Source: Dolomitihabitans soli
GTDB lineage: Bacteria; Actinomycetota; Actinomycetes; Streptosporangiales; Streptosporangiaceae
Assembly: GCF_022213955.1 (NCBI RefSeq)
Contig: NZ_JAKNTW010000021.1
Coordinates: 62,001 to 126,000, forward strand
Length of the DNA: 64,000 nucleotides
Direction of reading: 5' to 3'
The number at the start of each line of letters is the position of its first letter. Position 1 is the stretch's first letter. The notes below the pieces were generated by a model. It had not been told where the DNA came from. It saw only the letters and a list, made by a program, of their open reading frames with translations, and ran no database searches. Shown one piece after another: positions 1-64,000 of the stretch. Made by a program: the position numbers and the translations under genes.

Positions 1-1
1 C

Positions 2-826
2 GTGGGTCTCTCCGCAGCCGACGGTATCGCCGCGCTGCGCACCGCCCGGCCCGCCGTGCCCGACACCGGCACGCTCGCGCTCTCGTGGCCGTCGCCGCCT
101 GCCCTGTCGTTCGCGGATGTCCGCTTCACCTACCCGGGCAGCGACCGTCCTGCTCTCGACGGCGTCGGCTTCGAATGCCCAGCGGGCCGTACGACCGCGC
201 TGGTGGGTCCATCGGGCGCAGGAAAGTCCACGCTGCTGGCGCTCGTGCAACGTCATCACGACCCTGATGCCGGGGCGGTGTCGCTCGACGGCGTCGACAT
301 CCGCGAACTGTCTCTGGCCGCGCTGCGCCGTACCGTCGCCGTGGTCTCCCAGGAGACCTATCTCTTCGCCGCCTCCATCTCCGACAACCTGCGGCTGGCC
401 GATCCCGACGCCACCGACCAGCAGCTCATCGCCGCCTGCCGCGATGCCGGGATTCACGACGAGATCATCGCGCTCCCCGGCGGTTACGCGACCGTTTTGG
501 GCGAACGCGGCGCAACCCTTTCGGGCGGTCAGCGGCAACGCCTGGCCCTCGCACGTGCCCTGCTCTGCGACGCCCCGGTCCTGGTGCTGGACGAGGCCAC
601 CAGCGCGGTGGACGAACACCGCGAACACCAGATCACCCGAGCGCTACGCCGCGCCGCGCAAGGCCGGACCTGCCTGATCATTGCCCACCGCCTGGCCGCC
701 GTCCGGGACGCCGACCGGATCGTGGTCCTGGACCGCGGCCGTGTCGACGCCGTCGGCGACCACCGGACGCTGGCCGTCGCGGGCGGTACCTACGCCGCAC
801 TGGCCACTGCGGACCTGCGCGACTGA
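2..826 (+). CDS. ABC exporter, C-terminal ATPase part (partial at window start)
   Basis: The frame is open at the left window edge, so only the end of the gene is seen. The 274 visible residues are the nucleotide-binding domain of an ABC exporter: Walker A GPSGAGKST at 69-77, signature LSGGQ at 173-177, Walker B VLVLDEAT at 193-200, and an IAHR H-loop near 228. The membrane half should lie to the left. The next gene is a full half-transporter on the same strand 15 bases on, so the two probably form a heterodimeric exporter. The substrate cannot be told from the ATPase part. Confidence 0.9.
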   Translation: MGLSAADGIAALRTARPAVPDTGTLALSWPSPPALSFADVRFTYPGSDRPALDGVGFECPAGRTTALVGPSGAGKSTLLALVQRHHDPDAGAVSLDGVDIRELSLAALRRTVAVVSQETYLFAASISDNLRLADPDATDQQLIAACRDAGIHDEIIALPGGYATVLGERGATLSGGQRQRLALARALLCDAPVLVLDEATSAVDEHREHQITRALRRAAQGRTCLIIAHRLAAVRDADRIVVLDRGRVDAVGDHRTLAVAGGTYAALATADLRD

Positions 827-841
827 TCGCCGAGGAGTTCC

Positions 842-2599
842 ATGAACCCCCAACCGCCCACCCGGCGCGTCCTGCGCGGGCTGCTCCCCGCGCTTCGGCC
901 GCACCGCCGAATGGTCGCCCGTACGATCATCTCCTGCCTGATCGACCAAGCCGCGCTCGTCGTCCTGATCACCTGGCTGGCCCATATCGTCGGACGGGCC
1001 GTCATCGACCGCGCCGCACCCGATCTTGCCACCGTCGGCATGCTCGGCGGGCTGGTGCTGCTCCGGGCCGTCGCGACATGGCGGCAGATGGACCTGTCGC
1101 ACGACCTGGCCTACCGCGTGCTCGCCGAGTTGCGGGTGCGCATCTACGACGGTCTCGCCCGCAGCGCGCCCGCCCGCATCGCCGGTCGCCGTAGCGGTGA
1201 CCTGGCGGCGACCGCGATGAACGACATCGAGACACTTGAGTTCTTCTACGCCCACACCACCGCTCAGTTGTTCGCCTCCGGACTGGTCTTCGTCTCCGGT
1301 ACGGCTGTGCTCGGCGTGGTCGACCCCTGGCTGGCGCTTGCCGTCCTGCCCGCGGCCGCCGCCCTGATGGTGCATCCGCTGCTCGGCGACCGTGGCCGTA
1401 CCGTCCGTGGGAAGCAGGTCCGCACCGCCATGGCCAGTCTCTCGGCCGATGCCGTCGACACCGTGGACGGCATCCGTGAACTACTTGCCAACAACGCCCT
1501 CGGCCCCCGCCGTCGGCAGCTCGCCGCCGCCAGCCGCCGACTCGCTCTCGCACAGCGCGCCGAGGCCCGTCACGACGGCGCCTTCCTCGCTGTTCAAGAC
1601 ATCCTCGTGGTACTGGCTCTGATCGCCGTGATCGCCGCCATCGGGACCGCGGGCGACAGCCCGCACGGCGCGTGGGCTCCTGCCGCGCTGGCACTGGCCG
1701 TCTCCGTCCTGGCACCGGTGGCCGCCGGTGCCGACGCCCTGCGCCAGGCCGGCAGCCTGCGCGCCGCCGCGGCACGGGTGATGGCCGCGATCGACGCCCC
1801 GCCGACCGCACCGCCCCCGCCTCGGCCGATTCCGCTTCCCGACGGCCCGGTCAGCATCCGGCTGCGCAACCTTCATTTCTCCTACGGCGACGTCCCCGTG
1901 CTGCGCGGCCTGAATCTTACCGTCCCACCGCGCCGCACCATCGCCCTTGTCGGAGCCTCCGGAGCCGGAAAAACCACCCTTGCCCACCTCCTGGCCCGCT
2001 TCTGGGACCCCGCGGACGGCACAGTCGAGCTCGTCACCACGGAGAGAGCCGTCGACCTGCGCGATCTCACCGACAACGAACTGCGCTCCGCTGTCGCGCT
2101 GGTCGGCCAGGACGCCTCCCTGTTCCACGGCTCGCTTCGCGACAACCTGCGGCTGGCGGCACCCGACGCCGATGACGACCTGTTGAACCGCGTCATCAGG
2201 CAGTGTGGTGTCGACCGGATCGCCGCCACCTTGCCCAACGGCCTCGACAGCATCGTCGGAGAACGCGGCGCCACCCTCTCCGGCGGTCAACGAGCCCGCG
2301 TCGCGCTTGCCCGCGCCCTGCTCACCGACCCCAAAGTCCTGATCCTCGACGAAGCGACCGCCCACGTGGACACCGTCGGCGACGCCGAACTCGCCCGCCT
2401 GCTCATCGGGCGGGACGCCACCACGATCGTCATCGCGCACCGCCCGGCCACCATCCGCCGCGCCCACCACATCGCCGTCCTCGAGAACGGCCAGGTGGTC
2501 GAAGAAGGCACCTGGGACACCCTCACATCCACCGACGGCGCTCTGAGCCGGCTGCTGGCCACCAGCGCGTCACACGGGCGAGGGAGGCATCTCGGATAG
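842..2599 (+). CDS. ABC exporter half-transporter (membrane domain fused to ATPase)
   Basis: This is a 585-residue ABC exporter subunit. Residues about 20-310 form the membrane domain with hydrophobic stretches near 28-50, 65-80, 140-180 and 250-300. The ATPase follows with Walker A GASGAGKT at 371-378, LSGGQ at 479-483 and Walker B VLILDEA at 499-505. The ATG has a GAGGAG ribosome site just upstream. It follows the partial ABC gene at 2-826 and should pair with it. Such actinobacterial pairs are often linked to peptide or siderophore export, but no precursor gene is visible, so no substrate is assigned. Confidence 0.92.
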   Translation: MNPQPPTRRVLRGLLPALRPHRRMVARTIISCLIDQAALVVLITWLAHIVGRAVIDRAAPDLATVGMLGGLVLLRAVATWRQMDLSHDLAYRVLAELRVRIYDGLARSAPARIAGRRSGDLAATAMNDIETLEFFYAHTTAQLFASGLVFVSGTAVLGVVDPWLALAVLPAAAALMVHPLLGDRGRTVRGKQVRTAMASLSADAVDTVDGIRELLANNALGPRRRQLAAASRRLALAQRAEARHDGAFLAVQDILVVLALIAVIAAIGTAGDSPHGAWAPAALALAVSVLAPVAAGADALRQAGSLRAAAARVMAAIDAPPTAPPPPRPIPLPDGPVSIRLRNLHFSYGDVPVLRGLNLTVPPRRTIALVGASGAGKTTLAHLLARFWDPADGTVELVTTERAVDLRDLTDNELRSAVALVGQDASLFHGSLRDNLRLAAPDADDDLLNRVIRQCGVDRIAATLPNGLDSIVGERGATLSGGQRARVALARALLTDPKVLILDEATAHVDTVGDAELARLLIGRDATTIVIAHRPATIRRAHHIAVLENGQVVEEGTWDTLTSTDGALSRLLATSASHGRGRHLG

Positions 2600-2632
2600 A
2601 TAGCCAGCTCCCTGCATTCCGCGGCCGTTAGG

Positions 2633-2787
2633 ATGGACCTGACCTATCGAACGGCGCGCAACCATCACAACCCGATGGAGCCGCACGCCGCCACCGCCCC
2701 ATGGAGCGGCCATCGGCTCACCGTCTGGGACAAGACCCAGTGGGTCATGGGTTCGCAGGCCGAGCTCGCCGCCGTGTTCGGCATCCA
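2633..2787 (+). pseudogene. xanthine dehydrogenase/aldehyde oxidase molybdopterin subunit, internal fragment
   Basis: About 50 codons read HHNPMEPHAATAPW, then a RLTVWDKTQWV stretch and AELAAVFGI. This is the conserved NPMEPH region of the molybdopterin-binding subunit of the xanthine dehydrogenase family (XdhA/PaoC type). Nothing upstream or downstream continues the protein: family sequence stops near 2787 and then runs into relaxase remnant DNA. It is an orphan scrap left by recombination at the edge of the degraded mobile element. The match is from memory of the family. Confidence 0.65.
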
Positions 2788-2914
2788 GCGACAGGACCGC
2801 CCTGGGCCTCGACCCCACAGGCAGGACACAGTGAGCAGCACCGTGGGATTGCCCCGCCTGCTCTCGACGGCCGCGCAGGTACTGGAAGGGTCGGCGAGGT
2901 CCCGCCGGTCACGA

Positions 2915-3190
2915 TCACATGCGATCAGGCGATCCTGCCGCGCGGGCGACGCAATGCCACACCGGCTCGGCATACCCCTGGTCGCCGAGCGCGGCCACCG
3001 GCTGCTTCAGCAACCCGTTCAACCGCCGGAAATCACGGGTGCCATCCGGCCGCAGGTCCGGCTCCAGCTCGGCCGGATGCCGCCATCCGGCCACCAGATG
3101 CGGATCCACATGCTCATTCGCCCGCCCCGGCCCATACAGGTAATAGATCAACCCCTCCACCCGGGACCCACGCACCACCTTCCCGATCAC
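2915..3190 (-). pseudogene. MOB relaxase remnant (N-terminal 90 codons only)
   Basis: This is a truncated copy of the relaxase at 39829-41586. It starts at the GTG overlapping the mobC stop (GTGA), as in the complete copy, and keeps the Tyr-containing N-terminus (GLIYYLYGPGRANEH). Similarity to the intact copy ends near 2935, before the HIH metal site, and the frame then stops. The catalytic domain is incomplete, so it cannot act as a relaxase. It marks an older, deleted element related to the one ending at 42.5 kb. Confidence 0.88.
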
Positions 3191-3603
3191 CGCAACTGCT
3201 TCCGCACCGCTTCCGCGATTCCGTCCAGCCTCCGCACCGTCCGCACACACGCCGCAGCGTACGGAACCAGATCCCCCGCCACCTCACCCGTCGCGTTCAA
3301 CGCCGCAACCGCCTGATTCAGATTGACCCCGATCCGCCGCACCTGATTACCGGCCCGCATCAACACGATCAACGCCTCCCGCAACGGATCCGGCATCGGC
3401 GGATCCACCTCCCGCGCCGCCGCCAACACCGCCAGCGCCGCGTACGCCCCGCGCGCCAACCCGAGCCGCTGCGCCGCGGCCTGCACATCAGCGTGCTCAT
3501 CCTCGGTCAACACGAACTTCACCACCCGCGACCGAGCCACCCCCTGCCGTTCCCGACGCCGCCGCACCGGCCCGACCACCGGCCCCTGGCCTTCATCAGG
3601 CAT
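3187..3603 (-). CDS. mobC: MobC-like mobilization accessory protein, copy 1
   Basis: This 138-residue protein is nearly identical to the second copy at 41583-41999. Differences are in about ten residues after MPDEG plus Arg for His and Val for Glu further on. It has a basic N-terminus (RRRRERQGVARSRVVKF), a likely ribbon-helix-helix part, and the NQVRRIGVNLNQ motif of MobC-type relaxosome proteins, which bind near oriT and help the relaxase. Here it is intact although its relaxase is truncated. The ATG is supported by the other copy, where in-frame upstream sequence differs. Confidence 0.85.
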   Translation of the reverse strand: MPDEGQGPVVGPVRRRRERQGVARSRVVKFVLTEDEHADVQAAAQRLGLARGAYAALAVLAAAREVDPPMPDPLREALIVLMRAGNQVRRIGVNLNQAVAALNATGEVAGDLVPYAAACVRTVRRLDGIAEAVRKQLR

Positions 3604-3775
3604 CCCCGATCACATCCCCCGAACGGACCGCGCCCGGTCCCTGCCGATCAGCACCACCCGCACCCAGCTGCGGAAACGTGGCGCGCCCTGATCAGCAGCG
3701 TGCATCGCCGGACCCCGCCGGGTCCAGAGATAAAGGGACGTTAGACATATCTTGCTTCGCTACGGCACAGCCCGG
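3604..3775. other. conserved region upstream of mobC, candidate oriT copy 1
   Basis: The region upstream of mobC is non-coding yet conserved almost base for base with 42000-42175. It contains a GGACCC-cgcc-GGGTCC inverted repeat, a CTGATCAGCAG motif and a conserved block ending AGACATATCTTGCTTCGC. Relaxase systems usually place oriT next to mobC. The assignment is by position and conservation; the nic site is not identified. Confidence 0.4.
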
Positions 3776-3895
3776 CACGAACCTGCCCGAAGACTCAGCG
3801 GCATGCACATGCCTGCTGGTGGCACGCACTGAATTGCCCGGCGTTCTTGTCGGCGCCGCATGCCACCATATGGCGAAACGATCAAGGAGGTTCCT

Positions 3896-4534
3896 GTGAC
3901 CGACCCCCTCGCCCCGTTCCGTTGGTTGGAAGCTTCGCCGGGAGACCGCGACGATCTGCTGGGCGAGATCTTCTGCGTGTCCTTCTTCCGCCGGCTCGAC
4001 CCCGCCGAGGTGCTGCACCGCTTCGGACTCGCAGGGCGCGAGATGACCTTCGACGAGCTCAGCGAGAAGGTCGAGAAGTTCATGCTGGAGACCGGTGGCG
4101 GGGATGGTGGCGGGTACGTCGGTGTCGCCCCCGTCGGTGAGTGGAGCGTGGCCCTGGAACTGTCGGGCTGGAGGGCGATGCTGTCCGAGACGGCGGCTGG
4201 GCTGTCAACAGGGTGCGAGTTGGTGGCCGTAGGGCGGCACGACTACGCCGAGCACGGCTTCGTCTATGCGGTCGACGGCCAGATCGTCACCAGCTTCGCC
4301 CCGCACCAGCCGGACATTCGATGGGGCGACGACCCGGATCAAATCAACGAGCTCATGCGGGAAGCCGGCTTCCCGCCGGACGCACTGGCCGACGATGCGG
4401 AACAGGCGGCATGGGATGACTTATACGCCAACGGGATCTCACGGGCGTTCTGTCTGGCAGCCAAGATCACCGGCGTAGTGCTCACCCCTGACATCCTCAG
4501 CCGGCCCCTGCTCGTCGGCTCCATCAGTCAGTGA
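3896..4534 (+). CDS. DUF6461-like protein
   Basis: The protein is 212 residues if it starts at the GTG preceded by a strong AAGGAGG at 3884-3890. An in-frame ATG at 3860 would place that ribosome site inside the gene, so it is rejected. It is a soluble acidic protein with no signal or membrane segment. The pattern of FRWLE near the N-terminus, VALELSGWRAM in the middle and FAPHQPDIRWG resembles the DUF6461 family of actinomycetes, for which I know no function. It sits between mobC copy 1 and the tRNA fragment, where the other element copy has no gene, so it is probably an insertion into the older element. Confidence 0.8.
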   Translation: MTDPLAPFRWLEASPGDRDDLLGEIFCVSFFRRLDPAEVLHRFGLAGREMTFDELSEKVEKFMLETGGGDGGGYVGVAPVGEWSVALELSGWRAMLSETAAGLSTGCELVAVGRHDYAEHGFVYAVDGQIVTSFAPHQPDIRWGDDPDQINELMREAGFPPDALADDAEQAAWDDLYANGISRAFCLAAKITGVVLTPDILSRPLLVGSISQ

Positions 4535-4756
4535 GCACGAGAGGCGTTTGCCACCAGCCCAACGCCTTTACATTGTAGATCGCGGCCGTAGTCTTCTCCC
4601 GACGGGAGCCAGCCTCACAGCGTCAAGACCACTTATGGCGGTTCAACTCCACGACCACGCCGATGCCGGAACAACCCGATCCAGCGGCCCCGCTGACGGC
4701 CCGGGATGGCGAGTGACGTCTGGTCCCGGGGGCAAATGGGGGTCAGATAATCAAGA

Positions 4757-4786
4757 AGGCCGGACCCGCGACACGCGGTCCGGCCT
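4757..4786 (-). terminator. hairpin downstream of the tRNA-Val fragment
   Basis: A near-perfect inverted repeat (AGGCCGGACC, then GGTCCGGCCT) lies just beyond the tRNA-Val 3' fragment. It corresponds to the hairpin at 42414-42445 next to the intact tRNA-Val, so the tRNA terminator was duplicated with the attachment site. Confidence 0.6.
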
Positions 4787-4805
4787 GTGACCTGGAGATA
4801 TATGG

Positions 4806-4848
4806 TGGGCGATACTGGGGATCAAACCAGTGACCTCTTCGGTGTGAA
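4806..4848 (-). other. tRNA-Val 3'-half fragment, left attachment site
   Basis: These 43 bases match the 3' half of the intact tRNA-Val(CAC) at 42464-42535, from the 3' end to the anticodon loop, with one inserted G and one G-to-A change in the T loop. Identity stops right after the anticodon loop (GTGTGAA), a usual crossover point for tyrosine integrases. The 5' half is missing, so this is not a functional tRNA. It is best read as the displaced attachment site left when the 37.6-kb segment inserted. Confidence 0.85.
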
Positions 4849-5085
4849 GCAATCACGGCATCGACTCGACATCGTCGCCACCCCCACCCCTTCCACAGCA
4901 ACTGTCCACCGTTGTTTGCCAACGGCCGCGAGCATCCATGGCGGTTGTCACTCGGTTGGTCACTCGGTAGCCGCACACCGTAACGGCATCCGTCGTAGCG
5001 GCCTTCGGTTGGTACGACGGATGCCGCATCAGCACGTTACTGAGATACGCGCAACGCGTCTCTGTTATGCATGTGGACCGGGTGG

Positions 5086-5220
5086 CTACTTGATCACGTA
5101 CATCGCAACCAGAGCTGAGACCTGGCTCATGACCTGCTTGATATCGGTTCCGGTGAAGCCGATCCATGCGAGAGCCAGTGAGGTGATCTCAGCGAATAGC
5201 CGGAAGATGGCTGTGCTCAA
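5086..5220 (-). CDS. possible 44-residue hydrophobic peptide, or gene remnant
   Basis: A TTG-started frame of 44 residues reads like a small membrane peptide, with a hydrophobic core around LALAWIGF and a C-terminal VSALVAMYVIK. There is no clear ribosome site and a stop lies directly upstream. It could be the end of a longer gene that was cut at the left end of the island. Function unknown. Confidence 0.25.
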   Translation of the reverse strand: MSTAIFRLFAEITSLALAWIGFTGTDIKQVMSQVSALVAMYVIK

Positions 5221-5486
5221 AGTGAGTTAGAACAAGCGCCGCGCGGGAGATATCGCCGATTCCGCTTTCCAAATATAGCGGGATTTGATTATCAAAAGCC
5301 ACCAACGCTGACGACTGACCGATTGAAGTTCCTGACCATTGTGAGCTCCAGGAGGTCCATCGTCCGGGGGCAGGATCGCGCGATATACCGAAGACATACC
5401 GGCGGTCTCTAGCCTGGCTGGAGCTGTCACCGACCTGGTCGGCCGCCGGCGGCAGTCCAGAGCCGATCACATGGAGGATCCATCTC

Positions 5487-5945
5487 GTGAAGTTCAAGAG
5501 CCTGCCTAAGGCATTCGGCACGGCCGCGGTCGGCGCGCTCATCGCGGCCACCTTCGTCGTCGCCAACCCCAGCGCGGCGGCGGCGGCGAGCTTTAACTAC
5601 GACGCGCCCACCAAGGCCACCGACGTGCGCACATTCAAGGAGTACGTGGCACCCAGCGGCGCGCGGCTCCAGCTCCGCATGGGCAAGTACAAGGGATCGT
5701 GGTACCGGTGGGGCCGCACGTCTAACCCGAGCAGCAACCTCAACAAGACCTACACCCTGTCATTCGGGCGGGTCGGCAACCCTTCTGCCTGCCCGAACGG
5801 CCACTCTGATGTGGACATCGACGGTACCTCGTACACGGGCGCGCTGAAGGTCACGAGCGCCCCCTCCCCCTACTGCACCTACAAGGTCGCCTGGATGAAC
5901 AGGGAGGGGTCCCATCAAAAGTGGCTCGAATGGAACGGGAAATGA
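5487..5945 (+). CDS. small secreted protein, unknown function
   Basis: This 152-residue protein has a clear Sec signal: a basic MKFKSLPKAF start, a hydrophobic segment and an AAAAA region with likely cleavage near residue 34. The mature part is about 118 residues, basic and aromatic, with two cysteines (SACPNG and SPYCTY) that could form one disulfide. The GTG start is supported by GGAGG 9 bases upstream. I do not recognise the family. It is the first convincing gene inside the island and has no partner gene beside it. Confidence 0.7.
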   Translation: MKFKSLPKAFGTAAVGALIAATFVVANPSAAAAASFNYDAPTKATDVRTFKEYVAPSGARLQLRMGKYKGSWYRWGRTSNPSSNLNKTYTLSFGRVGNPSACPNGHSDVDIDGTSYTGALKVTSAPSPYCTYKVAWMNREGSHQKWLEWNGK

Positions 5946-6476
5946 CCGGTTGTAGCTGAGCGCCATCTCATGATCAGTGGTGGCCGCCTCCTGCACGGGC
6001 GCGAATCGACGTCCACGCACCGATCAAACAACCCTCAGACAACCAGATCCTCAGCCCGGACAACCGCACCTACAACCGGCTCCTACGAGCGGTATTAGAT
6101 CGACTATAACGGGAGTACGACGCCTCCACGGCAGATCAATCTGTCGAAAAGGGTCGTTTATTGTACAGGCATTTAGCGTTTGGGTGTACGTACACCTTCT
6201 GCCCAAACTTGCAGGTCAAAAGCATGACGCCCCATATAAGTGTGCTGCTCAGACCCATTGATAATCCCGATTATCAATGGGTGATAGCGATCAGTTTCAT
6301 TTTGGACACACTTGCAATGGATGCGACTTTATGGGGGGTTTTGAGACTTGTGTCTGATTGTTAGACCCGTTCTCCCCAGCTACTAGCCACCTGCATCCGG
6401 CGAGGCGAGACGGCCCGGGACGCTCTTCAAGGCGACTCGCGCATAGCCGCCGTGTCGCATGGAAACTTAGGATTCA
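5946..6476. other. AT-richer non-coding segment with two perfect palindromes
   Basis: No convincing gene is seen here. Base composition is clearly lower in GC than the surroundings between about 6090 and 6360. It holds a 14-bp perfect palindrome GGTGTACGTACACC (6183-6196) and a 12-bp perfect inverted repeat with a 4-base loop (CCCATTGATAAT, 6254-6281). With the iterons just to the right, this layout resembles a plasmid-type replication origin. That is inference; no initiator gene adjoins it. Confidence 0.45.
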
Positions 6477-6544
6477 TGGCACCTCTCGCGGGTGCCAGAG
6501 ACGGGGGGTGGGGGAGTTACAGGTCAATGGAGTGCCCGCACTTC

Positions 6545-6631
6545 TGGCACCCGCCCTGGCACCCCTCGTGGCACCCCCGCTGGCACCCCCCTGAATTCGA
6601 CCTGGCATCCCGCCTGGCACCCCTGGCAGCA
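6545..6631. repeat. 12-bp iterons, TGGCACCC(C)
   Basis: TGGCACCC begins at 6545, 6557, 6569 and 6581, exactly 12 bases apart, then recurs slightly degenerate at 6603, 6615 and 6624. An inverted copy (GGGTGCCA) lies near 6490. Exact 12-bp phasing and mixed orientation resemble initiator or regulator binding iterons. Translating it gives only a WHP repeat, so coding is unlikely. Confidence 0.7.
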
Positions 6632-6777
6632 AGATCAAATGCTTGGGGGATGCATCCCACGCGCAGCCGTGCGCGCCATCCAGACCAACCCGCCGGCTAC
6701 TCCCCCAGAGGCGTTCAGGGGCCGTTCTGCGTGAGTCACGCGGGGAAGGCGTCGGCCCCGAGCACCACGTCGGCCAA

Positions 6778-6865
6778 GTTAGGCCGCCAGAGGGGAGTTA
6801 GATCGCTAACCCCAGTCCCAATGGCTCCGTAACCCATGCCGACCTCGGGGAAGTTAGCGAGTTAG
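6778..6865. repeat. GTTAG/CTAAC repeat cluster
   Basis: GTTAG occurs at 6778, 6797, 6853 and 6861, and CTAAC at 6806. The pair at 6797-6810 is an inverted repeat around ATCG. This is the second of four distinct short-repeat families that follow each other through this non-coding stretch. Confidence 0.5.
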
Positions 6866-6943
6866 CTGAGTTGAGTCGGAGTCTCTCGCCCAGCTGCGGA
6901 CCCCTGAGAGCGCTGATATCGGCGGGCTGGGGAGGTAACTCAG

Positions 6944-7092
6944 CCGCTACCAGGTAGCGGCATCGCTACCGCAGCCGCTACCGGAGCGACGTGCGGAAAC
7001 GACCGAAGGTAGCGGGTAGCGGCACACGCCGTAGACGACACAGAACCATCCCCTGGCCCTCCTTCGAGGGATGGCGCTCCGCTACCGCTACC
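6944..7092. repeat. GGTAGCG/CGCTACC repeat cluster
   Basis: Eight copies of GGTAGCG or its complement lie here (starts 6945, 6953, 6964, 6976, 7008, 7015, 7080, 7086). The first pair makes a palindrome CCGCTACC-a-GGTAGCGG at 6944-6960. Two more copies sit at 7829 and 7904, around the GntR gene promoter, so this family may be the operator of that regulator. The link to GntR is inference. Confidence 0.6.
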
Positions 7093-7210
7093 CCTGCACG
7101 GCGGTGGTGAAGCCCGACGCACATGGCCAGATGGCGCGCGGGAGGTTGCCCATCGCGCGGAACGCGTAGAGAGCGCGCGAAGCGACCCTTCTGGATTGGT
7201 CTTCACGTCT

Positions 7211-7495
7211 CTAGGTCTAGACCCTGACGCCTCTAGACCTAGAGGCTCCTCTAGAGGCTGATTCCGTGATCCACCTGCGGTCTAGGGCCTAGAGGCCCGT
7301 AGGCGACAACCGCCGTGAACGCCCCCGTGGCGCTCTCGTGAGAGCTGGGGTGCCACGTGGGAGAGTTACAGGGAGACCTCCGTGACACCCAAATGTGGCG
7401 TCTCAAGGTGCCGCTAGACCTAGCACCCTGAACCGCTAGGTCTAGCACCCCCGCTAGCGTCGAAACCGACCGTTGACCTGGCATCTAGCACCTAG
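7211..7495. repeat. CTAG-rich palindrome array
   Basis: Fourteen CTAG tetramers lie within 285 bases. Twelve form six pairs as CTAG-N2/3-CTAG (starts 7211/7217, 7233/7239, 7282/7289, 7414/7420, 7436/7442, 7485/7492), with single copies at 7251 and 7454. Several are embedded in longer palindromes, such as GCCTCTAG-ac-CTAGAGGC at 7229-7246. CTAG is rare in most GC-rich genomes, so this density is not chance. It adjoins the GntR gene. Its role is unknown. Confidence 0.75.
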
Positions 7496-7505
7496 CAGTC
7501 CCCCG

Positions 7506-7796
7506 TCAGGATGGCCCCATAGGGGACTTTCCGCCGCGCTCGCCGATGAAGGTTCCTTTGGCGGGCAGCGTCACGATCAGACCGCGCTCGCGGAGTTCCA
7601 CCATCGCGCGTCGTACGGTGCCGAGCGCTACGCCGTACTCCTCAGCCAGAGCACGCTCACCCGGTAGACGCGAGGCTGGGCGGAGTTCGCCGGCGTCGAT
7701 GCGTGCGGCGATATGGTCGGCCATCGCCGCGTAGACGTACACCGCGCCCTCAGGGTCGAACGGTGGAACGCCCTGGTCATCTCCCATAGAGATCAC
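7506..7796 (-). CDS. short GntR-type winged-helix regulator
   Basis: The protein has 96 residues from GTG 7796, or 93 from ATG 7787; neither start has a strong ribosome site. It consists almost only of a GntR winged helix: YVYAAMADHIAARI, LPGERALAEEYGVALGTVRRAM and a wing LIVTLPAKGTFI. No effector domain follows, so it is probably a ligand-free repressor or has lost its C-terminus. GntR repressors of the KorSA type control transfer and copy number in actinomycete integrative elements. The repeat arrays on both sides (GGTAGCG, CTAG pairs) are candidate binding sites. Confidence 0.8.
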   Translation of the reverse strand: MISMGDDQGVPPFDPEGAVYVYAAMADHIAARIDAGELRPASRLPGERALAEEYGVALGTVRRAMVELRERGLIVTLPAKGTFIGERGGKSPMGPS

Positions 7797-8280
7797 GTTA
7801 GAGCGGCCTTGAGCTGCACAAACAGGCAGGTAGCGGCATGCCGCTGTACACCGCTCTATACCGCGTCATACGATCGATGGATGAGCGGGCACCCCCTGAA
7901 CGAGGTAGCGGGCACAGACAGCGTCTGCATCGCCTGTGAGACTCCGGTCATCAGGGCGTACAGCGTGTACATCGGCCTGCTCTGGGTGAGCATCGCTCCC
8001 CAAGGTGCCAAGATTCCGCCGACCCAGTGCCCTAAAGCTGAGTACAGGTTCGGCGTGTACGGCCCGCATAGGGCAACACCCCCCGATTGTCCTGCTCAGG
8101 GAGCGTCACCTCCCAGGTAGGAAAGGTCCCGCCGTCTGCTTGCCCGACATGGAGTGGCCGGCAGATGGCGGGGCCGCACCTTCCCCCGCGGGGGGGTTAT
8201 CCGGGGGTGCTCCGTGGGGCATCCATTGCTGGTCAGCGGCCAAGCGAGCGTCACCAACGCGCCAGCTGGATGGGCCAGTC
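7797..8280. promoter_or_regulatory. intergenic region upstream of the GntR gene
   Basis: No gene is supported in these 484 bases. Two GGTAGCG motifs (7829-7835 and 7904-7910) match the cluster at 6944-7092 and flank the region where the GntR promoter should lie. The remainder up to the convergent end of the gene at 8281 shows nothing I recognise. Confidence 0.4.
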
Positions 8281-8868
8281 TTAGTGATTCCGCCTTAGAG
8301 CCAGTAGCTCAGGCTGCGTCCTTACCCAATCTTCTTCACGAAAGACCTGATAAGCGGACTCTCGAATTACAGGATCTACGACCAATGACACAAAATCCTC
8401 GGGAGTTGTTCCACAGAGATTCCGCAGCACTGCCGAAGAGTCGAGTAATCCCTTGATGAGCGCGCGCTGGTTGATCAGACGTCGAGGCGATCCGGCCTCT
8501 GCCATACAGCCATGCCTGCCGACGTAGGCGTAGCATGATGAAAGGCGTTGACCCGGAGGAAGCTGCACGTAGAAGGAATCAGGCAATGAGTGGCGATAGT
8601 AGTTAGGCTCAGTCGCGTCTAATGCCTGCAATTGCTCATCGTCGAGCCATAGTACAAATAGCTTGGATACCTCGCCTGGGGATACCACAGGCGTCGCTGG
8701 TATGTAACCAGCCTTATTGATGTGCGCAGACACCCCGGGGAAGATCCCATGGACGTCGGCGATAGTCATAGGGACTACCGCCCGAACTGAATGATTGATG
8801 AACTTACGTCTCAGCTGACTAGGCGAGGCATTGGACCCTACAGCCACCACACGGTGACGGTCGCCCAT
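8281..8868 (-). CDS. gamma-glutamylcyclotransferase-like protein
   Basis: This 195-residue protein begins with VVAVGSNASPSQLRRKF, which resembles the GSN motif near the N-terminus of gamma-glutamylcyclotransferase-like folds. Conserved-looking blocks follow (PATPVVSPGEVSKLFVLWLDDEQLQALDATEPNYYR, given here as positions about 58-93), in line with an enzyme that acts on gamma-glutamyl or similar amide groups. Family assignment is moderate and the substrate unknown. Base composition and codon use are less GC-rich than in the neighbours, which suggests separate acquisition. Its start abuts the cut-off small gene before the DUF2637 gene, so it was probably inserted there. Confidence 0.5.
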   Translation of the reverse strand: MGDRHRVVAVGSNASPSQLRRKFINHSVRAVVPMTIADVHGIFPGVSAHINKAGYIPATPVVSPGEVSKLFVLWLDDEQLQALDATEPNYYRHSLPDSFYVQLPPGQRLSSCYAYVGRHGCMAEAGSPRRLINQRALIKGLLDSSAVLRNLCGTTPEDFVSLVVDPVIRESAYQVFREEDWVRTQPELLALRRNH

Positions 8869-8884
8869 GAGACTGAGGTGAAGA

Positions 8885-9052
8885 CTGCGTCACGACCGCT
8901 GGCTACTCAAGCTGACCACCACCTCCGTACTGTGCGCGGGAGCCGAAGGCGTGTACGCCTTCGTCACCCCCAGCGGCCGGATCCTCTCCTCAGCCGGCGA
9001 CGACGAGATCGCCATTACGGCCCGCTGTCTGGCGGGAGCCCGACGGCCATGA
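8885..9052 (+). CDS. small ORF or 5'-truncated gene ahead of the DUF2637 gene
   Basis: A 55-codon frame ends with TGA overlapping the ATG of the next gene (ATGA), a sign of translational coupling. Its translation (TSVLCAGAEGVYAFVTPSG, then ILSSAGDDEIAITARCLAGA) looks protein-like. No good start codon exists: a stop lies just upstream at 8879-8881 and only CTG or a late GTG is available. It may be the remaining C-terminus of a gene whose start was replaced by the insertion at 8281-8868. Confidence 0.4.
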   Translation: MRHDRWLLKLTTTSVLCAGAEGVYAFVTPSGRILSSAGDDEIAITARCLAGARRP

Positions 9053-9912
9053 CCGGTCACCTCGGCCGCGCCATAACCATCGCCACGTGCCTGGTCGCCC
9101 CGCTGTTGCTGGCCTTGGCCGTCCTCGGCGGCATCGGCTCCTTCGGCACCATCAGCAAGCTCGCGCAGCCCTGGTTCGGCGCCTGGTCGTGGATCGTCCC
9201 GGTCGGAATCGACGTGGGCATCATCGCGCTGCTGGCCTGGGACCTGCTGATGGAGTTCGCCGGCCTGGCCTGGCCGGTACTGCGCTGGGTCGCCTGGAGC
9301 TTCATCGCCGCCACCGTCGTGCTCAACATCTCCGCCGCGCACGGCGACCCGGCCGCCGCCGTCATGCACGCGGCGATGCCCCTCCTGTTCGTCACGGTGG
9401 TCGAAGGGATCCGGCACCTCATCCGCCGCTGGGTCGGCCTGACCACCAACACCCGCCGCGAACGCGTCCCGCTCTCCCGATGGGCGCTGGCACCACTGTC
9501 GAGCTGGATGCTCTGGCGGCGCATGGTGCTGTGGAACATCACCAAATACCCCAACGGCCTCGAACTCGAATACGTCCACCTGCTCGCCGTGTCCCGGCTC
9601 AAGGAAGAGCACGGCCGGTGGCTATGGCGCTGGAAGGCGCCGCTCTCCGATCGGGTAGCCCTGCAGTTGCACCCAGCTCGGACCGCGTTCCCCGAGGACC
9701 TCCCTGAACCACAGTTGCCGATCGCCGAACGGGACGACGCGCTGATCGAGGCCGCCCAGAAGATCCTCGCCGAAGCCGAGCACGACGGAGTACGGCTCAG
9801 CCAGATGGACCTCGCGGCCCGACTTCGCGCCCAGGGTCACCGCATCGCCAACGAACGTCTGCGCTGGCTCGCCACCGCCGTCGGGCTCCGGCCAACCCGG
9901 GAATCGGTGTAG
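9049..9912 (+). CDS. DUF2637 membrane protein of actinomycete mobile elements
   Basis: The protein has 287 residues. The first 130 hold about four membrane segments (near 8-28, 40-65, 70-92 and 98-118), followed by a soluble, mostly helical C-terminal half. This matches the DUF2637 (Spd-like) proteins common in integrative and conjugative elements of actinomycetes, often beside replication or transfer genes. The ATG overlaps the preceding small ORF by four bases. The primase gene begins four bases after its stop, so the genes form one operon. A role in element spreading or partition is inference from context. Confidence 0.75.
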   Translation: MTGHLGRAITIATCLVAPLLLALAVLGGIGSFGTISKLAQPWFGAWSWIVPVGIDVGIIALLAWDLLMEFAGLAWPVLRWVAWSFIAATVVLNISAAHGDPAAAVMHAAMPLLFVTVVEGIRHLIRRWVGLTTNTRRERVPLSRWALAPLSSWMLWRRMVLWNITKYPNGLELEYVHLLAVSRLKEEHGRWLWRWKAPLSDRVALQLHPARTAFPEDLPEPQLPIAERDDALIEAAQKILAEAEHDGVRLSQMDLAARLRAQGHRIANERLRWLATAVGLRPTRESV

Positions 9913-9916
9913 GCGA

Positions 9917-10954
9917 ATGCTCTACACGATTCACCAGGAGGCTGAGCGGTTCTACCTCTCACGCCGCCCCGGCAGCTGGGTCCCCGATTACCTGACCGCG
10001 CGAGGCTTCGACGAGGCCGTCCAGCACGACTGGCGAATCGGGTACGCCCCCAACCGGTGGACCGACCTCACCGATCACCTACGCGGTCTCGGATTCCCAG
10101 ACAGCGCGATCAAGAGCTCAGGACTGGCCTACGAGCCCAAACGCGGCGGGCTCATCGACACCTTCCGCGACCGCGCCATGCTGCCGATCACACGGCCCGA
10201 CGCAACCACCATCGCCTTCATCGGCAGATCCGCAAGCGGCGAGCCGAAGTATCTCAACAGCCCCGAAACGCCGATCTACCACAAAGGCAGCACCCTGTTC
10301 GGGCTCGATCGGGTACGGCACGGCGTCCGTCCCGTTCTCGTCGAAGGACCGCTGGACGCCATCGCGATCACCATCACGGCACCCACAGAATTCGCAGGTA
10401 CAGCCCTGTGCGGCACAGCACTCACCCCACACCAGGTGGACGCGCTCGCGCAGGTCTCCGATCAGAAGGTCGTCATCGCGCTCGACGGTGATCCCGCGGG
10501 GCTCGCAGCGGCGATCAGGGCCTACAAGGTGCTCGACGCCGACGCCGTACGCTTCCCCGACGGCCGCGATCCGGCCGACCTGCTGCGCCGCGGCGAGCTG
10601 GGTACGGCTCTGCGTCACCGAACCCAGCCGCTGGCCGACCTGGTCATCGATGCCACGATCGACCGCTGGAGCGGTTCCCTGCACTTCGCGGAGGGAACAA
10701 TCGGGGCGATGCGAGAGGCCGCCACGGTCATCGTCCGCCTGCGTCCTGACGACGTCGCCCGGCAAGTCGATCGAGTGGCCACGCGCCTCGGCCTGGGCTG
10801 CGACGCGGTGACCGAAGCCGTCACCGATCTCGTCGCCCCACCGCTGGCCAAGGTCGACTTTCCCAACGTCCCGACGCCCGGCGGCACATCCGTACCCACC
10901 AAGGGGAGAAGACACGATGAACGCATTCGAGCACCACGCCGACCCACTCGGTGA
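9917..10954 (+). CDS. DnaG-type primase with Toprim domain, without zinc finger
   Basis: In this 345-residue protein, residues about 1-85 resemble the DnaG catalytic N-part (YLTARGFDEAVQHDWRIGYAP) and 95-230 form a Toprim domain, with the acidic EGPLDAIAI motif near 147 and ALDGDPAG near 190. The CHC2 zinc-binding domain of chromosomal DnaG is absent. Similar truncated primases occur in plasmids and integrative elements, where they prime element replication. The gene overlaps the next start by 38 bases. Its presence agrees with the origin-like repeats at 6.2-6.6 kb. Confidence 0.8.
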   Translation: MLYTIHQEAERFYLSRRPGSWVPDYLTARGFDEAVQHDWRIGYAPNRWTDLTDHLRGLGFPDSAIKSSGLAYEPKRGGLIDTFRDRAMLPITRPDATTIAFIGRSASGEPKYLNSPETPIYHKGSTLFGLDRVRHGVRPVLVEGPLDAIAITITAPTEFAGTALCGTALTPHQVDALAQVSDQKVVIALDGDPAGLAAAIRAYKVLDADAVRFPDGRDPADLLRRGELGTALRHRTQPLADLVIDATIDRWSGSLHFAEGTIGAMREAATVIVRLRPDDVARQVDRVATRLGLGCDAVTEAVTDLVAPPLAKVDFPNVPTPGGTSVPTKGRRHDERIRAPRRPTR

Positions 10955-11582
10955 AGCGACCGGCGAAGGCCTCGGGCGGGCCGTGCGGCTGACCTCCATC
11001 GGCGCGACCTTCATCCAGATCTTCGCCCAGATCCGGGCGGAGCGAGAACGGCTACGTACCGAGCAGGCCGAAGGGTCGGCGCACGCCAACCGGGATCAGC
11101 AAAGGGCGGCCCAGCAGGCGCATCGTCTGCGGTGGGCTCCCGCCCACGATTCGAAATGGTTGAGAACCGCTGATATGGCGCAGGTGGCTCGAGCGTGGGG
11201 CGGTGCGGTGCCGTACGTGGACAGCGACGTCAGCGCCGCCCACGCCGTACGCAAATGCGAGGAGCGGCTGCGCGAGCTCCACCCGCATGCGATGGAGCAC
11301 TACGACCGTCTCCGCTCCGACGGACTGGGAGCGGTTGAGGCCATGCAGAAGGCGGCGCCGTTCTTCACGCGCGACCCGAACGTGCGGACAGGTGATCCGG
11401 CGCCGGCACGCGCGGCCGTACTCTCAGCGAAAGAAAGCCCGCAAGCGGCGCGCCTGGCACAGGCCGATTTCCCGCACAATGTCGGTGCATCCGTCCGCGC
11501 TGCCACGGATCGCAGCGCCACCCCATCCGGCACTCGCTCGCCAAGCTCCACCCAGCATCCAGGACAGAATCGCGGCGTGTAA
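10917..11582 (+). CDS. mobile-element protein of unknown function
   Basis: The protein has 221 residues and a good GGGGAGAAG ribosome site located inside the end of the primase gene. Residues 25-75 are helical and charged (IFAQIRAERERLRTEQAEG, then repeated Gln/Arg), likely a short coiled coil. The middle part (LRTADMAQVARAWGGAVPY, HAMEHYDRLRSDG) suggests a helical soluble domain. The tail is Ser/Thr/Pro-rich and looks disordered. I do not recognise the family. Operon position after the DUF2637 and primase genes suggests a replication or transfer accessory. Confidence 0.6.
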   Translation: MNAFEHHADPLGEATGEGLGRAVRLTSIGATFIQIFAQIRAERERLRTEQAEGSAHANRDQQRAAQQAHRLRWAPAHDSKWLRTADMAQVARAWGGAVPYVDSDVSAAHAVRKCEERLRELHPHAMEHYDRLRSDGLGAVEAMQKAAPFFTRDPNVRTGDPAPARAAVLSAKESPQAARLAQADFPHNVGASVRAATDRSATPSGTRSPSSTQHPGQNRGV

Positions 11583-11607
11583 TCGACCGACTACGCAATG
11601 ATGAAAC

Positions 11608-11841
11608 GTGGACGCTCTCGCCGGCAATGCTGCCTTCTGGGTCCTGCTGATCCTGCTCCTGGTGGTGCTGTACATCCTGCCCAGCCTGATCGGCCTCGTC
11701 CGTGGCGTCGAATACTTCTGGCTGCTGGTCGTGGTGAACCTCATCGGTGGAACGACGTGCATCGGCTGGCCGGCCGCGTTGATCGGCGCCTTCATGCTCC
11801 CCACGAAGTCGGATCGCCCGCCCAACTACTTTTATCTGTAG
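11608..11841 (+). CDS. superinfection-immunity-like small membrane protein
   Basis: This 77-residue protein has two membrane segments (about 10-32 and 38-66) around a short LVRGVEYFW turn, followed by a GWPAALIGAF stretch and a short polar tail. Size and pattern match the superinfection immunity family (phage T4 Imm-like, PF14373). In T4, Imm blocks entry of DNA from a second phage. Many bacterial members are simply small membrane proteins, so immunity activity is not certain. It starts with GTG 25 bases after the preceding gene and may belong to the same element operon. Confidence 0.65.
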   Translation: MDALAGNAAFWVLLILLLVVLYILPSLIGLVRGVEYFWLLVVVNLIGGTTCIGWPAALIGAFMLPTKSDRPPNYFYL

Positions 11842-12002
11842 GTTCAGGGTTGAGCCCCTGGCGCCCCACCACTAATACCCCATCTGACCTGGGCTTTCTC
11901 GGCCTGGCTGGAGCCTGTGCGAGCAGAAAACCTCGTGTGGTTGCTCGATGGCTGCTTGCGGGCACGGATCGGGCACGCGCGTGGCCCATCGGGCCTGCCT
12001 GA

Positions 12003-12443
12003 ATGGCGAATGTGCCTGTCCCCGCGTCGGGCGACGCCGTATGCGATGTGATCGTCGTAGGCGCGGGACCCGCAGGCCTCGCCGCCGGCGTGTACGCGGC
12101 CTCTGACGGCCTGACAACCGTCGTGCTCGATGCCGTAGCTGCGGGCGGTCAGGCGGGCACCTCGTCCCGCATAGACAACTATCTCGGCTTTCCCACGGGC
12201 GTCTCGGGCGCCGAGCTCGCCGAGCGTGCCGTCATCCAGGCAGGCAAGTTCGGCGCCCGCCTGACGGTCCCCGCCGAGGCGAGTGGGCTGGAACCGCGGG
12301 TACGGCATCATCGTGGAGGGCGAGTGCGCCGTGAAGGCCCACGCCGTGATCATCGCGACCGGCGCCCGCTATCGGAAGCTTGACGTTCCCCATCTGGAGA
12401 AATTCGAAGGATCTGGCGTCTACTACGCGGCGACACCGTTCGA
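12003..12443 (+). pseudogene. thioredoxin-reductase-like fragment, frameshifted
   Basis: The reading [20 protein letters not shown] onward is a diverged copy of the central part of the gene at 32557-34245 (compare from about 33245). The FAD-binding GxGxxG is present. A frameshift near 12290-12300 moves the continuation ([19 protein letters not shown]) into another frame, and similarity ends abruptly at CGGCGACACCGTTCGA near 12443, where an unrelated htpX fragment begins. It lacks the N-terminal cyclic-nucleotide domain and the C-terminal NAD part, so it is dead. Confidence 0.85.
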
Positions 12444-12617
12444 GTGCGGGCACCCGGCAACTGCCGCTGCCGGGAGACCGGCCGGCTCTCCTCGACCTCG
12501 CACCTCATGATCGCCAATCCGTTCCGTGGCGGGGGCATCGGGAGGCTCTTCTCCACCCACCCACCGATCGCCGACCGGATCGCACGGTTGGAGGCCATGG
12601 CCGGTTACCGCCGCTGA
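12444..12617 (+). pseudogene. htpX: HtpX (M48 protease) C-terminal fragment
   Basis: After the thioredoxin-reductase-like fragment breaks off, a new frame reads [20 protein letters not shown], then [14 protein letters not shown] and a stop at 12615-12617. This is the conserved C-terminus of HtpX-type heat-shock membrane metalloproteases. The zinc site and membrane parts are gone. HtpX belongs to the same stress theme as the DnaK-ClpB operon, so this is probably the scar of a former neighbour of the redox gene. Confidence 0.75.
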
Positions 12618-12745
12618 TCTGGCTGTGCTCGGGGGCAGCGGGTAATTCCTCGGTGGCGGAGGGGCGAGGGCAAGGTCAGCGACAGCGAGCGCGCGCTGGA
12701 CTCCCACGTCGAAGGGGTGGCGTCGGGCCGTCCTGTGACACTCTG

Positions 12746-13408
12746 GTGCAGGTGAGAGCAGCGTGGGAGCGTCGCGGACGGCGGATACTTTCCTTGCGGC
12801 GGGTTTTGATGTGCGTCCTGCTCGGTGCCGCGTCCGGCGGAGGCGTCGCGCTCATCGGCGCCCCTGAACTATTCTTCTTCGTCACCTGGGATGTGGCTGT
12901 TTCCCTCGTCCTGGCGTGGGCGTGGCAGATCAGCTGGTCGCAGGACCACGAGGGGACCAAGCGCATCGCCGAAGAGGAAGGCGGGACGCACACCACCGAC
13001 ACGGGCATCCTGATCGCCGCGGTGGCCAGTCTCGCGGCCGTCGTGACCGCCCTCCTCCGCTCGGGCAGCGATCAGGACCCGGTTGCCGTGATCGCGGTGA
13101 TCTTGAGCTTGGTGACCGTGGCCTTGTCCTGGGCTTTGACGAACACCGTTTTCGCCCTCAAGTACGCACGCTTGTACTACGTCGAGGTTGACGGAGGCAT
13201 CGACTTCCGGCAGGAGCAGCCGCCGAGCTATAGCGACTTCGCCTACACGGCGTTCACCGTGGGGATGGCTTACGGAGTATCGGACAATGTGCTGGCCAGC
13301 ACCCGCATCCGGAAGGTCGCCTTCGGGCACGCCCTGCTTTCCTATCTTTTCGGCACCGTCGTTATCGCGGTGTCCGTCGGTCTCATCGCCGGTCTGGGAC
13401 AGCGATGA
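12746..13408 (+). CDS. DUF1345 family membrane protein
   Basis: The protein has about 220 residues. The start is uncertain: in-frame GTG codons lie at 12746 and 12752 and no ribosome site is clear. It has roughly five membrane segments (residues about 22-40, 44-60, 90-110, 118-140 and 195-218) and an acidic soluble loop (TKRIAEEEGGTHTTDTG). The block SYSDFAYTAFTVGMAYGVSDN is characteristic of DUF1345 proteins. Function unknown. It lies between decayed stress genes and an NDH-2 gene. Confidence 0.75.
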   Translation: MQVRAAWERRGRRILSLRRVLMCVLLGAASGGGVALIGAPELFFFVTWDVAVSLVLAWAWQISWSQDHEGTKRIAEEEGGTHTTDTGILIAAVASLAAVVTALLRSGSDQDPVAVIAVILSLVTVALSWALTNTVFALKYARLYYVEVDGGIDFRQEQPPSYSDFAYTAFTVGMAYGVSDNVLASTRIRKVAFGHALLSYLFGTVVIAVSVGLIAGLGQR

Positions 13409-13614
13409 GACTGTGTCGATGCCTGACGATCTCGAACAGGTCCGCCTGGAGCGTCGAGACGGTACTGGACGGGGCTGATCAACCAGTATCAGCAAAACGG
13501 TCTCGCATACGCCCAGGTCAATCCACGAGTCGCAATTCCTGCATCCCGCAGATTTAACGGACACTGGGCATGCTATAGGCCTCCGAGGGGGTGGCACGGG
13601 GCACGGAGATGGTC

Positions 13615-14835
13615 ATGAGACGAAGAACTCGCGTTGTGGTCGTGGGGGCGGGTTTCGCCGGGCTGGCCGCGGCGCGAACGCTGGCCAAGGCAGGTGTGCT
13701 GGTCACGCTGATCGACCACAACCCGTACTCGACCTTCCAACCCCTGCTCTACCAGGTGGCTACGGCCGGGATGAGCATGTCCGACGTGTCATACTCCATC
13801 AGGACCTACGCCGCCAAGTGGCCGAACGTGCGCGCCCGTCGGGGTGCGCTAAGCACGGTGCTGCCCGAGAAGCGGCGCGTGGAGTTGGATGACGGAAGCG
13901 CGCTGGACTACGACTTTCTCGTGCTGGCCACCGGTGTGACCACCAACTGGTACAACGTGCCGGGCGCGCCGGAGAACGCACAGCCGCTCTATTCGCTCAA
14001 CGACGCGGCAGCGTTGCGGCGGCGGCTCCAGCACTGTCTGGAGGACGTGGTGGCGGGCCGGCGCGACAGCGTCCACGTCGTGGTGGTGGGCGGGGGCTCG
14101 ACCGGGGTCGAGATCGCCGGGACGCTGGCCGAGTTGCGGCGGCGCACGCTGCCGCTGACGCATCCCGAGATTCGTCCCGACCAGACGAGCGTGACGCTGG
14201 TGGAGCGCTTCGACTTCGTGCTGGCGCCGTACAAGCCGCGGCTGCGAAATGCGGCGGCGGCCGCGCTGCGCAAGCGAGGGGTGCGGCTGCGGCTGGGCGC
14301 CACAGTAGCGTCGGTAGAACCGGATTCGGTGGGGATCGTCGACGGGGCGCACGTGCCGAGCGACGTGACCGTATGGGCGCTCGGCGTGACTGCGCCCGCC
14401 TACGTGGCGGAATGGGGGCTGCCACAGACCAAGGGCGGCAGGATCAGGGTTACCGAGGCTTTGAGCGTGCCGAAGCATCCCGAGATCTTCGTGGCCGGCG
14501 ACCTGGCCGGGCCGCCCAAGCCGCTGCCGCAGCTCGCTCAGCCGGCGATCCAGATGGGGGAGCACGTGGGCAAGCAGATCCTGGCGGCGGCTCAGGGACT
14601 GCCGCTGCGGCCGTTCTCGTACCGGGATCCGGGGATCATGGCGACCGTGGGCCGGGCCGAGGCCGTGTTGCAGCTGTCGAACGGATTGACCATGCGTGGG
14701 TGGCCGGCGTGGCTGATATGGATCTTCATCCATGTGGCGTACCTGCTGGGCGGGCGCAACCGGATCACCGTGCTGGTCAACTTCTTCTGGCGGTACGCCG
14801 GGCCGCGCCACGCCGCCACCAGCGTCAGCCAGTGA
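13615..14835 (+). CDS. ndh: type II NADH:quinone dehydrogenase (NDH-2-like)
   Basis: This 406-residue FAD protein starts at the ATG six bases after GGAG (13605-13608). It has an N-terminal FAD Rossmann motif (VVVVGAGFAGLAAARTL, about residues 7-23), the NDH-2-like NPYSTFQPLLYQVATAG segment, a second Rossmann motif VVVVGGGSTGVEIAGTLAEL near 150 for NADH, and the FVAGDLA block near 300. The C-terminal LIWIFIHVAYLLGGRN is the membrane-anchoring helix seen in NDH-2. It should pass electrons from NADH to quinone without pumping protons. Its presence in the island fits respiratory or redox stress cargo. Confidence 0.9.
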   Translation: MRRRTRVVVVGAGFAGLAAARTLAKAGVLVTLIDHNPYSTFQPLLYQVATAGMSMSDVSYSIRTYAAKWPNVRARRGALSTVLPEKRRVELDDGSALDYDFLVLATGVTTNWYNVPGAPENAQPLYSLNDAAALRRRLQHCLEDVVAGRRDSVHVVVVGGGSTGVEIAGTLAELRRRTLPLTHPEIRPDQTSVTLVERFDFVLAPYKPRLRNAAAAALRKRGVRLRLGATVASVEPDSVGIVDGAHVPSDVTVWALGVTAPAYVAEWGLPQTKGGRIRVTEALSVPKHPEIFVAGDLAGPPKPLPQLAQPAIQMGEHVGKQILAAAQGLPLRPFSYRDPGIMATVGRAEAVLQLSNGLTMRGWPAWLIWIFIHVAYLLGGRNRITVLVNFFWRYAGPRHAATSVSQ

Positions 14836-15420
14836 GCGCCGCCGACAGGGCGGCCAGGTCACCAGCTTGGAGACCGTCGCGCCACAGCCGAAGCCGGGCC
14901 GGGCGGGCTCGCGAGGGCCACAGCCCTGGCCGTCCCGTCACCCTCTGCCACTGTTGTTGCCTCCGTCCCGCGGGCTGGGCATCGGCATGCTCGTCCCGGC
15001 GGCCACGCGCACTGCCGACGACCTGCCCGGTCTGGGCTTGACCGTGATGGGAACCGTGGACCGACTGGTGGCGCCGGGATCATCACGGTTGGATGCGGGA
15101 TGGCGGCACGGTAAGACAGCAACGAGGTTCCCGGTTGGGCATCAGATCTTGGTCGACTGCTGGCGTACCAAGGCCTCTCATCCGCCCACCGTCCTTCGTG
15201 CACCTGCCGCGACCCACCGTTTACCGGGATGGACGCTGAGAGGGTCTTATGCCGATCAGCGACGTCGGTGCTCGATCCACCGCCGTGTCCTCGAAAGGCA
15301 TGGTGAGGGCAAAATGCTGCTCGGGAACGGAGCGCCCGCTGCCCGACACGGGCAGCCTCACGATAAAAGGTAAAAGACGGCCCGGAAGCCGCCAGGCGGG
15401 GCACCACGTCTGGGGGTGCG
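14836..15420. other. intergenic region, no gene supported
   Basis: Several overlapping frames exist in these 585 bases but none has a convincing start, a family pattern or consistent codon use. A small inverted repeat (GCCCG, then CGGGC) occurs around 15340. Nothing else is recognised. Confidence 0.4.
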
Positions 15421-16638
15421 GTGATGGCATTTTCCGCCGCGAGGCGATGGCTGGACCGGTGGGGTGACCGAGCCCCCGGCTCGGGTCGATGGCGGCGGCG
15501 TGGGCTACGCCGCTGGGTGTGGCGTGAGAGGCAGTTGCTGATGCCGACGGTGACGGTCACCGTCGGCTGCCTGGTGGCTTGGTGGATCTCCACCGAACTG
15601 ATCGGCTCACCTCAGCCGGTGCTCGCTCCCACCGGCGTGTTGCTGTCGGTGACGGCGACCGCCTACAGCACCGTGGTCCAGGCCATCCAGCAGACCATCG
15701 CGGTGCTGGTCGGACTGGCGGCTGCAATTGGCTTCGTGCAGGTGTTCGGCACCAACGCCGCCACGATGGCCGTCCTGGTCGCGGTCGCGCTGGTGGTCAG
15801 CAGAACCGTCGGCATACCGTGGCAGAACACACAGGCGCCTATCACCGCCCTACTCGTGTTCGCCCTGGGCCGCGAGTACGGCATGGCGCGGCTGCTCGAC
15901 ATTGTCATCGGCGCGCTCGTCGGAGCCACGCTCATACTGATGATCCCGCCCCGTCACGTGGGCCGGGCCGCTAAGGACATGGCCGACCTGGCCGATGATC
16001 TCGCCGACCTTTGCTCCGACCTGGCGGAAGGCGTCAGGCAACCCTGGACCGCGCACCAGGCGCAGAAATGGCTGGCCCGCGCCAGACGCATGTCCGTCAG
16101 GCTGCGTTCGGCCCACGAGAGCGCCGAACGAGCCACTGAGTCCCTGCGTTTCACCCTACGTCGGGCGCGAACCCGCCAGCGCTTGCGCCGCATCATGCAG
16201 GCTGTCCTATGTCTGGAGCACGCCTGCCTTCGACTGCGCGGCGTCGCCCGTGCCCTCGCCGACCTGGCTGCCGGGGTTCGCGGCCTGCCAGGACAGCGCG
16301 AGACCGGCAGTTTTCCCCAGGTATTCGCCGACCTGCTGGATGCGATCGGGAAGGCCTACGCCTGTTTCGAGCAACTGCTGGTCGCCCCTGGCAGCGGCAA
16401 GGACCTGGTCCACCTGCGCGCCACCGTAGCGGAAGGCGAGCGCCTCGAACGCGCTGCCCGCGAGCAGATGGCAGAGATCGATCCGCATTCACCCCTCTGG
16501 ACGTTGTACGGCGCGCTGCTCGACGACTGCGTCCAACTGCGACATGAGGTCGATCCCGACGACGGGCCACATCGCGAGGCCATCCCCCCACACGCCCGTG
16601 AACAAGCGGCCCGGCTCACGTCACGTCGGCGATACTAA
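15421..16638 (+). CDS. FUSC-type membrane protein (aromatic acid exporter-like)
   Basis: This 405-residue protein starts at GTG 15421, with an ATG alternative at 15424. After a basic N-terminus it has about five closely spaced membrane helices between residues 38 and 180 (for example LMPTVTVTVGCLVAWWI and IVIGALVGATLILMI). A long cytoplasmic helical region follows with many Arg and Glu residues. This layout matches one half of the FUSC/ArAE family, whose members include p-hydroxybenzoate efflux proteins. The substrate is unknown. Confidence 0.75.
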   Translation: MMAFSAARRWLDRWGDRAPGSGRWRRRGLRRWVWRERQLLMPTVTVTVGCLVAWWISTELIGSPQPVLAPTGVLLSVTATAYSTVVQAIQQTIAVLVGLAAAIGFVQVFGTNAATMAVLVAVALVVSRTVGIPWQNTQAPITALLVFALGREYGMARLLDIVIGALVGATLILMIPPRHVGRAAKDMADLADDLADLCSDLAEGVRQPWTAHQAQKWLARARRMSVRLRSAHESAERATESLRFTLRRARTRQRLRRIMQAVLCLEHACLRLRGVARALADLAAGVRGLPGQRETGSFPQVFADLLDAIGKAYACFEQLLVAPGSGKDLVHLRATVAEGERLERAAREQMAEIDPHSPLWTLYGALLDDCVQLRHEVDPDDGPHREAIPPHAREQAARLTSRRRY

Positions 16639-16657
16639 CCTTCCGCCGTCCAGAGGT

Positions 16658-16987
16658 TCACCGGGGTGTTGTCGGCCTGTACGCTGCAGCGCTCGACCTG
16701 AGTGATGGATCAAGCGTGACAGCTTGGCACGCGCAACACGGTCTCGTGCGACAGGTGGTGGCGCTGATCCACGAACTGCCGACCAGCACCAGATCGGCGC
16801 CTGCGGCGTGCCGCGCCGTCATCCCGGCAGGTCCCTGCTCGCGGTAGCGGTCGGCCCACCGTTTCGCTGTGGTGGGTGAGACTTGGAAGCGTTCTGCCGC
16901 GCGGCGGAGTGGCCATTGATCGTCGACGACGCACTGTGCCAGGCGCAGGCGGCCGGTCTCGGTCAGGGGTGCGTTGCGGTGGACCAT
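16658..16987 (-). pseudogene. IS481-family transposase, truncated
   Basis: The start MVHRNAPLTETGRLRLAQCV followed by AAERFQVSPTTAKRWADRYR is the N-terminal helix-turn-helix of IS481-type transposases. After about 60 residues (GPAGMT) the DDE part is missing. A short downstream piece in another frame (LSHETVLRVPSCHA) may be residual transposase. The insertion sequence is non-functional and shows that this zone has been reshaped by transposition. Confidence 0.8.
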
Positions 16988-17016
16988 GGGGGGCTTTCTG
17001 CTCGGAGGATGACGAT

Positions 17017-17052
17017 GGCCGGGTGCACGAGTGATGTCTCGTGCACCCGGCC
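17017..17052. terminator. perfect 15-bp stem-loop
   Basis: GGCCGGGTGCACGAG, a six-base loop TGATGT, and the exact complement. On the plus strand it is followed by GTTTTGTG. It may terminate transcription from the minus-strand SDR gene or insulate the IS481 remnant. The T-run is weak, so the direction is not settled. Confidence 0.5.
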
Positions 17053-17129
17053 GTTTTGTGGGCGCCGTCAAGTGCTGAGGTTCGGTAGCGGGTTGTGAAA
17101 CGTGGGTGGGCTCGCGCGGAACGCGTGCG

Positions 17130-17267
17130 CTATTCGCGGGTCGCCAGCTCTCTCAGGCGGGGCTCGCCGATCATGCTGAGCAAGTCGGTGTGGTGTGGGG
17201 TCCACTCCAGTTCCTGGCGGGTGCGTGGCGCGCCTATTGCCACCTCGGCGCTCTCGCACGCGCAGAG
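17130..17267 (-). pseudogene. possible C-terminal fragment of an epimerase-type SDR
   Basis: Directly after the stop of the SDR gene, and in the same frame, 45 codons read APRTRQELEWTPHHTDLLSM and IGEPRLRELATRE before a stop. The W-T-P-x-H-x-x-L-L pattern resembles the C-terminus of NAD-dependent epimerase/NmrA-like proteins. No N-terminal part exists. It may be a leftover of a different SDR gene fused by deletion. Moderate to low confidence. Confidence 0.35.
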
Positions 17268-17993
17268 TCACCAGGCGACGGCTCCCTTGTCGTCGAAGAA
17301 GCCGCCTCGGGGGCCGTCGGCGGGCAGGGTGGCGAGGCGAAGGGCGATCGCGGCGCCCTGCTCGGGTGTTCGTGCCCCGGCGAATCCGGTGAAGTCGGTT
17401 GCGACGTACCCGGGGCATGCCACGTTCACGATGATGTTCGTGTCAGCGAATCGGCGGGCGTACTGTGCTGTGACGCTGTTGAGCATCGACTTGGAGGGTG
17501 AGTAGGCGGCCATGACCGGGCCGGTCTGCAGCGTCAGCGAGCCCATGTTGCTGGACATGTTGACGATCCGGGGCGAGGCGGCACGGCTGAGCAGCGGGAG
17601 CATCGCGTTCGTCACCCGTACAACCCCGAACACGTTCGTTTCCAGGACCGTCTGCAGGACGTCGAGGTCGAGGGTCGTGGGGTCCTGCGCCCCGTCCTCG
17701 AACCGGCCGGAGATTCCTGCGTTGTTGACGAGGACGTCGAGTCGCCCGGCTTCCTTCTCGATGCTCGCCGCCGCTGCGGCGACACTGTCGTCGGAGGTGA
17801 CATCGAGGGCGACTCCGAACGTATCTATTCCTGCGGCACGCAACCGCTCCACGGCCTCCTCGCGTCGGGCGTCGTCACGCGCCCCCACAGCGACGGTGAT
17901 GCCAAGGGTTCCGAGACCCTGAGCGATGGCGAAGCCGATTCCCTTGTTCGCACCGGTGACCAGCGCTGTCTTGGTGTTGTTCACGCTGCCCAT
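17268..17993 (-). CDS. short-chain dehydrogenase/reductase
   Basis: This 241-residue classical SDR has the cofactor motif TGANKGIGFAIA near residue 14, the NNAG motif near 92 and the catalytic Ser followed by YSPSK (Tyr-x-x-x-Lys) around 168-172. The length is normal. It should reduce or oxidise a small carbonyl or alcohol with NAD(P)H; the substrate is unknown. It is transcribed divergently from the LysR gene at 18081, and the gap between them holds a perfect inverted repeat. The LysR protein is therefore the likely regulator of this gene. Confidence 0.9.
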   Translation of the reverse strand: MGSVNNTKTALVTGANKGIGFAIAQGLGTLGITVAVGARDDARREEAVERLRAAGIDTFGVALDVTSDDSVAAAAASIEKEAGRLDVLVNNAGISGRFEDGAQDPTTLDLDVLQTVLETNVFGVVRVTNAMLPLLSRAASPRIVNMSSNMGSLTLQTGPVMAAYSPSKSMLNSVTAQYARRFADTNIIVNVACPGYVATDFTGFAGARTPEQGAAIALRLATLPADGPRGGFFDDKGAVAW

Positions 17994-18039
17994 GCTCGGC
18001 GCGCGGCGTCCGTTTCATCCAATATCGATCAAGTACGTT

Positions 18040-18060
18040 GTGATACCTGGCGGGTATCAC
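18040..18060. promoter_or_regulatory. LysR-type operator between the SDR and LysR genes
   Basis: GTGATACC and GGTATCAC form an 8-bp perfect inverted repeat around TGGCG. It contains the T-N11-A core expected for LysR-type regulators and lies in the short divergent promoter region. Confidence 0.7.
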
Positions 18061-18080
18061 GAGGTGGATAGGGTATGTGC

Positions 18081-18959
18081 ATGGACGACCTGGAGACCCG
18101 TGAGCTGCGGTACTTCGTTGCGGTCGCCGAGGAGTTGCACTTCGGGCGCGCGGCCCAGCGGCTCGGGATCGCGCAGCCACCGCTGTCGCGCGCCATCCGG
18201 CAGCTGGAACGTCGGCTCAGCGTCCAGCTTCTGGACCGGGACCGACGCGGGGTGGCCCTCACCGGCGCCGGCGGTGTGTTGCTGCGCGAAGCCCGGGTGT
18301 CCCTCGATGCGGTCGCGGCTGCCGCGCGCCGGACCCGGCGGGCAGCGGATCTCCAGCGGCCGCTGGTACTGGTGACGAAATCCGGCGCATCACACGAGCT
18401 ACTGCAACGGCTCCTCGCCTCGTCGGCAGCCGACACCGATACGGCGCCGGTCGAAGTCGTCCCGTGCGAGGTCGGTGAGCAGGCACGGTTCCTGCGTAGC
18501 GGGCGCGCGGATGTGGCCCTCATGCACCGGCCGGTCGACGACCTGGCCGGGTTCGATACCGAAGACCTCTGCACCGAAGGCCAAGTCGCCCTCCTCCCAT
18601 CGGGACACCCGCTCGCCGCACGGCCCCAGCTCACCCTCGCAGACGTCGGCAACGTGCCGGACCTTCCCATCGCCCGATGGCCCCGGCTCGACGGCTCCTA
18701 CCCCGACGGCCCCGGGCCAGAGGTGCACACCCAGTCACAGCTCGCTCAGCTCGTCGCGCTCGGCAAGACCCTGCTCGTCATCCCTGCCTCCAGCCGCGCC
18801 TGGCAGTGGCCCGACCATGTCGCGGTGCCCGTCGTCGACGCCCCGGACATCACGACCGTGCTCGCATGGCCAGCTGGCCACCACTCATCGGCCCTCGCCG
18901 CACTGGCCCGAGCCGCGGCCGGGCTTCGCACCACTCCACCAGCTGCGCCCACGCGCTGA
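18081..18959 (+). CDS. LysR-family transcription regulator
   Basis: The protein has 292 residues from ATG 18081; an in-frame ATG at 18075 is possible. The N-terminal winged helix (LRYFVAVAEELHFGRAAQRL, then PPLSRAIRQLE) is typical, and the rest is the LysR substrate-binding fold. It is divergent from the SDR gene and probably controls it through the palindrome at 18040-18060. The ligand is unknown. Confidence 0.9.
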   Translation: MDDLETRELRYFVAVAEELHFGRAAQRLGIAQPPLSRAIRQLERRLSVQLLDRDRRGVALTGAGGVLLREARVSLDAVAAAARRTRRAADLQRPLVLVTKSGASHELLQRLLASSAADTDTAPVEVVPCEVGEQARFLRSGRADVALMHRPVDDLAGFDTEDLCTEGQVALLPSGHPLAARPQLTLADVGNVPDLPIARWPRLDGSYPDGPGPEVHTQSQLAQLVALGKTLLVIPASSRAWQWPDHVAVPVVDAPDITTVLAWPAGHHSSALAALARAAAGLRTTPPAAPTR

Positions 18960-19018
18960 ACGCCGACCCGCTCGCCTGATGCGACTGTTCGCCATCGCCG
19001 AGAAGCTGTCATGCGGAC

Positions 19019-19174
19019 GGCGCCACCGCCCTCGCCCGCAAGCGCCTCGGCGAGGCGGAAGCCCAACTGATGACCGACCTCGACGAGACGGAAGGGCGCC
19101 AACTGCGCAGCCTGCTCGAACGGGTCGCCCAGACGGCCCGACGCGAGGCGATCACACCCGACGACGTCTGTTAA
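19019..19174 (+). pseudogene. C-terminal fragment resembling a MarR-family regulator
   Basis: A frame reads GATALARKRLGEAEAQLMTD, then LDETEGRQLRSLLERVAQTA and stops at 19174. The pattern of a final helix (L-x-x-L-L-E-R-V) is like the C-terminus of MarR-type regulators. No DNA-binding part lies upstream, so it is a remnant. Confidence 0.4.
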
Positions 19175-19450
19175 TCGGGCGATTAGGGCACCCTGGGCCG
19201 CCACCTTGTGGGTCTCGGACATCGACGCCGATACCGGTGCGCCACACCTATTTGACCAGCGCTCGGGCACGCCTCTGGTCGGCGCCGTGCCCGCCAGCGG
19301 GCGACCGAAAATAGCACCTCCTCGCCACCCGACTCTGCGGATGTAAACAGGGGACCAACCAGAGCTATATCGTCACCAACCTCTGTGGACAGAACACCTA
19401 GGCCTCGTGGTGTCCCGCGCCGGCGCGACACCACGGCCGTACTGAGCGGG

Positions 19451-19743
19451 TCAGCCCATTTCCTCCAGCTTGCGGCCTTGGTCTCCCTGATCCATCTGGC
19501 GACGAAGATGAACGACAGCAGCGCCATGACGGCGTACCGGCGTAGGTGAGCGGAAGATTCCACTCCGCGAGCGCCGGGAACGAGACCGAGATCAGCCAGC
19601 TGGCGAGCCACTGGGCCGCGGCGGCGACGCCCAGGGCTGCGGCGCGGATGCGGTTGGGGAACATCTCACCGAGCAGCACCCCCCCCCCCCACGACAGTGC
19701 GAAGAACAGCACGAACGCGTTGGCGGCGACGAGCGCGATCAGC
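19451..19743 (-). pseudogene. sugar-porter MFS transporter, C-terminal fragment with frameshifts
   Basis: The sequence reads LIALVAANAFVLFFALSWGG, then LLGEMFPNRIRAAALGVAAAAQW, given as positions about 19615-19690. This is the conserved end of sugar:proton symporters. The frame changes near 19545 and again near 19470, where one G is missing from the expected ETKGRKLEEMG ending. A run of 12 cytosines (19679-19690) lies inside it. The N-terminal ten helices are absent. Dead gene. Confidence 0.8.
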
Positions 19744-19889
19744 TGTGGGGGCCGAGAACCTCATCCGCCCTGTGTGAGCTGCAGTGATGCGGATCTGTTC
19801 GTGGACGAGGGCGTCCGCGGATGGTCCGGCATGATGGGCGGTCATGTGTCTTGCTGCCGGGAGGTCCTCGACTGGACCGTGGTGTGGAA

Positions 19890-20074
19890 TCAGGTGCATC
19901 TGCAGCCTGTCCTGGCCGAGTACGAAGATCATTACAATCGGTACAGGCCGCATCGGACGCTCGATCAAGCCAGTCCGCTGACCAAGCTCCCCGAGCCCGC
20001 AAACCTAGATCAACTCAAGGTCCGGCGGCGAAACCGTCGGCGGCATCATTCACGAGTACTCCCAGGTCCCATGA
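19890..20074 (+). pseudogene. transposase integrase-core C-terminal fragment
   Basis: QPVLAEYEDHYNRYRPHRTL is the conserved C-terminal motif of rve-type transposases (IS3/IS481 groups). One extra base near 20030 shifts the frame into the expected GGIIHEYSQVP ending before a stop at 20074. No catalytic part remains. Confidence 0.75.
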
Positions 20075-20210
20075 CGTGGACGAGGTTCTCGGCACGGACA
20101 GGAAGAACAGGGGGCGTGTCCGGCTGGGTGGCGGAGGACAGTCTGATATATCTGGGGTGGCCAACGATCATGTCATGTGGTGTCCCCCCGAGATTTCGCT
20201 TGGGGGAGGT

Positions 20211-20756
20211 ATGCCGGACGAGGCCGACGCGTGTAGCTCCCGGCCGCCTGCATCCAGTTCTCCGCCCGCGCATTTCGCCTATCGAGCCGACGGCCGCTTG
20301 TTGCGGCTGCTGTCGAATGCCGAGCACGCGATTCTCTACGTCGTGTGTGCTGTTCTCCTTTCCGTTGCTGTGATCATCATGGTTCAGCTTGGTGTCACCA
20401 TCGTGCGGATCTACGGCTCCTGGCTGGACATCATCATCGTCTCCATCGAGGAGCTCTTGCTCGTCCTCATCGTGCTGGAGATATTCGTCACGGTGCTCAC
20501 CCACCTTCGAGGTGGCCATCTGCTGCTCGAACCCTTCATCATCGTGGGCATCATCGTGGTCATCCGGCATATCTTGTCGGTGGTGGTCAAGCTCACCGTC
20601 GTGCAGACACCGCATGGGGAACGTGAAGAGCTCGTGGAGCTCGGCGCATACGCCGGGGCCGCATTTCTGCTCACGGCCGCCCTCGCCCTGTCCCGATGGT
20701 CCCGGAAGTGGCCCAGCGAGATGCCGGGACCGCCGTCGGAAGGCCGGTCGGTCTGA
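20211..20756 (+). CDS. psiE: PsiE-family membrane protein
   Basis: The protein has 181 residues from ATG 20211. The GGGAGG upstream is unusually close and earlier in-frame starts exist, so the start is uncertain. Four membrane segments (about 42-65, 72-95, 105-122 and 145-165) and the block LEIFVTVLTHLRGGHLLLEP match the phosphate-starvation-inducible PsiE family. Biochemical function is unknown, but PsiE genes recur in heat-resistance islands of Proteobacteria. Here it is the only intact gene between transposase, transporter and regulator fragments. Confidence 0.85.
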   Translation: MPDEADACSSRPPASSSPPAHFAYRADGRLLRLLSNAEHAILYVVCAVLLSVAVIIMVQLGVTIVRIYGSWLDIIIVSIEELLLVLIVLEIFVTVLTHLRGGHLLLEPFIIVGIIVVIRHILSVVVKLTVVQTPHGEREELVELGAYAGAAFLLTAALALSRWSRKWPSEMPGPPSEGRSV

Positions 20757-20970
20757 AAGCGGGGGTCAGTCTGCAGGCCTGCACGGCGGCTGGAGCATCC
20801 GGCCTGCCCTCGCCGATCTGAAGGAGGCCGCCCCGCCCGACGCAGCCGCGCGATTCCAAAATCGGCGGAGATGGTCGTCGGGATGCTCTCGCCGCCCGGT
20901 ATGACGAGGAACCTCGCGCAGAAGCTGGCGCGCGACCTGCCAGGGCGACTGAGGGCGCGCTTTCCTGGCT

Positions 20971-21755
20971 TCACATGGCGGGTCGAACGCCGAACAGCAG
21001 TTCGGCGATGCCGCCGACGGCCATGGCCGCCGCGCCGATGAAGAACCCGACGGCCACCAGGGTGATGTTGCCGCCGTGGATGAACTGGCCGAACAGCGCC
21101 GGCCCGGTGATGCCGCCGATCGCCGTGCCAACCGCGAAGAACAGGGCGATCGCCAGAGCCCGCGTCTCCATCGGGAAGACCTCGCTCACGGTGAGGTAGG
21201 CAGAGCTCGCCCCCGCGGAGGCCACGAAGAAGGTCAGCGCAATCAAGATCATGAACGAGTTGGTGGTCAGTGTTTCGTTCATGAGCAGAACGGCGAGCAG
21301 CGCGATCAGGATGGCCGAGCCCAGATAGGTGCCGGCGATCATGGGAATCCTCCCGACGGTGTCGAACCAGCGCCCCAGGATCAGAGGCCCGAGGAAGTTG
21401 CCGGCCGCGAAGATGGCCATGAAGTACGGGATGGCCCCGGATGCCACACCGAAGAAGCCGTGCAGCAATGTGCCCAGATCGAAGGTGACAGCGTTGTAGA
21501 GGAATGCCTGGCCGACGAAGAGGGCCACTCCCAGGATCACCCGGCGCGGGTAGCGTTCCAGAGCGACCCTGGCGATCTCGCGGAAGGGGATGGCCTTGCG
21601 CTGCCTGACAGTGATCGCGGTCCGAGGAGCAGGAAGGTCTCTGCCGGCCTCCGCGCGAACCTCCGCCTCAATCCGGTCGACGATCCGCTCGGCTTCGTCG
21701 GCGTGGCCGTGGATGAACAGCCAGCGCGGGCGACGATGTCGGCCGACGAGCTCCC
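20971..21755 (-). pseudogene. MFS sugar-type transporter, N-terminal half missing
   Basis: An open frame of about 260 codons begins in the central loop (RPRWLFIHGHADEAERIVDR) and carries the C-terminal six helices (for example FLYNAVTFDLGTLLHGFFGV and VSEVFPMETRALAIALFF) to a proper stop. The first six helices and the start are absent; similarity begins near 21755. It differs from the fragment at 19451-19743, so two transporters decayed here. Confidence 0.75.
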
Positions 21756-21815
21756 CTGGTGGGGCTCATGCCGCTGCGGCTCATCCGTGCTTTCCGCAGG
21801 CGGAAACCTGAACGC

Positions 21816-22244
21816 CTAAGGCAGCACGGAAGCCAGATCCTTCGGCATGCTGGACTTCACGTCTTCCCATTCACCATCGGTGATGTGCCTGCGGAGCGCC
21901 TGCAGCACTGTCTTGACCAGCGTTTCCGTACCTCCCTGATAGTCGAAGGCGATCTCGCCGCGGACACGGTCGAGGAACTCCTCGCGGTCGGCCTTCACCG
22001 GGACGACGCTCGGGCGCCAGCCATCGAAGTAGACGCCGCGAATCAGCAACGGCAACTGGGCGGCGAGGTGAGCGCTCTCCTCCACCGTCAACCGGTCGCG
22101 CAGAGCGTGAAGAACGACGCGCAAGGCGGTGTAGGACTGTTTCCGGCGTTCGGCCGGCCATCCGTGAGCCTCCTCGATCTCTCGCAGAACGCGGTTCGTC
22201 TTGTCCACCGTCCGGTTGAACGGCGCATAGCCGGTCTCCGCCAT
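21816..22244 (-). CDS. DUF2267 protein
   Basis: This soluble, helical, charged protein of 142 residues has the DUF2267 layout: two similar helical halves with R-x-x-L-R-x-L-R-D-R-L (residues about 40-55) and a later D-x-V-R-G-E-I-AFDYQGG. These proteins are common in stress and redox islands of actinomycetes and proteobacteria, beside Hsp20, USP or CBS proteins. The molecular role is unknown. It is divergent from the LAL regulator gene. Confidence 0.75.
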   Translation of the reverse strand: MAETGYAPFNRTVDKTNRVLREIEEAHGWPAERRKQSYTALRVVLHALRDRLTVEESAHLAAQLPLLIRGVYFDGWRPSVVPVKADREEFLDRVRGEIAFDYQGGTETLVKTVLQALRRHITDGEWEDVKSSMPKDLASVLP

Positions 22245-22487
22245 GTCATCAACCCCTTCCGTCTCTCTTGCGGGGAACCAGCAGCCGGAGCGAACAAGGA
22301 GGCCTCATCGGCGGACACCACATCGAGACTCTCCTGGCTACTCCTAGGCCACATCCCCCAGCCATGCAGTCATCCGGACGGCTCGGATCGGGATGCGCCG
22401 GGGCCGGGGCGCCGCGGCATGAAAAATCTCCACGGGCATGAGATTCACCGGTCGCCGTCCGGAGAACAGTTCGAAGAGGGACGCGAG

Positions 22488-25121
22488 ATGCGAGGACGCG
22501 AACGGGAATGGCGTTCCGTCGATGGCCTGCTTCGCACGGTCGAAGGAGGCGGAGGTGGGACCCTGCTGGTGGACGGTGAACCGGGGGTCGGCAAGACCCG
22601 GTTGCTCGCCGAAGCCGCCGCCGCCGCATCCGAGCGCGGCATCAGCGTGGCCCGGGCCGGCCCAGAAGAACTGGGCGAACTGGTCCCGTGCGGTGTGCTG
22701 TTCGATGCTCTGGATCTGCGTCCCGAGCCGGACGCCGGCCATGACGATCCTTCCGCCCGCCTCCACTCGCGGGCGCGGACACTGGAACGCCTGAGGGCGG
22801 GCTTCGAGAAACGGGCCGCGGCACCGGCGCTGACCGTGCTTGACGATCTGCACCGGGTGGACCCGGCGACACTCATGGCGCTGCGTGCCCTCCACCACCT
22901 GCTCGCCTCCCGGCCGATCGGCTGGCTGCTGAGCCGCTCGACCGCCGTGGACAAGGGCCAGGCCGCTTCCCTGTTCGACCTTCTGGAGCGAAACGGGGCC
23001 GAACGGGTGAAACTTCCTGCGCTCTCCCCGGACGCGGTCATCGCGCTGATGACGGACGCGCTGGGGGTGCCACCCGATCCGACGATGCTGGCCCTGGCGG
23101 GGGCCGCCGGAGGCAATCCTCTGCTGATCACCGAACTGCTCGCCGGCCTCCGCGACGAAGGCATCCTACGCGTCTCAGGAAACCGTACCGCCCTGCCGTA
23201 CGCGCACGTCCCCAATCGGTCTCGGATAGTCGTGCGGCGTTGGATCGACACCCTGAGCAGAGATACGAGAAACCTGATCGAGACGGTCGCCGTGCTCGAC
23301 CGGTCGGTCTCGCCGCAGCAGGCCGCATCGTTGCTCGGCACCACACCGGCCGCGCTGCTCCCATTGGTGGAGGAATCCATGGCGGCGGGCATCCTGTTGG
23401 TCACCCCGCACGGTTTCGCTTTCCGCCACGAGCTGGTCAGGTGTGTCGTAGCCACCCAGGTCCCTCAACCAATACGGCACGCGCTGCTGAACCAGATCGG
23501 CACTCTCGCCTGCCCCGAACCTGCGAGCCGGTCACCGGCCGCTCCCCGCCCCAGCCACACCATCACTGGCATCGACACGGCAATCGCCGCAGGGCGCCTA
23601 CATGAGGCCGAGCAGACGGTCCGGGGGCACCTCACCGATCACGACTCGGCACACGGCGAGGCCAAACTGCGCTGCGCGCTCTCGGACATCATGTACCTGA
23701 CCGGCAGGATCGGCGAAGCCATCCGAGAGGCTGAGACGGCGCTGGCCGTACCAGACCTTCCCGGCCACGTGCGCGACCGGGCGATCCTGGCACGGCTGTA
23801 CGCCATGACCGGCTTGGGGGACGACGACGTGTCCGCGCGGACACACGCGCACGAGGTCATCGAAGAAGGTTCTCGACACGGTGCGGCAGCCACGGTCGCC
23901 GCCCTGATCGCGCTCGCGGCGACCGAGTGGAATGAGGGTCAGTTTTCCGACGCGTTGACGCTCGCCGAGGATGCCCGGCGACTGGCCGGCACCAACGAGC
24001 CGGCAGTGCACCGCTACGAGTCCCGCCTCGTCTCCGCCGCGATGCTCATCGACGTTCACCGGCTCGACGAAGCGCGGGCGATCCTCCAGGAGGCGCGCAA
24101 GGACATGTCCGACCACGGCCATCTGGCCTGGGCCGCGGACGCCTCCGCCCTGCAGGCCCGAGCCGAGCTGGTCGCGGGCCGTTTCGACGACGCCGTCACC
24201 GAAGCGGAGAGAGCTTTGGATCTCGCCACCGCCCTGAACACGCCCCTGTCCGCCGCGGTGGCCAGCTCCGTACTCGCCACCGTCGCGCTTCGCCGCGGCG
24301 ACCTGCAAGCGGCGACACGGCATGTCGCGGACGTGCCTGGGGGTTCCCTCGACGGCCGTACGCGGCTCGCTCTGCTGACAGCGCAGGTCACGGAGGCGCG
24401 CGATGGCCCGCTGGGCGCGATGACTCTGCTCGCGGGCCTTCCGGACCCGCTCGGGCGGCAAGGCTTGATGCTCGCCATGGAATGCACAGTGAGCGCGTGG
24501 ATGGTCCGCATCGCCCTTGCCGCGGACGACCGGCCGGCAGCCGTGGCCGTCATCGCCGCCGCGGAAGCCCTCAGCCGGGCCAACCCGGGGTTCCCCGCGC
24601 TGGTCGCCTCCGCCGCGCATGCCCGGGGCCTCCTCGACGGCGATTGCGATGCCCTCGCCCAAGCCGCCGAGCAGACAGAAGACGTATGGGCGGAGGCCTC
24701 CGCCACCGAGGACCTCGGCGTGGCGCTCTTCGCGGCCGGACGCCGGGAGGACGCGATCGGCAGCCTGGATCGCGCGCTCGCGATCTACGACGACACCGGA
24801 TCCGCCAGAGACTCGGCGCGCGTCCGCCAGAGGCTGCGCGGCATGGGCGTGCGCCGCCAGCACTGGAGCTACACCGAACGGCCGGTGTTCGGCTGGGACA
24901 GCCTCACCGAGACCGAGCACAACGTCTCGTTGCTCGTCGCCGACGGATGGACCAACCGCCAGGTCGCCGATCAGATGTTCCTCAGCGTGCACACGGTCGC
25001 GTTCCATCTGCGGCACGTCTACCGCAAGCTGCACATCAACTCCCGTGTCGAGCTCGCGCGCCTTGCGGTGGCCCAGGGAAGGATCGATCCCGAACCTCCG
25101 CCCGGCTTGATCCCGGGCTGA
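22488..25121 (+). CDS. LAL-type LuxR regulator (AAA ATPase plus LuxR HTH)
   Basis: The protein has 877 residues. The ATG at 22488 has GAAGAGGG seven bases upstream, and the longer upstream frame is rejected. Walker A GEPGVGKT is at about 31-38, Walker B LTVLDDLH near 116. A long TPR-like helical middle follows, and a LuxR helix-turn-helix ends the protein (residues about 806-866, with ADGWTNRQVADQMFLSVHTV). LAL proteins are ATP-dependent activators. It lies 160 bases upstream of the chaperone operon on the same strand and is the best candidate for its regulator. That link is inference from position. Confidence 0.9.
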   Translation: MRGREREWRSVDGLLRTVEGGGGGTLLVDGEPGVGKTRLLAEAAAAASERGISVARAGPEELGELVPCGVLFDALDLRPEPDAGHDDPSARLHSRARTLERLRAGFEKRAAAPALTVLDDLHRVDPATLMALRALHHLLASRPIGWLLSRSTAVDKGQAASLFDLLERNGAERVKLPALSPDAVIALMTDALGVPPDPTMLALAGAAGGNPLLITELLAGLRDEGILRVSGNRTALPYAHVPNRSRIVVRRWIDTLSRDTRNLIETVAVLDRSVSPQQAASLLGTTPAALLPLVEESMAAGILLVTPHGFAFRHELVRCVVATQVPQPIRHALLNQIGTLACPEPASRSPAAPRPSHTITGIDTAIAAGRLHEAEQTVRGHLTDHDSAHGEAKLRCALSDIMYLTGRIGEAIREAETALAVPDLPGHVRDRAILARLYAMTGLGDDDVSARTHAHEVIEEGSRHGAAATVAALIALAATEWNEGQFSDALTLAEDARRLAGTNEPAVHRYESRLVSAAMLIDVHRLDEARAILQEARKDMSDHGHLAWAADASALQARAELVAGRFDDAVTEAERALDLATALNTPLSAAVASSVLATVALRRGDLQAATRHVADVPGGSLDGRTRLALLTAQVTEARDGPLGAMTLLAGLPDPLGRQGLMLAMECTVSAWMVRIALAADDRPAAVAVIAAAEALSRANPGFPALVASAAHARGLLDGDCDALAQAAEQTEDVWAEASATEDLGVALFAAGRREDAIGSLDRALAIYDDTGSARDSARVRQRLRGMGVRRQHWSYTERPVFGWDSLTETEHNVSLLVADGWTNRQVADQMFLSVHTVAFHLRHVYRKLHINSRVELARLAVAQGRIDPEPPPGLIPG

Positions 25122-25281
25122 GCGGCACGCGCAGGTGCGGCGGCCATGCCGCCGACCGGCCGGGATGGCTGGTCACAGGACTACACGTCTGGGGGATGTG
25201 GCGGCGAAGCGCCCGGAGAAGAATGGAAATGGAAAGTGTGTACCGGATTCCTAAGACGGCCGAGACGGCTGAGGAGGAGTC

Positions 25282-25755
25282 ATGTCTGTCGCGCGGTCGG
25301 GTCCCATCACAGCGAACCGAGTGCCGATAGCCAGCTATGGGACGTACGAGGAGGCGCAGAAAGCCGTCGACTACCTGTCCGACCATGAGTTCCCCGTGAA
25401 GGGAACGCTGATCGTGGGGGCGGGGCTGCATTCGGTGGAGCAGGTGCTCGCGCGCATGACCTACCTGCGTGCGACCGGGATGGGCGCCGCGGCCGGAGCC
25501 TGGTTCGGGCTGTTCATCGGCCTGTTCCTGGGGATCTTCTTGCCCAACATCGCATCCATGGCCGCCGTGGTGCTGTGGGGGTTGGTGTGGGGCGCGGTCG
25601 CTGGAGCGATCTACGGCCTGATCTCGCACGCGTTGCAGGGCGGTCGGCGGGACTTCGTCTCGCAGAGCAGCCTGATGGCCGACAAATACGAGGTTCTCGT
25701 CGAGTCCGAACACGTGGCGAGGGCCCAAGAACTGCTCGGGAAGATGAGCGGCTAG
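25282..25755 (+). CDS. YflT-like general stress protein
   Basis: This 157-residue protein begins the operon, with GAGGAGGAG just before the ATG. The N-terminus (SYGTYEEAQKAVDYLSDHEF) matches the general stress protein 17M/YflT domain. A glycine-rich double membrane hairpin follows (residues about 65-115: TGMGAAAGAWFGLFIGLFLG), then a short domain YEVLVESEHVARAQELL. In Bacillus related proteins belong to the sigma-B stress regulon. It is followed 21 bases later by dnaK. Confidence 0.85.
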   Translation: MSVARSGPITANRVPIASYGTYEEAQKAVDYLSDHEFPVKGTLIVGAGLHSVEQVLARMTYLRATGMGAAAGAWFGLFIGLFLGIFLPNIASMAAVVLWGLVWGAVAGAIYGLISHALQGGRRDFVSQSSLMADKYEVLVESEHVARAQELLGKMSG

Positions 25756-25776
25756 GCCGCCAAGGGGGAGTGAGCA

Positions 25777-27687
25777 ATGGCGAAAGCAGTCGGTATCGAT
25801 CTCGGCACGACGAACTCGGTGATCGCCGCCACGGAGGACGGCCATCCCACGGTGCTGCCCAACGCGGAAGGCTCCCGGACGACGCCGTCGGTGGTGGCCT
25901 TCACCGACCAGGGCGAGCGGCTGGTGGGCCAGCTCGCGCGCCGCCAGGCCATACTCAAGCCGAAGGGGACGGTCTACTCCGCCAAGCGTTTCATCGGCCG
26001 GCGCTACGACGAGGTCGAAAGCGAGCTGCACGCCGTCTCCTTCGACGTGGTGCAAGGGCCGCAGGGAGCTGTCCGCTTCCAGGTCGGCGACAAGCAGTAC
26101 GCGCCGGAGGAGGTCTCGGCCCTCGTACTGAGGAAGCTCACCGCCGACGCGGCCAAGTATCTGGGCGAGAAGGTGACCGAGGCGGTCATCACCGTGCCCG
26201 CGTACTTCAACGACGCCCAGCGCCAGGCGACCAAGGACGCGGGCCGCATCGCGGGGCTGGAGGTCCTGAGGATCATCAACGAGCCGACGGCCGCCGCACT
26301 GGCCTACGGGCTGGACAAGAAGTCGAATGAGACGGTGCTTGTCTTCGACCTGGGCGGCGGCACCTTCGACGTCAGCATCCTCGACATCGGCGAGGGGGTC
26401 ATCGAGGTCCGATCCTCCTCCGGTGACGGGCATCTCGGCGGGGACGACTTCGACCGGCGGGTCGTCGACCACCTGGCCGACGAGTTCCAGCGGCAGCAGG
26501 GCATCGACCTGCGCAGCGACCCGCAGGCGTTGCAGCGGCTGTTCGAGGCGGCGGAGAAGGCCAAGACCGAGCTGTCGGAGGTGACGCAGACCACGGTCAG
26601 CCTGCCGTTCGTCACGGCGGACGCCACGGGGCCGAAGCACCTCAACACCACGCTCATGCGCTCCACTTTCGAGCAGATCACCGCCGACCTGGTCGAACGC
26701 TGTGTACATCCGGTCAATCAGGCGATGGAGGACGCCAAGGTCCGGTCCGCGGACATCGACGAGGTGATCCTCGTCGGCGGGTCGACCCGGATCCCCGCCG
26801 TCCAGAGCCTCGTGCGCAGGCTCACCGACGGCAAGGACCCCAACATGACGGTGAACCCGGATGAGGTGGTCGCCATCGGCGCGGCAGCCCAGGCGGGCAT
26901 TATCAAGGGCGATGTCGAAGACGTCGTGCTGCTCGACGTCACGCCGCTCTCGCTGGGCGTCGAGACCCTCGGCGGGCTCATGACCAAGGTCATCGAGCGC
27001 AACACGACGATCCCGGCCCGGCGTAGTGAGACGTTCAGCACGGCCGAGGACAACCAGAGCGCCGTCGACATCGTCATCCTGCAGGGAGAGCGGGAGCGCG
27101 CGGCCGACAATCGGGTGCTCGGGCGCTTCCGGCTGGAGAACATCCGGCCCGCGCCGCGAGGGGTGCCGCAGGTCGAGGTCACCTTCGACATCGACGCCAA
27201 CGGCATTCTCAACGTCTCCGCCCGCGACAAGGACACCGGCGCCGAGCAGCGCATCACCATCAGCGAGAGCTCCAACCTGGACAAGTCGGAGATCGAGCGG
27301 ATGGTCGCGGACGCCGAGCGGCACCGGACCGAGGACGTCAGACTCCGGGAGACCGTCGACGCGCGCAACGAGCTGGACTCGGTCGCCTACCAGGTGGAGC
27401 GCCGGTTGGAGGAGCTCGGCGAGGCGGTTGCCGTGCATGAGAAGGCGCGGGCCGAGCAACTGGTGGCGGACGCCCGGCAGGCGATCAAGGAAGAGGCGCC
27501 GATCGACCGGCTGCGCACGCTCAGCGGCGAACTCCAGCAGGTCTACCACGGTCTCGGCGCCGCGGCCGGCGCCTCCGGCCGGCCGGAGGAGACGCCCGGC
27601 GTACCACCGCAGGACAGGAGGGAAAGCACCCCGGGCGGCGACGACGATGTGATCGACGCCGAGTTCACCACGTCCGAGCCCGAATGA
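25777..27687 (+). CDS. dnaK: Hsp70 chaperone DnaK (accessory copy)
   Basis: This 636-residue Hsp70 begins [20 protein letters not shown] and has a full ATPase domain ([17 protein letters not shown] near 190, the VGGSTRIP block near 335), the [10 protein letters not shown] linker near 388, a substrate-binding domain and a lid. The C-terminal tail ends with an acidic run, as in other DnaKs. It refolds proteins with DnaJ and GrpE. Location in an island with its own GrpE, CbpA, CbpM and ClpB suggests a second set beside the chromosomal dnaK operon. No HspR gene and no obvious HAIR or CIRCE repeat is seen, so regulation differs from the usual actinobacterial one. Confidence 0.97.
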
Positions 27688-27698
27688 CGTGAAATGAC

Positions 27699-28265
27699 AT
27701 GAACGCCCACGAAGACATATCAGGGACCGGCGACCAGATGGCCGGGAACCAGACGCGGGACGACGCGCAAGCCCAGGAACCGGCCGCGACCGCCGGCGCG
27801 GGCGAGGAGGCCGCCGCCGCGCCCGTAGAGGTGGACGCGAAGCTCGCGGAGCTGGAGGATCGCTGGCTGCGCGCCGTCGCAGACCTGGACAACCTGCGCA
27901 AGCGCATCTCCCGTGACGCCGAGCGGCTGCGGGCCGAGGAACGGGCCAGGGTGGCGGCCGCGTGGCTGCCGGTCCTGGACAACCTGGAGCTAGCGCTTAG
28001 CCACGCGGCAGGTGACGCGGACGCGGTCCTCGACGGGGTACGAGCCATCCGGGACCAGGCCGTCGGCGTCCTGTCCAAACTGGGCTACACCCGCCACGAC
28101 GAGACAGGCGTGCCCTTCGACCCCACCCGCCACGAGGCGGTGGCCACCGTCGAACGAGAGGACGCCGAGCCGGGCACCGTCGTGGAGGTGCTGCGGCCCG
28201 GCTACGGCGACACCGAACGCCAGCTCCGCCCCGCGGCCGTGGTCGTCGCGAAAAAGGCGGCCTGA
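27699..28265 (+). CDS. grpE: GrpE nucleotide-exchange factor
   Basis: The protein has 188 residues: a disordered acidic N-terminus (about 1-45), the long GrpE dimer helix (LEDRWLRAVADLDNLRKRIS, about 50-70) and the beta-rich head (VPFDPTRHEAV, about 140). It starts 11 bases after dnaK, and its stop shares an A with the ATG of the DnaJ gene (TGATG). It exchanges ADP for ATP on DnaK. Confidence 0.95.
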   Translation: MNAHEDISGTGDQMAGNQTRDDAQAQEPAATAGAGEEAAAAPVEVDAKLAELEDRWLRAVADLDNLRKRISRDAERLRAEERARVAAAWLPVLDNLELALSHAAGDADAVLDGVRAIRDQAVGVLSKLGYTRHDETGVPFDPTRHEAVATVEREDAEPGTVVEVLRPGYGDTERQLRPAAVVVAKKAA

Positions 28266-29206
28266 TGGCCGCACGACGGGACTTCTACCAGGTGCTCGGC
28301 GTCGACCGGAACGCCGACGCCGACGAGATCCAACGGGCCTACCGCAAGCTCGTACGCGCCCACCATCCCGACGTCAACAAGGATCCCGGCGCGGAGGACA
28401 GATTCAAGGAGATCTCCGAGGCCTACGCCGTGCTCTCCGACCCCGAGACCCGCCGCCGCTACGACGCGTTCGGGCACGACTTCCGCCAGGTGCCACCCGA
28501 CGTGAAGCCCGAGGACTGGGCCCGCGCCCGTGCCGGGGCAGGGGCGCGTGCGGGCGGCGGCACCCGGCGCTCGGACCGGAGCGAGGACTTCGGGTTCGTC
28601 GAGGGGATCGACATCGACCTGGAGGACCTGCTCGGTGGCATGTTCGGCGGGGGCGGCCGGCGCCGCTGGGGGCCCATGCCCGGGGCAGACCAGGAGACCG
28701 AGCTGACGCTCACGGTCGAGGAGGCGTACCACGGCGGGCGCCGCGCCCTCACACTTCCCGGGGGCCGGCGGCTGGACGTCACGATCCCCGCAGGGGTCAC
28801 GAACGGCCAGCGCATCAGGCTCGCCGGCCAGGGCGGGCACGGAAGTGAGGGGGCGATGCCGGGCGACCTCTACCTGATCGTACGGATCGCCGATCATCCC
28901 CGGTACCGCGTGGAGGGCCGCGACATCCACACCTCCCTGCCACTCACTCCGTGGGAGGCGGCACTGGGTTCCACCGTCGCCATCGACACGCCAGGCGGCG
29001 AAGCGAAACTGAAAGTGCCGCCGGGCACCTCGACCGGCCGCCGCCTGCGCCTGCGGGGGCGCGGCATGCCCAACCCGCGCGGCACGGCGGGCGACCTGTT
29101 CGCCGAGGTACAGATCATAGTGCCCGCCAGGCTCACCGACGAGGAACGACGGCTGTTCGAGCAGCTCGCCGCCGCCTCGCACTTCGATCCCCGGAGGCGC
29201 TCATGA
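28265..29206 (+). CDS. cbpA: CbpA-type DnaJ co-chaperone without zinc finger
   Basis: In this 313-residue protein the J-domain is at residues 4-70 with the catalytic HPD (HHPDVNKDPG). A Gly/Arg-rich linker follows (about 85-135), then two C-terminal beta domains (DLYLIVRIADHPRYRVEGRD near 200). The four CxxCxGxG zinc motifs of true DnaJ are absent, so this is a class II protein like CbpA. It stimulates DnaK ATPase and delivers substrates. The next gene encodes CbpM, which in E. coli inhibits CbpA, so the pair is kept together here. Confidence 0.93.
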   Translation: MAARRDFYQVLGVDRNADADEIQRAYRKLVRAHHPDVNKDPGAEDRFKEISEAYAVLSDPETRRRYDAFGHDFRQVPPDVKPEDWARARAGAGARAGGGTRRSDRSEDFGFVEGIDIDLEDLLGGMFGGGGRRRWGPMPGADQETELTLTVEEAYHGGRRALTLPGGRRLDVTIPAGVTNGQRIRLAGQGGHGSEGAMPGDLYLIVRIADHPRYRVEGRDIHTSLPLTPWEAALGSTVAIDTPGGEAKLKVPPGTSTGRRLRLRGRGMPNPRGTAGDLFAEVQIIVPARLTDEERRLFEQLAAASHFDPRRRS

Positions 29207-29493
29207 CCTACGCCCTCGTCCGGATCCGGCTGCTCGACCTTGACTCCTTCGCCGGCGCCACCGGGCTGCACCCCGAGGTGGTCCGCCGCCTGGTGGCCCT
29301 GGGACTGCTCGACGCAGCCAAGGGCAGCCGGGGCGAACTGTGCTTCCCCCTCTCCCAGGTCGCCGTGGCGGCCCGCATCCAGCGGCTGCACGCGGGCCTC
29401 TCGCTCAACTACGCCGCGCTCGGCCTGGTAATCGATCTGCTCGACCGCATCGCGGAGCTGGAGACGGCGCTGCGGGACCGCTCACGACGTTAG
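29203..29493 (+). CDS. cbpM: CbpM-like chaperone modulator (MerR-type fold)
   Basis: This 96-residue protein overlaps the DnaJ gene by four bases (ATGA). The pattern LDLDSFAGATGLHPEVVRRL followed by VALGLLDAAKG is a MerR-like helix-turn-helix of the CbpM family, ending in a coiled helix (LIDLLDRIAELETALRD). CbpM binds the J-domain of CbpA and blocks its action. It is not HspR, which is longer and has a different core. It probably tunes the activity of the cbpA product rather than transcription. Confidence 0.85.
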   Translation: MTYALVRIRLLDLDSFAGATGLHPEVVRRLVALGLLDAAKGSRGELCFPLSQVAVAARIQRLHAGLSLNYAALGLVIDLLDRIAELETALRDRSRR

Positions 29494-29505
29494 AGGAGGC
29501 CGACG

Positions 29506-32124
<2,619 letters not shown>

Positions 32125-32125
32125 C

Positions 32126-32560
32126 ATGTCGTCGTCAACGACGAGCTGCGCCAACTGCGGCAAGAAGAACAGGGTCCCGGCCGCGGCCGGCGGCGTGCCC
32201 CGTTGCGGGAACTGTCATCAGCCGCTGCCGTGGATCGTCGACGCCTCCGACGACACCTTCCCGGAGGTCGCCGAGCGGTCGGGCCTTCCGGTGCTCGTGG
32301 ACTTCTGGGCGGACTGGTGCGGCCCGTGCCGGACGGTCACGCCCATACTCGAACAACTCGCCCGCGAGATGGCGGGACGGGTGAAGCTCGTCAAGGTCAA
32401 CGTGGATCGATCGCCGGCGGTCGCCCAGCGATTCGCGATCAAGCACATCCCGATGCTCGTGATGCTCGGGGACGGCCAGGTCATCGCGCAGCGCTCGGGC
32501 GCCGCTCCCGCTCCCGAACTGCGGACCTGGATCGAGGACGCGCTGAAGGTGCGGCCATGA
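32126..32560 (+). CDS. trxC: thioredoxin with N-terminal zinc ribbon (TrxC type)
   Basis: In this 144-residue protein, cysteines 8, 11, 27 and 30 form a zinc ribbon as in thioredoxin 2, followed by a thioredoxin fold with the active site WCGPC (Cys65 and Cys68). It begins one base after the clpB stop and its end overlaps the next gene by four bases. The zinc ribbon of E. coli TrxC is linked to oxidative stress response. Here it probably keeps proteins reduced during heat or oxidative stress. Its reductase partner is unclear, because the next gene lacks the redox CxxC. Confidence 0.93.
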   Translation: MSSSTTSCANCGKKNRVPAAAGGVPRCGNCHQPLPWIVDASDDTFPEVAERSGLPVLVDFWADWCGPCRTVTPILEQLAREMAGRVKLVKVNVDRSPAVAQRFAIKHIPMLVMLGDGQVIAQRSGAAPAPELRTWIEDALKVRP

Positions 32561-34245
32561 ACACATCACCGGCACCCTCTCAGTCCGAGACGCCCGACCT
32601 CTACGGGGCCTACCCCCGGTTGAGCGAGGAGCAGATCTCCCCGCTGTCGAAGTGCGGTGAGTGCCGGGCCGTGTCGCCCGGCGACATCCTGTTCAGGGAG
32701 GGCGAGCCCACCAGGGAGTTCATCGTCGTACTGCGGGGCAAGGTAGCCATGATCGAAGCGTACGGCGACCGGCAGCGGACGATCGCCGTCCACGGCCCAG
32801 GCCGATTTCTCGGCGAGCTCAGCCTCCTCACCGGCCAGGCGGGATTCCTGACCGCCGCAGTGCGGGAACCCGGCGAGGTGCTCGCCGTACCGGTCGACGA
32901 CCTGCACATACTCGTGGCGGGAGACTCCACGCTGGGAGACCTCATCCTGCGGGCCTACCTCGCCCGCCGTACGCTGCTGATCGGACTGGGCGCAGGCTTC
33001 CGCATCATCGGCTCCCGCTACTCCTCCGACGCCCGCCGACTGCGTGAGTTCACCGCGCGAAACAGGATCCCGCACCGGTGGATCGACCTGGAGGAGGACA
33101 AGGAGGCCGACGCGCTCCTGCGCGAGCTGCGCATCTCCACGCAGGACACCCCAGTCGTGATCTGGCGTGGCGACCAGGTTCTGCGCAACCCGACAAACAC
33201 GGAGCTGGCGAAAACCATCGGCCTGCCGCACCTGGCGGCCCGCGACACCGTGTGCGACCTGATCGTCGTGGGCGCGGGCCCCGCAGGCCTGGCCGCGGCC
33301 GTCTACGCGGCCTCGGAGGGCCTGGCCACGGTCGTGCTCGACGCCGTTGCCGCGGGCGGCCAGGCGAGCACTTCATCCAGGATCGACAACTACCTCGGCT
33401 TTCCCTCAGGCATCTCGGGCGCCGAGCTCGCCGAGCGCGCCATTATCCAGGCGGGAAAGTTCGGCGCCCGGCTGACCGTCCCGGCTGAGGCGAGCGACCT
33501 GGAACCGCACGACGGCCATTACGGCGTCGCCATTGAGGGCAGGAGCGTCGTGAACGGCCACGCCGTGATCATCGCGACTGGTGCCCGCTACCGGAAGCTC
33601 GACGTCCCGAAGCTGGAGGAGTTCGAGGGATCGGGCGTCTACTATGCGGCGACACCGTTCGAACTGGCCATGTGCCGGCGATCGCCGGTGGTCATCGTCG
33701 GCGGCGGCAACTCCGCCGGCCAGGCCGCGCTGTTCCTGGCCAGGAACGCATCGTCGGTGCACTTGCTCGTCCGTGTCCACGACGTGCGCGCGAGCATGTC
33801 GCGCTACCTCGTCGACGAGATCGAGCGGACCCCTGGCATCGAGATCTTGTACCGCACCGAGGTCCGGGAACTGCTCGGCGAGGGAACCCTGCGGGCCGTC
33901 CGCGCCGAGAACACGTCAACGGGCGAGTTCCTGGAAATCGAGACCGGGGCGTTGTTCGTCTTCATCGGCGCCGACCCGCACACAGGGTGGCTGCGGGGAA
34001 CCATCCCGCTCGACGACCGCGGGTTCGTCATCGCCGGGCAGGGCGCGTTCCCTCCCGGTGCCAGCTGGGACACAGTCCACCCATCTCCCCTTCCACTGGA
34101 GACCGGCTGCCAGGGTGTCTTCGCCATAGGGGATGTCCGCAGCGGATCGGTCAAGCGAATCGCGTCCGCGGTAGGGGAGGGCGCCATGGCCGCACGCCTG
34201 GTGCACGAGAGGTTCACCACAGGAAATCCACAGAGAAGACGGTGA
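32557..34245 (+). CDS. cyclic-nucleotide-domain protein fused to a thioredoxin-reductase-like flavoprotein without CxxC
   Basis: This 562-residue protein has a cyclic-nucleotide-binding domain at residues 20-140 (GDILFREGEPTREFIVVLRG and FLGELSLLTGQ), a thioredoxin/glutaredoxin-like segment without cysteines at about 155-235, and a thioredoxin-reductase-like flavoprotein from 238 ([15 protein letters not shown]) with an NAD motif VIVGGGNSAGQAALFL near 375. The redox-active CATC of TrxB is replaced by YYAATPFE, so it cannot reduce thioredoxin in the usual way. It may use another acceptor. A diverged dead copy lies at 12003-12443. Confidence 0.9.
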   Translation: MNTSPAPSQSETPDLYGAYPRLSEEQISPLSKCGECRAVSPGDILFREGEPTREFIVVLRGKVAMIEAYGDRQRTIAVHGPGRFLGELSLLTGQAGFLTAAVREPGEVLAVPVDDLHILVAGDSTLGDLILRAYLARRTLLIGLGAGFRIIGSRYSSDARRLREFTARNRIPHRWIDLEEDKEADALLRELRISTQDTPVVIWRGDQVLRNPTNTELAKTIGLPHLAARDTVCDLIVVGAGPAGLAAAVYAASEGLATVVLDAVAAGGQASTSSRIDNYLGFPSGISGAELAERAIIQAGKFGARLTVPAEASDLEPHDGHYGVAIEGRSVVNGHAVIIATGARYRKLDVPKLEEFEGSGVYYAATPFELAMCRRSPVVIVGGGNSAGQAALFLARNASSVHLLVRVHDVRASMSRYLVDEIERTPGIEILYRTEVRELLGEGTLRAVRAENTSTGEFLEIETGALFVFIGADPHTGWLRGTIPLDDRGFVIAGQGAFPPGASWDTVHPSPLPLETGCQGVFAIGDVRSGSVKRIASAVGEGAMAARLVHERFTTGNPQRRR

Positions 34246-34250
34246 TCCAC

Positions 34251-34700
34251 ATGCCCGTGATCGGAGTCTCCAAGTTTGAGCACTTCTTCCGCGCCGCCGC
34301 GGGACTCGACGTGGACAAGGCTGACCTCAAGCGCTACAGCAACTTCGTCAACCAGAAGCTTCACGACATGCTCGTCGTCAGCGAGGCCGCGGCGAAGTCG
34401 AACCAGCGCGACATTATCCAACCGTGGGACCTGCCCATCACCAAAGGGCTTCAGGAGAGCATGCATGACTTCCGAGACCTGGACGAGGAACTGGACCTTG
34501 CTTCCATCCTGCAGGAACTCACGGCGCTGCCCCCGCTCGACCTGTCGCTCAGCGTGGAGACGGAGGCCCGCCTGCCGGCCATCGCCGGCGGACTTTCCGT
34601 AGCGCTCGCCAGGGCATTCAGGATCATCGAACCCGATCACAAGAATCCCGCGAGCGAGCAGTGGCAGCGCACCACCCGTATCTTCGACCTCCTGCTGTAA
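34251..34700 (+). CDS. DUF1931 histone-fold protein
   Basis: This 149-residue protein carries VSKFEHFFRAAAGLDVDKAD, LKRYSNFVNQKLHDMLVVSE and a C-terminal RIFDLLL. It closely follows the DUF1931 family (for example Thermus TTHA1479 and Aquifex AQ_328), whose structures show two histone folds in one chain. The start is the ATG five bases after the previous stop; a GTG overlapping that stop is possible. It is the last gene of the chaperone operon. Its role is unknown; a DNA-protecting or scaffolding function in heat stress is inference. Confidence 0.88.
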   Translation: MPVIGVSKFEHFFRAAAGLDVDKADLKRYSNFVNQKLHDMLVVSEAAAKSNQRDIIQPWDLPITKGLQESMHDFRDLDEELDLASILQELTALPPLDLSLSVETEARLPAIAGGLSVALARAFRIIEPDHKNPASEQWQRTTRIFDLLL

Positions 34701-34981
34701 GAGCGGGGTGAAGGATGTCAATACTCGGTTCATGGCTATGACCTGCAGTGATGTCCTCACATTGTTGGTCGAAGCGGTGGCTGGTACTGACTCGAAGATC
34801 GGTCGGTTACCTGGCAGGAGGCAGCGGACCCTGGCCTGATGAGCGGGGTGGGGCCTTCGTCGGTGGTGACCGCTGGTAGCGGCCCGGCTGTTGACGTATG
34901 AATCGTCGCTAGGTCCAAGTGGCGCGTGATTCACATAAAGCAAAGAACCGGAATCTCAGGCACCTCAAGGACATTCTGAGA

Positions 34982-36376
34982 TCAGCCGGCCAGTTCTGTT
35001 TCCAGATACGTGTCGAACTCCTTCACCAGGCGGTTGGCGCGGTGGGGTTGCAATTGGATGTGAAAATCCCGGACAAAGGTGATCGCTCGGGTGGAGGTGA
35101 GTTCCTTAGCGCCGCGGGCGGCGGCGCGGGCGCTGTCCAGTGCCTGTTCCAGCTCGCCCATGGCCAGCTGTGACTTGGCCGCGCTGATGTGGGTGAGCTG
35201 TACCGAGCGGGTGTGGTCCGCTCCGAATCCGTCGAGAGCCTGTTGCGCGGCGGCGGCGGAACGGCGATGATCACCAATTGCATGCCAGCACAGGCTGCCT
35301 TCCCCAGCGAGTTCAGCTTGGCTGAAGTCCGTGATCCAGGCCGGGTTGCCGTCACTTGGCCCAGTGGCGAACAGTACGTCAGCCTCAGCCAGCAGAGTGG
35401 TGACCCGGCGCTTGGTGTGCGGGTCGGCTGACTCGGCGCCGGCCGCTTGTGCGGCCAACGTGTGGGCCTGTCGCAGCAGCAGCATCGCCATCACCCGGGG
35501 CGGCGCCTTGGCTTCATGCCCGGCATCGACAGCGGCTTGGGAAAGCCGCACCGCCCACCGCGGCTGATTCAGATCGCGTGCTTGGTGGGCAAGGGTAGCC
35601 AGCACCGAAGCGGCCACGAGCGGGCTGTGCGCCGCCTTCGCTAGTTTGAGCGCCTGGCCGTAGTGGTGCTGGGCTTGGCCGTGGTGGCCGAGGTCGAAGG
35701 CCATCCATCCGGCGAGCTGGGTCATCGTCGCCGCCGCAGTCAGCAACTCGGCCCCGACTCGGTCCGTGTAGGAGCCGCGCAGGAGCGGCGCGAGCGTGTA
35801 GTGCATGAAGTCGGTTACGGCGGGGCGCACCAGCCCTGCGCCGAAATGGTGGTCCATCCGGGAGAACGCCACGCGTGCATCGAGAACCCGCTGCACATCG
35901 GCGAGTCCCACCGCTGGACCTGATCCGCTACTCAAGGCAGGGGAGGCCGCGCTGTCGTAACGCCAGGACAGCAGCCATTCGCCGAGCATCGCGGGGACGA
36001 ACGGGAGTCCCGTGAGCAGGTGTCGCCGTGATGCGTCCATTTCCCACCTCCACAACCGGCCGGCCGCCTCCACGCTCGAAGCCGCGCTTCCGGACGCGTC
36101 TTCGTCTTCCCATGGAGGGCTGTCTTCACGATGAGGGGCATCGACGTCCGGGGTCGTGTCCAGCCAGCGTTCCACTTCGGCGGCGTCCACCTGCCACGTC
36201 TGGGCGATGCGGGCGCGGTAGACCGGGCGTACGCCCTGCTTGCCGCGTTCCCAGCGCGCCCACGTGGTCGCCGAGACGCCGATCTGCTCGGCGGCGGCCT
36301 CCTGGGTGAGGCCCTGTCGCTTGCGCGCCCGGATCAGGGCGAGGCGCCCGGGTCCGTGCTGGGCTGGCTCATTCAC
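34982..36376 (-). CDS. XRE-family regulator with helical repeat C-terminus
   Basis: The protein has about 464 residues if started at the GTG (VNEPAQHGPG). The longer frame to 36466 lacks support. An XRE helix-turn-helix lies at about 12-65 (RKRQGLTQEAAAEQIGVSAT). The rest is a long helical, TPR-like region (for example HYGQALKLAKAAHSPLVAAS). This type is common in actinomycetes, often paired with small proteins. It faces away from the two-gene operon at 37484-38103, with over 1 kb between them, and may control it. Confidence 0.8.
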   Translation of the reverse strand: MNEPAQHGPGRLALIRARKRQGLTQEAAAEQIGVSATTWARWERGKQGVRPVYRARIAQTWQVDAAEVERWLDTTPDVDAPHREDSPPWEDEDASGSAASSVEAAGRLWRWEMDASRRHLLTGLPFVPAMLGEWLLSWRYDSAASPALSSGSGPAVGLADVQRVLDARVAFSRMDHHFGAGLVRPAVTDFMHYTLAPLLRGSYTDRVGAELLTAAATMTQLAGWMAFDLGHHGQAQHHYGQALKLAKAAHSPLVAASVLATLAHQARDLNQPRWAVRLSQAAVDAGHEAKAPPRVMAMLLLRQAHTLAAQAAGAESADPHTKRRVTTLLAEADVLFATGPSDGNPAWITDFSQAELAGEGSLCWHAIGDHRRSAAAAQQALDGFGADHTRSVQLTHISAAKSQLAMGELEQALDSARAAARGAKELTSTRAITFVRDFHIQLQPHRANRLVKEFDTYLETELAG

Positions 36377-37483
36377 CGCGCCACGCTCCCTCACCGTTTC
36401 TAGATGACCACACACTGTGCGGTAACTCCAGCCGCTCAGCCCGTCGAATCGCGAAACGACCAGCAAACGACCACGAAGCGACCACCCGGCCCTCTGGTCA
36501 CCGACCGGCGGCTAACGCACGGGTCACGCCCTTCACAGCACCCCCGCCACGCCGATTACATAGAACCCGTCACTCAACGTGATCGCTCGTGCGGAGCCCA
36601 ACAGCAGGAGCCGTTCGCCACAAGTGACACCGGTCCCTTTCTTCCTCGCCATCACCACGACCGCCTCACGAGGAACGAGGGATCGAACCGGCCTGGACGC
36701 CGGGCCACACCCACATAGCCCATCGCCGTCCAGGGCGGGGTGGCGCTCTTTCCGCAGGGCAGTGCGAAAGGAGACGCTTCCAGCTGGCCGTACCGGGGAA
36801 CCGGCCAACTGGGCGGTGGTACGTCGTGCACGCAAGGTCACGGCGTACCACCTGGCGGTCCCGCCCAAGTGCGAGAAGCACTCGGAGCGGGGCCGCCACC
36901 TCGTGAACGTCTGGCCGGAGGAACACCCCCGTGGCCTCCGACCGGACCTGGCCCCCGACGGCGTCCCCCAAACGCCACCCCCGCTCGGGGGCCACCACAT
37001 CCCAAAGAAAGAGCAGGCCCACCGGAATCCCGGCGGGCCTGCTCGCGTATAGAGGTCTGTCTCGCTGCCGGCCCACCCGTGGCCGCACTGCCCACGGAAT
37101 TCATGCACGCCACAGCCGGGCGGGCGGTGACGAGCGCACCCCAAGCGGCACCCACGCCATCCACATACCTGCCTGACGGGAAACGACCGGGTCGTGCACC
37201 TCACCGTTGCCCGGCGTGAAACGCCCGGCAGATCGCCCTTCAGATCCCCCGGGCCCAGCGCTTACCTGGAGAACGTAACCGACTGTGATCGACAAGGCGG
37301 CTCGTGTGACATCTGTGACCACGTCTCGGTCAACATCGCGCCCGTCGACGTCCCGACACACCGGATCGCCGCACGCATCACGGTTCCTCTCCTGCCAGCC
37401 CTCTCCGCAGAGGCCACGCCCGCCATGGCATGTGGTTCGGCACGGCACGGCCGCAGACCCACCCGCTTCCTGGGAGACGACTT
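36377..37483. other. intergenic region, 1.1 kb, no gene supported
   Basis: Several frames span this stretch but none has a good start with a ribosome site or a known pattern. A strong hairpin sits at 37011-37044. The frame around 36830-37010 looks vaguely protein-like and may be a decayed gene. Nothing else is recognised. Confidence 0.4.
37011..37044 (+). terminator. strong hairpin, terminator-like
   Basis: GAGCAGGCCC-a-CCGG, four-base loop AATC, CCGG-c-GGGCCTGCTC. The same core recurs in the hairpin at 38137-38171, which follows a real operon, so this one may mark the end of a lost gene. Confidence 0.5.
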
Positions 37484-37816
37484 ATGCCCCGACTCATCGA
37501 CGCCGACGCCCTGGCCACCGCCATCGAGCATCTCACCCAACTCCGCGACCTGCTGACCGAACGCGGTCTGCACGCCCGGCTCCTCACCGACTCCAGGCGC
37601 CTGCCATGCCTGCAGGTGGTCCACCTCGTCGCCGCCACCGCACTGACCGAGCACATCCTCGCCGCTCCTAAAGAGGGCACCTGGCGGTTCTGGTGGTCGT
37701 GGGGCGAGCAGATCGGATGCGTCAGCGACATCACCACCACAGCCGACCGCATCCAGCACGTCCTAGCCCCCACCGCCTCCACAGCGGCCACGACCACCGA
37801 AGCCTCTCCGTCGTGA
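37484..37816 (+). CDS. small hypothetical protein, first of a two-gene operon
   Basis: The protein has 110 residues; the ATG has GGGAG nine bases upstream. The sequence (MPRLIDADALATAIEHLTQL, then RDLLTERGLHARLLTD) suggests a helical soluble protein with a Trp-rich middle (WRFWWSWGEQIG). The tail is Thr/Ala-rich. No family recognised. Its stop overlaps the next start (GTGA), which indicates coupling. It lies near an XRE regulator, as small protein pairs often do in actinomycetes. Confidence 0.7.
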   Translation: MPRLIDADALATAIEHLTQLRDLLTERGLHARLLTDSRRLPCLQVVHLVAATALTEHILAAPKEGTWRFWWSWGEQIGCVSDITTTADRIQHVLAPTASTAATTTEASPS

Positions 37817-38103
37817 CCGTCGCCCCCGACCAAACGCAGATCGCCCGCAGCCTGCAAGACGACAACCCCGGCTGGGTAATCATGTGGCGGCTCTGGGCCC
37901 GCCGATTCTGGGCCTGCCCCTGCTGGGGCCCCGACAGCCCCGAACCCCTCGAAGCCAAAGACGCCGACGACCTGCTCCATCAGATACGGCAGGCCGAAAC
38001 CGCGACCCGCCACCCGCAAGCCACCGCCACCAGACCAGGCCGACACGATCAACCTCCGCCTCCGAACAACGCCCGGCACACCCTGCAGCGCCGCGGCTTT
38101 TGA
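37813..38103 (+). CDS. small hypothetical protein, second of a two-gene operon
   Basis: The protein has 96 residues and a GTG start overlapping the previous stop. The first half contains NPGWVIMWRLWARRFWACPC and an acidic SPEPLEAKDADDLLHQIRQA helix. The tail is basic and Pro-rich and probably disordered. No family recognised. It is followed after 34 bases by a hairpin terminator. Confidence 0.65.
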   Translation: MTVAPDQTQIARSLQDDNPGWVIMWRLWARRFWACPCWGPDSPEPLEAKDADDLLHQIRQAETATRHPQATATRPGRHDQPPPPNNARHTLQRRGF

Positions 38104-38136
38104 ACAAGGCCCAGATGACCTTCCACCCTCCGAAAA

Positions 38137-38171
38137 GGGCATGCCCACTGGAGACTCCAGCGGGCCTGCCC
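38137..38171 (+). terminator. terminator-like hairpin after the two-gene operon
   Basis: GGGCATGCCCACTGGA, loop GAC, TCCAGCGGGCCTGCCC, with a few mismatches. It lies 34 bases after the stop at 38103. Confidence 0.6.
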
Positions 38172-38282
38172 CACAACGGCGCAAGCGGTGTCCATCAGCC
38201 TGGAGTACCCAGAGTGACGATACTCGTGACGATGTCGCTCGGATCAGGCTCGTCATCGAGGGGCGCGCTTGACGGCTGACGC

Positions 38283-39719
38283 TCAGCGGAGCTGCAGGGC
38301 AGCCAGCGCCTGAGGCAGCGTGACGGCGGGAAGCCCGTGACCTACCCACGGCGGTGCGTGCCGCCCCGACAGGTGGCTGATGCGTCCGTCGGCGTCGACC
38401 GCGCAGGTGATGCCGTACGGCCAGCGCTCCAACATCACGCCAAGGACGAGAGACTCGGCTCCGGCCCTGATCCCCCGATCCAATGTCTCCGCCTCATCAC
38501 CCAGCACGGTTATCACGAACAGCCAGGGCAGATCCTCAGCGTTGCCGTAGTCCTGGCGCTCACCGGTCCGACGGACGATCTCCACCTCAACATGGGTCAC
38601 CACGTCTCGCACCGAGTCCAGGACCACCAGGCCGGGCACCGTGGTGGCGTCTCCAAGCAATCGTCGGGCGAGGCCGTGCGGCATGACCACTTCAGTCGGG
38701 AGTGCGGACCCGACCAGGAGATCGATGAGGATGGCACGGGCGAAGTCCTCGGCCCCGGGACCGGTCAGCCCCACTCCATGAAGTGCCGCCAGCGAGATCG
38801 CGTACGCGGCGGCGCTGCCCGGGGCGATGTCCCCCGGTTCCAGAACAGGCTCCTGAACCGGCGACACCGTGCTCGTGTCCTGTGAGCTCTCGCCATCATC
38901 ATCGTGAGCCGGCGGCACCGAACCGGCCTCTTCGGGCATCGCGGGGGCCGGCGACTGGAGGCGTGCCAGGTGCATCTCTTCCCGATTCGCCCGCCATTCC
39001 CGCAGCGCTCCCCCGACGCTGACGGCGATACGCCGCCGCATGACGTACATGGCGATCAACGCCAGCGCCACGACGGACCCGAGGCCGGCAGGCCAAAGAG
39101 AGGTCGTCTGCGACACAGGCACCTGGACACTCGGCGGCGCCACGTCCACCTGCCGGGCCGTACCCGATTGGCTTGGAGAGGGGGCAGGCGAGGACCGTTC
39201 TCTGACCGGCCGCTCGGGCACCTTCGCCTCCTGTCGGGCTTCCGCCCGCCTCCGCTCACGTTTCTCAGCGAGCACCGACTCCACCGGAACCCGCGACTCA
39301 ACCGGTCGCTGCCGCTCTCGCCGACCCTCATCGCGCGCGCCTTCGGGCTGTTTCTCTGTGGCTCTTTTGGACGGCTCCGGTGGTCGCCGCCGGCCTTCCG
39401 ACGGCATTGACTCCTTCACCAGAGGTGTCGCCGGCTTCACACCGGGCTCTGGGGCGGCCCGATTCTTCTGGGAATCATTCAGAACCCGCCCCCAATCAGG
39501 GCTGCGACCCGTCTCCAACCACGCGCCGAGTTCCTTGTTGGCTTCCGCACAAAGCTTCTTCTGGTCGAAGTGCTCCTTCGCCGCCCCCCGCAGATCAGGA
39601 GGACAGCCCACGACAACCGCCCCGGCGCTCGACGGCACCCAAACGATGACGGCCAACGCAGCGACCGCCGCCCAACGCCCACCACCGGCAACCAGACGTG
39701 GACAGCGCGACATCCTCAA
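38283..39719 (-). CDS. large membrane protein with signal and Pro/Arg-rich linker, mobile-element type
   Basis: The protein has 478 residues from TTG 39719, which is well spaced from GGAGGG; ATG 39713 is the alternative. It has a signal-like N-terminus (about 14-34), an extracytoplasmic part with CPPDLRGAAKEHFDQKKLC and two cysteines, a long charged and Pro-rich stretch (about 90-200), one membrane helix near 212-230 (LGSVVALALIAMYVMRRRI), and a soluble C-terminal domain (about 290-478). The C-domain resembles proteins fused to LysM or BTAD parts in actinomycetes, function unknown. It lies between cargo and the relaxase gene. Confidence 0.7.
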   Translation of the reverse strand: MRMSRCPRLVAGGGRWAAVAALAVIVWVPSSAGAVVVGCPPDLRGAAKEHFDQKKLCAEANKELGAWLETGRSPDWGRVLNDSQKNRAAPEPGVKPATPLVKESMPSEGRRRPPEPSKRATEKQPEGARDEGRRERQRPVESRVPVESVLAEKRERRRAEARQEAKVPERPVRERSSPAPSPSQSGTARQVDVAPPSVQVPVSQTTSLWPAGLGSVVALALIAMYVMRRRIAVSVGGALREWRANREEMHLARLQSPAPAMPEEAGSVPPAHDDDGESSQDTSTVSPVQEPVLEPGDIAPGSAAAYAISLAALHGVGLTGPGAEDFARAILIDLLVGSALPTEVVMPHGLARRLLGDATTVPGLVVLDSVRDVVTHVEVEIVRRTGERQDYGNAEDLPWLFVITVLGDEAETLDRGIRAGAESLVLGVMLERWPYGITCAVDADGRISHLSGRHAPPWVGHGLPAVTLPQALAALQLR

Positions 39720-39828
39720 GCGATCCCTCCAGGAAACAAACCACGATCGATCGTCCCTCGATGATCACGTGGTTACTCCGGCGGAACCGCGCACTTGGCC
39801 ATGGGTGACCAATCCCTTGATCGAACCT

Positions 39829-41586
39829 CTACCGCCCGGGGCCCCGCCGAGCGCTGGGCGGCTCAGGACCACGCCGGGAACGCCCTTCGCCCTGCCGCGT
39901 GCCCGCCTGCCGAGCAGCCGGTCGGCCCGGGAAATCCAGCCCCGCCAACCGCGCCTGAACAGACGCACCTCGCCCGGTTCCGACCCCCGCCGTACGAAGA
40001 TGTCGGGCAGCAGCCCGAGCGCCGGCCGCGTGTGCCATACGCCGCTGAAACTCCCGCAGCTCCGCCACCGCAACCACGACCAGACCCAAATTCCGCACCA
40101 ACGCGGCCACCGTGTCGTTGCCCGGCATCGCTCCAGCCGCCGCCATCAACCGCGCCACCACCCGCAGGCTGTTCCCCGCCGCGCCGGGATCGGGGATGCG
40201 GGCGTACGGCTCGCGCGCGGCACGGTCGAACGCATCCGCAGCCCGGCGCAGCGCCGGGTCATCCAGCATGCTCGCCGCGACATGCAACACATCCGACGCC
40301 GCCCACGCCGCATCCCCCGCCGCCGGATCACCCACCGCGCACTGGCGGATCTGCTCGGCCGCCCGTCCAGCAATCGCCACCGCATCTTCAAAGATCGCCT
40401 GCCGCTCGGCCGCAGTGATCTCCTCCACCCGTGGCGAAGTCCCCGCCCACCGGAGGCGCAGCTTGGGAAGCGTCAGATCATCCGCGAGTCGTCCACCGGC
40501 GAACCAGCGCAATCCACCGCTCCGGTCCCGGAATCCGGACAACGCCACCGCATACCCCGTGACCTCACCCGGATCACGCTCACTCACTCGCCAGCGAACC
40601 AGCAGCCCCGCATCCTTCAGCCGGGCGAAGAACTCCTCCTCCGAACCGACGTCCTTGGCGGCCTGCCGTACTGCCGTACGCGCCAGCAGCTTGGCACTGA
40701 CCTCCGAGACACCCGTCCCGGAATCTCTTCCGACCGCATTCCGGGGATTCCACCGGGCCCGCAGCTTCGGAAGTGTCAGATCGGCCGCCAGCTTCCCGCC
40801 GCCGTACCAGACCGGCTCGCCAGCACGTGTGACGTGTACGGGCAGCGCGACCGCGTAGCCGGTGACCTCACCCGGGTCGCGCTCGCTGAACCGCTTGCGG
40901 ACCAGCACCCCCGCCGCCTCCAGACGGCCGAAGAACTCCCCTTCCGACGCGGCGCCACCGGCCGCGGTGATCACGTGGCGGCGCAACACGATCCGGGGCG
41001 CCTCCACCCAGCGGCGTCGCCGCGCCTGCTCGGTCTCCGCCCGCGTCGGCCTGCGCGCCGCCGTACGATCCCCCGGCGCGGTCACACGCAACCCGAACCG
41101 ACGCTCCACCGCCTGGCACGCCTCCCGCACCCGGTAGAAGTCGTTCCACGTCTTCGGCTTGACCCCGTCCTGACGGGCCAGCGTGGCCACGATGTGGATG
41201 TGATCAGGGGCGTGCCGGACCGCCACCCACCGCACCGCCTCATCATCATCGGCGGCGGCCAGGCCAGTGTGGTGCATGATCTCGTGCGCCACCATCGCCC
41301 ACTCATCATCATCCAGGAACCGGTCCTCACCTGCCGCGCGGGCGACACAGTGCCACACCGGCTCGTCATACCCCCGCTCGCCGAGCGCGGCCACCGGCTG
41401 CTTCAGCAACCCGTTCAACCGCCGGAAATCACGGGTGCCATCCGGCCGCAGGTCCGGTTCCAGTTCGGCCGGATGCCGCCATCCGGCCACCAGATGCGGC
41501 TCGACATGCTCATTCGCCCGCCCCGGCCCATACAGGTAGTAGATCAATCCCTCCACCCGGGAACCGCGCATCACCTTGCCGATCAC
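39829..41586 (-). CDS. mobA: MOB-type relaxase
   Basis: The protein has 585 residues. The start is the GTG overlapping the mobC stop (GTGA). The N-terminal relaxase domain has Tyr16, Tyr17 and Tyr19 (EGLIYYLYGPGRANEH), a His region, and the metal motif HIH at 129-131 (HIHIVATLAR), as in the relaxase/mobilization nuclease family (MOBP-like). Later parts show two similar blocks (DPGEVTGYAVAL occurs twice, near 270 and 350) that may bind DNA. It nicks oriT and leads the strand into a recipient. No FtsK/TraB or type IV secretion gene is present, so transfer needs a helper. Confidence 0.93.
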   Translation of the reverse strand: MIGKVMRGSRVEGLIYYLYGPGRANEHVEPHLVAGWRHPAELEPDLRPDGTRDFRRLNGLLKQPVAALGERGYDEPVWHCVARAAGEDRFLDDDEWAMVAHEIMHHTGLAAADDDEAVRWVAVRHAPDHIHIVATLARQDGVKPKTWNDFYRVREACQAVERRFGLRVTAPGDRTAARRPTRAETEQARRRRWVEAPRIVLRRHVITAAGGAASEGEFFGRLEAAGVLVRKRFSERDPGEVTGYAVALPVHVTRAGEPVWYGGGKLAADLTLPKLRARWNPRNAVGRDSGTGVSEVSAKLLARTAVRQAAKDVGSEEEFFARLKDAGLLVRWRVSERDPGEVTGYAVALSGFRDRSGGLRWFAGGRLADDLTLPKLRLRWAGTSPRVEEITAAERQAIFEDAVAIAGRAAEQIRQCAVGDPAAGDAAWAASDVLHVAASMLDDPALRRAADAFDRAAREPYARIPDPGAAGNSLRVVARLMAAAGAMPGNDTVAALVRNLGLVVVAVAELREFQRRMAHAAGARAAARHLRTAGVGTGRGASVQARLAGLDFPGRPAARQAGTRQGEGRSRRGPEPPSARRGPGR

Positions 41587-41999
41587 CGCAACTGCTTCCG
41601 CACCGCTTCCGCGATTCCGTCCAGCCTCCGCACCGTCCGCACACACGCCGCGGCGTACGGAACCAGATCCCCCGCCACCTCACCCGTCGCGTTCAACGCC
41701 GCCACCGCCTGATTGAGGTTGACCCCGATCCGCCGCACCTGATTACCGGCCCGCATCAACTCGATCAGCGCCTCCCGCAACGGGTCCGGCATCGGCGGAT
41801 CCACCTCCCGCGCCGCCGCCAGCACCGCCAGCGCCGCGTACGCCCCGTGCGCCAACCCGAGCCGTTGCGCGGCGGCCTGCACATCGGCGTGCTCGTCCTC
41901 GGTCAACACGAACTTCACCACCCGCGACCGAGCCACCCCCTGCCGTTCCCGACGCCGCCGCACCTGCCTAGCCCCCTGCTCCCTGCCTTCATCAGGCAT
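41583..41999 (-). CDS. mobC: MobC-like mobilization accessory protein, copy 2
   Basis: The protein has 138 residues. The start at MPDEG (ATG 41999) is chosen because GGGGAGGTGA lies just upstream and because copy 1 at 3187-3603 shares that start; the longer frame to 42008 begins within the ribosome site. A basic N-terminus and the NQVRRIGVNLNQ motif match MobC. Its stop overlaps the relaxase start, so the two are translated together. It should bind near oriT and help open the DNA. Confidence 0.9.
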   Translation of the reverse strand: MPDEGREQGARQVRRRRERQGVARSRVVKFVLTEDEHADVQAAAQRLGLAHGAYAALAVLAAAREVDPPMPDPLREALIELMRAGNQVRRIGVNLNQAVAALNATGEVAGDLVPYAAACVRTVRRLDGIAEAVRKQLR

Positions 42000-42175
42000 C
42001 CCGATCACCTCCCCCGAACGGACCGCGCCCGGTCCCTGCTGATCAGCACCACCCGCACCCAGCTGCGGAAACGTGGTGCGCCCTGATCAGCAGCGTGCAT
42101 CGCCGGACCCCGCCGGGTCCAGAGATAAAGGGACGTTAGACATATCTTGCTTCGCTTCGGCACAGCCCGGCACGG
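42000..42175. other. conserved region upstream of mobC, candidate oriT copy 2
   Basis: It is nearly identical to 3604-3775 although non-coding. It includes CTGCTGATCAGCA (a palindrome), a repeated CTGATCAGCAG, GGACCC-cgcc-GGGTCC, and the shared AGACATATCTTGCTTCGC block. Conservation breaks just after 42175. Location before mobC and relaxase suggests oriT and their promoter. Confidence 0.45.
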
Positions 42176-42413
42176 AGCTCTTCTCCCGGGACCCGTGACC
42201 AATCTGGCGCCCTTTACGTTGTAGATCAACTAGCCCTCTAACGCCGAGGCGCACACCTCGTCCCGTTGGACGGCACCCTCACCGGCACCGCGCAATTGAA
42301 CACCGCTGGACCGGCGGGGCGGCGAAATACCTGCCATGACGTGGGGCGTGGTGACGGTCCGAAGGGGTGGGTGACGGCTGGTCCCACGGTCCAATGACGG
42401 TCCAGACATGAAG

Positions 42414-42445
42414 AAGGCCAGACCCGCGACATGCGGTCTGGCCTT
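42414..42445 (-). terminator. tRNA-Val terminator hairpin
   Basis: AAGGCCAGACC and GGTCTGGCCTT form a stem 18 bases beyond the tRNA-Val 3' end on the minus strand. A diverged copy is at 4757-4786. Confidence 0.7.
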
Positions 42446-42463
42446 TGACCTGGTGATTTTCGG

Positions 42464-42535
42464 TGGGCGATACTGGGATCGAACCAGTGACCTCTTCGGT
42501 GTGAACGAAGCGCTCTCCCGCTGAGCTAATCGCCC
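42464..42535 (-). tRNA. tRNA-Val (anticodon CAC), attachment site of the island
   Basis: This is a 72-nt cloverleaf: acceptor GGGCGAT/ATCGCCC, D arm GCTC/GAGC, anticodon stem CTTCG/CGAAG with loop TTCACAC (anticodon CAC), T arm ACTGG/CCAGT. CCA is not encoded. Its 3' half is duplicated at 4806-4848, so it is the integration target. The copy here is complete, which shows that the inserted element restored the 3' end. Confidence 0.95.
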
Positions 42536-42966
42536 GCCCTGCCTGGCTCCTCGCGGTGCCGACGAGTCAAACCATACCGCACTTGGGAGCCGCTAGCGAA
42601 GCGGTAGACGGTTCGGGGCAATGGTCGCGGATGGCCCCGGCGGGAGGGCTGGGTGTCATAGCATCGTGCTGACCCGCGGTGACACGATAAGAACGGAGCT
42701 GGGATCTTTCGTCCGGGACGTCCCATGTCTGGGAGGGCCCGGAAGATCGGTAGTGACACGCAAAACCCTCGCAAACACGGCCCTTTTGGCATCGTTTGAC
42801 CTGGTAGGGGCCTAAATGTCGCGCTGTGATGTGCGTTACAGAAGGGCCTGGAGGCGGAATCTTTCCTACAGGTTTCTTCGTTCCCGCGTCATAGCTCGGG
42901 ACGAAGTCCGTCAGAGCAGTGATAGCCCCGATGAGGGGACCCGACGACGAAAAGGTTTGGCTGACG
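42536..42966. other. intergenic region upstream of ssgB
   Basis: No gene is supported in these 431 bases. The stretch GGAATCTTTCCTACAGG near 42855 is AT-richer than the surroundings and may belong to the ssgB promoter; no sigma consensus is clear. Confidence 0.35.
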
Positions 42967-43383
42967 ATGAACAGCACCACCGTCTCTGCCGAGCTGGGCC
43001 TTCGGCTTGTGGTCCCCGACCGTACCACCGTCCCCCTGCTCGCCGGCCTCAGCTACACGGCAGAAGACCCGTATGCGATCCGGATGGCCTTCCACGTGGG
43101 GAACGACGAGCCGGTCGAGTGGATCTTCGCCCGCGAGTTGCTGACCGTGGGCATCGTGCGACGTGTCGGCGACGGCGACGTGCAGGTGTGGCCTGCGCGT
43201 TCCGACGGCGAGCGCACGTTGCACATCAGCCTGACGTCCCCGTTCGGCCAGGCCCTGTTCGAGGTGCCGCTGGCGCCTCTGACCGAGTTCCTGCACCGCA
43301 CCTACGAGCTGGTCCCCGCCGGCCGTGAGACCGATTTCATGGATCTCGACTCCGAGCTCACGAACATGCTCTGGAGTTCGTGA
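42967..43383 (+). CDS. ssgB: SsgB-like sporulation and cell division regulator
   Basis: The protein has 138 residues. The start at MNSTTVSAELGLRLVVPDRT matches the usual SsgB beginning; the upstream in-frame extension is not conserved in the family. Typical blocks are YTAEDPYAIRMAFHVGNDEP, VEWIFARELL and the final DLDSELTNML. SsgB recruits FtsZ to sporulation septa together with SsgA. It is the first core-genome gene right of the island. Confidence 0.9.
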   Translation: MNSTTVSAELGLRLVVPDRTTVPLLAGLSYTAEDPYAIRMAFHVGNDEPVEWIFARELLTVGIVRRVGDGDVQVWPARSDGERTLHISLTSPFGQALFEVPLAPLTEFLHRTYELVPAGRETDFMDLDSELTNMLWSS

Positions 43384-43405
43384 CCACCCGGCGGACAGCC
43401 TCCGG

Positions 43406-44065
43406 TCAGGAGAGCAGACCCCGCATCCTGCTGATCTCGACGCTCTGGCCCGAGGCGACGTCCTTGGCCATCAGCCGCATTCTGCGGTCCGTACCCTCTG
43501 CCAGCTCCTCCTTGGCCATGGTCACCGCTCCCTCGTGATGAGCGATCATGAGGCGCAGGAAGAGCTTCTCGAAGGCCGTCCCCCTGGCCGCCCGCAACGC
43601 GTTCAGCTGTTCCAGCGTGGCCATGCCGTACCCCTCGGCCACGTGATCGTGCCCGGCGGGTACGGCGCGGCCGAGTGTGGTGAGCCACGTGGACATGACG
43701 CGGATCTCGGGGCCCTGGGCGATGGAGATCCGTGTCGCGAAGGCCCGCAACGTGCGGTCGTCCGTACGGCCGGCGACCAGGGCGGCCATCTCCAGCGCCT
43801 GCCTGTGGTGCGGGATCATCGATTCGGCGAAGGTCACGTCCGCCGCGCCGGGGCGTGACTCCGGCTCCCCGAGGCTCTCGCCGGGGGTCGCCGTACGGCC
43901 CTGCGCGCCGGGGGCGTCGGGCAGGACGAGAGGCGCGCCGGTGCCCGCGGTGAGAGGTGCGCCCCGGTCGTTCCCATTCCCTTGAGTGCATCCGACAAGG
44001 GTTGCTGCCGCTATAACTGTGATCAAAAGCGGACGCACTCCCGTGTTCACCGACATACCTTCCAT
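43406..44065 (-). CDS. DUF305 lipoprotein
   Basis: The protein has about 219 residues; ATG 44065 or 44056 can be the start. The signal ends in a lipobox (LVGC, Cys near residue 23), so it is probably a lipoprotein. The DUF305 domain follows with the His-rich motif MIPHHRQALEMA and a second half with LMIAHHEGAVTMAKEE, likely metal-binding. Such proteins are found near copper or metal-stress genes, but the function is not settled. It is divergent from the LVIVD-repeat lipoprotein gene, with about 40 bases between them. Confidence 0.85.
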   Translation of the reverse strand: MEGMSVNTGVRPLLITVIAAATLVGCTQGNGNDRGAPLTAGTGAPLVLPDAPGAQGRTATPGESLGEPESRPGAADVTFAESMIPHHRQALEMAALVAGRTDDRTLRAFATRISIAQGPEIRVMSTWLTTLGRAVPAGHDHVAEGYGMATLEQLNALRAARGTAFEKLFLRLMIAHHEGAVTMAKEELAEGTDRRMRLMAKDVASGQSVEISRMRGLLS

Positions 44066-44108
44066 AGTGGTGGACGCATTCACTGGGAGCGCGGCAGATG
44101 GGGGCAGG

Positions 44109-45554
44109 GTGCGAAAGGCGCGATCAATCGGGCTGGCAGCGGTGGCGGCATTGCTCGTGGCGACGGGATGCACCGCGGACCCGGAGCCCGCGGCGGCCCC
44201 ATCGGCGACCCCCGGCCAGAGCCAAATGCCGAGTCAGCAGCAGAGTGCGACGCCGGTCGAGACGGGGGCCGCTCCGGGGCCTGACGAGATCCGTTCGAGC
44301 GACAACGTCGAACTGGTGACGAACGTGCCGGCGCAGGCGCCGTTCGACGGGCCCGAGTCCTGGGGCACCGACCTCGCCTTCCAGGGGAAGTACGCCTATG
44401 TCGGCAACTTCGATGGATTCACGGTCTATGACATCACCGATCCGAGGAAGCCGGTCACGGTGAGCCAGGTGCTCTGCCCCGGCGGTCAGAACGACGTCTC
44501 CGTCAGCGGAAACCTGCTGTTCCTGTCGATCGACGATCCACGCTCGGACGAGACCTGCGACAGCGACCCGGCGGACGGCCTTCCCGACCAGGGATGGGAG
44601 GGGATCCGGATATTCGACATCACCGACAAGGCGAAGCCGAAGTACGTCTCCTCGGTCGCGACCGCCTGCGGCTCGCACACGCACACGATGATTCCCGGCA
44701 AGAAGGGCGAGGTGCTCTATCTGTACGCCTCCTCCCCCGGCCCGATCGCCGGCTCCCGGACGTGCGCGCCGCCGCGCGACAAGATCTCGGTCGTCGAGGT
44801 GCCCCTGGGCAACCCGGCCAAGTCCAGGGTCGTCGCCGAGCCCGAGGTGTTCGACCGGGACCAGAGCACCGGGCAGGGCGGCGAACTGGAGCTCGCGGGC
44901 TGCCACGACATCACCGCCTACCCGGAGAAGAACCTCGCGGCGGGCGCCTGTTTCGGCGACGGCGTGCTGCTCGACATCTCCGACCCGGTGAAGCCCCGGG
45001 TGCTGCAGCAGATCGACGATGACGAGAACTTCTCGATCTGGCACTCGGCGACGTTCAACGACGACGCCTCGAAGGTCGTGTTCACCGACGAACTCGGCGG
45101 CGGCGGCTCGGCGACCTGCGACAGCAACACCCCGTCCACCAAGGGCGCCAACGCGATCTACGATCTCAAGGACGACAAGCTCACCCTGAACGGCTACTTC
45201 AAGATCCCGCGTGAGCAGACCGAGTCGGAGAACTGCGTGGCCCACAACGGCTCGCTGCTCCCGATCAAGGGCAAGGACATCATGGTCCAGGCGTGGTACC
45301 AGGGCGGCATCTCGATCTGGGACTTCACCGACGCGGACCGGCCCAAGGAGATCGGCTACTTCGAGCGCGGCCCGCTGAAGGGCGACGCGGGGCTGGGCGG
45401 CTCCTGGTCGGCCTATTACTACAACGGCTACATCTACTCCAGCGACATCACCAAGGGCCTGGACGTGATCGCGATCAACGATCCGCTCACGGACCCGGCG
45501 AAGAACGTCGTCATGGAGGACTTCAACGTCCAGACGCAGCGGTCGTACTTCTAG
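44109..45554 (+). CDS. LVIVD-repeat lipoprotein
   Basis: The protein has 481 residues from GTG 44109; an upstream extension to 43986 would run over the divergent DUF305 gene and is rejected. It has a signal with lipobox (VATGC) and a Ser/Gln/Pro-rich spacer, then beta-propeller-like repeats of the LVIVD type (AYVGNFDGFTVYDITDPRKP and IRIFDITDKAKPKYVSS). It is probably an extracytoplasmic surface protein of unknown ligand. The pairing with a DUF305 lipoprotein may mean a shared metal or envelope role, which is inference. Confidence 0.85.
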   Translation: MRKARSIGLAAVAALLVATGCTADPEPAAAPSATPGQSQMPSQQQSATPVETGAAPGPDEIRSSDNVELVTNVPAQAPFDGPESWGTDLAFQGKYAYVGNFDGFTVYDITDPRKPVTVSQVLCPGGQNDVSVSGNLLFLSIDDPRSDETCDSDPADGLPDQGWEGIRIFDITDKAKPKYVSSVATACGSHTHTMIPGKKGEVLYLYASSPGPIAGSRTCAPPRDKISVVEVPLGNPAKSRVVAEPEVFDRDQSTGQGGELELAGCHDITAYPEKNLAAGACFGDGVLLDISDPVKPRVLQQIDDDENFSIWHSATFNDDASKVVFTDELGGGGSATCDSNTPSTKGANAIYDLKDDKLTLNGYFKIPREQTESENCVAHNGSLLPIKGKDIMVQAWYQGGISIWDFTDADRPKEIGYFERGPLKGDAGLGGSWSAYYYNGYIYSSDITKGLDVIAINDPLTDPAKNVVMEDFNVQTQRSYF

Positions 45555-45595
45555 CCGGTGGCCCCCGGGCGCTCCGCACCCGGGGGCGCCGCACG

Positions 45596-46426
45596 TCACG
45601 GGTCGATGTCGGCGGCCCCGCGCTCGGCGAACACCTGGATCGCCTTGGCGGTGATCGGGCCGGGGGCGACGGGCATCGCGGTGTCGTCGACGAGGCGGAT
45701 CGGCTGGATGTCGCGGGTGGTCGAGGTGAGGAACGCCTCTTCGGCCTCGTAGAGCATGCTCAGCGGAACATCCTGTTCCGCGGCGCCGCACCACTCCAGG
45801 ACCAGGGCCCGGGTGACCCCCGCCAGGCAGCCGGCGGCCAGTGTCGGGGTGACCAGCCGGCCCTCGGTGACGATGAACACGTTGCTGCCGGTGCCCTCGC
45901 AGAGGTCGCCCGCCAGGTTCCCGAAGATCGCCTCGCCGCCGCCGCGCTGCTTGGCGTAGGCGAGGGCCTTGGCGTTGTCGCCGTAGGAGGTGCTCTTCAC
46001 GCCGGCCAGCGCGCCCCGCTCGTTGCGCGGCCACGGCACCACGGTGACGTCGCCGGTGACGGGGAACGGCTTCTGCTCGCCCACGATCACCACGGCGGTG
46101 GTGCCCTCGGAGCCCCGGTCGGAGCCGAGCGGGCCGGGGCCGCTGGTGTAGGTGACGCGGATCCGGCCGAGCGGCCAGTCGGGCGCCTGAGCCAGGCAGG
46201 CCTGTACTCCCTCGGCGATCGCCTCGACGTCGGGCTCCGGCAGGTCCATGCGCTGTGCGGAGAGCTTGAGCCGGTCCAGATGGCGGGTGAGGGCGAAGGT
46301 CCGCCCGTGCACGCTCTTGATCGTCTCGAACACGCCGTCGCCGACCATCAGGCCGTGGTCGAAGACCGAGACCGTCGCCTGCGCCGGATCCAGCAGTTCC
46401 CCGTTGACCCAGACGGGTGTCGTCAT
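45596..46426 (-). CDS. pabC: aminodeoxychorismate lyase-like class IV aminotransferase
   Basis: This 276-residue PLP fold type IV enzyme has an ATG with AGGAGG upstream. The N-terminus VWVNGELLDPAQATVSVFDH and the later VKSTSYGDNAKALAYAK (PLP lysine region, about 150) and EGTGSNVFIV match the family. Its start overlaps the pabB stop by one base (TGATG). It should convert 4-amino-4-deoxychorismate to p-aminobenzoate and pyruvate for folate. A branched-chain aminotransferase is unlikely in this context. Confidence 0.88.
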   Translation of the reverse strand: MTTPVWVNGELLDPAQATVSVFDHGLMVGDGVFETIKSVHGRTFALTRHLDRLKLSAQRMDLPEPDVEAIAEGVQACLAQAPDWPLGRIRVTYTSGPGPLGSDRGSEGTTAVVIVGEQKPFPVTGDVTVVPWPRNERGALAGVKSTSYGDNAKALAYAKQRGGGEAIFGNLAGDLCEGTGSNVFIVTEGRLVTPTLAAGCLAGVTRALVLEWCGAAEQDVPLSMLYEAEEAFLTSTTRDIQPIRLVDDTAMPVAPGPITAKAIQVFAERGAADIDP

Positions 46427-47427
46427 CAGTTTCCTCCTGTCGATGCCAGGGCGATGAGCCTGGACGCCTTCAACTCGGTCTCCTGCCATTCTCTCCGAGG
46501 GTCGGACCCCCAGGTGATGCCGGCGCCGGTGCCGAACCTGAGCAGGCCGGACTCGATCCAGAAGGTGCGGATCCCCACGGCCAGCGCCGCTTCACGCCGG
46601 TCGGCGTCGACCCAGCCCACCGCACCACAGTACGGCCCGCGCGGCTCGGGTTCGAGCCGATTGATGATCTGCAGGGCCGATGACTTGGGCGCCCCGGTCA
46701 CCGAGCCCGGCGGGAAGGTCGCCGCGAACAGCTCCGGCCAGCCGACGCCGGTGGCCAGCCGCGCCCGAACCGTGGAGACCAGGTGGACCAGCCCGGGATG
46801 CTCCTCCACCGCGCACAGCTCGGGCACGTCGACCGAGCCCACCGCGGCCACCCGTCCCAGGTCGTTGCGGACCAGGTCGACGATCATCACGTTCTCGGCG
46901 TGGTCCTTCTCCAGCAGGTCGTCCGCGGTGACGCCGGTCCCCTTGATCGGCCGCGACTCGACCACGTCGCCGCTCCTGGCGAGGTAGAGCTCGGGTGAGG
47001 CCGACACGACGGTCAGCCCCGGCAGGCTCACGGTGGCGGCGTGCGGCGCGGGGTTCCCCTCCGCCAGCCGTACGGCGAGCGCGAGCGGATCCTGCGGACC
47101 GGGCAGCGGCGCGGACATGATCCTGCACAGGTTGGCCTGGTAGACGTCGCCGCGCTCGATATGGTCACGGATCCGCTGGACGCCCGCCTCGTAGGCCGGC
47201 TGGTCGAGGGAGGTGGTCCAGGCGTCCGCGGCGGGACCGTGCCAGGGGCGGGAGGGGCGTGGCAGGGGGGCGCGCCGTACGTCGTCGAAGCGCGCGCAGG
47301 TGACCTTGCCCTCGTAGTCGACGACGACGGCCCACCAACCGGCGCCGTCGAGGGCCGCCAGGTCGGTGGTGACGTCACGCAGGCCGGTGGCCAGCTGACC
47401 GCCCATATGGGCGAAACCGTCATGCAC
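46426..47427 (-). CDS. pabB: aminodeoxychorismate synthase component I
   Basis: This 333-residue protein has the chorismate-binding fold with GDVYQANLCRIMSAPLPG (about 95-112), the ESRPIKGT motif (about 164) and DLVRNDLGRV (about 188), plus PPGSVTGAPK near 242. It is shorter than E. coli PabB because the N-terminal part is reduced, as in several actinomycetes. It works with PabA (not in this window) and PabC to make p-aminobenzoate. It is overlapped by pabC. Confidence 0.9.
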   Translation of the reverse strand: MHDGFAHMGGQLATGLRDVTTDLAALDGAGWWAVVVDYEGKVTCARFDDVRRAPLPRPSRPWHGPAADAWTTSLDQPAYEAGVQRIRDHIERGDVYQANLCRIMSAPLPGPQDPLALAVRLAEGNPAPHAATVSLPGLTVVSASPELYLARSGDVVESRPIKGTGVTADDLLEKDHAENVMIVDLVRNDLGRVAAVGSVDVPELCAVEEHPGLVHLVSTVRARLATGVGWPELFAATFPPGSVTGAPKSSALQIINRLEPEPRGPYCGAVGWVDADRREAALAVGIRTFWIESGLLRFGTGAGITWGSDPRREWQETELKASRLIALASTGGN

Positions 47428-47536
47428 TCGCTCATTCTTTCAGCAGGAGCCACGGCGCCGCTCATTCCAGCGGGAGACGCGCGGGCTGCGGGGAGCGCCG
47501 CCGTACGAGGCGGGCCGCGTAGACGGTCGGGGAACG

Positions 47537-49069
47537 CTAGGCGAGTGGGCCGGTCACGGACTCGGCGGCGGTGATGAGGGCGCCGTCGGCGACGAAGCGG
47601 ACCGCCGCCTCGATCTCCGGGGCGAGGAAGCGGTCCGGTCCCGCGCCGGCGACGTCCTGGCGGAGGGCGGCCACCACGGCGGCGGTGGCGGGCGCGGGGG
47701 CGGCCGGGGCGCGCAGGTCGAGGGCGCGGGCGGCGGTGAGGATCTCCACCGCGAGCACCCGGGTGAGCCCGTCGACCGCCCGGCGTAGTTTGCGCGCCGC
47801 CGACCAGCCCATGGAGACGTGGTCCTCCTGCATGGCGGAGCTCGGGATGGAGTCGACGCTCGCGGGCACGGCCAGGCGCTTGAGCTCGGAGACGACGGCG
47901 GCCTGGGTGTACTGCGCGATCATGTGCCCGGAGTCGACGCCGGGGTCGTCGGCGAGGAAGGCGGGCAGCCCGTGGTTGCGTGCCACGTCGAGGAACCGGT
48001 CGGTGCGCCGCTCGGACATCGAGGCGACGTCGGCGATCACGATGGCCAGGAAGTCGAGCACGTAGGCGACGGGCGCGCCGTGGAAGTTGCCGTTGGACTC
48101 CACCCGGCCGTCGGCCAGCACCGCCGGATTGTCGATCGCGGAGGCCAGCTCGCGCGCCGCCACGCTCGCGGCGTGCGCGACCGTGTCGCGTGCGGCCCCG
48201 GCGACCTGGGGCGCGCAGCGCAGGGAGTAGGCGTCCTGCACCCGGGTGCAGGAGCCGTCCCGGTGCCCGGCCATGATCTCGGAGTCGCGCAGCAGCACGC
48301 GCAGGTTGGCGGCGCTGGCGGCCTGGCCGGGGTGCGGGCGGAGCGCCTGCAGGTCGGCGGCGAAGACCCGGTCGGTGCCGAGTAGTCCCTCCACGCTCAT
48401 CGCGGCGGCGATGTCGGCCGTCCTGAGCAGCCGGGTGAGGTCGTCGAGGGCGAGCACCAGCATGCCGAGCATGCCGTCGGTGCCGTTGACCAGCGCCAGC
48501 CCTTCCTTCGCGGCCAGCTCGACGGGTTCGATCCCGGCCTGCTTCATGGCCTCCGACGCCACGGTGAGCTGCCCCGAGGCGTCGCGGACCGGCCCCTCGC
48601 CCATCAGCGCCAGCGCGACGTGGGCCAGCGGCGCGAGGTCGCCGGAGCAGCCCAGGCTGCCGTACTCGTGCACGATCGGCGTGATCCCGGCGTTGAGCAG
48701 CCCCAGGAGCGTCTTGGCCGTGGCGGGGCGGATTCCGGTGTGCCCGGTGGCCAGGGTGTGCAGCCGCAGCAGCATCATCGCGCGCACCACCTCGGTCTCC
48801 ACCTCGGGACCCGAACCCGCCGCGTGCGAGCGGATCAGGGAGCGCTGCAACTGCGCACGGAGCGAGGGGTCGATGTGCCGGGTGGCGAGCGCGCCGAAGC
48901 CGGTGGACACGCCGTACGCGGGGGTCGGGCTGTCCGCCAGTTCCTCCACGCGCGATCGGGCGGCCGCCATCGCGGCGACCGCGTCATCGGTGAGGCGCAC
49001 GTCGGCGCCCCGTCTGGCGACCGCGATGACGTCGTCGAAGCTCAGCGGCTCCGGGCCGAGGTCGACCAT
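47537..49069 (-). CDS. hutH: histidine ammonia-lyase
   Basis: This 510-residue enzyme of the aromatic ammonia-lyase family has the MIO-forming triad region GSLGCSGDLAPLAH near residue 142, with Cys-Ser-Gly instead of the commoner Ala-Ser-Gly. It also has the YSLRCAPQV block near 278, in line with a histidine rather than phenylalanine lyase. It turns histidine to urocanate. No other hut gene adjoins it. The ArsR-type gene just upstream, on the same strand, may regulate it. Confidence 0.92.
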   Translation of the reverse strand: MVDLGPEPLSFDDVIAVARRGADVRLTDDAVAAMAAARSRVEELADSPTPAYGVSTGFGALATRHIDPSLRAQLQRSLIRSHAAGSGPEVETEVVRAMMLLRLHTLATGHTGIRPATAKTLLGLLNAGITPIVHEYGSLGCSGDLAPLAHVALALMGEGPVRDASGQLTVASEAMKQAGIEPVELAAKEGLALVNGTDGMLGMLVLALDDLTRLLRTADIAAAMSVEGLLGTDRVFAADLQALRPHPGQAASAANLRVLLRDSEIMAGHRDGSCTRVQDAYSLRCAPQVAGAARDTVAHAASVAARELASAIDNPAVLADGRVESNGNFHGAPVAYVLDFLAIVIADVASMSERRTDRFLDVARNHGLPAFLADDPGVDSGHMIAQYTQAAVVSELKRLAVPASVDSIPSSAMQEDHVSMGWSAARKLRRAVDGLTRVLAVEILTAARALDLRAPAAPAPATAAVVAALRQDVAGAGPDRFLAPEIEAAVRFVADGALITAAESVTGPLA

Positions 49070-49115
49070 CAGCTCACTCTTTCACTAGGTAACTGGCGTA
49101 TCGGATAGTAGCCCC

Positions 49116-49802
49116 TTACAAGGCCGTCATGCCGCTCCGCCCGTGCTCTGTCAGCGTCAGCGCCCGCCGGGTCGTGCCGCGCTCGAACCAGCCCCGCTCC
49201 ATCAGCCGCTCGGTGAGCGCCGCGCCCAGCGCCCCGCCGAGGTGCGGACGGCGCTCGGTCCAGTCGAGGCACGGGATCGCGAACCTGCGCCGTGCCCCTC
49301 GGACCGCGGCCAGATCCACCCCCAGCTCGGCGAGGATCCGTTCCCCCTTCTCCCCCACCTCATACCCGTCGGCCGCCTCCACCAGGCACTTCCCGCCCAC
49401 AAGCCGGTCGAGCAGTTCCACCCCGGCCTGTCCGGCCAGGTGGTCGTAACAGGTGCGCGCCTCCCGCAACAGGCGCGCCTGCCTGGCCCCCTTCAGCGAC
49501 CGTACGGCCGGCCGCGGGCTGATCCTCGCCAGCGACTCCAGCGCGTGCGCCACCTCGTGACCGGTCAGCCGGTAGTAGCGGTGCCTGCCCTGCCGCACCA
49601 CCGTCACCAGGCAGCCGTCGAGCAGCCGCGCCAGGTGCGCGCTCGCGGTGGCCGCGCTCACCCCGGCCAGCCTGGCCAGTTCCCCGGCGGCCAGCGCCCG
49701 CCCGTCGAGCAGCGAGGTGAGCATCGCCGCCCGCGTCGGATCGGCCATCAGCGCGGCGGCCTGGGTGATGTCTGCGTCACTCGCGACGTGTTCGACGACC
49801 AT
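49116..49802 (-). CDS. ArsR-type winged-helix regulator
   Basis: The protein has 228 residues. The N-terminal winged helix (ADPTRAAMLTSLLDGRALAA then GELARLAGVSAATASAHLAR) is of the ArsR type. The longer C-terminal half includes DRLVGGKCL and ends with RRALTLTEHGRSGM, which resembles a second DNA-contact or ligand part. Cysteines occur at ARTCYDHL, GGKCLVE and PCLDW, so redox or metal sensing is possible. It is upstream of hutH on the same strand. Confidence 0.85.
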   Translation of the reverse strand: MVVEHVASDADITQAAALMADPTRAAMLTSLLDGRALAAGELARLAGVSAATASAHLARLLDGCLVTVVRQGRHRYYRLTGHEVAHALESLARISPRPAVRSLKGARQARLLREARTCYDHLAGQAGVELLDRLVGGKCLVEAADGYEVGEKGERILAELGVDLAAVRGARRRFAIPCLDWTERRPHLGGALGAALTERLMERGWFERGTTRRALTLTEHGRSGMTAL

Positions 49803-49936
49803 CTTCCGACGCTACCCCCGCCATGGTTCGCCTCACGACGAAGCATGGACGGGTACGGCGAGCGGCCTCAGTTTGGGGACTCGGCGGGGATTCGCTAGAG
49901 TCCTCCCTGTGACGCCGGGGAATCCGGCGAGATCAT

Positions 49937-50008
49937 GCGGACGTGGCTCAGTGGTAGAGCATCACCTTGCCAAGGTGAGGGTCGCGGGTTCAAATCCCGT
50001 CGTCCGCT
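49937..50008 (+). tRNA. tRNA-Gly (anticodon GCC)
   Basis: A 72-nt cloverleaf starting GCGGACG, with anticodon loop TTGCCAA and acceptor end CGTCCGC-T. CCA is not encoded. It is the first of three tRNAs in a cluster. Confidence 0.95.
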
Positions 50009-50034
50009 CGGAGAGGTCGTTGCCGGCCTCGCCT

Positions 50035-50105
50035 GGTGGAGTGGCCGAGAGGCGAGGCAGCGGCCTGCAAAGCCGCGCACACGGGTTCAAATCCCGTCTC
50101 CACCT
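50035..50105 (+). tRNA. tRNA-Cys (anticodon GCA)
   Basis: A 71-nt cloverleaf: acceptor GGTGGAG/CTCCACC, anticodon stem GCGGC/GCCGC with loop CTGCAAA. CCA is not encoded. Confidence 0.95.
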
Positions 50106-50115
50106 CGTTGTACGA

Positions 50116-50190
50116 GGGCGATTAGCTCAGTGGGAGAGCGCTACCTTGACACGGTAGAGGCCACTGGTTCAATCCCAGTATCGCCCACCA
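50116..50190 (+). tRNA. tRNA-Val (anticodon GAC), CCA encoded
   Basis: A cloverleaf with acceptor GGGCGAT/ATCGCCC, anticodon stem CTACC/GGTAG and loop TTGACAC. Unlike its two neighbours the CCA end is encoded (50188-50190). It shares most of its sequence with tRNA-Val(CAC) at 42464 but differs in the anticodon arm. Confidence 0.95.
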
Positions 50191-50437
50191 TTGCCTGTAG
50201 CCAATACGGGCTTACCTGGTCAAACAGCCGTCAAAGTCCCAGTTCCGGGGCCTTGGCGGCTTTCTCGTGTCCGTTGATCCGGCTTGTTCCCATCTCGGTG
50301 CCGACCCGTGACCGGAAGTGGCGAGCGCCGTACCGATCCTGGCCGGCGTCACACCGGGCCATGGTCGCCAGATCCCGTTGAGAGCCCAGAGCCTGGGTCA
50401 GACGCCGCCCGGGAGGCGCCCATCCACGTCAGCACTG

Positions 50438-51289
50438 TCAGAAGAGGGTCAGCGGCTCGGTCGGCAGCGGCTCGGGCAGCGGCTCGATCTCGGGCAGAAC
50501 GGCCCGCACGTCGTCATGGAAACGACGGGCGAGCGTCAGCGCGTCGGCGTTGTCGGGGGTGTGGATGAACACGGTGGGCGAGCGGCCTTCGCGCAGCCAT
50601 TCGGTGACCGTGCCGACCCAGTGCCGCCAGCCCTCGATCGTGCGCGCCGTGTCGTCCCGGCCGAGGTAGCGGACGATCGGGCGGTCGGTGAGGGCGAGCG
50701 AGCGGCGGGGCACGCGTGGTTTCTTCATCCACGCGTCACGTTCGGCGTCGCTGGTCGGAGGGCTCTGGAAGAAGGCGGTGGTGTCGAAGGGGATCCATTC
50801 GGCGTCGACGCCGGCGAGGACCCTCTCAAGGAGCCGTTCGGACCGCTCGTTCTCGAAGAACGCGGGGTGGCGGACTTCGACGGCGCAGCCGTACGAGCGG
50901 GGGAGGCGGCGAAGAAAGCCCGCCAGCGTGCCGAGGTCGGCCGGCGCGAACGACGCGGGCAGTTGCACCCAGAGGGCGTGGGCTCGCGGCCCGAGTGGCT
51001 CGATCGCGTCGAGGAACGATCGGAGCTCCTCGTCGATGCCGGAGAGTCGTCGCTCATGCGTGATCGACTTGGGCAGCTTGACCACGAAACGGAAGTCGGG
51101 GCCGGTCTGCCGCGCCCACGACTCCACTGTGCTCCGCGCCGGCGTCGCATAGAACGTCGTGTTCCCCTCGACCGCGTTGCACCAGGTCGCGTAGGCGCCG
51201 AGGCGCTCTCCCGGAGGGAGCGGATGGGGCAGCAGACGTCCTCTCCATGGCCCGTGAGTCCACATCGCGCATCCCACATGAAGCCGCAT
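50438..51289 (-). CDS. DUF72 (YecE-like) protein
   Basis: The protein has 283 residues from the ATG beginning MRLHVGCAMWTHGPWRGR; an upstream frame to 51316 lacks support. The pattern YATWCNAVEGNTTFYATPA, then FRFVVKLPKSITHER and CAVEVRHPAFF matches DUF72 TIM-barrel proteins. Activity unknown. It lies after the tRNA cluster and faces it. Confidence 0.9.
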   Translation of the reverse strand: MRLHVGCAMWTHGPWRGRLLPHPLPPGERLGAYATWCNAVEGNTTFYATPARSTVESWARQTGPDFRFVVKLPKSITHERRLSGIDEELRSFLDAIEPLGPRAHALWVQLPASFAPADLGTLAGFLRRLPRSYGCAVEVRHPAFFENERSERLLERVLAGVDAEWIPFDTTAFFQSPPTSDAERDAWMKKPRVPRRSLALTDRPIVRYLGRDDTARTIEGWRHWVGTVTEWLREGRSPTVFIHTPDNADALTLARRFHDDVRAVLPEIEPLPEPLPTEPLTLF

Positions 51290-51680
51290 GACCTTGACGC
51301 TATCGAAGGCCGGCACCCGATCCGCAAGCCGTTACACGGACGAAGGCTCGCCCCTGGCCCCCCGGACGACACGAAGCCGCCGGACTCGCCCGGGACACCC
51401 TCCGCATACGGGCGACCGTCACAACAAGTATCCGTGACGGGACGTTCTGCTGAGGTCAGCCGGTAATCCCGTTACACTACAGATCGAGTGCAAGCGAACA
51501 CTAAATGTGATGATAAAGGCATTTCGTACATACTGCGTATCGTGATCTTCGTGTCGTCCGGAACCTGCGTGACGTCAGGTCCGGCGGCAGGACTCAAGCT
51601 CCAGGGGTGAGGGCCAGAGCTAGGGCGATCCCGCAGTCGGCAGCCAATCTGTTCTGACGGCCCTGCAGGGAGAAAAGTTC
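51290..51680. other. intergenic region upstream of the STAS gene
   Basis: No gene is supported in these 391 bases. Around 51465-51545 the sequence is AT-richer (CACTAAATGTGATGATAAAG), probably the promoter of the STAS gene. No clear operator is seen. Confidence 0.35.
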
Positions 51681-52160
51681 ATGGAATCGCTACATCGGGG
51701 AAAACTGGATCTCAGGACCCGGAGAGGAGGCGGGACGGTCACCGTCACCATCGTCGGTGAGCTGGACATCGCCACCGTGGCGAGCCTGCGGCAGTGCCTC
51801 TTCGACGTCCTGGGCGGAGAGACCGAGGTTCACGATGACGTCCCGGGCGGGGAGGCCGGGGTTCACGATGCTGTCCCGGGCGGGGAGGCCGGGGTTCCGG
51901 GTCGAGGACCCGCGCGTGATGAGGTCCTGGGCGGGGGGCCCGAGCGCGATGAGAGCGTCGAACGCGTCGTGGTCGAGTTGAGCGGGTTGTCGTTCATCGA
52001 CGCGGCCGGGCTGGGCACCCTGGTCGCCGTGCACAACCGGGCCCGGCGACAGGCCATCCCGCTGTTACTGGCCGGGGTGTCGCCGAACACGAACCGGCTT
52101 CTGAAGATCACCGGACTGGACGCCTGTTTCACCAGGTGGGCCGACCGCGGGGACCCCTGA
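51681..52160 (+). CDS. STAS-domain protein (anti-sigma antagonist-like) with repeat insertion
   Basis: In this 159-residue protein the STAS fold is split. VTIVGELDIATVASLRQCLF (about 20-40) is followed by a 50-residue insertion of three 11-residue repeats (VPGGEAGVHDA type, about 43-75) and a degenerate fourth, then the normal VVVELSGLSFIDAAGLGTLV with the Ser of the phosphorylation site near 103. Anti-sigma antagonists bind anti-sigma kinases and release sigma factors. No partner kinase is adjacent. The insertion looks like a recent in-frame minisatellite expansion. Confidence 0.85.
   Translation: MESLHRGKLDLRTRRGGGTVTVTIVGELDIATVASLRQCLFDVLGGETEVHDDVPGGEAGVHDAVPGGEAGVPGRGPARDEVLGGGPERDESVERVVVELSGLSFIDAAGLGTLVAVHNRARRQAIPLLLAGVSPNTNRLLKITGLDACFTRWADRGDP
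51807..51905 (+). repeat. 33-bp minisatellite inside the STAS gene
   Basis: Three 33-base units start at 51807, 51840 and 51873, in frame, each coding for an 11-residue Gly/Glu-rich repeat. Units 2 and 3 are almost identical, so amplification is recent; unit 1 is more diverged. Confidence 0.85.
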
Positions 52161-52443
52161 CCTCGCACCGCCGGTCCGGAACCCGACCGCCGGCCTGCTC
52201 GCCTTGACCTGGCGGTCCCGGACGCCCTTGTACGGCTGAGCCGGCGGGATCCCGGTCGCCTGACCGCCGGATCACCGTGCGACCCGATCCCGGCACCGAC
52301 GGCCGGGTCGGTCGGGGCGCCTGATCGAGGGGCTGACGAAGTCCCGGCAACCGAGATGGATGTCCCGAATCTGGTGAAGTGCGAGTAACCTGGCGGGCGC
52401 TTCGCCGAGGACGGCGGTGGCCTGTCCCTCACGGAGGTCGGCA

Positions 52444-54081
52444 ATGCCGGAACTGGTGCTCGGCCCGCTGTTGCGGTACGTCGATGAGACGTCCGCGACG
52501 GTGTGGGTGCAGACCGATGCGCCATGCACGGCGGAGTTGCGCTGCGAGGACGGGCGTGCGGTGCGCGCGAAGACCTTCACCGTGCACGGCCACCACTACG
52601 CGCTGCTGGTCGTGGAGGGACTGGCCCCCGGGCACGGGTATGAGTACACCGTCGAGCTGGACGACCGGCAGGTGTGGCCGCTGCCCGGCGGCGACTTCCC
52701 GCCCAGCCGGATCCGGACCATCGATCCGGCGGCGCGGCTGCGACTGCTGTTCGGCTCCTGCCGTACCAGCGTGCCGCATGACACGCCGCACATGCTCTCC
52801 CACGGGGTGGACATCCTGCGCTCCTACGCGCACCGGATGGCGCGGATCCCCGAGGAGGATTGGCCCTCCGTGCTGCTGATGCTCGGCGACCAGGTGTACG
52901 CGGACAAGACTCCGCCCGAGATGCGGGAGTTCATCGCCGCGCGGCGTGACATCTTTGAGGCGCCGAGCCTGGAGATCTCCGACTACGCGGAGTACGCCGA
53001 GTTGTACCGCCAGGCGTGGAGTGAGCCGGCGTTACGATGGCTGCTGGCCAGCACCCCGTCCGCGATGATCTTCGATGATCACGACCTGCGCGACGACTGG
53101 AACACCTCGGACGCCTGGCAGCGGAAGATGCGGGCGCTGCCCTGGTGGCGGCGCCGGGTGACCGCCGGACTCGCCTCCTACTGGATCTACCAGCATCTGG
53201 GCAACCTCTCCCCCGAGGATCTCGCGGCCGACCCGATGTGGAGCAAGCTCGCCGGCGGCGACGGTGACGGCGCCGCCGATCTGGACGAGTTCGCGTGGCA
53301 GGCCGACGAGGATCCCGAGCGGTACCGGTGGAGCTATGCCCGCGCCTACGGCGGGGTCCGGCTGGTGATGCTCGACTCGCGTTGCGCGCGGGTGCTCACC
53401 CCGGGGCAGCGGGCCATGGTCGACGCCAGCGAGTGGCGGTGGTTCGAGGAGACGGCCACCGCCGGCGGCGACACCGACCATCTGATCATCGGCAGCTCGT
53501 TGCCGGTGCTGCTCCCCACCGGGCTGCACGAGCTGGAGAGCTGGAACGAGGCGGTCTGCGCGGGCGCGTGGGGAGGTCGCGCCGCCAAACTGGCCGAACG
53601 CGTCCGCCAGGCCATCGACCTCGAACACTGGGCGGCGTTCCGCACCTCCTTCGACGCCTTGGCGCGTCTGGTCACCGGCGTCGCCCACGGCCGCCACGGG
53701 AACCCACCGGCCACCGTGTTGTTCCTGTCCGGTGACGTGCACTTCTCCTATCTGGCCAAGGTCCGCCTCAAACACGCCGCCTCCCAGGTGTACCAGGTGG
53801 TCTGTTCCCCGATCCGCAACCCGCTGGCCCGGACCGTGCGGCTGCTCAACGGCGTGGCGGCGTTCGGCGTGGCCGGCCTGATCGGCCGTACGCTGGCCCG
53901 GGCGGCCGGGGTGCCGAGAGCGCCGTTCACCTGGAAGCTCAAGGGCGGTCCCTTCTTCCACAACGCCCTGGCCACCCTCGACTGCACCGGCCGGCAGGTC
54001 ACCCTCCGCTACAACACCGCGCGCATGACGAAGGGCGACCCCCCGGAGCTCGACGCCCTGTCCGAACAACAGCTGTCCTGA
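52444..54081 (+). CDS. PhoD-like metallophosphatase
   Basis: The protein has 545 residues; the ATG is preceded by CGGAGG. The N-terminal part (about 1-95) is a fibronectin-like domain (SATVWVQTDAPCTAELRCED). The phosphatase domain has LLMLGDQVYADK near 150, FDDHDLRDDWN near 218 and LFLSGDVHFSY near 435, the metal-binding motifs of the PhoD type. No signal peptide is visible, so it may be cytoplasmic. It cleaves phosphoesters or diesters; the substrate is unknown. Confidence 0.9.
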   Translation: MPELVLGPLLRYVDETSATVWVQTDAPCTAELRCEDGRAVRAKTFTVHGHHYALLVVEGLAPGHGYEYTVELDDRQVWPLPGGDFPPSRIRTIDPAARLRLLFGSCRTSVPHDTPHMLSHGVDILRSYAHRMARIPEEDWPSVLLMLGDQVYADKTPPEMREFIAARRDIFEAPSLEISDYAEYAELYRQAWSEPALRWLLASTPSAMIFDDHDLRDDWNTSDAWQRKMRALPWWRRRVTAGLASYWIYQHLGNLSPEDLAADPMWSKLAGGDGDGAADLDEFAWQADEDPERYRWSYARAYGGVRLVMLDSRCARVLTPGQRAMVDASEWRWFEETATAGGDTDHLIIGSSLPVLLPTGLHELESWNEAVCAGAWGGRAAKLAERVRQAIDLEHWAAFRTSFDALARLVTGVAHGRHGNPPATVLFLSGDVHFSYLAKVRLKHAASQVYQVVCSPIRNPLARTVRLLNGVAAFGVAGLIGRTLARAAGVPRAPFTWKLKGGPFFHNALATLDCTGRQVTLRYNTARMTKGDPPELDALSEQQLS

Positions 54082-54229
54082 CCTGGCCCCGTACGGCACA
54101 GCCGGACGAGCCCCGCCGGCGACGGCAGTCCCCGGCGTACTGGAGGCCGACACCGCCGGGAAGCCGCGCCTGCCGCGGAAAGCGCCTGCCACCCGAGCCG
54201 GTTGACCCCAACGGCTGCGCGCAAGGTCG

Positions 54230-55156
54230 CTAGCGGGGGGCGGCCCGGCGGGCGGGGTCGTCTTCGAGGGACCGGCGGTCCCAGTTCGCGAGGTCGGCCG
54301 CGGCGTCGTACGTGCTGTGCAGGAAGTCGAGCAGCGCCCGCTCCGGAGCGGGCGAGGTGCGCACGGCCTCGTAGGGGAGCAGGAACTGGCCGTTCGCACG
54401 ACTGTAGAAGGCGGCCTCCGGCTTGACCGGATGGTCGGCGTACCCGACGGGCTCGGGGTAGGCGTAGGAGTAGAAGGCGCCCTCCTCGCCGCCGCCGGGC
54501 CAGAAGCCGCAGCTGCTCAGCTCGTGGGAGTAGCCCTCGACCATCACCCAGTCGCCGCAGTTGGGGGCGCCGCCGGGGTGCCGGGGGGCGGTCCGGCCGG
54601 AGAAGCGGGTGCAGGCCAGGTCGAGCGCGCCCCAGAACAGGTGGACGGGGCTGACCTTGCCGATGAAGCCGGAGCGGAACTCGGTCATCACCCGGTGCGC
54701 CTGGATGAGCTGACCCCAGAAGAGCCGGGCATGTTCGGGCTGGTAGGCGGCGTGCTGACGGTCCTCCGGGAACGGGATCGCCGTCTCGACCTCCGTCGGC
54801 CTGGGCATGATCGACACCTTCAGGTCCAGCTCGTCGAGCATCGTCATCGTCTTGGCGTAGAAGTCGGCCACCGCCATCGGTTCCAGGGCGAACTCACCTG
54901 CTCCCCCGTCGCTGGCCTCGACACGCAGCCGGTGGTCGAGGAAGTCGAACTCGATGGCGAACAGCCGCCTGCCGTACGGGATCGCCGAGGTCGTCAGCCC
55001 TCTCGGGGTGACGTAGAGCGGCACCTGCCACCAGTGGTTGACCATCGGCGCCATCGCCAGGCGGATCTTCCCGATCACCTGGGTCCACATGTGCAGCGTG
55101 TCGCGGGTCTCGATCCAGTCCGACACCCGCAGGCTCGGCCACCCCTCATTCCTCAC
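54230..55156 (-). CDS. DUF5996 protein
   Basis: This 308-residue soluble protein has the family pattern EGWPSLRVSDWIETRDTLHM near the N-terminus, YVTPRGLTTSAIPYG near 70 and a C-terminal FLHSTYDAAADLANWDRRSL. No function is known. It lies next to the pentapeptide-repeat gene on the same strand. Confidence 0.85.
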   Translation of the reverse strand: MRNEGWPSLRVSDWIETRDTLHMWTQVIGKIRLAMAPMVNHWWQVPLYVTPRGLTTSAIPYGRRLFAIEFDFLDHRLRVEASDGGAGEFALEPMAVADFYAKTMTMLDELDLKVSIMPRPTEVETAIPFPEDRQHAAYQPEHARLFWGQLIQAHRVMTEFRSGFIGKVSPVHLFWGALDLACTRFSGRTAPRHPGGAPNCGDWVMVEGYSHELSSCGFWPGGGEEGAFYSYAYPEPVGYADHPVKPEAAFYSRANGQFLLPYEAVRTSPAPERALLDFLHSTYDAAADLANWDRRSLEDDPARRAAPR

Positions 55157-55211
55157 AACGCATCCATGCCCGTCATTCCGCCCATGACACTCACCCGACC
55201 GGCGGGCGGGT

Positions 55212-56621
55212 TCAACCGGCGGGATGGATCGTCGTCACCGGCGCGCGTCGCCCGGCGTGCGAGGCCGAGGTGAGCAGCAGGCTCGCGCAGGCGATGGCCG
55301 CGATCAGCACGAACCAGCAGAGCATGCGCCCGGTCCGCAGGCCGTACCCGCTGAGGATCCAGTAGAGCGACAGCAGCCAGCGGCGGAAGGACCGGCTGTT
55401 GATCCGCCGCATCTCCATCGCGCCGAAGCGGAAGTCGGCGGCCGTGGCCCGGTCGTCCACCCCGGCCCGCAGCACGGAGTAGAGCGCGGCGAGCCGGTGC
55501 GCGACGGGCGGGTCGGCCTCGGGCGGGCTCCAGCCACGGAAGGCCCGCTCGTCCGCCAGGGTGTTCCTGCGGGTCCACCAGCGCAGCGGCGGCCAGCTCA
55601 GGGTGAGGTGCACGCCGCGCGGGGTGCCGCCGAACGTGCAGCCGGTCAGCCGGAGGTGTTCCGGCTGGTGGATTCCGGCGAAGTGGCAGGCGCTGAGGTC
55701 GACGTGGGCCAGTTCGAGCGACTCCGCGTCGAGCCCGCGTAACGAGGTCACCCGGGCGCCCTCCCGCCCGGTCACCGTCGCGCGGCCGTGCAGGCACGCG
55801 CCCGCGAGGTCGGTCTCGGCGGCGTCGATGCGGACCTCGACGGTGCTCAGCGCGCGCAGCCCGCGCAGGTCGACGTGGCATTCCCGGGTGGTCAGGCCGA
55901 GCCTGCCGCCGACCTGGGCCCCGGTCAGGGCCAGCCGGCGGCCGACCGAGACGGGGGTCAGGTGGACCCCCGTGGAGAACCGCGCGGCCTCGAACCCGGC
56001 GAGGCCGCCGAACGCCGCGCCGCGGAAGGACACCGTCCGGCCGAACCGGCACCCCCTGAAGGCGGCGGTCCCGCCGAACCTGGCGCCGTCGAAGGTGGCG
56101 AACCCCCGGAGGTCGGCGGACTCGAAGGACACCGTCCGCTCGAAGCGGGCCGAGCTGAACAGGGCGTCGCTCCCGACGACGGCCCCGTCGAAGGCCAGGT
56201 GCCCTCGTACGGCGACGCCGTGCAGCGACGCCCGTCCGGCGAACACCGCGTGCCGGAAGGAGACGTTGCCCTCGAACCTGGCCTCGGAGAAGGACGCGAG
56301 CGCCGTGAACCGGCACTGGTCGAAGGACACGTCCCCGGTGAAGGTGACGCCGCAGAACCTGACGTCGCCGGTGAAGACCGCTCGTTCGAACCTGGCCCGC
56401 CCGGCGACCTGCCCGACGGCGGAGAGCAGGCGCGTCAGCAGGACCTGGTCGACACGGGTGCCCCGCAGGTCGATCTCGGAGCCCGGGAGGAGGCGGCGGA
56501 CGATCTCGTGCAACTCACTCTCGTCCAGGTGGGCCAGGCAGCGCCCGTACGGCTCGCAGGCCGAGCCGAGGCACTCCGGAGCGGCGGCGCAGGTGAACCA
56601 TCCCACGTCCAGTGGTGTCAT
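55212..56621 (-). CDS. pentapeptide-repeat membrane protein
   Basis: The protein has about 469 residues from the ATG of MTPLDVGWFTC; the longer frame to 56828 would run into the sigma factor gene. Tandem pentapeptides (A-x-F-x-x: ARFERAVF, DVSFDQCRF, GNVSFRHAVF) run from about residue 65 to 320 and should form a beta-helix. One C-terminal membrane helix is near 440-460 (MLCWFVLIAAIACASLL). The N-terminal Cys pattern (FTCAAAPECLGSAC) may bind metal. Function unknown. It is divergent from the sigma factor gene, with about 125 bases between. Confidence 0.85.
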   Translation of the reverse strand: MTPLDVGWFTCAAAPECLGSACEPYGRCLAHLDESELHEIVRRLLPGSEIDLRGTRVDQVLLTRLLSAVGQVAGRARFERAVFTGDVRFCGVTFTGDVSFDQCRFTALASFSEARFEGNVSFRHAVFAGRASLHGVAVRGHLAFDGAVVGSDALFSSARFERTVSFESADLRGFATFDGARFGGTAAFRGCRFGRTVSFRGAAFGGLAGFEAARFSTGVHLTPVSVGRRLALTGAQVGGRLGLTTRECHVDLRGLRALSTVEVRIDAAETDLAGACLHGRATVTGREGARVTSLRGLDAESLELAHVDLSACHFAGIHQPEHLRLTGCTFGGTPRGVHLTLSWPPLRWWTRRNTLADERAFRGWSPPEADPPVAHRLAALYSVLRAGVDDRATAADFRFGAMEMRRINSRSFRRWLLSLYWILSGYGLRTGRMLCWFVLIAAIACASLLLTSASHAGRRAPVTTIHPAG

Positions 56622-56748
56622 AACCCTAGTGATACCCACATAGCAGCCTTCTGTGGCGAAGAATGAAAACCTGCACAGCCTCCCTAGCGACTGATCGACC
56701 CCTAAATGGGATGATGTACGCATACGTCCCGATCGGGAGGAGAGGAAC

Positions 56749-57384
56749 GTGGGGTTGCCCCCGGACGACGTCGTCGTCGCGGCACTACGCACCGGGGACG
56801 AAGCGATGTTCGTGACCCTGCTCGACACGTGGTCACGAGGGATGCTCCGGCTCGCGCGCTCCTATGTGTCGACCAACGACTCCGCCGAGGAGGTCGTGCA
56901 GGACACCTGGCTGGCGGTGATCGGCGCGATCGACGGCTTCGAGGGCAGGTCCTCGGTCAAGACCTGGGTCTATCGCATCCTGATCAACACGGCCAAGAAG
57001 CGGCAGCTGCGCGAGAGCCGTACCGTGCCGTGGAGCAGCGCGTTCGAGCGGGACGGCGAGCAGGGCCTCGACGGCTCGCGGTTCCACGACGCCGACAGCC
57101 CCTCCCCCGGGCAGTGGAAGCAGTTCCCGGCGGCCTGGCCCGCGCCGGAGGGCGAGATCCTCGCGTCGGAGGCGCGGATCCAGATCGCGGCGGCGCTGGC
57201 CGAGCTGCCGGTGCGCCAGCGAGCCGTCATCACCCTTCGCGACGTCGAGGGATGTACCTCCGAGGAGGTCTGCGAGATCCTGGACATCTCGCAGTCCAAT
57301 CAGCGGGTCCTGCTGCACCGCGCTCGTACCGCGGTGCGGGGCCGGCTGGAGGATTACTTCGACACGGTGAGGCGATCGGCGTAG
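56749..57384 (+). CDS. ECF RNA polymerase sigma factor
   Basis: The protein has 211 residues and a GTG start with GGGAGGAGAGG upstream. Sigma region 2 is at about 20-85 (DSAEEVVQDTWLAVIGAIDG) and region 4 at about 140-195 (LPVRQRAVITLRDVEGCTSE). Between them is a Trp/Pro-rich linker (PGQWKQFPAAWPAPEG), common in this ECF group. Its stop overlaps a small duplicated start codon (see the repeat at 57358). A zinc anti-sigma follows. Control of egtABCD is inference from position. Confidence 0.93.
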   Translation: MGLPPDDVVVAALRTGDEAMFVTLLDTWSRGMLRLARSYVSTNDSAEEVVQDTWLAVIGAIDGFEGRSSVKTWVYRILINTAKKRQLRESRTVPWSSAFERDGEQGLDGSRFHDADSPSPGQWKQFPAAWPAPEGEILASEARIQIAAALAELPVRQRAVITLRDVEGCTSEEVCEILDISQSNQRVLLHRARTAVRGRLEDYFDTVRRSA

Positions 57385-57438
57385 TGAAGCGGTTCACATT
57401 CGACACGATAAGGCGGTCCGCATCGTGAAGCGGTTCAG
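57358..57438 (+). repeat. 41-bp duplication creating a 14-residue micro-ORF
   Basis: The end of the sigma gene and the first codons of the anti-sigma gene occur twice, 41 bases apart (TTCGACACG at 57358 and 57399, GTGAAGCGGTTCA at 57384 and 57425). The first GTG opens a 14-codon frame that ends TGA at 57426-57428, overlapping the real anti-sigma start. Translation may be coupled through it. Confidence 0.8.
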
Positions 57439-57673
57439 TTGTGAGGTGCTGGTCGACGTCGTCACCGCCTACCTGGACCACGAACTCGCCGAGCCCGACC
57501 GCGACCGGTTCGAGGACCACCTGAGGGCCTGCGAGGGCTGCGCCCGCTACGTCGGCCAGTTCCGCGCCACCGTCGGCGCCCTCGGCGAACTGCCGCCCCA
57601 GGAGACCCTCTCCGCGCCTACCCGTCACCGGCTGCTGGCCGCGTTCCGCGCCTCCCGTCGCACCCGATCCTGA
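57425..57673 (+). CDS. zinc-binding anti-sigma factor (ZAS)
   Basis: This 82-residue protein has the motif HLRACEGC (His-x3-Cys-x2-Cys) near residue 32, a ZAS-type zinc and thiol switch, with Cys6 and the upstream helix YLDHELAEPDRDRFEDHL. It is soluble, with no membrane segment. In RsrA-like proteins oxidation of the cysteines releases the sigma factor. It is the partner of the ECF gene just before it. Confidence 0.88.
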   Translation: MKRFSCEVLVDVVTAYLDHELAEPDRDRFEDHLRACEGCARYVGQFRATVGALGELPPQETLSAPTRHRLLAAFRASRRTRS

Positions 57674-57740
57674 TTCCCCTGTAACGATCGGCCGCCTCGC
57701 GGGTCTGTAGACCTGTGGGCACCGACGAGGGGGGAAGACC

Positions 57741-58958
57741 ATGGCGGGTCTGGCGACCGAGGGCACGCTGATCCAGGACACCTCCCACGTGGAGGAATTC
57801 GCCCGGCAGTGCTTCAGCGGCCCGGCGGGCGACCAGGTGGGGATCGAGCTGGAGTTCCTGGTCTACGACCGGACGACCGCCGCCCGTCACGTCCCCATCG
57901 CCAGGGTCGCCGACGCGCTGCCACCGCTGCCGGGCGGGAGCCGGGTGACCTTCGAGCCGGGCGGCCAGTTCGAGCTCTCCGGCCCGGCCGCGCCCCTGCC
58001 GGCCGCCGTCGCCGCCATCGCCGCCGACGTGGAGACGGTGCAGGCCGCCCTCCGCGAGGCGGGCCTGGTCCTGGCCGGCCTCGGCCTGGACCCGGTACGG
58101 CCCGCCGTCCGGCAGTTACGGCAGCCCAGGTACGACGCGATGGCGGCGTTCCTCGGCGTGCCGTACGGGCCGCTGATGATGTGCTCGACCGCCTCCATCC
58201 AGGTCAACCTGGACCTGGGCGCGCAACCGGAGGTGCGGTGGGAACGCGCGCACCTGCTCGGGCCCGTGCTGACGGCCGTCTTCGCCAACTCGCCGCTGAG
58301 CGAGGGCGCGGCCTGGGGCTGGATGTCGGGCCGCCAGGCGGTCTGGGAGCATCTCGACCCCTCCAGGACCGCGCCCGTGCCCGCGTCGGGCGATCCGGCG
58401 ACCGCCTGGGCGAACTACCTGCTCGACGCCCGCGTCATGCTGCTGGGCGAGGACGAGGAGGGCCGCCGCCGCGCCGGCGACGGCTCGACCTTCCGCGAAC
58501 TGCTGGCCGCCCCCGGCCCCCGGCCGACGACCACGGACCTCGCCTACCACGCCACCACCCTCTTCCCACCGGTACGGCCGCGCGGCTGGCTGGAGATCCG
58601 CTACCTCGACGCCCAGCGCGCGGCGAACTGGCCGGTGTGCGTGGCGGTCACCCACGCGCTGGTGACCGACGACCGCGCGGCGGACACGGCCACGGCCGCG
58701 GCCGAGCCGTACCGGGAGCTGTGGTCGCGGGCGGCCCGCTGCGGGCTGGCGGACCCGCTGCTGCGGCGCGCCGCGGACACCTGCCTCGGGGCGGCCCTCG
58801 ACGCGCTCCCCCGGCTGGGCGCGGACCCCGCCCTGATCGGCGAGGTGGCCGCGTTCGCCGACCGGCACGTGACCCCGGGCAGATCCCCCGCCATGGACGT
58901 ACTCGATCTGGCACGACGAGACCCGTCGGGCTGGCTGACGAAGGAAGGACGATTGTGA
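57741..58958 (+). CDS. egtA: gamma-glutamate-cysteine ligase EgtA
   Basis: The protein has 405 residues. The GCS2-type ligase core is seen in VGIELEFLVYD near 34, LMMCSTASIQVNLDLG near 147 and WLEIRYLDAQRAANWP near 279. It makes gamma-glutamylcysteine, the sulfur donor of the ergothioneine pathway. The strict order egtA-egtB-egtC-egtD confirms the role. Its stop overlaps the egtB start (GTGA). Confidence 0.95.
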   Translation: MAGLATEGTLIQDTSHVEEFARQCFSGPAGDQVGIELEFLVYDRTTAARHVPIARVADALPPLPGGSRVTFEPGGQFELSGPAAPLPAAVAAIAADVETVQAALREAGLVLAGLGLDPVRPAVRQLRQPRYDAMAAFLGVPYGPLMMCSTASIQVNLDLGAQPEVRWERAHLLGPVLTAVFANSPLSEGAAWGWMSGRQAVWEHLDPSRTAPVPASGDPATAWANYLLDARVMLLGEDEEGRRRAGDGSTFRELLAAPGPRPTTTDLAYHATTLFPPVRPRGWLEIRYLDAQRAANWPVCVAVTHALVTDDRAADTATAAAEPYRELWSRAARCGLADPLLRRAADTCLGAALDALPRLGADPALIGEVAAFADRHVTPGRSPAMDVLDLARRDPSGWLTKEGRL

Positions 58959-60256
58959 GCGACCTCAAGGAACGGATCGCCGCGGAGCTCCTCGCGGCAC
59001 GCGACCGGTCGCTGGCCTACACCGACGCGGAGGACGACCTGCTGGTGCGCCAGCACTCCGCGCTGATGTCGCCGCTGGTCTGGGACCTGGCGCACGTCGG
59101 CAACTACGAGGAGCTGTGGGTGTTGCGGGAGGCGGGCGGCATCACGCCGCTGCGGCCCGAGATCGACCACCTCTACGACGCGTTCAAGTATCCCCGCAAG
59201 GACCGGCCCACGCTGCCGATCCTGGGGCCCGGGGAGGCGCGGAACTACATCTCGGGGGTGCGCGGGCGGGTGCTCGACGTGCTGGACGGGATCGACCTGG
59301 ACGCCCCGGACCCGCTGCACCGGTCCGGGTTCGTCTTCGGCCTGGTGATCCAGCACGAGCACCAGCACGACGAGACCATGCTCGCCACCCTGCAACTGGC
59401 CAGGGAGCCGGGCCTGGTCCGCGACGGCGACCTCCCGCCCGGCCGGGCCGGCGGCGCCGCGGAGGTGCTCGTCCCGGCGGGCTCCTTCCAGATGGGCACC
59501 GACACCCTGCCGTGGGCGTACGACAACGAGCGGACCGCGCACCGGGTCGAGCTGCCCGCCTACTGGATCGACCGGTTGCCCGTCGGCAACCGCGCCTACG
59601 CGGACTTCGTCGACAGCGGCGGCTACGACGACCCGCGCTGGTGGACCCGGGAGGGCTGGCGGTGGCGGCAGGAGAGCAGCGCGTTCGCCCCCGAGTTCTG
59701 GACCAGGGACGGCGACACCTGGTGGCGTACCCGGTTCGGCAGGCAGGAGCCGGTTCCGATGGACGAACCGGTGCAGCACGTGTCCTGGTTCGAGGCCGAC
59801 GCCTACGCCCGCTGGGCCGGCCGGCGGCTGCCGTCGGAGGCGGAGTGGGAGAAGGCCTGCGGCTGGGACCCCGAGGCCGGGCGGGCGCGCACCTACCCGT
59901 GGGGGGACGCCGCGCCCGGCCCGGACGTGGCCAACCTCGGCCACCGGGCCGCCCGGCCCGCGCCGCTCGGCGCCTACCCCGCCGGGGCCAGCGCCTACGG
60001 CGCGGAGCAGATGATCGGCGACGTGTGGGAGTGGACGGCCTCGTGCTTCCTGCCCTACCCCGGCTTCCGCAGCTTCCCCTACCGGGAGTACAGCGAGGTC
60101 TTCTTCGGCGCCGACTACCGGGTGCTGCGCGGCGGGTCCTGGGCGGCCGACCCGGCGGCGGTCCGCACGACGTTCCGCAACTGGGACTACCCGATGCGGC
60201 GGCAGATCTTCTCCGGCTTCCGCTGCGCCCGCTCCGCCTCACCTGAGCAGGCGTAG
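58955..60256 (+). CDS. egtB: sulfoxide synthase EgtB
   Basis: In this 433-residue protein the N-terminal DinB-like domain has His134 and His138 (HEHQHDE, the HX3H iron site). The C-terminal formylglycine-type domain begins near 165 (PAGSFQMGTDTLPWA) and ends with LRGGSWAADPAAVRTTFRN. It joins hercynine and gamma-glutamylcysteine with oxygen. The GTG start overlaps the egtA stop; egtC begins on the base after its stop. Confidence 0.96.
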   Translation: MSDLKERIAAELLAARDRSLAYTDAEDDLLVRQHSALMSPLVWDLAHVGNYEELWVLREAGGITPLRPEIDHLYDAFKYPRKDRPTLPILGPGEARNYISGVRGRVLDVLDGIDLDAPDPLHRSGFVFGLVIQHEHQHDETMLATLQLAREPGLVRDGDLPPGRAGGAAEVLVPAGSFQMGTDTLPWAYDNERTAHRVELPAYWIDRLPVGNRAYADFVDSGGYDDPRWWTREGWRWRQESSAFAPEFWTRDGDTWWRTRFGRQEPVPMDEPVQHVSWFEADAYARWAGRRLPSEAEWEKACGWDPEAGRARTYPWGDAAPGPDVANLGHRAARPAPLGAYPAGASAYGAEQMIGDVWEWTASCFLPYPGFRSFPYREYSEVFFGADYRVLRGGSWAADPAAVRTTFRNWDYPMRRQIFSGFRCARSASPEQA

Positions 60257-60967
60257 ATGTGCCGTCACGCCGCCTGGCTCGGCGCGCCGCGCAGCCTGGC
60301 CACGCTGATCCACGAACCCGAGTACGGCCTGCTCCGGCAGTCGTACGAGCCGCGCAGGCAACGGCACGGCAGGGTCAACGCCGACGGCTTCGGCATGGGC
60401 TGGTACGACGACGCCACCGCGCCCGAGCCGGTCCGCTATCGCCGTGCGGTGCCGATCTGGACGGACGCCAACCTGCCCGCCCTGGCCCGGGCGGCGCGCT
60501 CGCACTGCCTGCTGGCCGCCGTGCGGACCGCGACGGTCGGCATGCCGATCGAGGAGACGGCCACCGCGCCGTTCAGCGAGGGAAGGTGGCTGCTCAGCCA
60601 CAACGGGCGCGTCGCGCGGGAGGCGGTCAGGCCGCTGGCGGACGAGGCGGAGAGCACCTGCGACGCCGCGTGGGTCGCGGCCGGGGTGTTCCAGCGGCTC
60701 CGCGCCGGGCTGCCCCTCGGCGACGCCCTGGCCGAGGTCGTCACCCTCGCGGGGGCGAAGGACCCGGAGGCCCGGCTGAACCTGCTCGCCAGCGACGGCG
60801 TCTCGGTCGCCGCGACGACCTGGGGGGACACCCTCTTCTCCAGCGACGCCGACGACGGCGTGCTGGTCGCCAGCGAGCCGCTCGACGACCGGCCCGGCTG
60901 GCGGGCCGTACCTGATCGGAGCCTGTTCCTCGGCACGCCCGGCGGTGTCCACGTCCAGCCGTTGTGA
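60257..60967 (+). CDS. egtC: gamma-glutamyl hercynylcysteine sulfoxide amidase EgtC
   Basis: This 236-residue Ntn-type amidohydrolase has the nucleophile Cys2 exposed after Met removal (MCRHAAWLGAP). Family blocks are DGFGMGWYDD near 43 and LLSHNGRVA near 115. It removes the glutamate from the sulfoxide intermediate. The egtD ribosome site lies just after its stop. Confidence 0.95.
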   Translation: MCRHAAWLGAPRSLATLIHEPEYGLLRQSYEPRRQRHGRVNADGFGMGWYDDATAPEPVRYRRAVPIWTDANLPALARAARSHCLLAAVRTATVGMPIEETATAPFSEGRWLLSHNGRVAREAVRPLADEAESTCDAAWVAAGVFQRLRAGLPLGDALAEVVTLAGAKDPEARLNLLASDGVSVAATTWGDTLFSSDADDGVLVASEPLDDRPGWRAVPDRSLFLGTPGGVHVQPL

Positions 60968-60993
60968 TCTTTCGGAACCCAGGAGGACCAGCC

Positions 60994-61941
60994 GTGCAGC
61001 TGACCAACCATCTTGACCACGACTATCTGCGCCAGGCGCTCGAACACGACGTCCGCACCGGGCTCGCGTCGACGCCCAAGTGGCTGCCGCCCAAGTGGTT
61101 CTACGACGCGGCCGGCAGCGACCTGTTCTCGCAGATCACCCGGCTGCCCGAGTACTACCCGACGCGCAGGGAGCTGGCCATCCTGCGGGAGCGGGCGGCG
61201 GACGTCGCGGCGCGTTGCGGCGCCGACAACCTGGTCGAGCTCGGCTCGGGGACCAGCGAGAAGACGGTCCTGCTGCTCGACGCGCTGGCCCCGCGGACCT
61301 ACACGCCGGTGGACGTCGACGCGGTCACCCTCGGCGAGGCCGCCGAGCGGCTGACGGCCCGCTACCCCGGACTGGTCGTCGAGCCGGTCTGCGCCGACTT
61401 CGAGCAGCACCTCGCGCTGCTGCCGCGCACCGGCAGGCGGATGGTGGCCTTCCTCGGCGGCACCATCGGCAACCTCGCCCCCGCCGCCCGCGAGGTGTTC
61501 CTGAAGGAACTGCGCTCGACACTGCGTCCCGGCGAGACGCTGCTGCTCGGCGCGGACCTCGTCAAGGACACCGGACGATTGGTCGCGGCCTACGACGACG
61601 CGGCCGGGGTGACCGCCGCCTTCAACCGGAACGTGCTGCGCGTGATCGACCGCGAACTGGACGCCGACTTCGATCCCGACGCCTTCGACCACGTGGCGAT
61701 CTACGACGAGCGCCACGACTGGATCGAGATGCGGCTGCGCGCGACGCGGGCCATGGACGTGCGGGTGCGCGCGCTGGGCCTCGCGGTGTCGTTCGCCGCG
61801 GGCGAGGAGATGCGCACCGAGATCAGCGCCAAGTTCACCCGCGAGGGGCTGACCGCCGAACTGGTGGCGGCGGGGTTCACGGTGGACCGCTGGTACACCG
61901 ACCCGGCGGGCGACTTCAGCCTCGTCCTGGCCAGGGTGTGA
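60994..61941 (+). CDS. egtD: histidine N-methyltransferase EgtD
   Basis: The protein has 315 residues. GTG 60994 is chosen because AGGAGGA lies 7-13 bases upstream; a GTG at 60964 overlapping the egtC stop lacks this. The SAM motif VELGSGTSEKTVLLLDAL is near 81 and the histidine site includes PEYYPTRRE. It trimethylates histidine to hercynine, the first step of the pathway. The lyase EgtE is not in the window. Confidence 0.95.
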   Translation: MQLTNHLDHDYLRQALEHDVRTGLASTPKWLPPKWFYDAAGSDLFSQITRLPEYYPTRRELAILRERAADVAARCGADNLVELGSGTSEKTVLLLDALAPRTYTPVDVDAVTLGEAAERLTARYPGLVVEPVCADFEQHLALLPRTGRRMVAFLGGTIGNLAPAAREVFLKELRSTLRPGETLLLGADLVKDTGRLVAAYDDAAGVTAAFNRNVLRVIDRELDADFDPDAFDHVAIYDERHDWIEMRLRATRAMDVRVRALGLAVSFAAGEEMRTEISAKFTREGLTAELVAAGFTVDRWYTDPAGDFSLVLARV

Positions 61942-62131
61942 TCGCGGACCGGGACGCGATCGGGGGCCGGGGCTCGGCCTCCGACCGGGGGGTGGCCTCA
62001 GACCAGGGCTTTGACTCAGGCCAGGGCTTTGACTCGGACCGGCGCGCGTTCGAGGATCGGGGCGTGTCCATGGCCGTGGCGGCCGAGCCCTAGGCTCTGG
62101 GGAGAATTGTCCGATTGAGGAAGGGCTTCCG

Positions 62132-63376
62132 TTGAGCCGGAGCATGACGAACTGGGCCGGGAACATCACCTTCCAAGCTCGGGCGGTGCAGCGCCCCTCC
62201 TCTGTCGGGGAGTTGCAGGGCCTGGTCGCACGGGGGACCAAGGTGCGGGCGCTGGGCAGCGGGCACTCCTTCAACACCATCGCCGACTCGCCCGGTGAGC
62301 TGGTCTCGCTGGGCGGCCTGCCGCAGGAGGTGGAGCTCGACGCCGCCGCCGGACGGGTCAAAGTCACGGCGAGCGTGCGGTACGGCGAGCTGGGCAGGCG
62401 GCTGCACGAACAGGGGTACGCGCTGCGGAACCTGGCGTCTCTGCCGCACATCTCGGTCGCCGGGTCGATCGCCACGGCCACCCATGGTTCCGGCGACGCC
62501 AACGGCAACCTCGCCACGGCGGTCACCGGCCTGGAACTGGTCACCGCCGGGGGCGACCTCGTCCGGATCGACCAGGGCGAGGAGCTGCGCGGGGCGGTGG
62601 CGGGACTGGGCGCGCTCGGGATCGTGACAGGCGTGACGCTGGAGGTCGTGCCCACCTTCGAGATGCGGCAGAACGTCTACGAAGGGCTGCCGTTCGAGAC
62701 GCTGTGCGAGCGGTTCGACGAGATCATGGCCGCCGCCTACAGCGTGAGCGTCTTCACCGGCTGGCGGGGGCCGCTGGTCGACCAGGTGTGGGTGAAGCGC
62801 GCGCCGGGCGAGGAGGAGCCGGACTGGTCCTGGGCCACCCCGGCCGAACGGCCCAGGCATCCCGTGCCCGGCATGCCCGCCGGTCCCTGCACCGAGCAGT
62901 TCGGCGTGCCCGGCCCGTGGTTCGAGCGGCTGCCGCACTTCCGGCCCGAGTTCACGCCGAGCAGCGGAGAGGAGCTCCAGTCGGAGTACCTCCTCCCCCG
63001 GAGGCACGCGGCCGGGGCCCTGCGGGCGCTGATGGGGATCAGCGAGCGGATCGCGCCGGTGCTGCAGGTCTCGGAGATCCGCACCGTCGCCGCCGACGAG
63101 CTGTGGCTGAGCCCCTGCTACCGCGAGGACGTGATGGCGGTCCACTTCACCTGGGTCAAGGACACTCCGGCGGTCTCCCGGGTGCTCGCGCTGATGGCGG
63201 AACGGCTCGCGCCGTACGAGGCCAGGCCGCACTGGGGGAAGCTGTTCGGCGACACGCCGGAGGCGCTGCGCGCCGGGTACGAGCGGCTGCCCGACTTCCG
63301 CGCCCTGGTGCGCCGCTACGACCCGGCGGGCAAGTTCACGAACGACTTCCTCGATCGGCACGTCCTCGGTTCCTGA
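62132..63376 (+). CDS. aldO: alditol oxidase (covalent FAD type)
   Basis: The protein has 414 residues. The TTG has AGGAAGG seven bases upstream; ATG 62144 is the alternative. NWAGNITF at the start, VRALGSGHSFNTIAD with the FAD-binding His45, LPHISVAGSIATATHGSG and HWGKLFG follow the Streptomyces AldO closely. It oxidises xylitol- or sorbitol-like alditols and makes hydrogen peroxide. It lies after egtABCD on the same strand, 190 bases on, so a link with thiol defence is possible but unproven. Confidence 0.92.
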   Translation: MSRSMTNWAGNITFQARAVQRPSSVGELQGLVARGTKVRALGSGHSFNTIADSPGELVSLGGLPQEVELDAAAGRVKVTASVRYGELGRRLHEQGYALRNLASLPHISVAGSIATATHGSGDANGNLATAVTGLELVTAGGDLVRIDQGEELRGAVAGLGALGIVTGVTLEVVPTFEMRQNVYEGLPFETLCERFDEIMAAAYSVSVFTGWRGPLVDQVWVKRAPGEEEPDWSWATPAERPRHPVPGMPAGPCTEQFGVPGPWFERLPHFRPEFTPSSGEELQSEYLLPRRHAAGALRALMGISERIAPVLQVSEIRTVAADELWLSPCYREDVMAVHFTWVKDTPAVSRVLALMAERLAPYEARPHWGKLFGDTPEALRAGYERLPDFRALVRRYDPAGKFTNDFLDRHVLGS

Positions 63377-64000
63377 TGTCCTCGGCCCTCCCGCCGACCA
63401 TGCCGGCCGCGCGGACGTGCACCGGGTCGCCGACCGAGACCAGCCGGTAGAGCCGCTCGGCGACGTGCATGGGCAGCCGGACGCACCCGTGCGAGGCCGG
63501 GGTCAGCGGGACCTTGGTGGAGCCGTGCATGGCGATGCCGCCGTTGAAGTACATCGAGTTGAACATGGATCCGAGCGGGCCGGTCGTCCACCCGGGCGCC
63601 CGGCTGGTGACCCGGAAGTCACCGGCCGGCGTGACGGCCGTGCCGCAGCGGCCCTGGGTGCAGTAGGCGATGCCGGCCCCGGTGGACACGTGCGTGACCA
63701 GCAAGGGCTGGGTGTCGCCCTTGTAGAGGGCGAGGAGCTGCTTGTCCAGGTCGATCTCGACGCGGGTGGCCCGGCCGCGCGGGACGAGGGCGCGCAGCGG
63801 CCGGGGACGGTCGAGCGCCTCCCAGACGACGGGACGGACGTCGTCGCGCACCCGAAGCCCCTGGGACTTCTGGAAGGCCCACAGGGCGACCCGCGTCTCC
63901 GGGTCGAACCGGCCGGTGGGTTTGCCCGGCTCGTAGCCGAGCCAGCGGAGCTGTCTCTGCAGGCGCTTGACCTCGGGGCCGCGGTCGCCGGGCCGCAGGA
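63336..64000 (-). CDS. L,D-transpeptidase with peptidoglycan-binding domain (partial at right edge)
   Basis: The frame is open at the window end, so the N-terminus is missing. The first visible part is a peptidoglycan-binding domain (GPEVKRLQRQLRWLGYEPG), followed by a YkuD domain with MHGSTKVPL and the catalytic SHGCVRLP. It makes 3-3 cross-links in the cell wall. Its end overlaps the 3' end of the alditol oxidase gene by 41 bases in convergent orientation. Confidence 0.9.
   Translation of the reverse strand, partial: LRPGDRGPEVKRLQRQLRWLGYEPGKPTGRFDPETRVALWAFQKSQGLRVRDDVRPVVWEALDRPRPLRALVPRGRATRVEIDLDKQLLALYKGDTQPLLVTHVSTGAGIAYCTQGRCGTAVTPAGDFRVTSRAPGWTTGPLGSMFNSMYFNGGIAMHGSTKVPLTPASHGCVRLPMHVAERLYRLVSVGDPVHVRAAGMVGGRAEDIRNRGRADRGSRS

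Follow-up and report, generated by a model that had tools for sequence, protein, structure and literature searches.

The window (the whole stretch of 64,000 nucleotides analysed here) carries an element of 37.6 kb whose ends are a tRNA-Val fragment (about 4.8 kb) and tRNA-Val (42.5 kb). The right boundary is the tRNA-Val(cac) gene (42462..42535, minus strand), and at the left one the tRNA-Val end and its flank recur as an att-like copy (4722..4848, no strand assigned), in which 24 bases are exact at 4825 and the longer match is imperfect. The left part of the element encodes a GntR-type regulator of 96 aa (7506..7796, minus strand, PF00392), a DUF2637 protein (8791..9912, plus strand, PF10935), which we take to be SpdB-like, using SpdB as a name for DUF2637 proteins, and a DnaG-like primase (9917..10954, plus strand, PF08275 and Toprim). 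A probable relaxase of 605 aa (39829..41646, minus strand; a weak match to NF041325 MobB, far below the cut-off) and a probable MobC/NikA-like protein (41583..42008, minus strand) are encoded next to the right boundary. The latter was assigned because it resembles the ORF at 3187-3603, itself a match to PF21983 at the cut-off.

The relaxase and MobC-like ORFs at 39829-42008 have truncated counterparts at 2915-3603, on the left side of the att fragment. The region 13591-34245 contains stress cargo, comprising NAD(P)-disulphide reductases, FUSC, LysR, PsiE, an AAA/LuxR regulator, DnaK-GrpE-DnaJ, ClpB and a cNMP-binding reductase, and resembles a mobile chaperone island. Defence genes were considered and rejected, as PADLOC gave weak matches only on the seven window proteins submitted.

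The attachment-type repeat at tRNA-Val was accompanied by no match in the window to the tyrosine-type integrase profile PF00589. Profiles of the two translocase families described below found no FtsK/TraB-type translocase gene of the kind that defines an AICE, either in the window or in the 56.9 kb of contig C11 to its left (L005, L483 and L484). The window genome encodes one TraB only, which is distant (26% identity) and has a flank word unlike CTAG, and a search for the second translocase family, run without a positive control, gave no match in this genome.

Two copies of a seven-site CTAG module

The sequence-only reading had counted 14 CTAG sites within 7211-7495, twelve of them in CTAG-N2/3-CTAG pairs. 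All 14 are present, as six pairs plus two single sites. The tetranucleotide had been called normally rare, and the counts agree: 24 sites were found in the remaining 63.7 kb, and the window total of 38 compares with 84.0 (sd 7.9) in dinucleotide shuffles, therefore CTAG is scarce outside this stretch. Two features were absent from that account, namely the arrays of other words described in the next section and the common register of the sites. The 14 sites fall into a 7-site module (site offsets 0, 6, 22, 28, 40, 71 and 78) that is present twice in direct orientation, at a distance of 203 bp. Module M1 (7211..7292) and module M2 (7414..7495), neither assigned to a strand, agree in 52 of 95 bases in the shared register, in comparison to 17-25 at the eight neighbouring registers tested. 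M2, which contains a TGACCTG-type motif at 7474, lies 11 bases from the end of gntR.

The 10.8 Mb assembly contains four occurrences of the 4-site core of the module, CTAG-N2-CTAG-N12-CTAG-N2-CTAG: two are in the window, and the others are at C11:18120 and C11:19967. The modules of the C11 pair are 1.8 kb apart and are also followed by a gntR gene. Each module pair of the assembly has a tRNA-Val end fragment a few kb or less to its left; elements, the window and C11 copies, are thus stacked at one tRNA, tRNA-Val. Between M1, the candidate clt of the CTAG class, and its copy at C11:18120 the word bases are identical (28/28), and 85 of 97 other bases are kept. Transposon ends were considered from the spacing of the C11 modules and dropped once the link to traB emerged. 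The core has dyad symmetry, each arm being 11 bases long. Among 108 distinct cores, every one of positions 1-11 is paired in 103-108, and positions 5 and 6 have changed on both sides.

Arrays of other words upstream of the modules

Just upstream of the CTAG modules, at 6477-7092, lie arrays of three other words, none assigned to a strand. A TGGCAC(C)/GGTGCCA array of 7 words (6477..6620) and a GTTAG/CTAAC array of 5 words (6778..6865) came from the clustered-word scan and resemble arrays found elsewhere. A GCTACC/GGTAGC array of 8 words (6946..7092) has its last four core sites spaced 12, 31 and 7, a spacing common to the CTAG module and GCTACC arrays. In the scan of the 64 kb the 24 best-scoring 150-base scanning windows all started at 6426-7426, and their words were CGCTACC, GGTGCCA, CTAGA, CTAGC, CTAAC and variants. 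A stretch of 25-26 bases at 6750-6775, perhaps a gene or att fragment, matches several genomes of the family at 96-100%.

In the family search the GCTACC array matched six places, four of them directly behind TraB genes (G233, G007, G013, G265); of the other two, G253:C15 is near a CTAG core, with TraB not seen there, and G012:C41 lies elsewhere. GTTAG arrays adjoined TraB matches in L413, L432, L447 and L460, i.e. in 4 of 12 candidates among the matches listed, the remaining 8 listed having no adjoining TraB match. GGTGCCA arrays were read in 17 loci, and in 16 a second translocase family, matching NF041214 (plasmid TraB) below the cut-off, was encoded beside them, with the array on its 3' side and up to about 0.8 kb away.

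The window and C11 copies of the GTTAG array share 23 of 25 word bases and 72 of 96 others. In the second C11 copy a central stretch is missing from the GCTACC array, which keeps 36 of 48 word bases, and the clustered-word scan gave no GGTGCCA score at that copy. Some words of the window arrays are degenerate, and a TGACCWG-type motif is absent from the GTTAG, GCTACC and M1 arrays of the window.

Association of the CTAG module with translocase genes

The sequence-only reading had proposed a structured DNA site bound by protein and had pointed to related elements as the place to look for the pair motif. Conservation of the pairs supports that proposal: 69 of the 341 family genomes, that of the window included, contain the 4-site core, and 5 a reversed control pattern. 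The module geometry recurs across Actinomycetota. Core scans gave at least 119 stretches in genome contigs and 24 in a viral collection, some of them chance occurrences or tandem repeats, and a module was kept if two or more of its three further sites were in register, giving a set of 156 oriented modules. The viral contigs L162 (13113) and L165 (8355) carry CTAGTACTAGG tandem repeats unrelated to the CTAG module.

When ORFs neighbouring the listed modules were clustered, the dominant upstream partner was an FtsK/TraB-type translocase of about 700 aa. Its gene lay upstream of 124 of the 151 listed modules having at least 250 bp of upstream sequence, and 114 of 128 such ORFs ended 12-19 bases before the first CTAG. 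The Pfam match to FtsK_SpoIIIE is sub-threshold (19.9 bits against a cut-off of 24), and database records label the protein cell division protein FtsK. Repeats directly beside a TraB gene are thus found in the relatives and not at the window, which has no traB. Downstream, at about +127 to +380 of the array, a gene for a small cysteine-rich protein was observed in 118 of 152 listed modules. Farther downstream come Prim-Pol, helicase-like or SSB genes in varying combination, Prim-Pol being seen in 54 listed modules and different replication families in further ones. A circular record of 18.4 kb with a CTATCGATAG array has GntR, DUF2637, FtsK, the array, Prim-Pol, HTH and integrase in this order. 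Related loci with the GntR-DUF2637-FtsK-array-Prim-Pol-integrase layout are AICEs.

Word classes behind the translocases

A total of 211 translocase genes with their 3' flanks were collected, many by protein search. An exact CTAG core was present in 122 of the 211 flanks, which is no natural frequency because many of the genes had entered through the CTAG pattern. Many other flanks contained the same type of array built from a different word, among them CTATCGATAG, CTACCGGTAG, CTTCCGGAAG, CGAAACC, CGCGACC, CGCTACC, CGTTACC and CGCAACA; the flanks of L076 and L214 had no clear word. The pSVH1 flank carries the same architecture with GACCCGGA, which we take to be the pSVH1 TraB word. The TGACCWG-type motif was found in 102 of 210 flanks, in 22 of 34 arrays of the batteries described below and in 520 of 3769 control segments. 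The SpdA palindrome sps, CGTCACGTGACG in the available part of PMC4170104, was considered as the module and rejected.

A winged helix is predicted for the translocase C-terminus (115 residues; mean pLDDT 80.5). Matches of this domain to PDB folds were weak, with a best E of 0.021 (none reached 0.001), and a PDB sequence search with the C-terminal profile gave one match with E 0.15. At equal ATPase identity in the 25-55% range, the C-termini of same-word pairs were more alike (38-42%) than those of different-word pairs (27-31%); these pairs are not independent and come from 169 genes with short-list words, 40 of the CTAG ones having been drawn and rarer words left unlabelled. Above 55% ATPase identity no consistent C-terminal difference between same-word and different-word pairs was seen.

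As far as the available part of PMC3583192 describes them, the clt of pWTY27 comprises 16 bp within traA plus 159 bp on its 3' side and is bound by TraA, and TraB of pSVH1 recognises repeated 8-bp motifs through its C-terminal winged helix. Since the module sits behind a translocase gene and the same architecture occurs there with other words, it is best read, from its sequence and position, as the clt (TraB loading locus) of one specificity class, the CTAG class. The class would be new, and the clt type of site was already known. A GntR operator or an RNA structure is scarcely credible for the array: gntR ends beside M2 and the core has dyad symmetry, but GntR, which the sequence-only reading had linked to the sites, is a common neighbour and no constant partner, the array lies 3' of gntR and the upstream side of this gene has no CTAG at 7797-8100, AC[TC]T[AG]TT[GC][TG][GT]ACG is the sequence bound by the AICE regulator SCO3932 (available text of PMC8584621), an Rfam search of 5000-10000 at E up to 5 gave four matches, all far below gathering scores, and position 12/21 of the 108 cores is A-C in 17, G-T in 23 and T-G in none, so a double-stranded site fits better than an RNA stem.

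CTAG modules on elements without traB

Twenty-seven modules were without TraB, and after four of the window genome and one tandem repeat (L165) had been dropped, 22 orphan modules were left. One counted among them, L030, has the usual downstream genes and may correspond to an AICE with a broken traB. Another word array lay within 1.5 kb of 17 of the 22 orphans and of none of the 129 other modules, i.e. 124 with TraB seen and 5 cut off upstream (Fisher p 2e-18). In about three of the 17 the further array was again of the CTAG type, and five orphans had no further array. With CTAG words left out, a further array was kept in 15 of 19 longer regions. Across twenty longer regions, non-CTAG clusters with inverted copies numbered 34 in 69.4 kb near CTAG arrays, in comparison to 13 in 236.7 kb farther off.

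Ten orphan regions were tested, along with the window, for boundaries. Seven (L463-L467, L471, L475) are bounded by tRNA-end repeats of 42-56 bases, which delimit elements of 8.1-12.7 kb; such repeats were not found in L476, L477 and L478. Inside the seven elements (70.1 kb) 32 word clusters were present, some of which are one word twice (AAGTTCG/ACGAACT in L466) or may lie in genes (GGTTCA, CTGAAC), and in 69.2 kb of their flanks there were none. No TraB match lies inside the bounds of the seven, that of L471 being outside. The proteins read in the bounded elements include Prim-Pol, DUF3631, DUF3987, AAA_25 and HTH_17 proteins, the last presumably excisionases. L464 has intact integrase and excisionase-like genes and the integrase frame of L463 looks split; the arrays of both lie near rep and xis genes. 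An integrase within the bounds was unconfirmed for L465 and L466.

Of 16 genomes with orphans, 8 also hold a CTAG core beside a TraB match, a co-occurrence no more than suggestive of help from another element. Words of the resident TraB flank recur beside the orphan array in G343 (CGTTACC), G352 (CTAGCGA) and G354 (CAGGGAG, in the same 20-kb region), and G351 comes close; the other 11 of 15 genomes gave no clear match beyond the CTAG core. A 7.7 kb Nonomuraea plasmid (L179) was rejected as a tra-less carrier, since a long ORF on it has an FtsK-like match with E 8.8e-8.

Elements of two Streptomyces (L468 and L470) share the words AGCGTCC, TGACGCA and CTAG and their order; about 6 kb away, additional arrays lie close to an integrase gene. 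In L010 regular GCGGGGA repeats at about 51-1150, left of the CTAG array, translate into repetitive ORFs as a CRISPR array would, and a GGTTCCA array is present on the other side.

Interpretation of the window arrays

TraB conjugation moves DNA between antibiotic-producing actinobacteria. To our knowledge, transfer origins have been described for few plasmids. According to the available part of a 2022 paper, none has been described for pSAM2.

The observations comprise the geometry of the modules, their conservation, their position behind traB in relatives, the change of word among relatives of the translocase and the clustering of arrays on traB-less elements. On their strength we propose, with a probability of about 0.7 for the joint reading, that one large TraB class recognises the word CTAG and other classes different words, that the CTAG modules are clts and that the window stack is moved in trans by a co-resident AICE or plasmid bearing TraB. 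A clt would be a cis-acting double-stranded DNA locus at which the FtsK-like TraB assembles via its C-terminal winged helix, starting conjugation. The window element has a stack of four words (GGTGCCA, GTTAG, GCTACC and CTAG, the last twice) and no traB; a matching TraB of an AICE or plasmid sharing the cell would load on the array and pump the hitch-hiker, as a circle, into the mating partner. That several differently coded pads are stacked on a pump-less element suggests travel on pumps borrowed from several other mobile elements. The probable relaxase and MobC would give the window element a second route for hitch-hiking. TraB binding, transfer and continued function of the window copy are what we infer; this copy may also be a decaying relic, there being no integrase match, no matching TraB in the genome and three arrays without the TGACCWG-type motif.

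The window stack could instead be a remnant of successive AICE integrations at tRNA-Val whose arrays no longer serve as clts, and the same gaps, together with the degenerate words and the tandem elements at one tRNA, would fit such a history. This explanation is nevertheless unlikely: for M1 and GTTAG the two copies differ less in the words than at other bases, no translocase HMM match lies between the arrays, and seven bounded elements elsewhere, one of them (L464) with its intact integrase, have the same type of stack. Replication origins (iterons) bound by the Rep of the element itself are improbable. Prim-Pol and helicase-like genes often follow the arrays, which in L463 and L464 are near rep and xis, but three to seven different words are found on a single element that has a single rep system. 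The replication or partition centre suggested by the sequence-only reading is likewise less likely than a locus for conjugation, as it is the translocase that accompanies the module constantly, whereas the replication genes vary. Decoys that titrate or bind a rival TraB and stop rival transfer are quite improbable as well; multi-class stacks on traB-less elements are equally compatible with decoys and with origins, but the full architecture, spacing and motif of true flanks, unneeded for a decoy, are kept.

It is rather probable that actinobacteria harbour a class of small tRNA-integrated elements, traB-less and living as satellites of double-stranded DNA conjugation, whose transfer origins come in batteries and address a different TraB pump each. 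Such hitch-hiking batteries on traB-less elements are the novel part; the open PMC papers searched contained no description of them, that is of traB-less elements with several clts, or of a CTAG clt. If the reading is true, one element could be moved by many unrelated AICEs and plasmids, and helper and hitch-hiker could be paired from sequence alone. Batteries could also explain the spread of traB-less islands with cargo, e.g. the chaperone island of the window. With the word array behind traB, the origin of many AICEs would become readable from sequence, the origin word would be tied to the translocase, and a TraB recognition code would become testable.

Comparison with known systems

The clts of Streptomyces plasmids (pSVH1 TraB, pWTY27 TraA, pJV1, pIJ101) are, like the arrays described here, arrays of short repeats beside a gene that encodes an FtsK-like translocase. 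According to the available parts of PMC3583192 and PMC4170104, the array of pWTY27 and of pSVH1 is directly 3' of the translocase gene, as for the relatives of the module, and the repeats are bound by the translocase. Unlike those clts, the CTAG word and its rigid 7-site geometry are common to many genera, and the window arrays are orphan and stacked with other words. With AICEs of the pSAM2 and SLP1 type the relatives share the layout of GntR, DUF2637, FtsK, Prim-Pol, excisionase and integrase as well as tRNA attachment, whereas the window element and the bounded orphan elements have no traB.

Integrative mobilizable elements and other hitch-hikers with oriT only also carry transfer origins and borrow a transfer machine, and mobilizable plasmids with several oriTs are known (available part of PMC11389934). 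The window element itself gave weak matches to a relaxase and MobC and carries clt-like arrays. The oriT hitch-hikers use a relaxase and send single-stranded DNA through a T4SS, whereas the arrays described here would be candidate origins for a pump of double-stranded DNA and are present as three to seven word clusters per bounded element.
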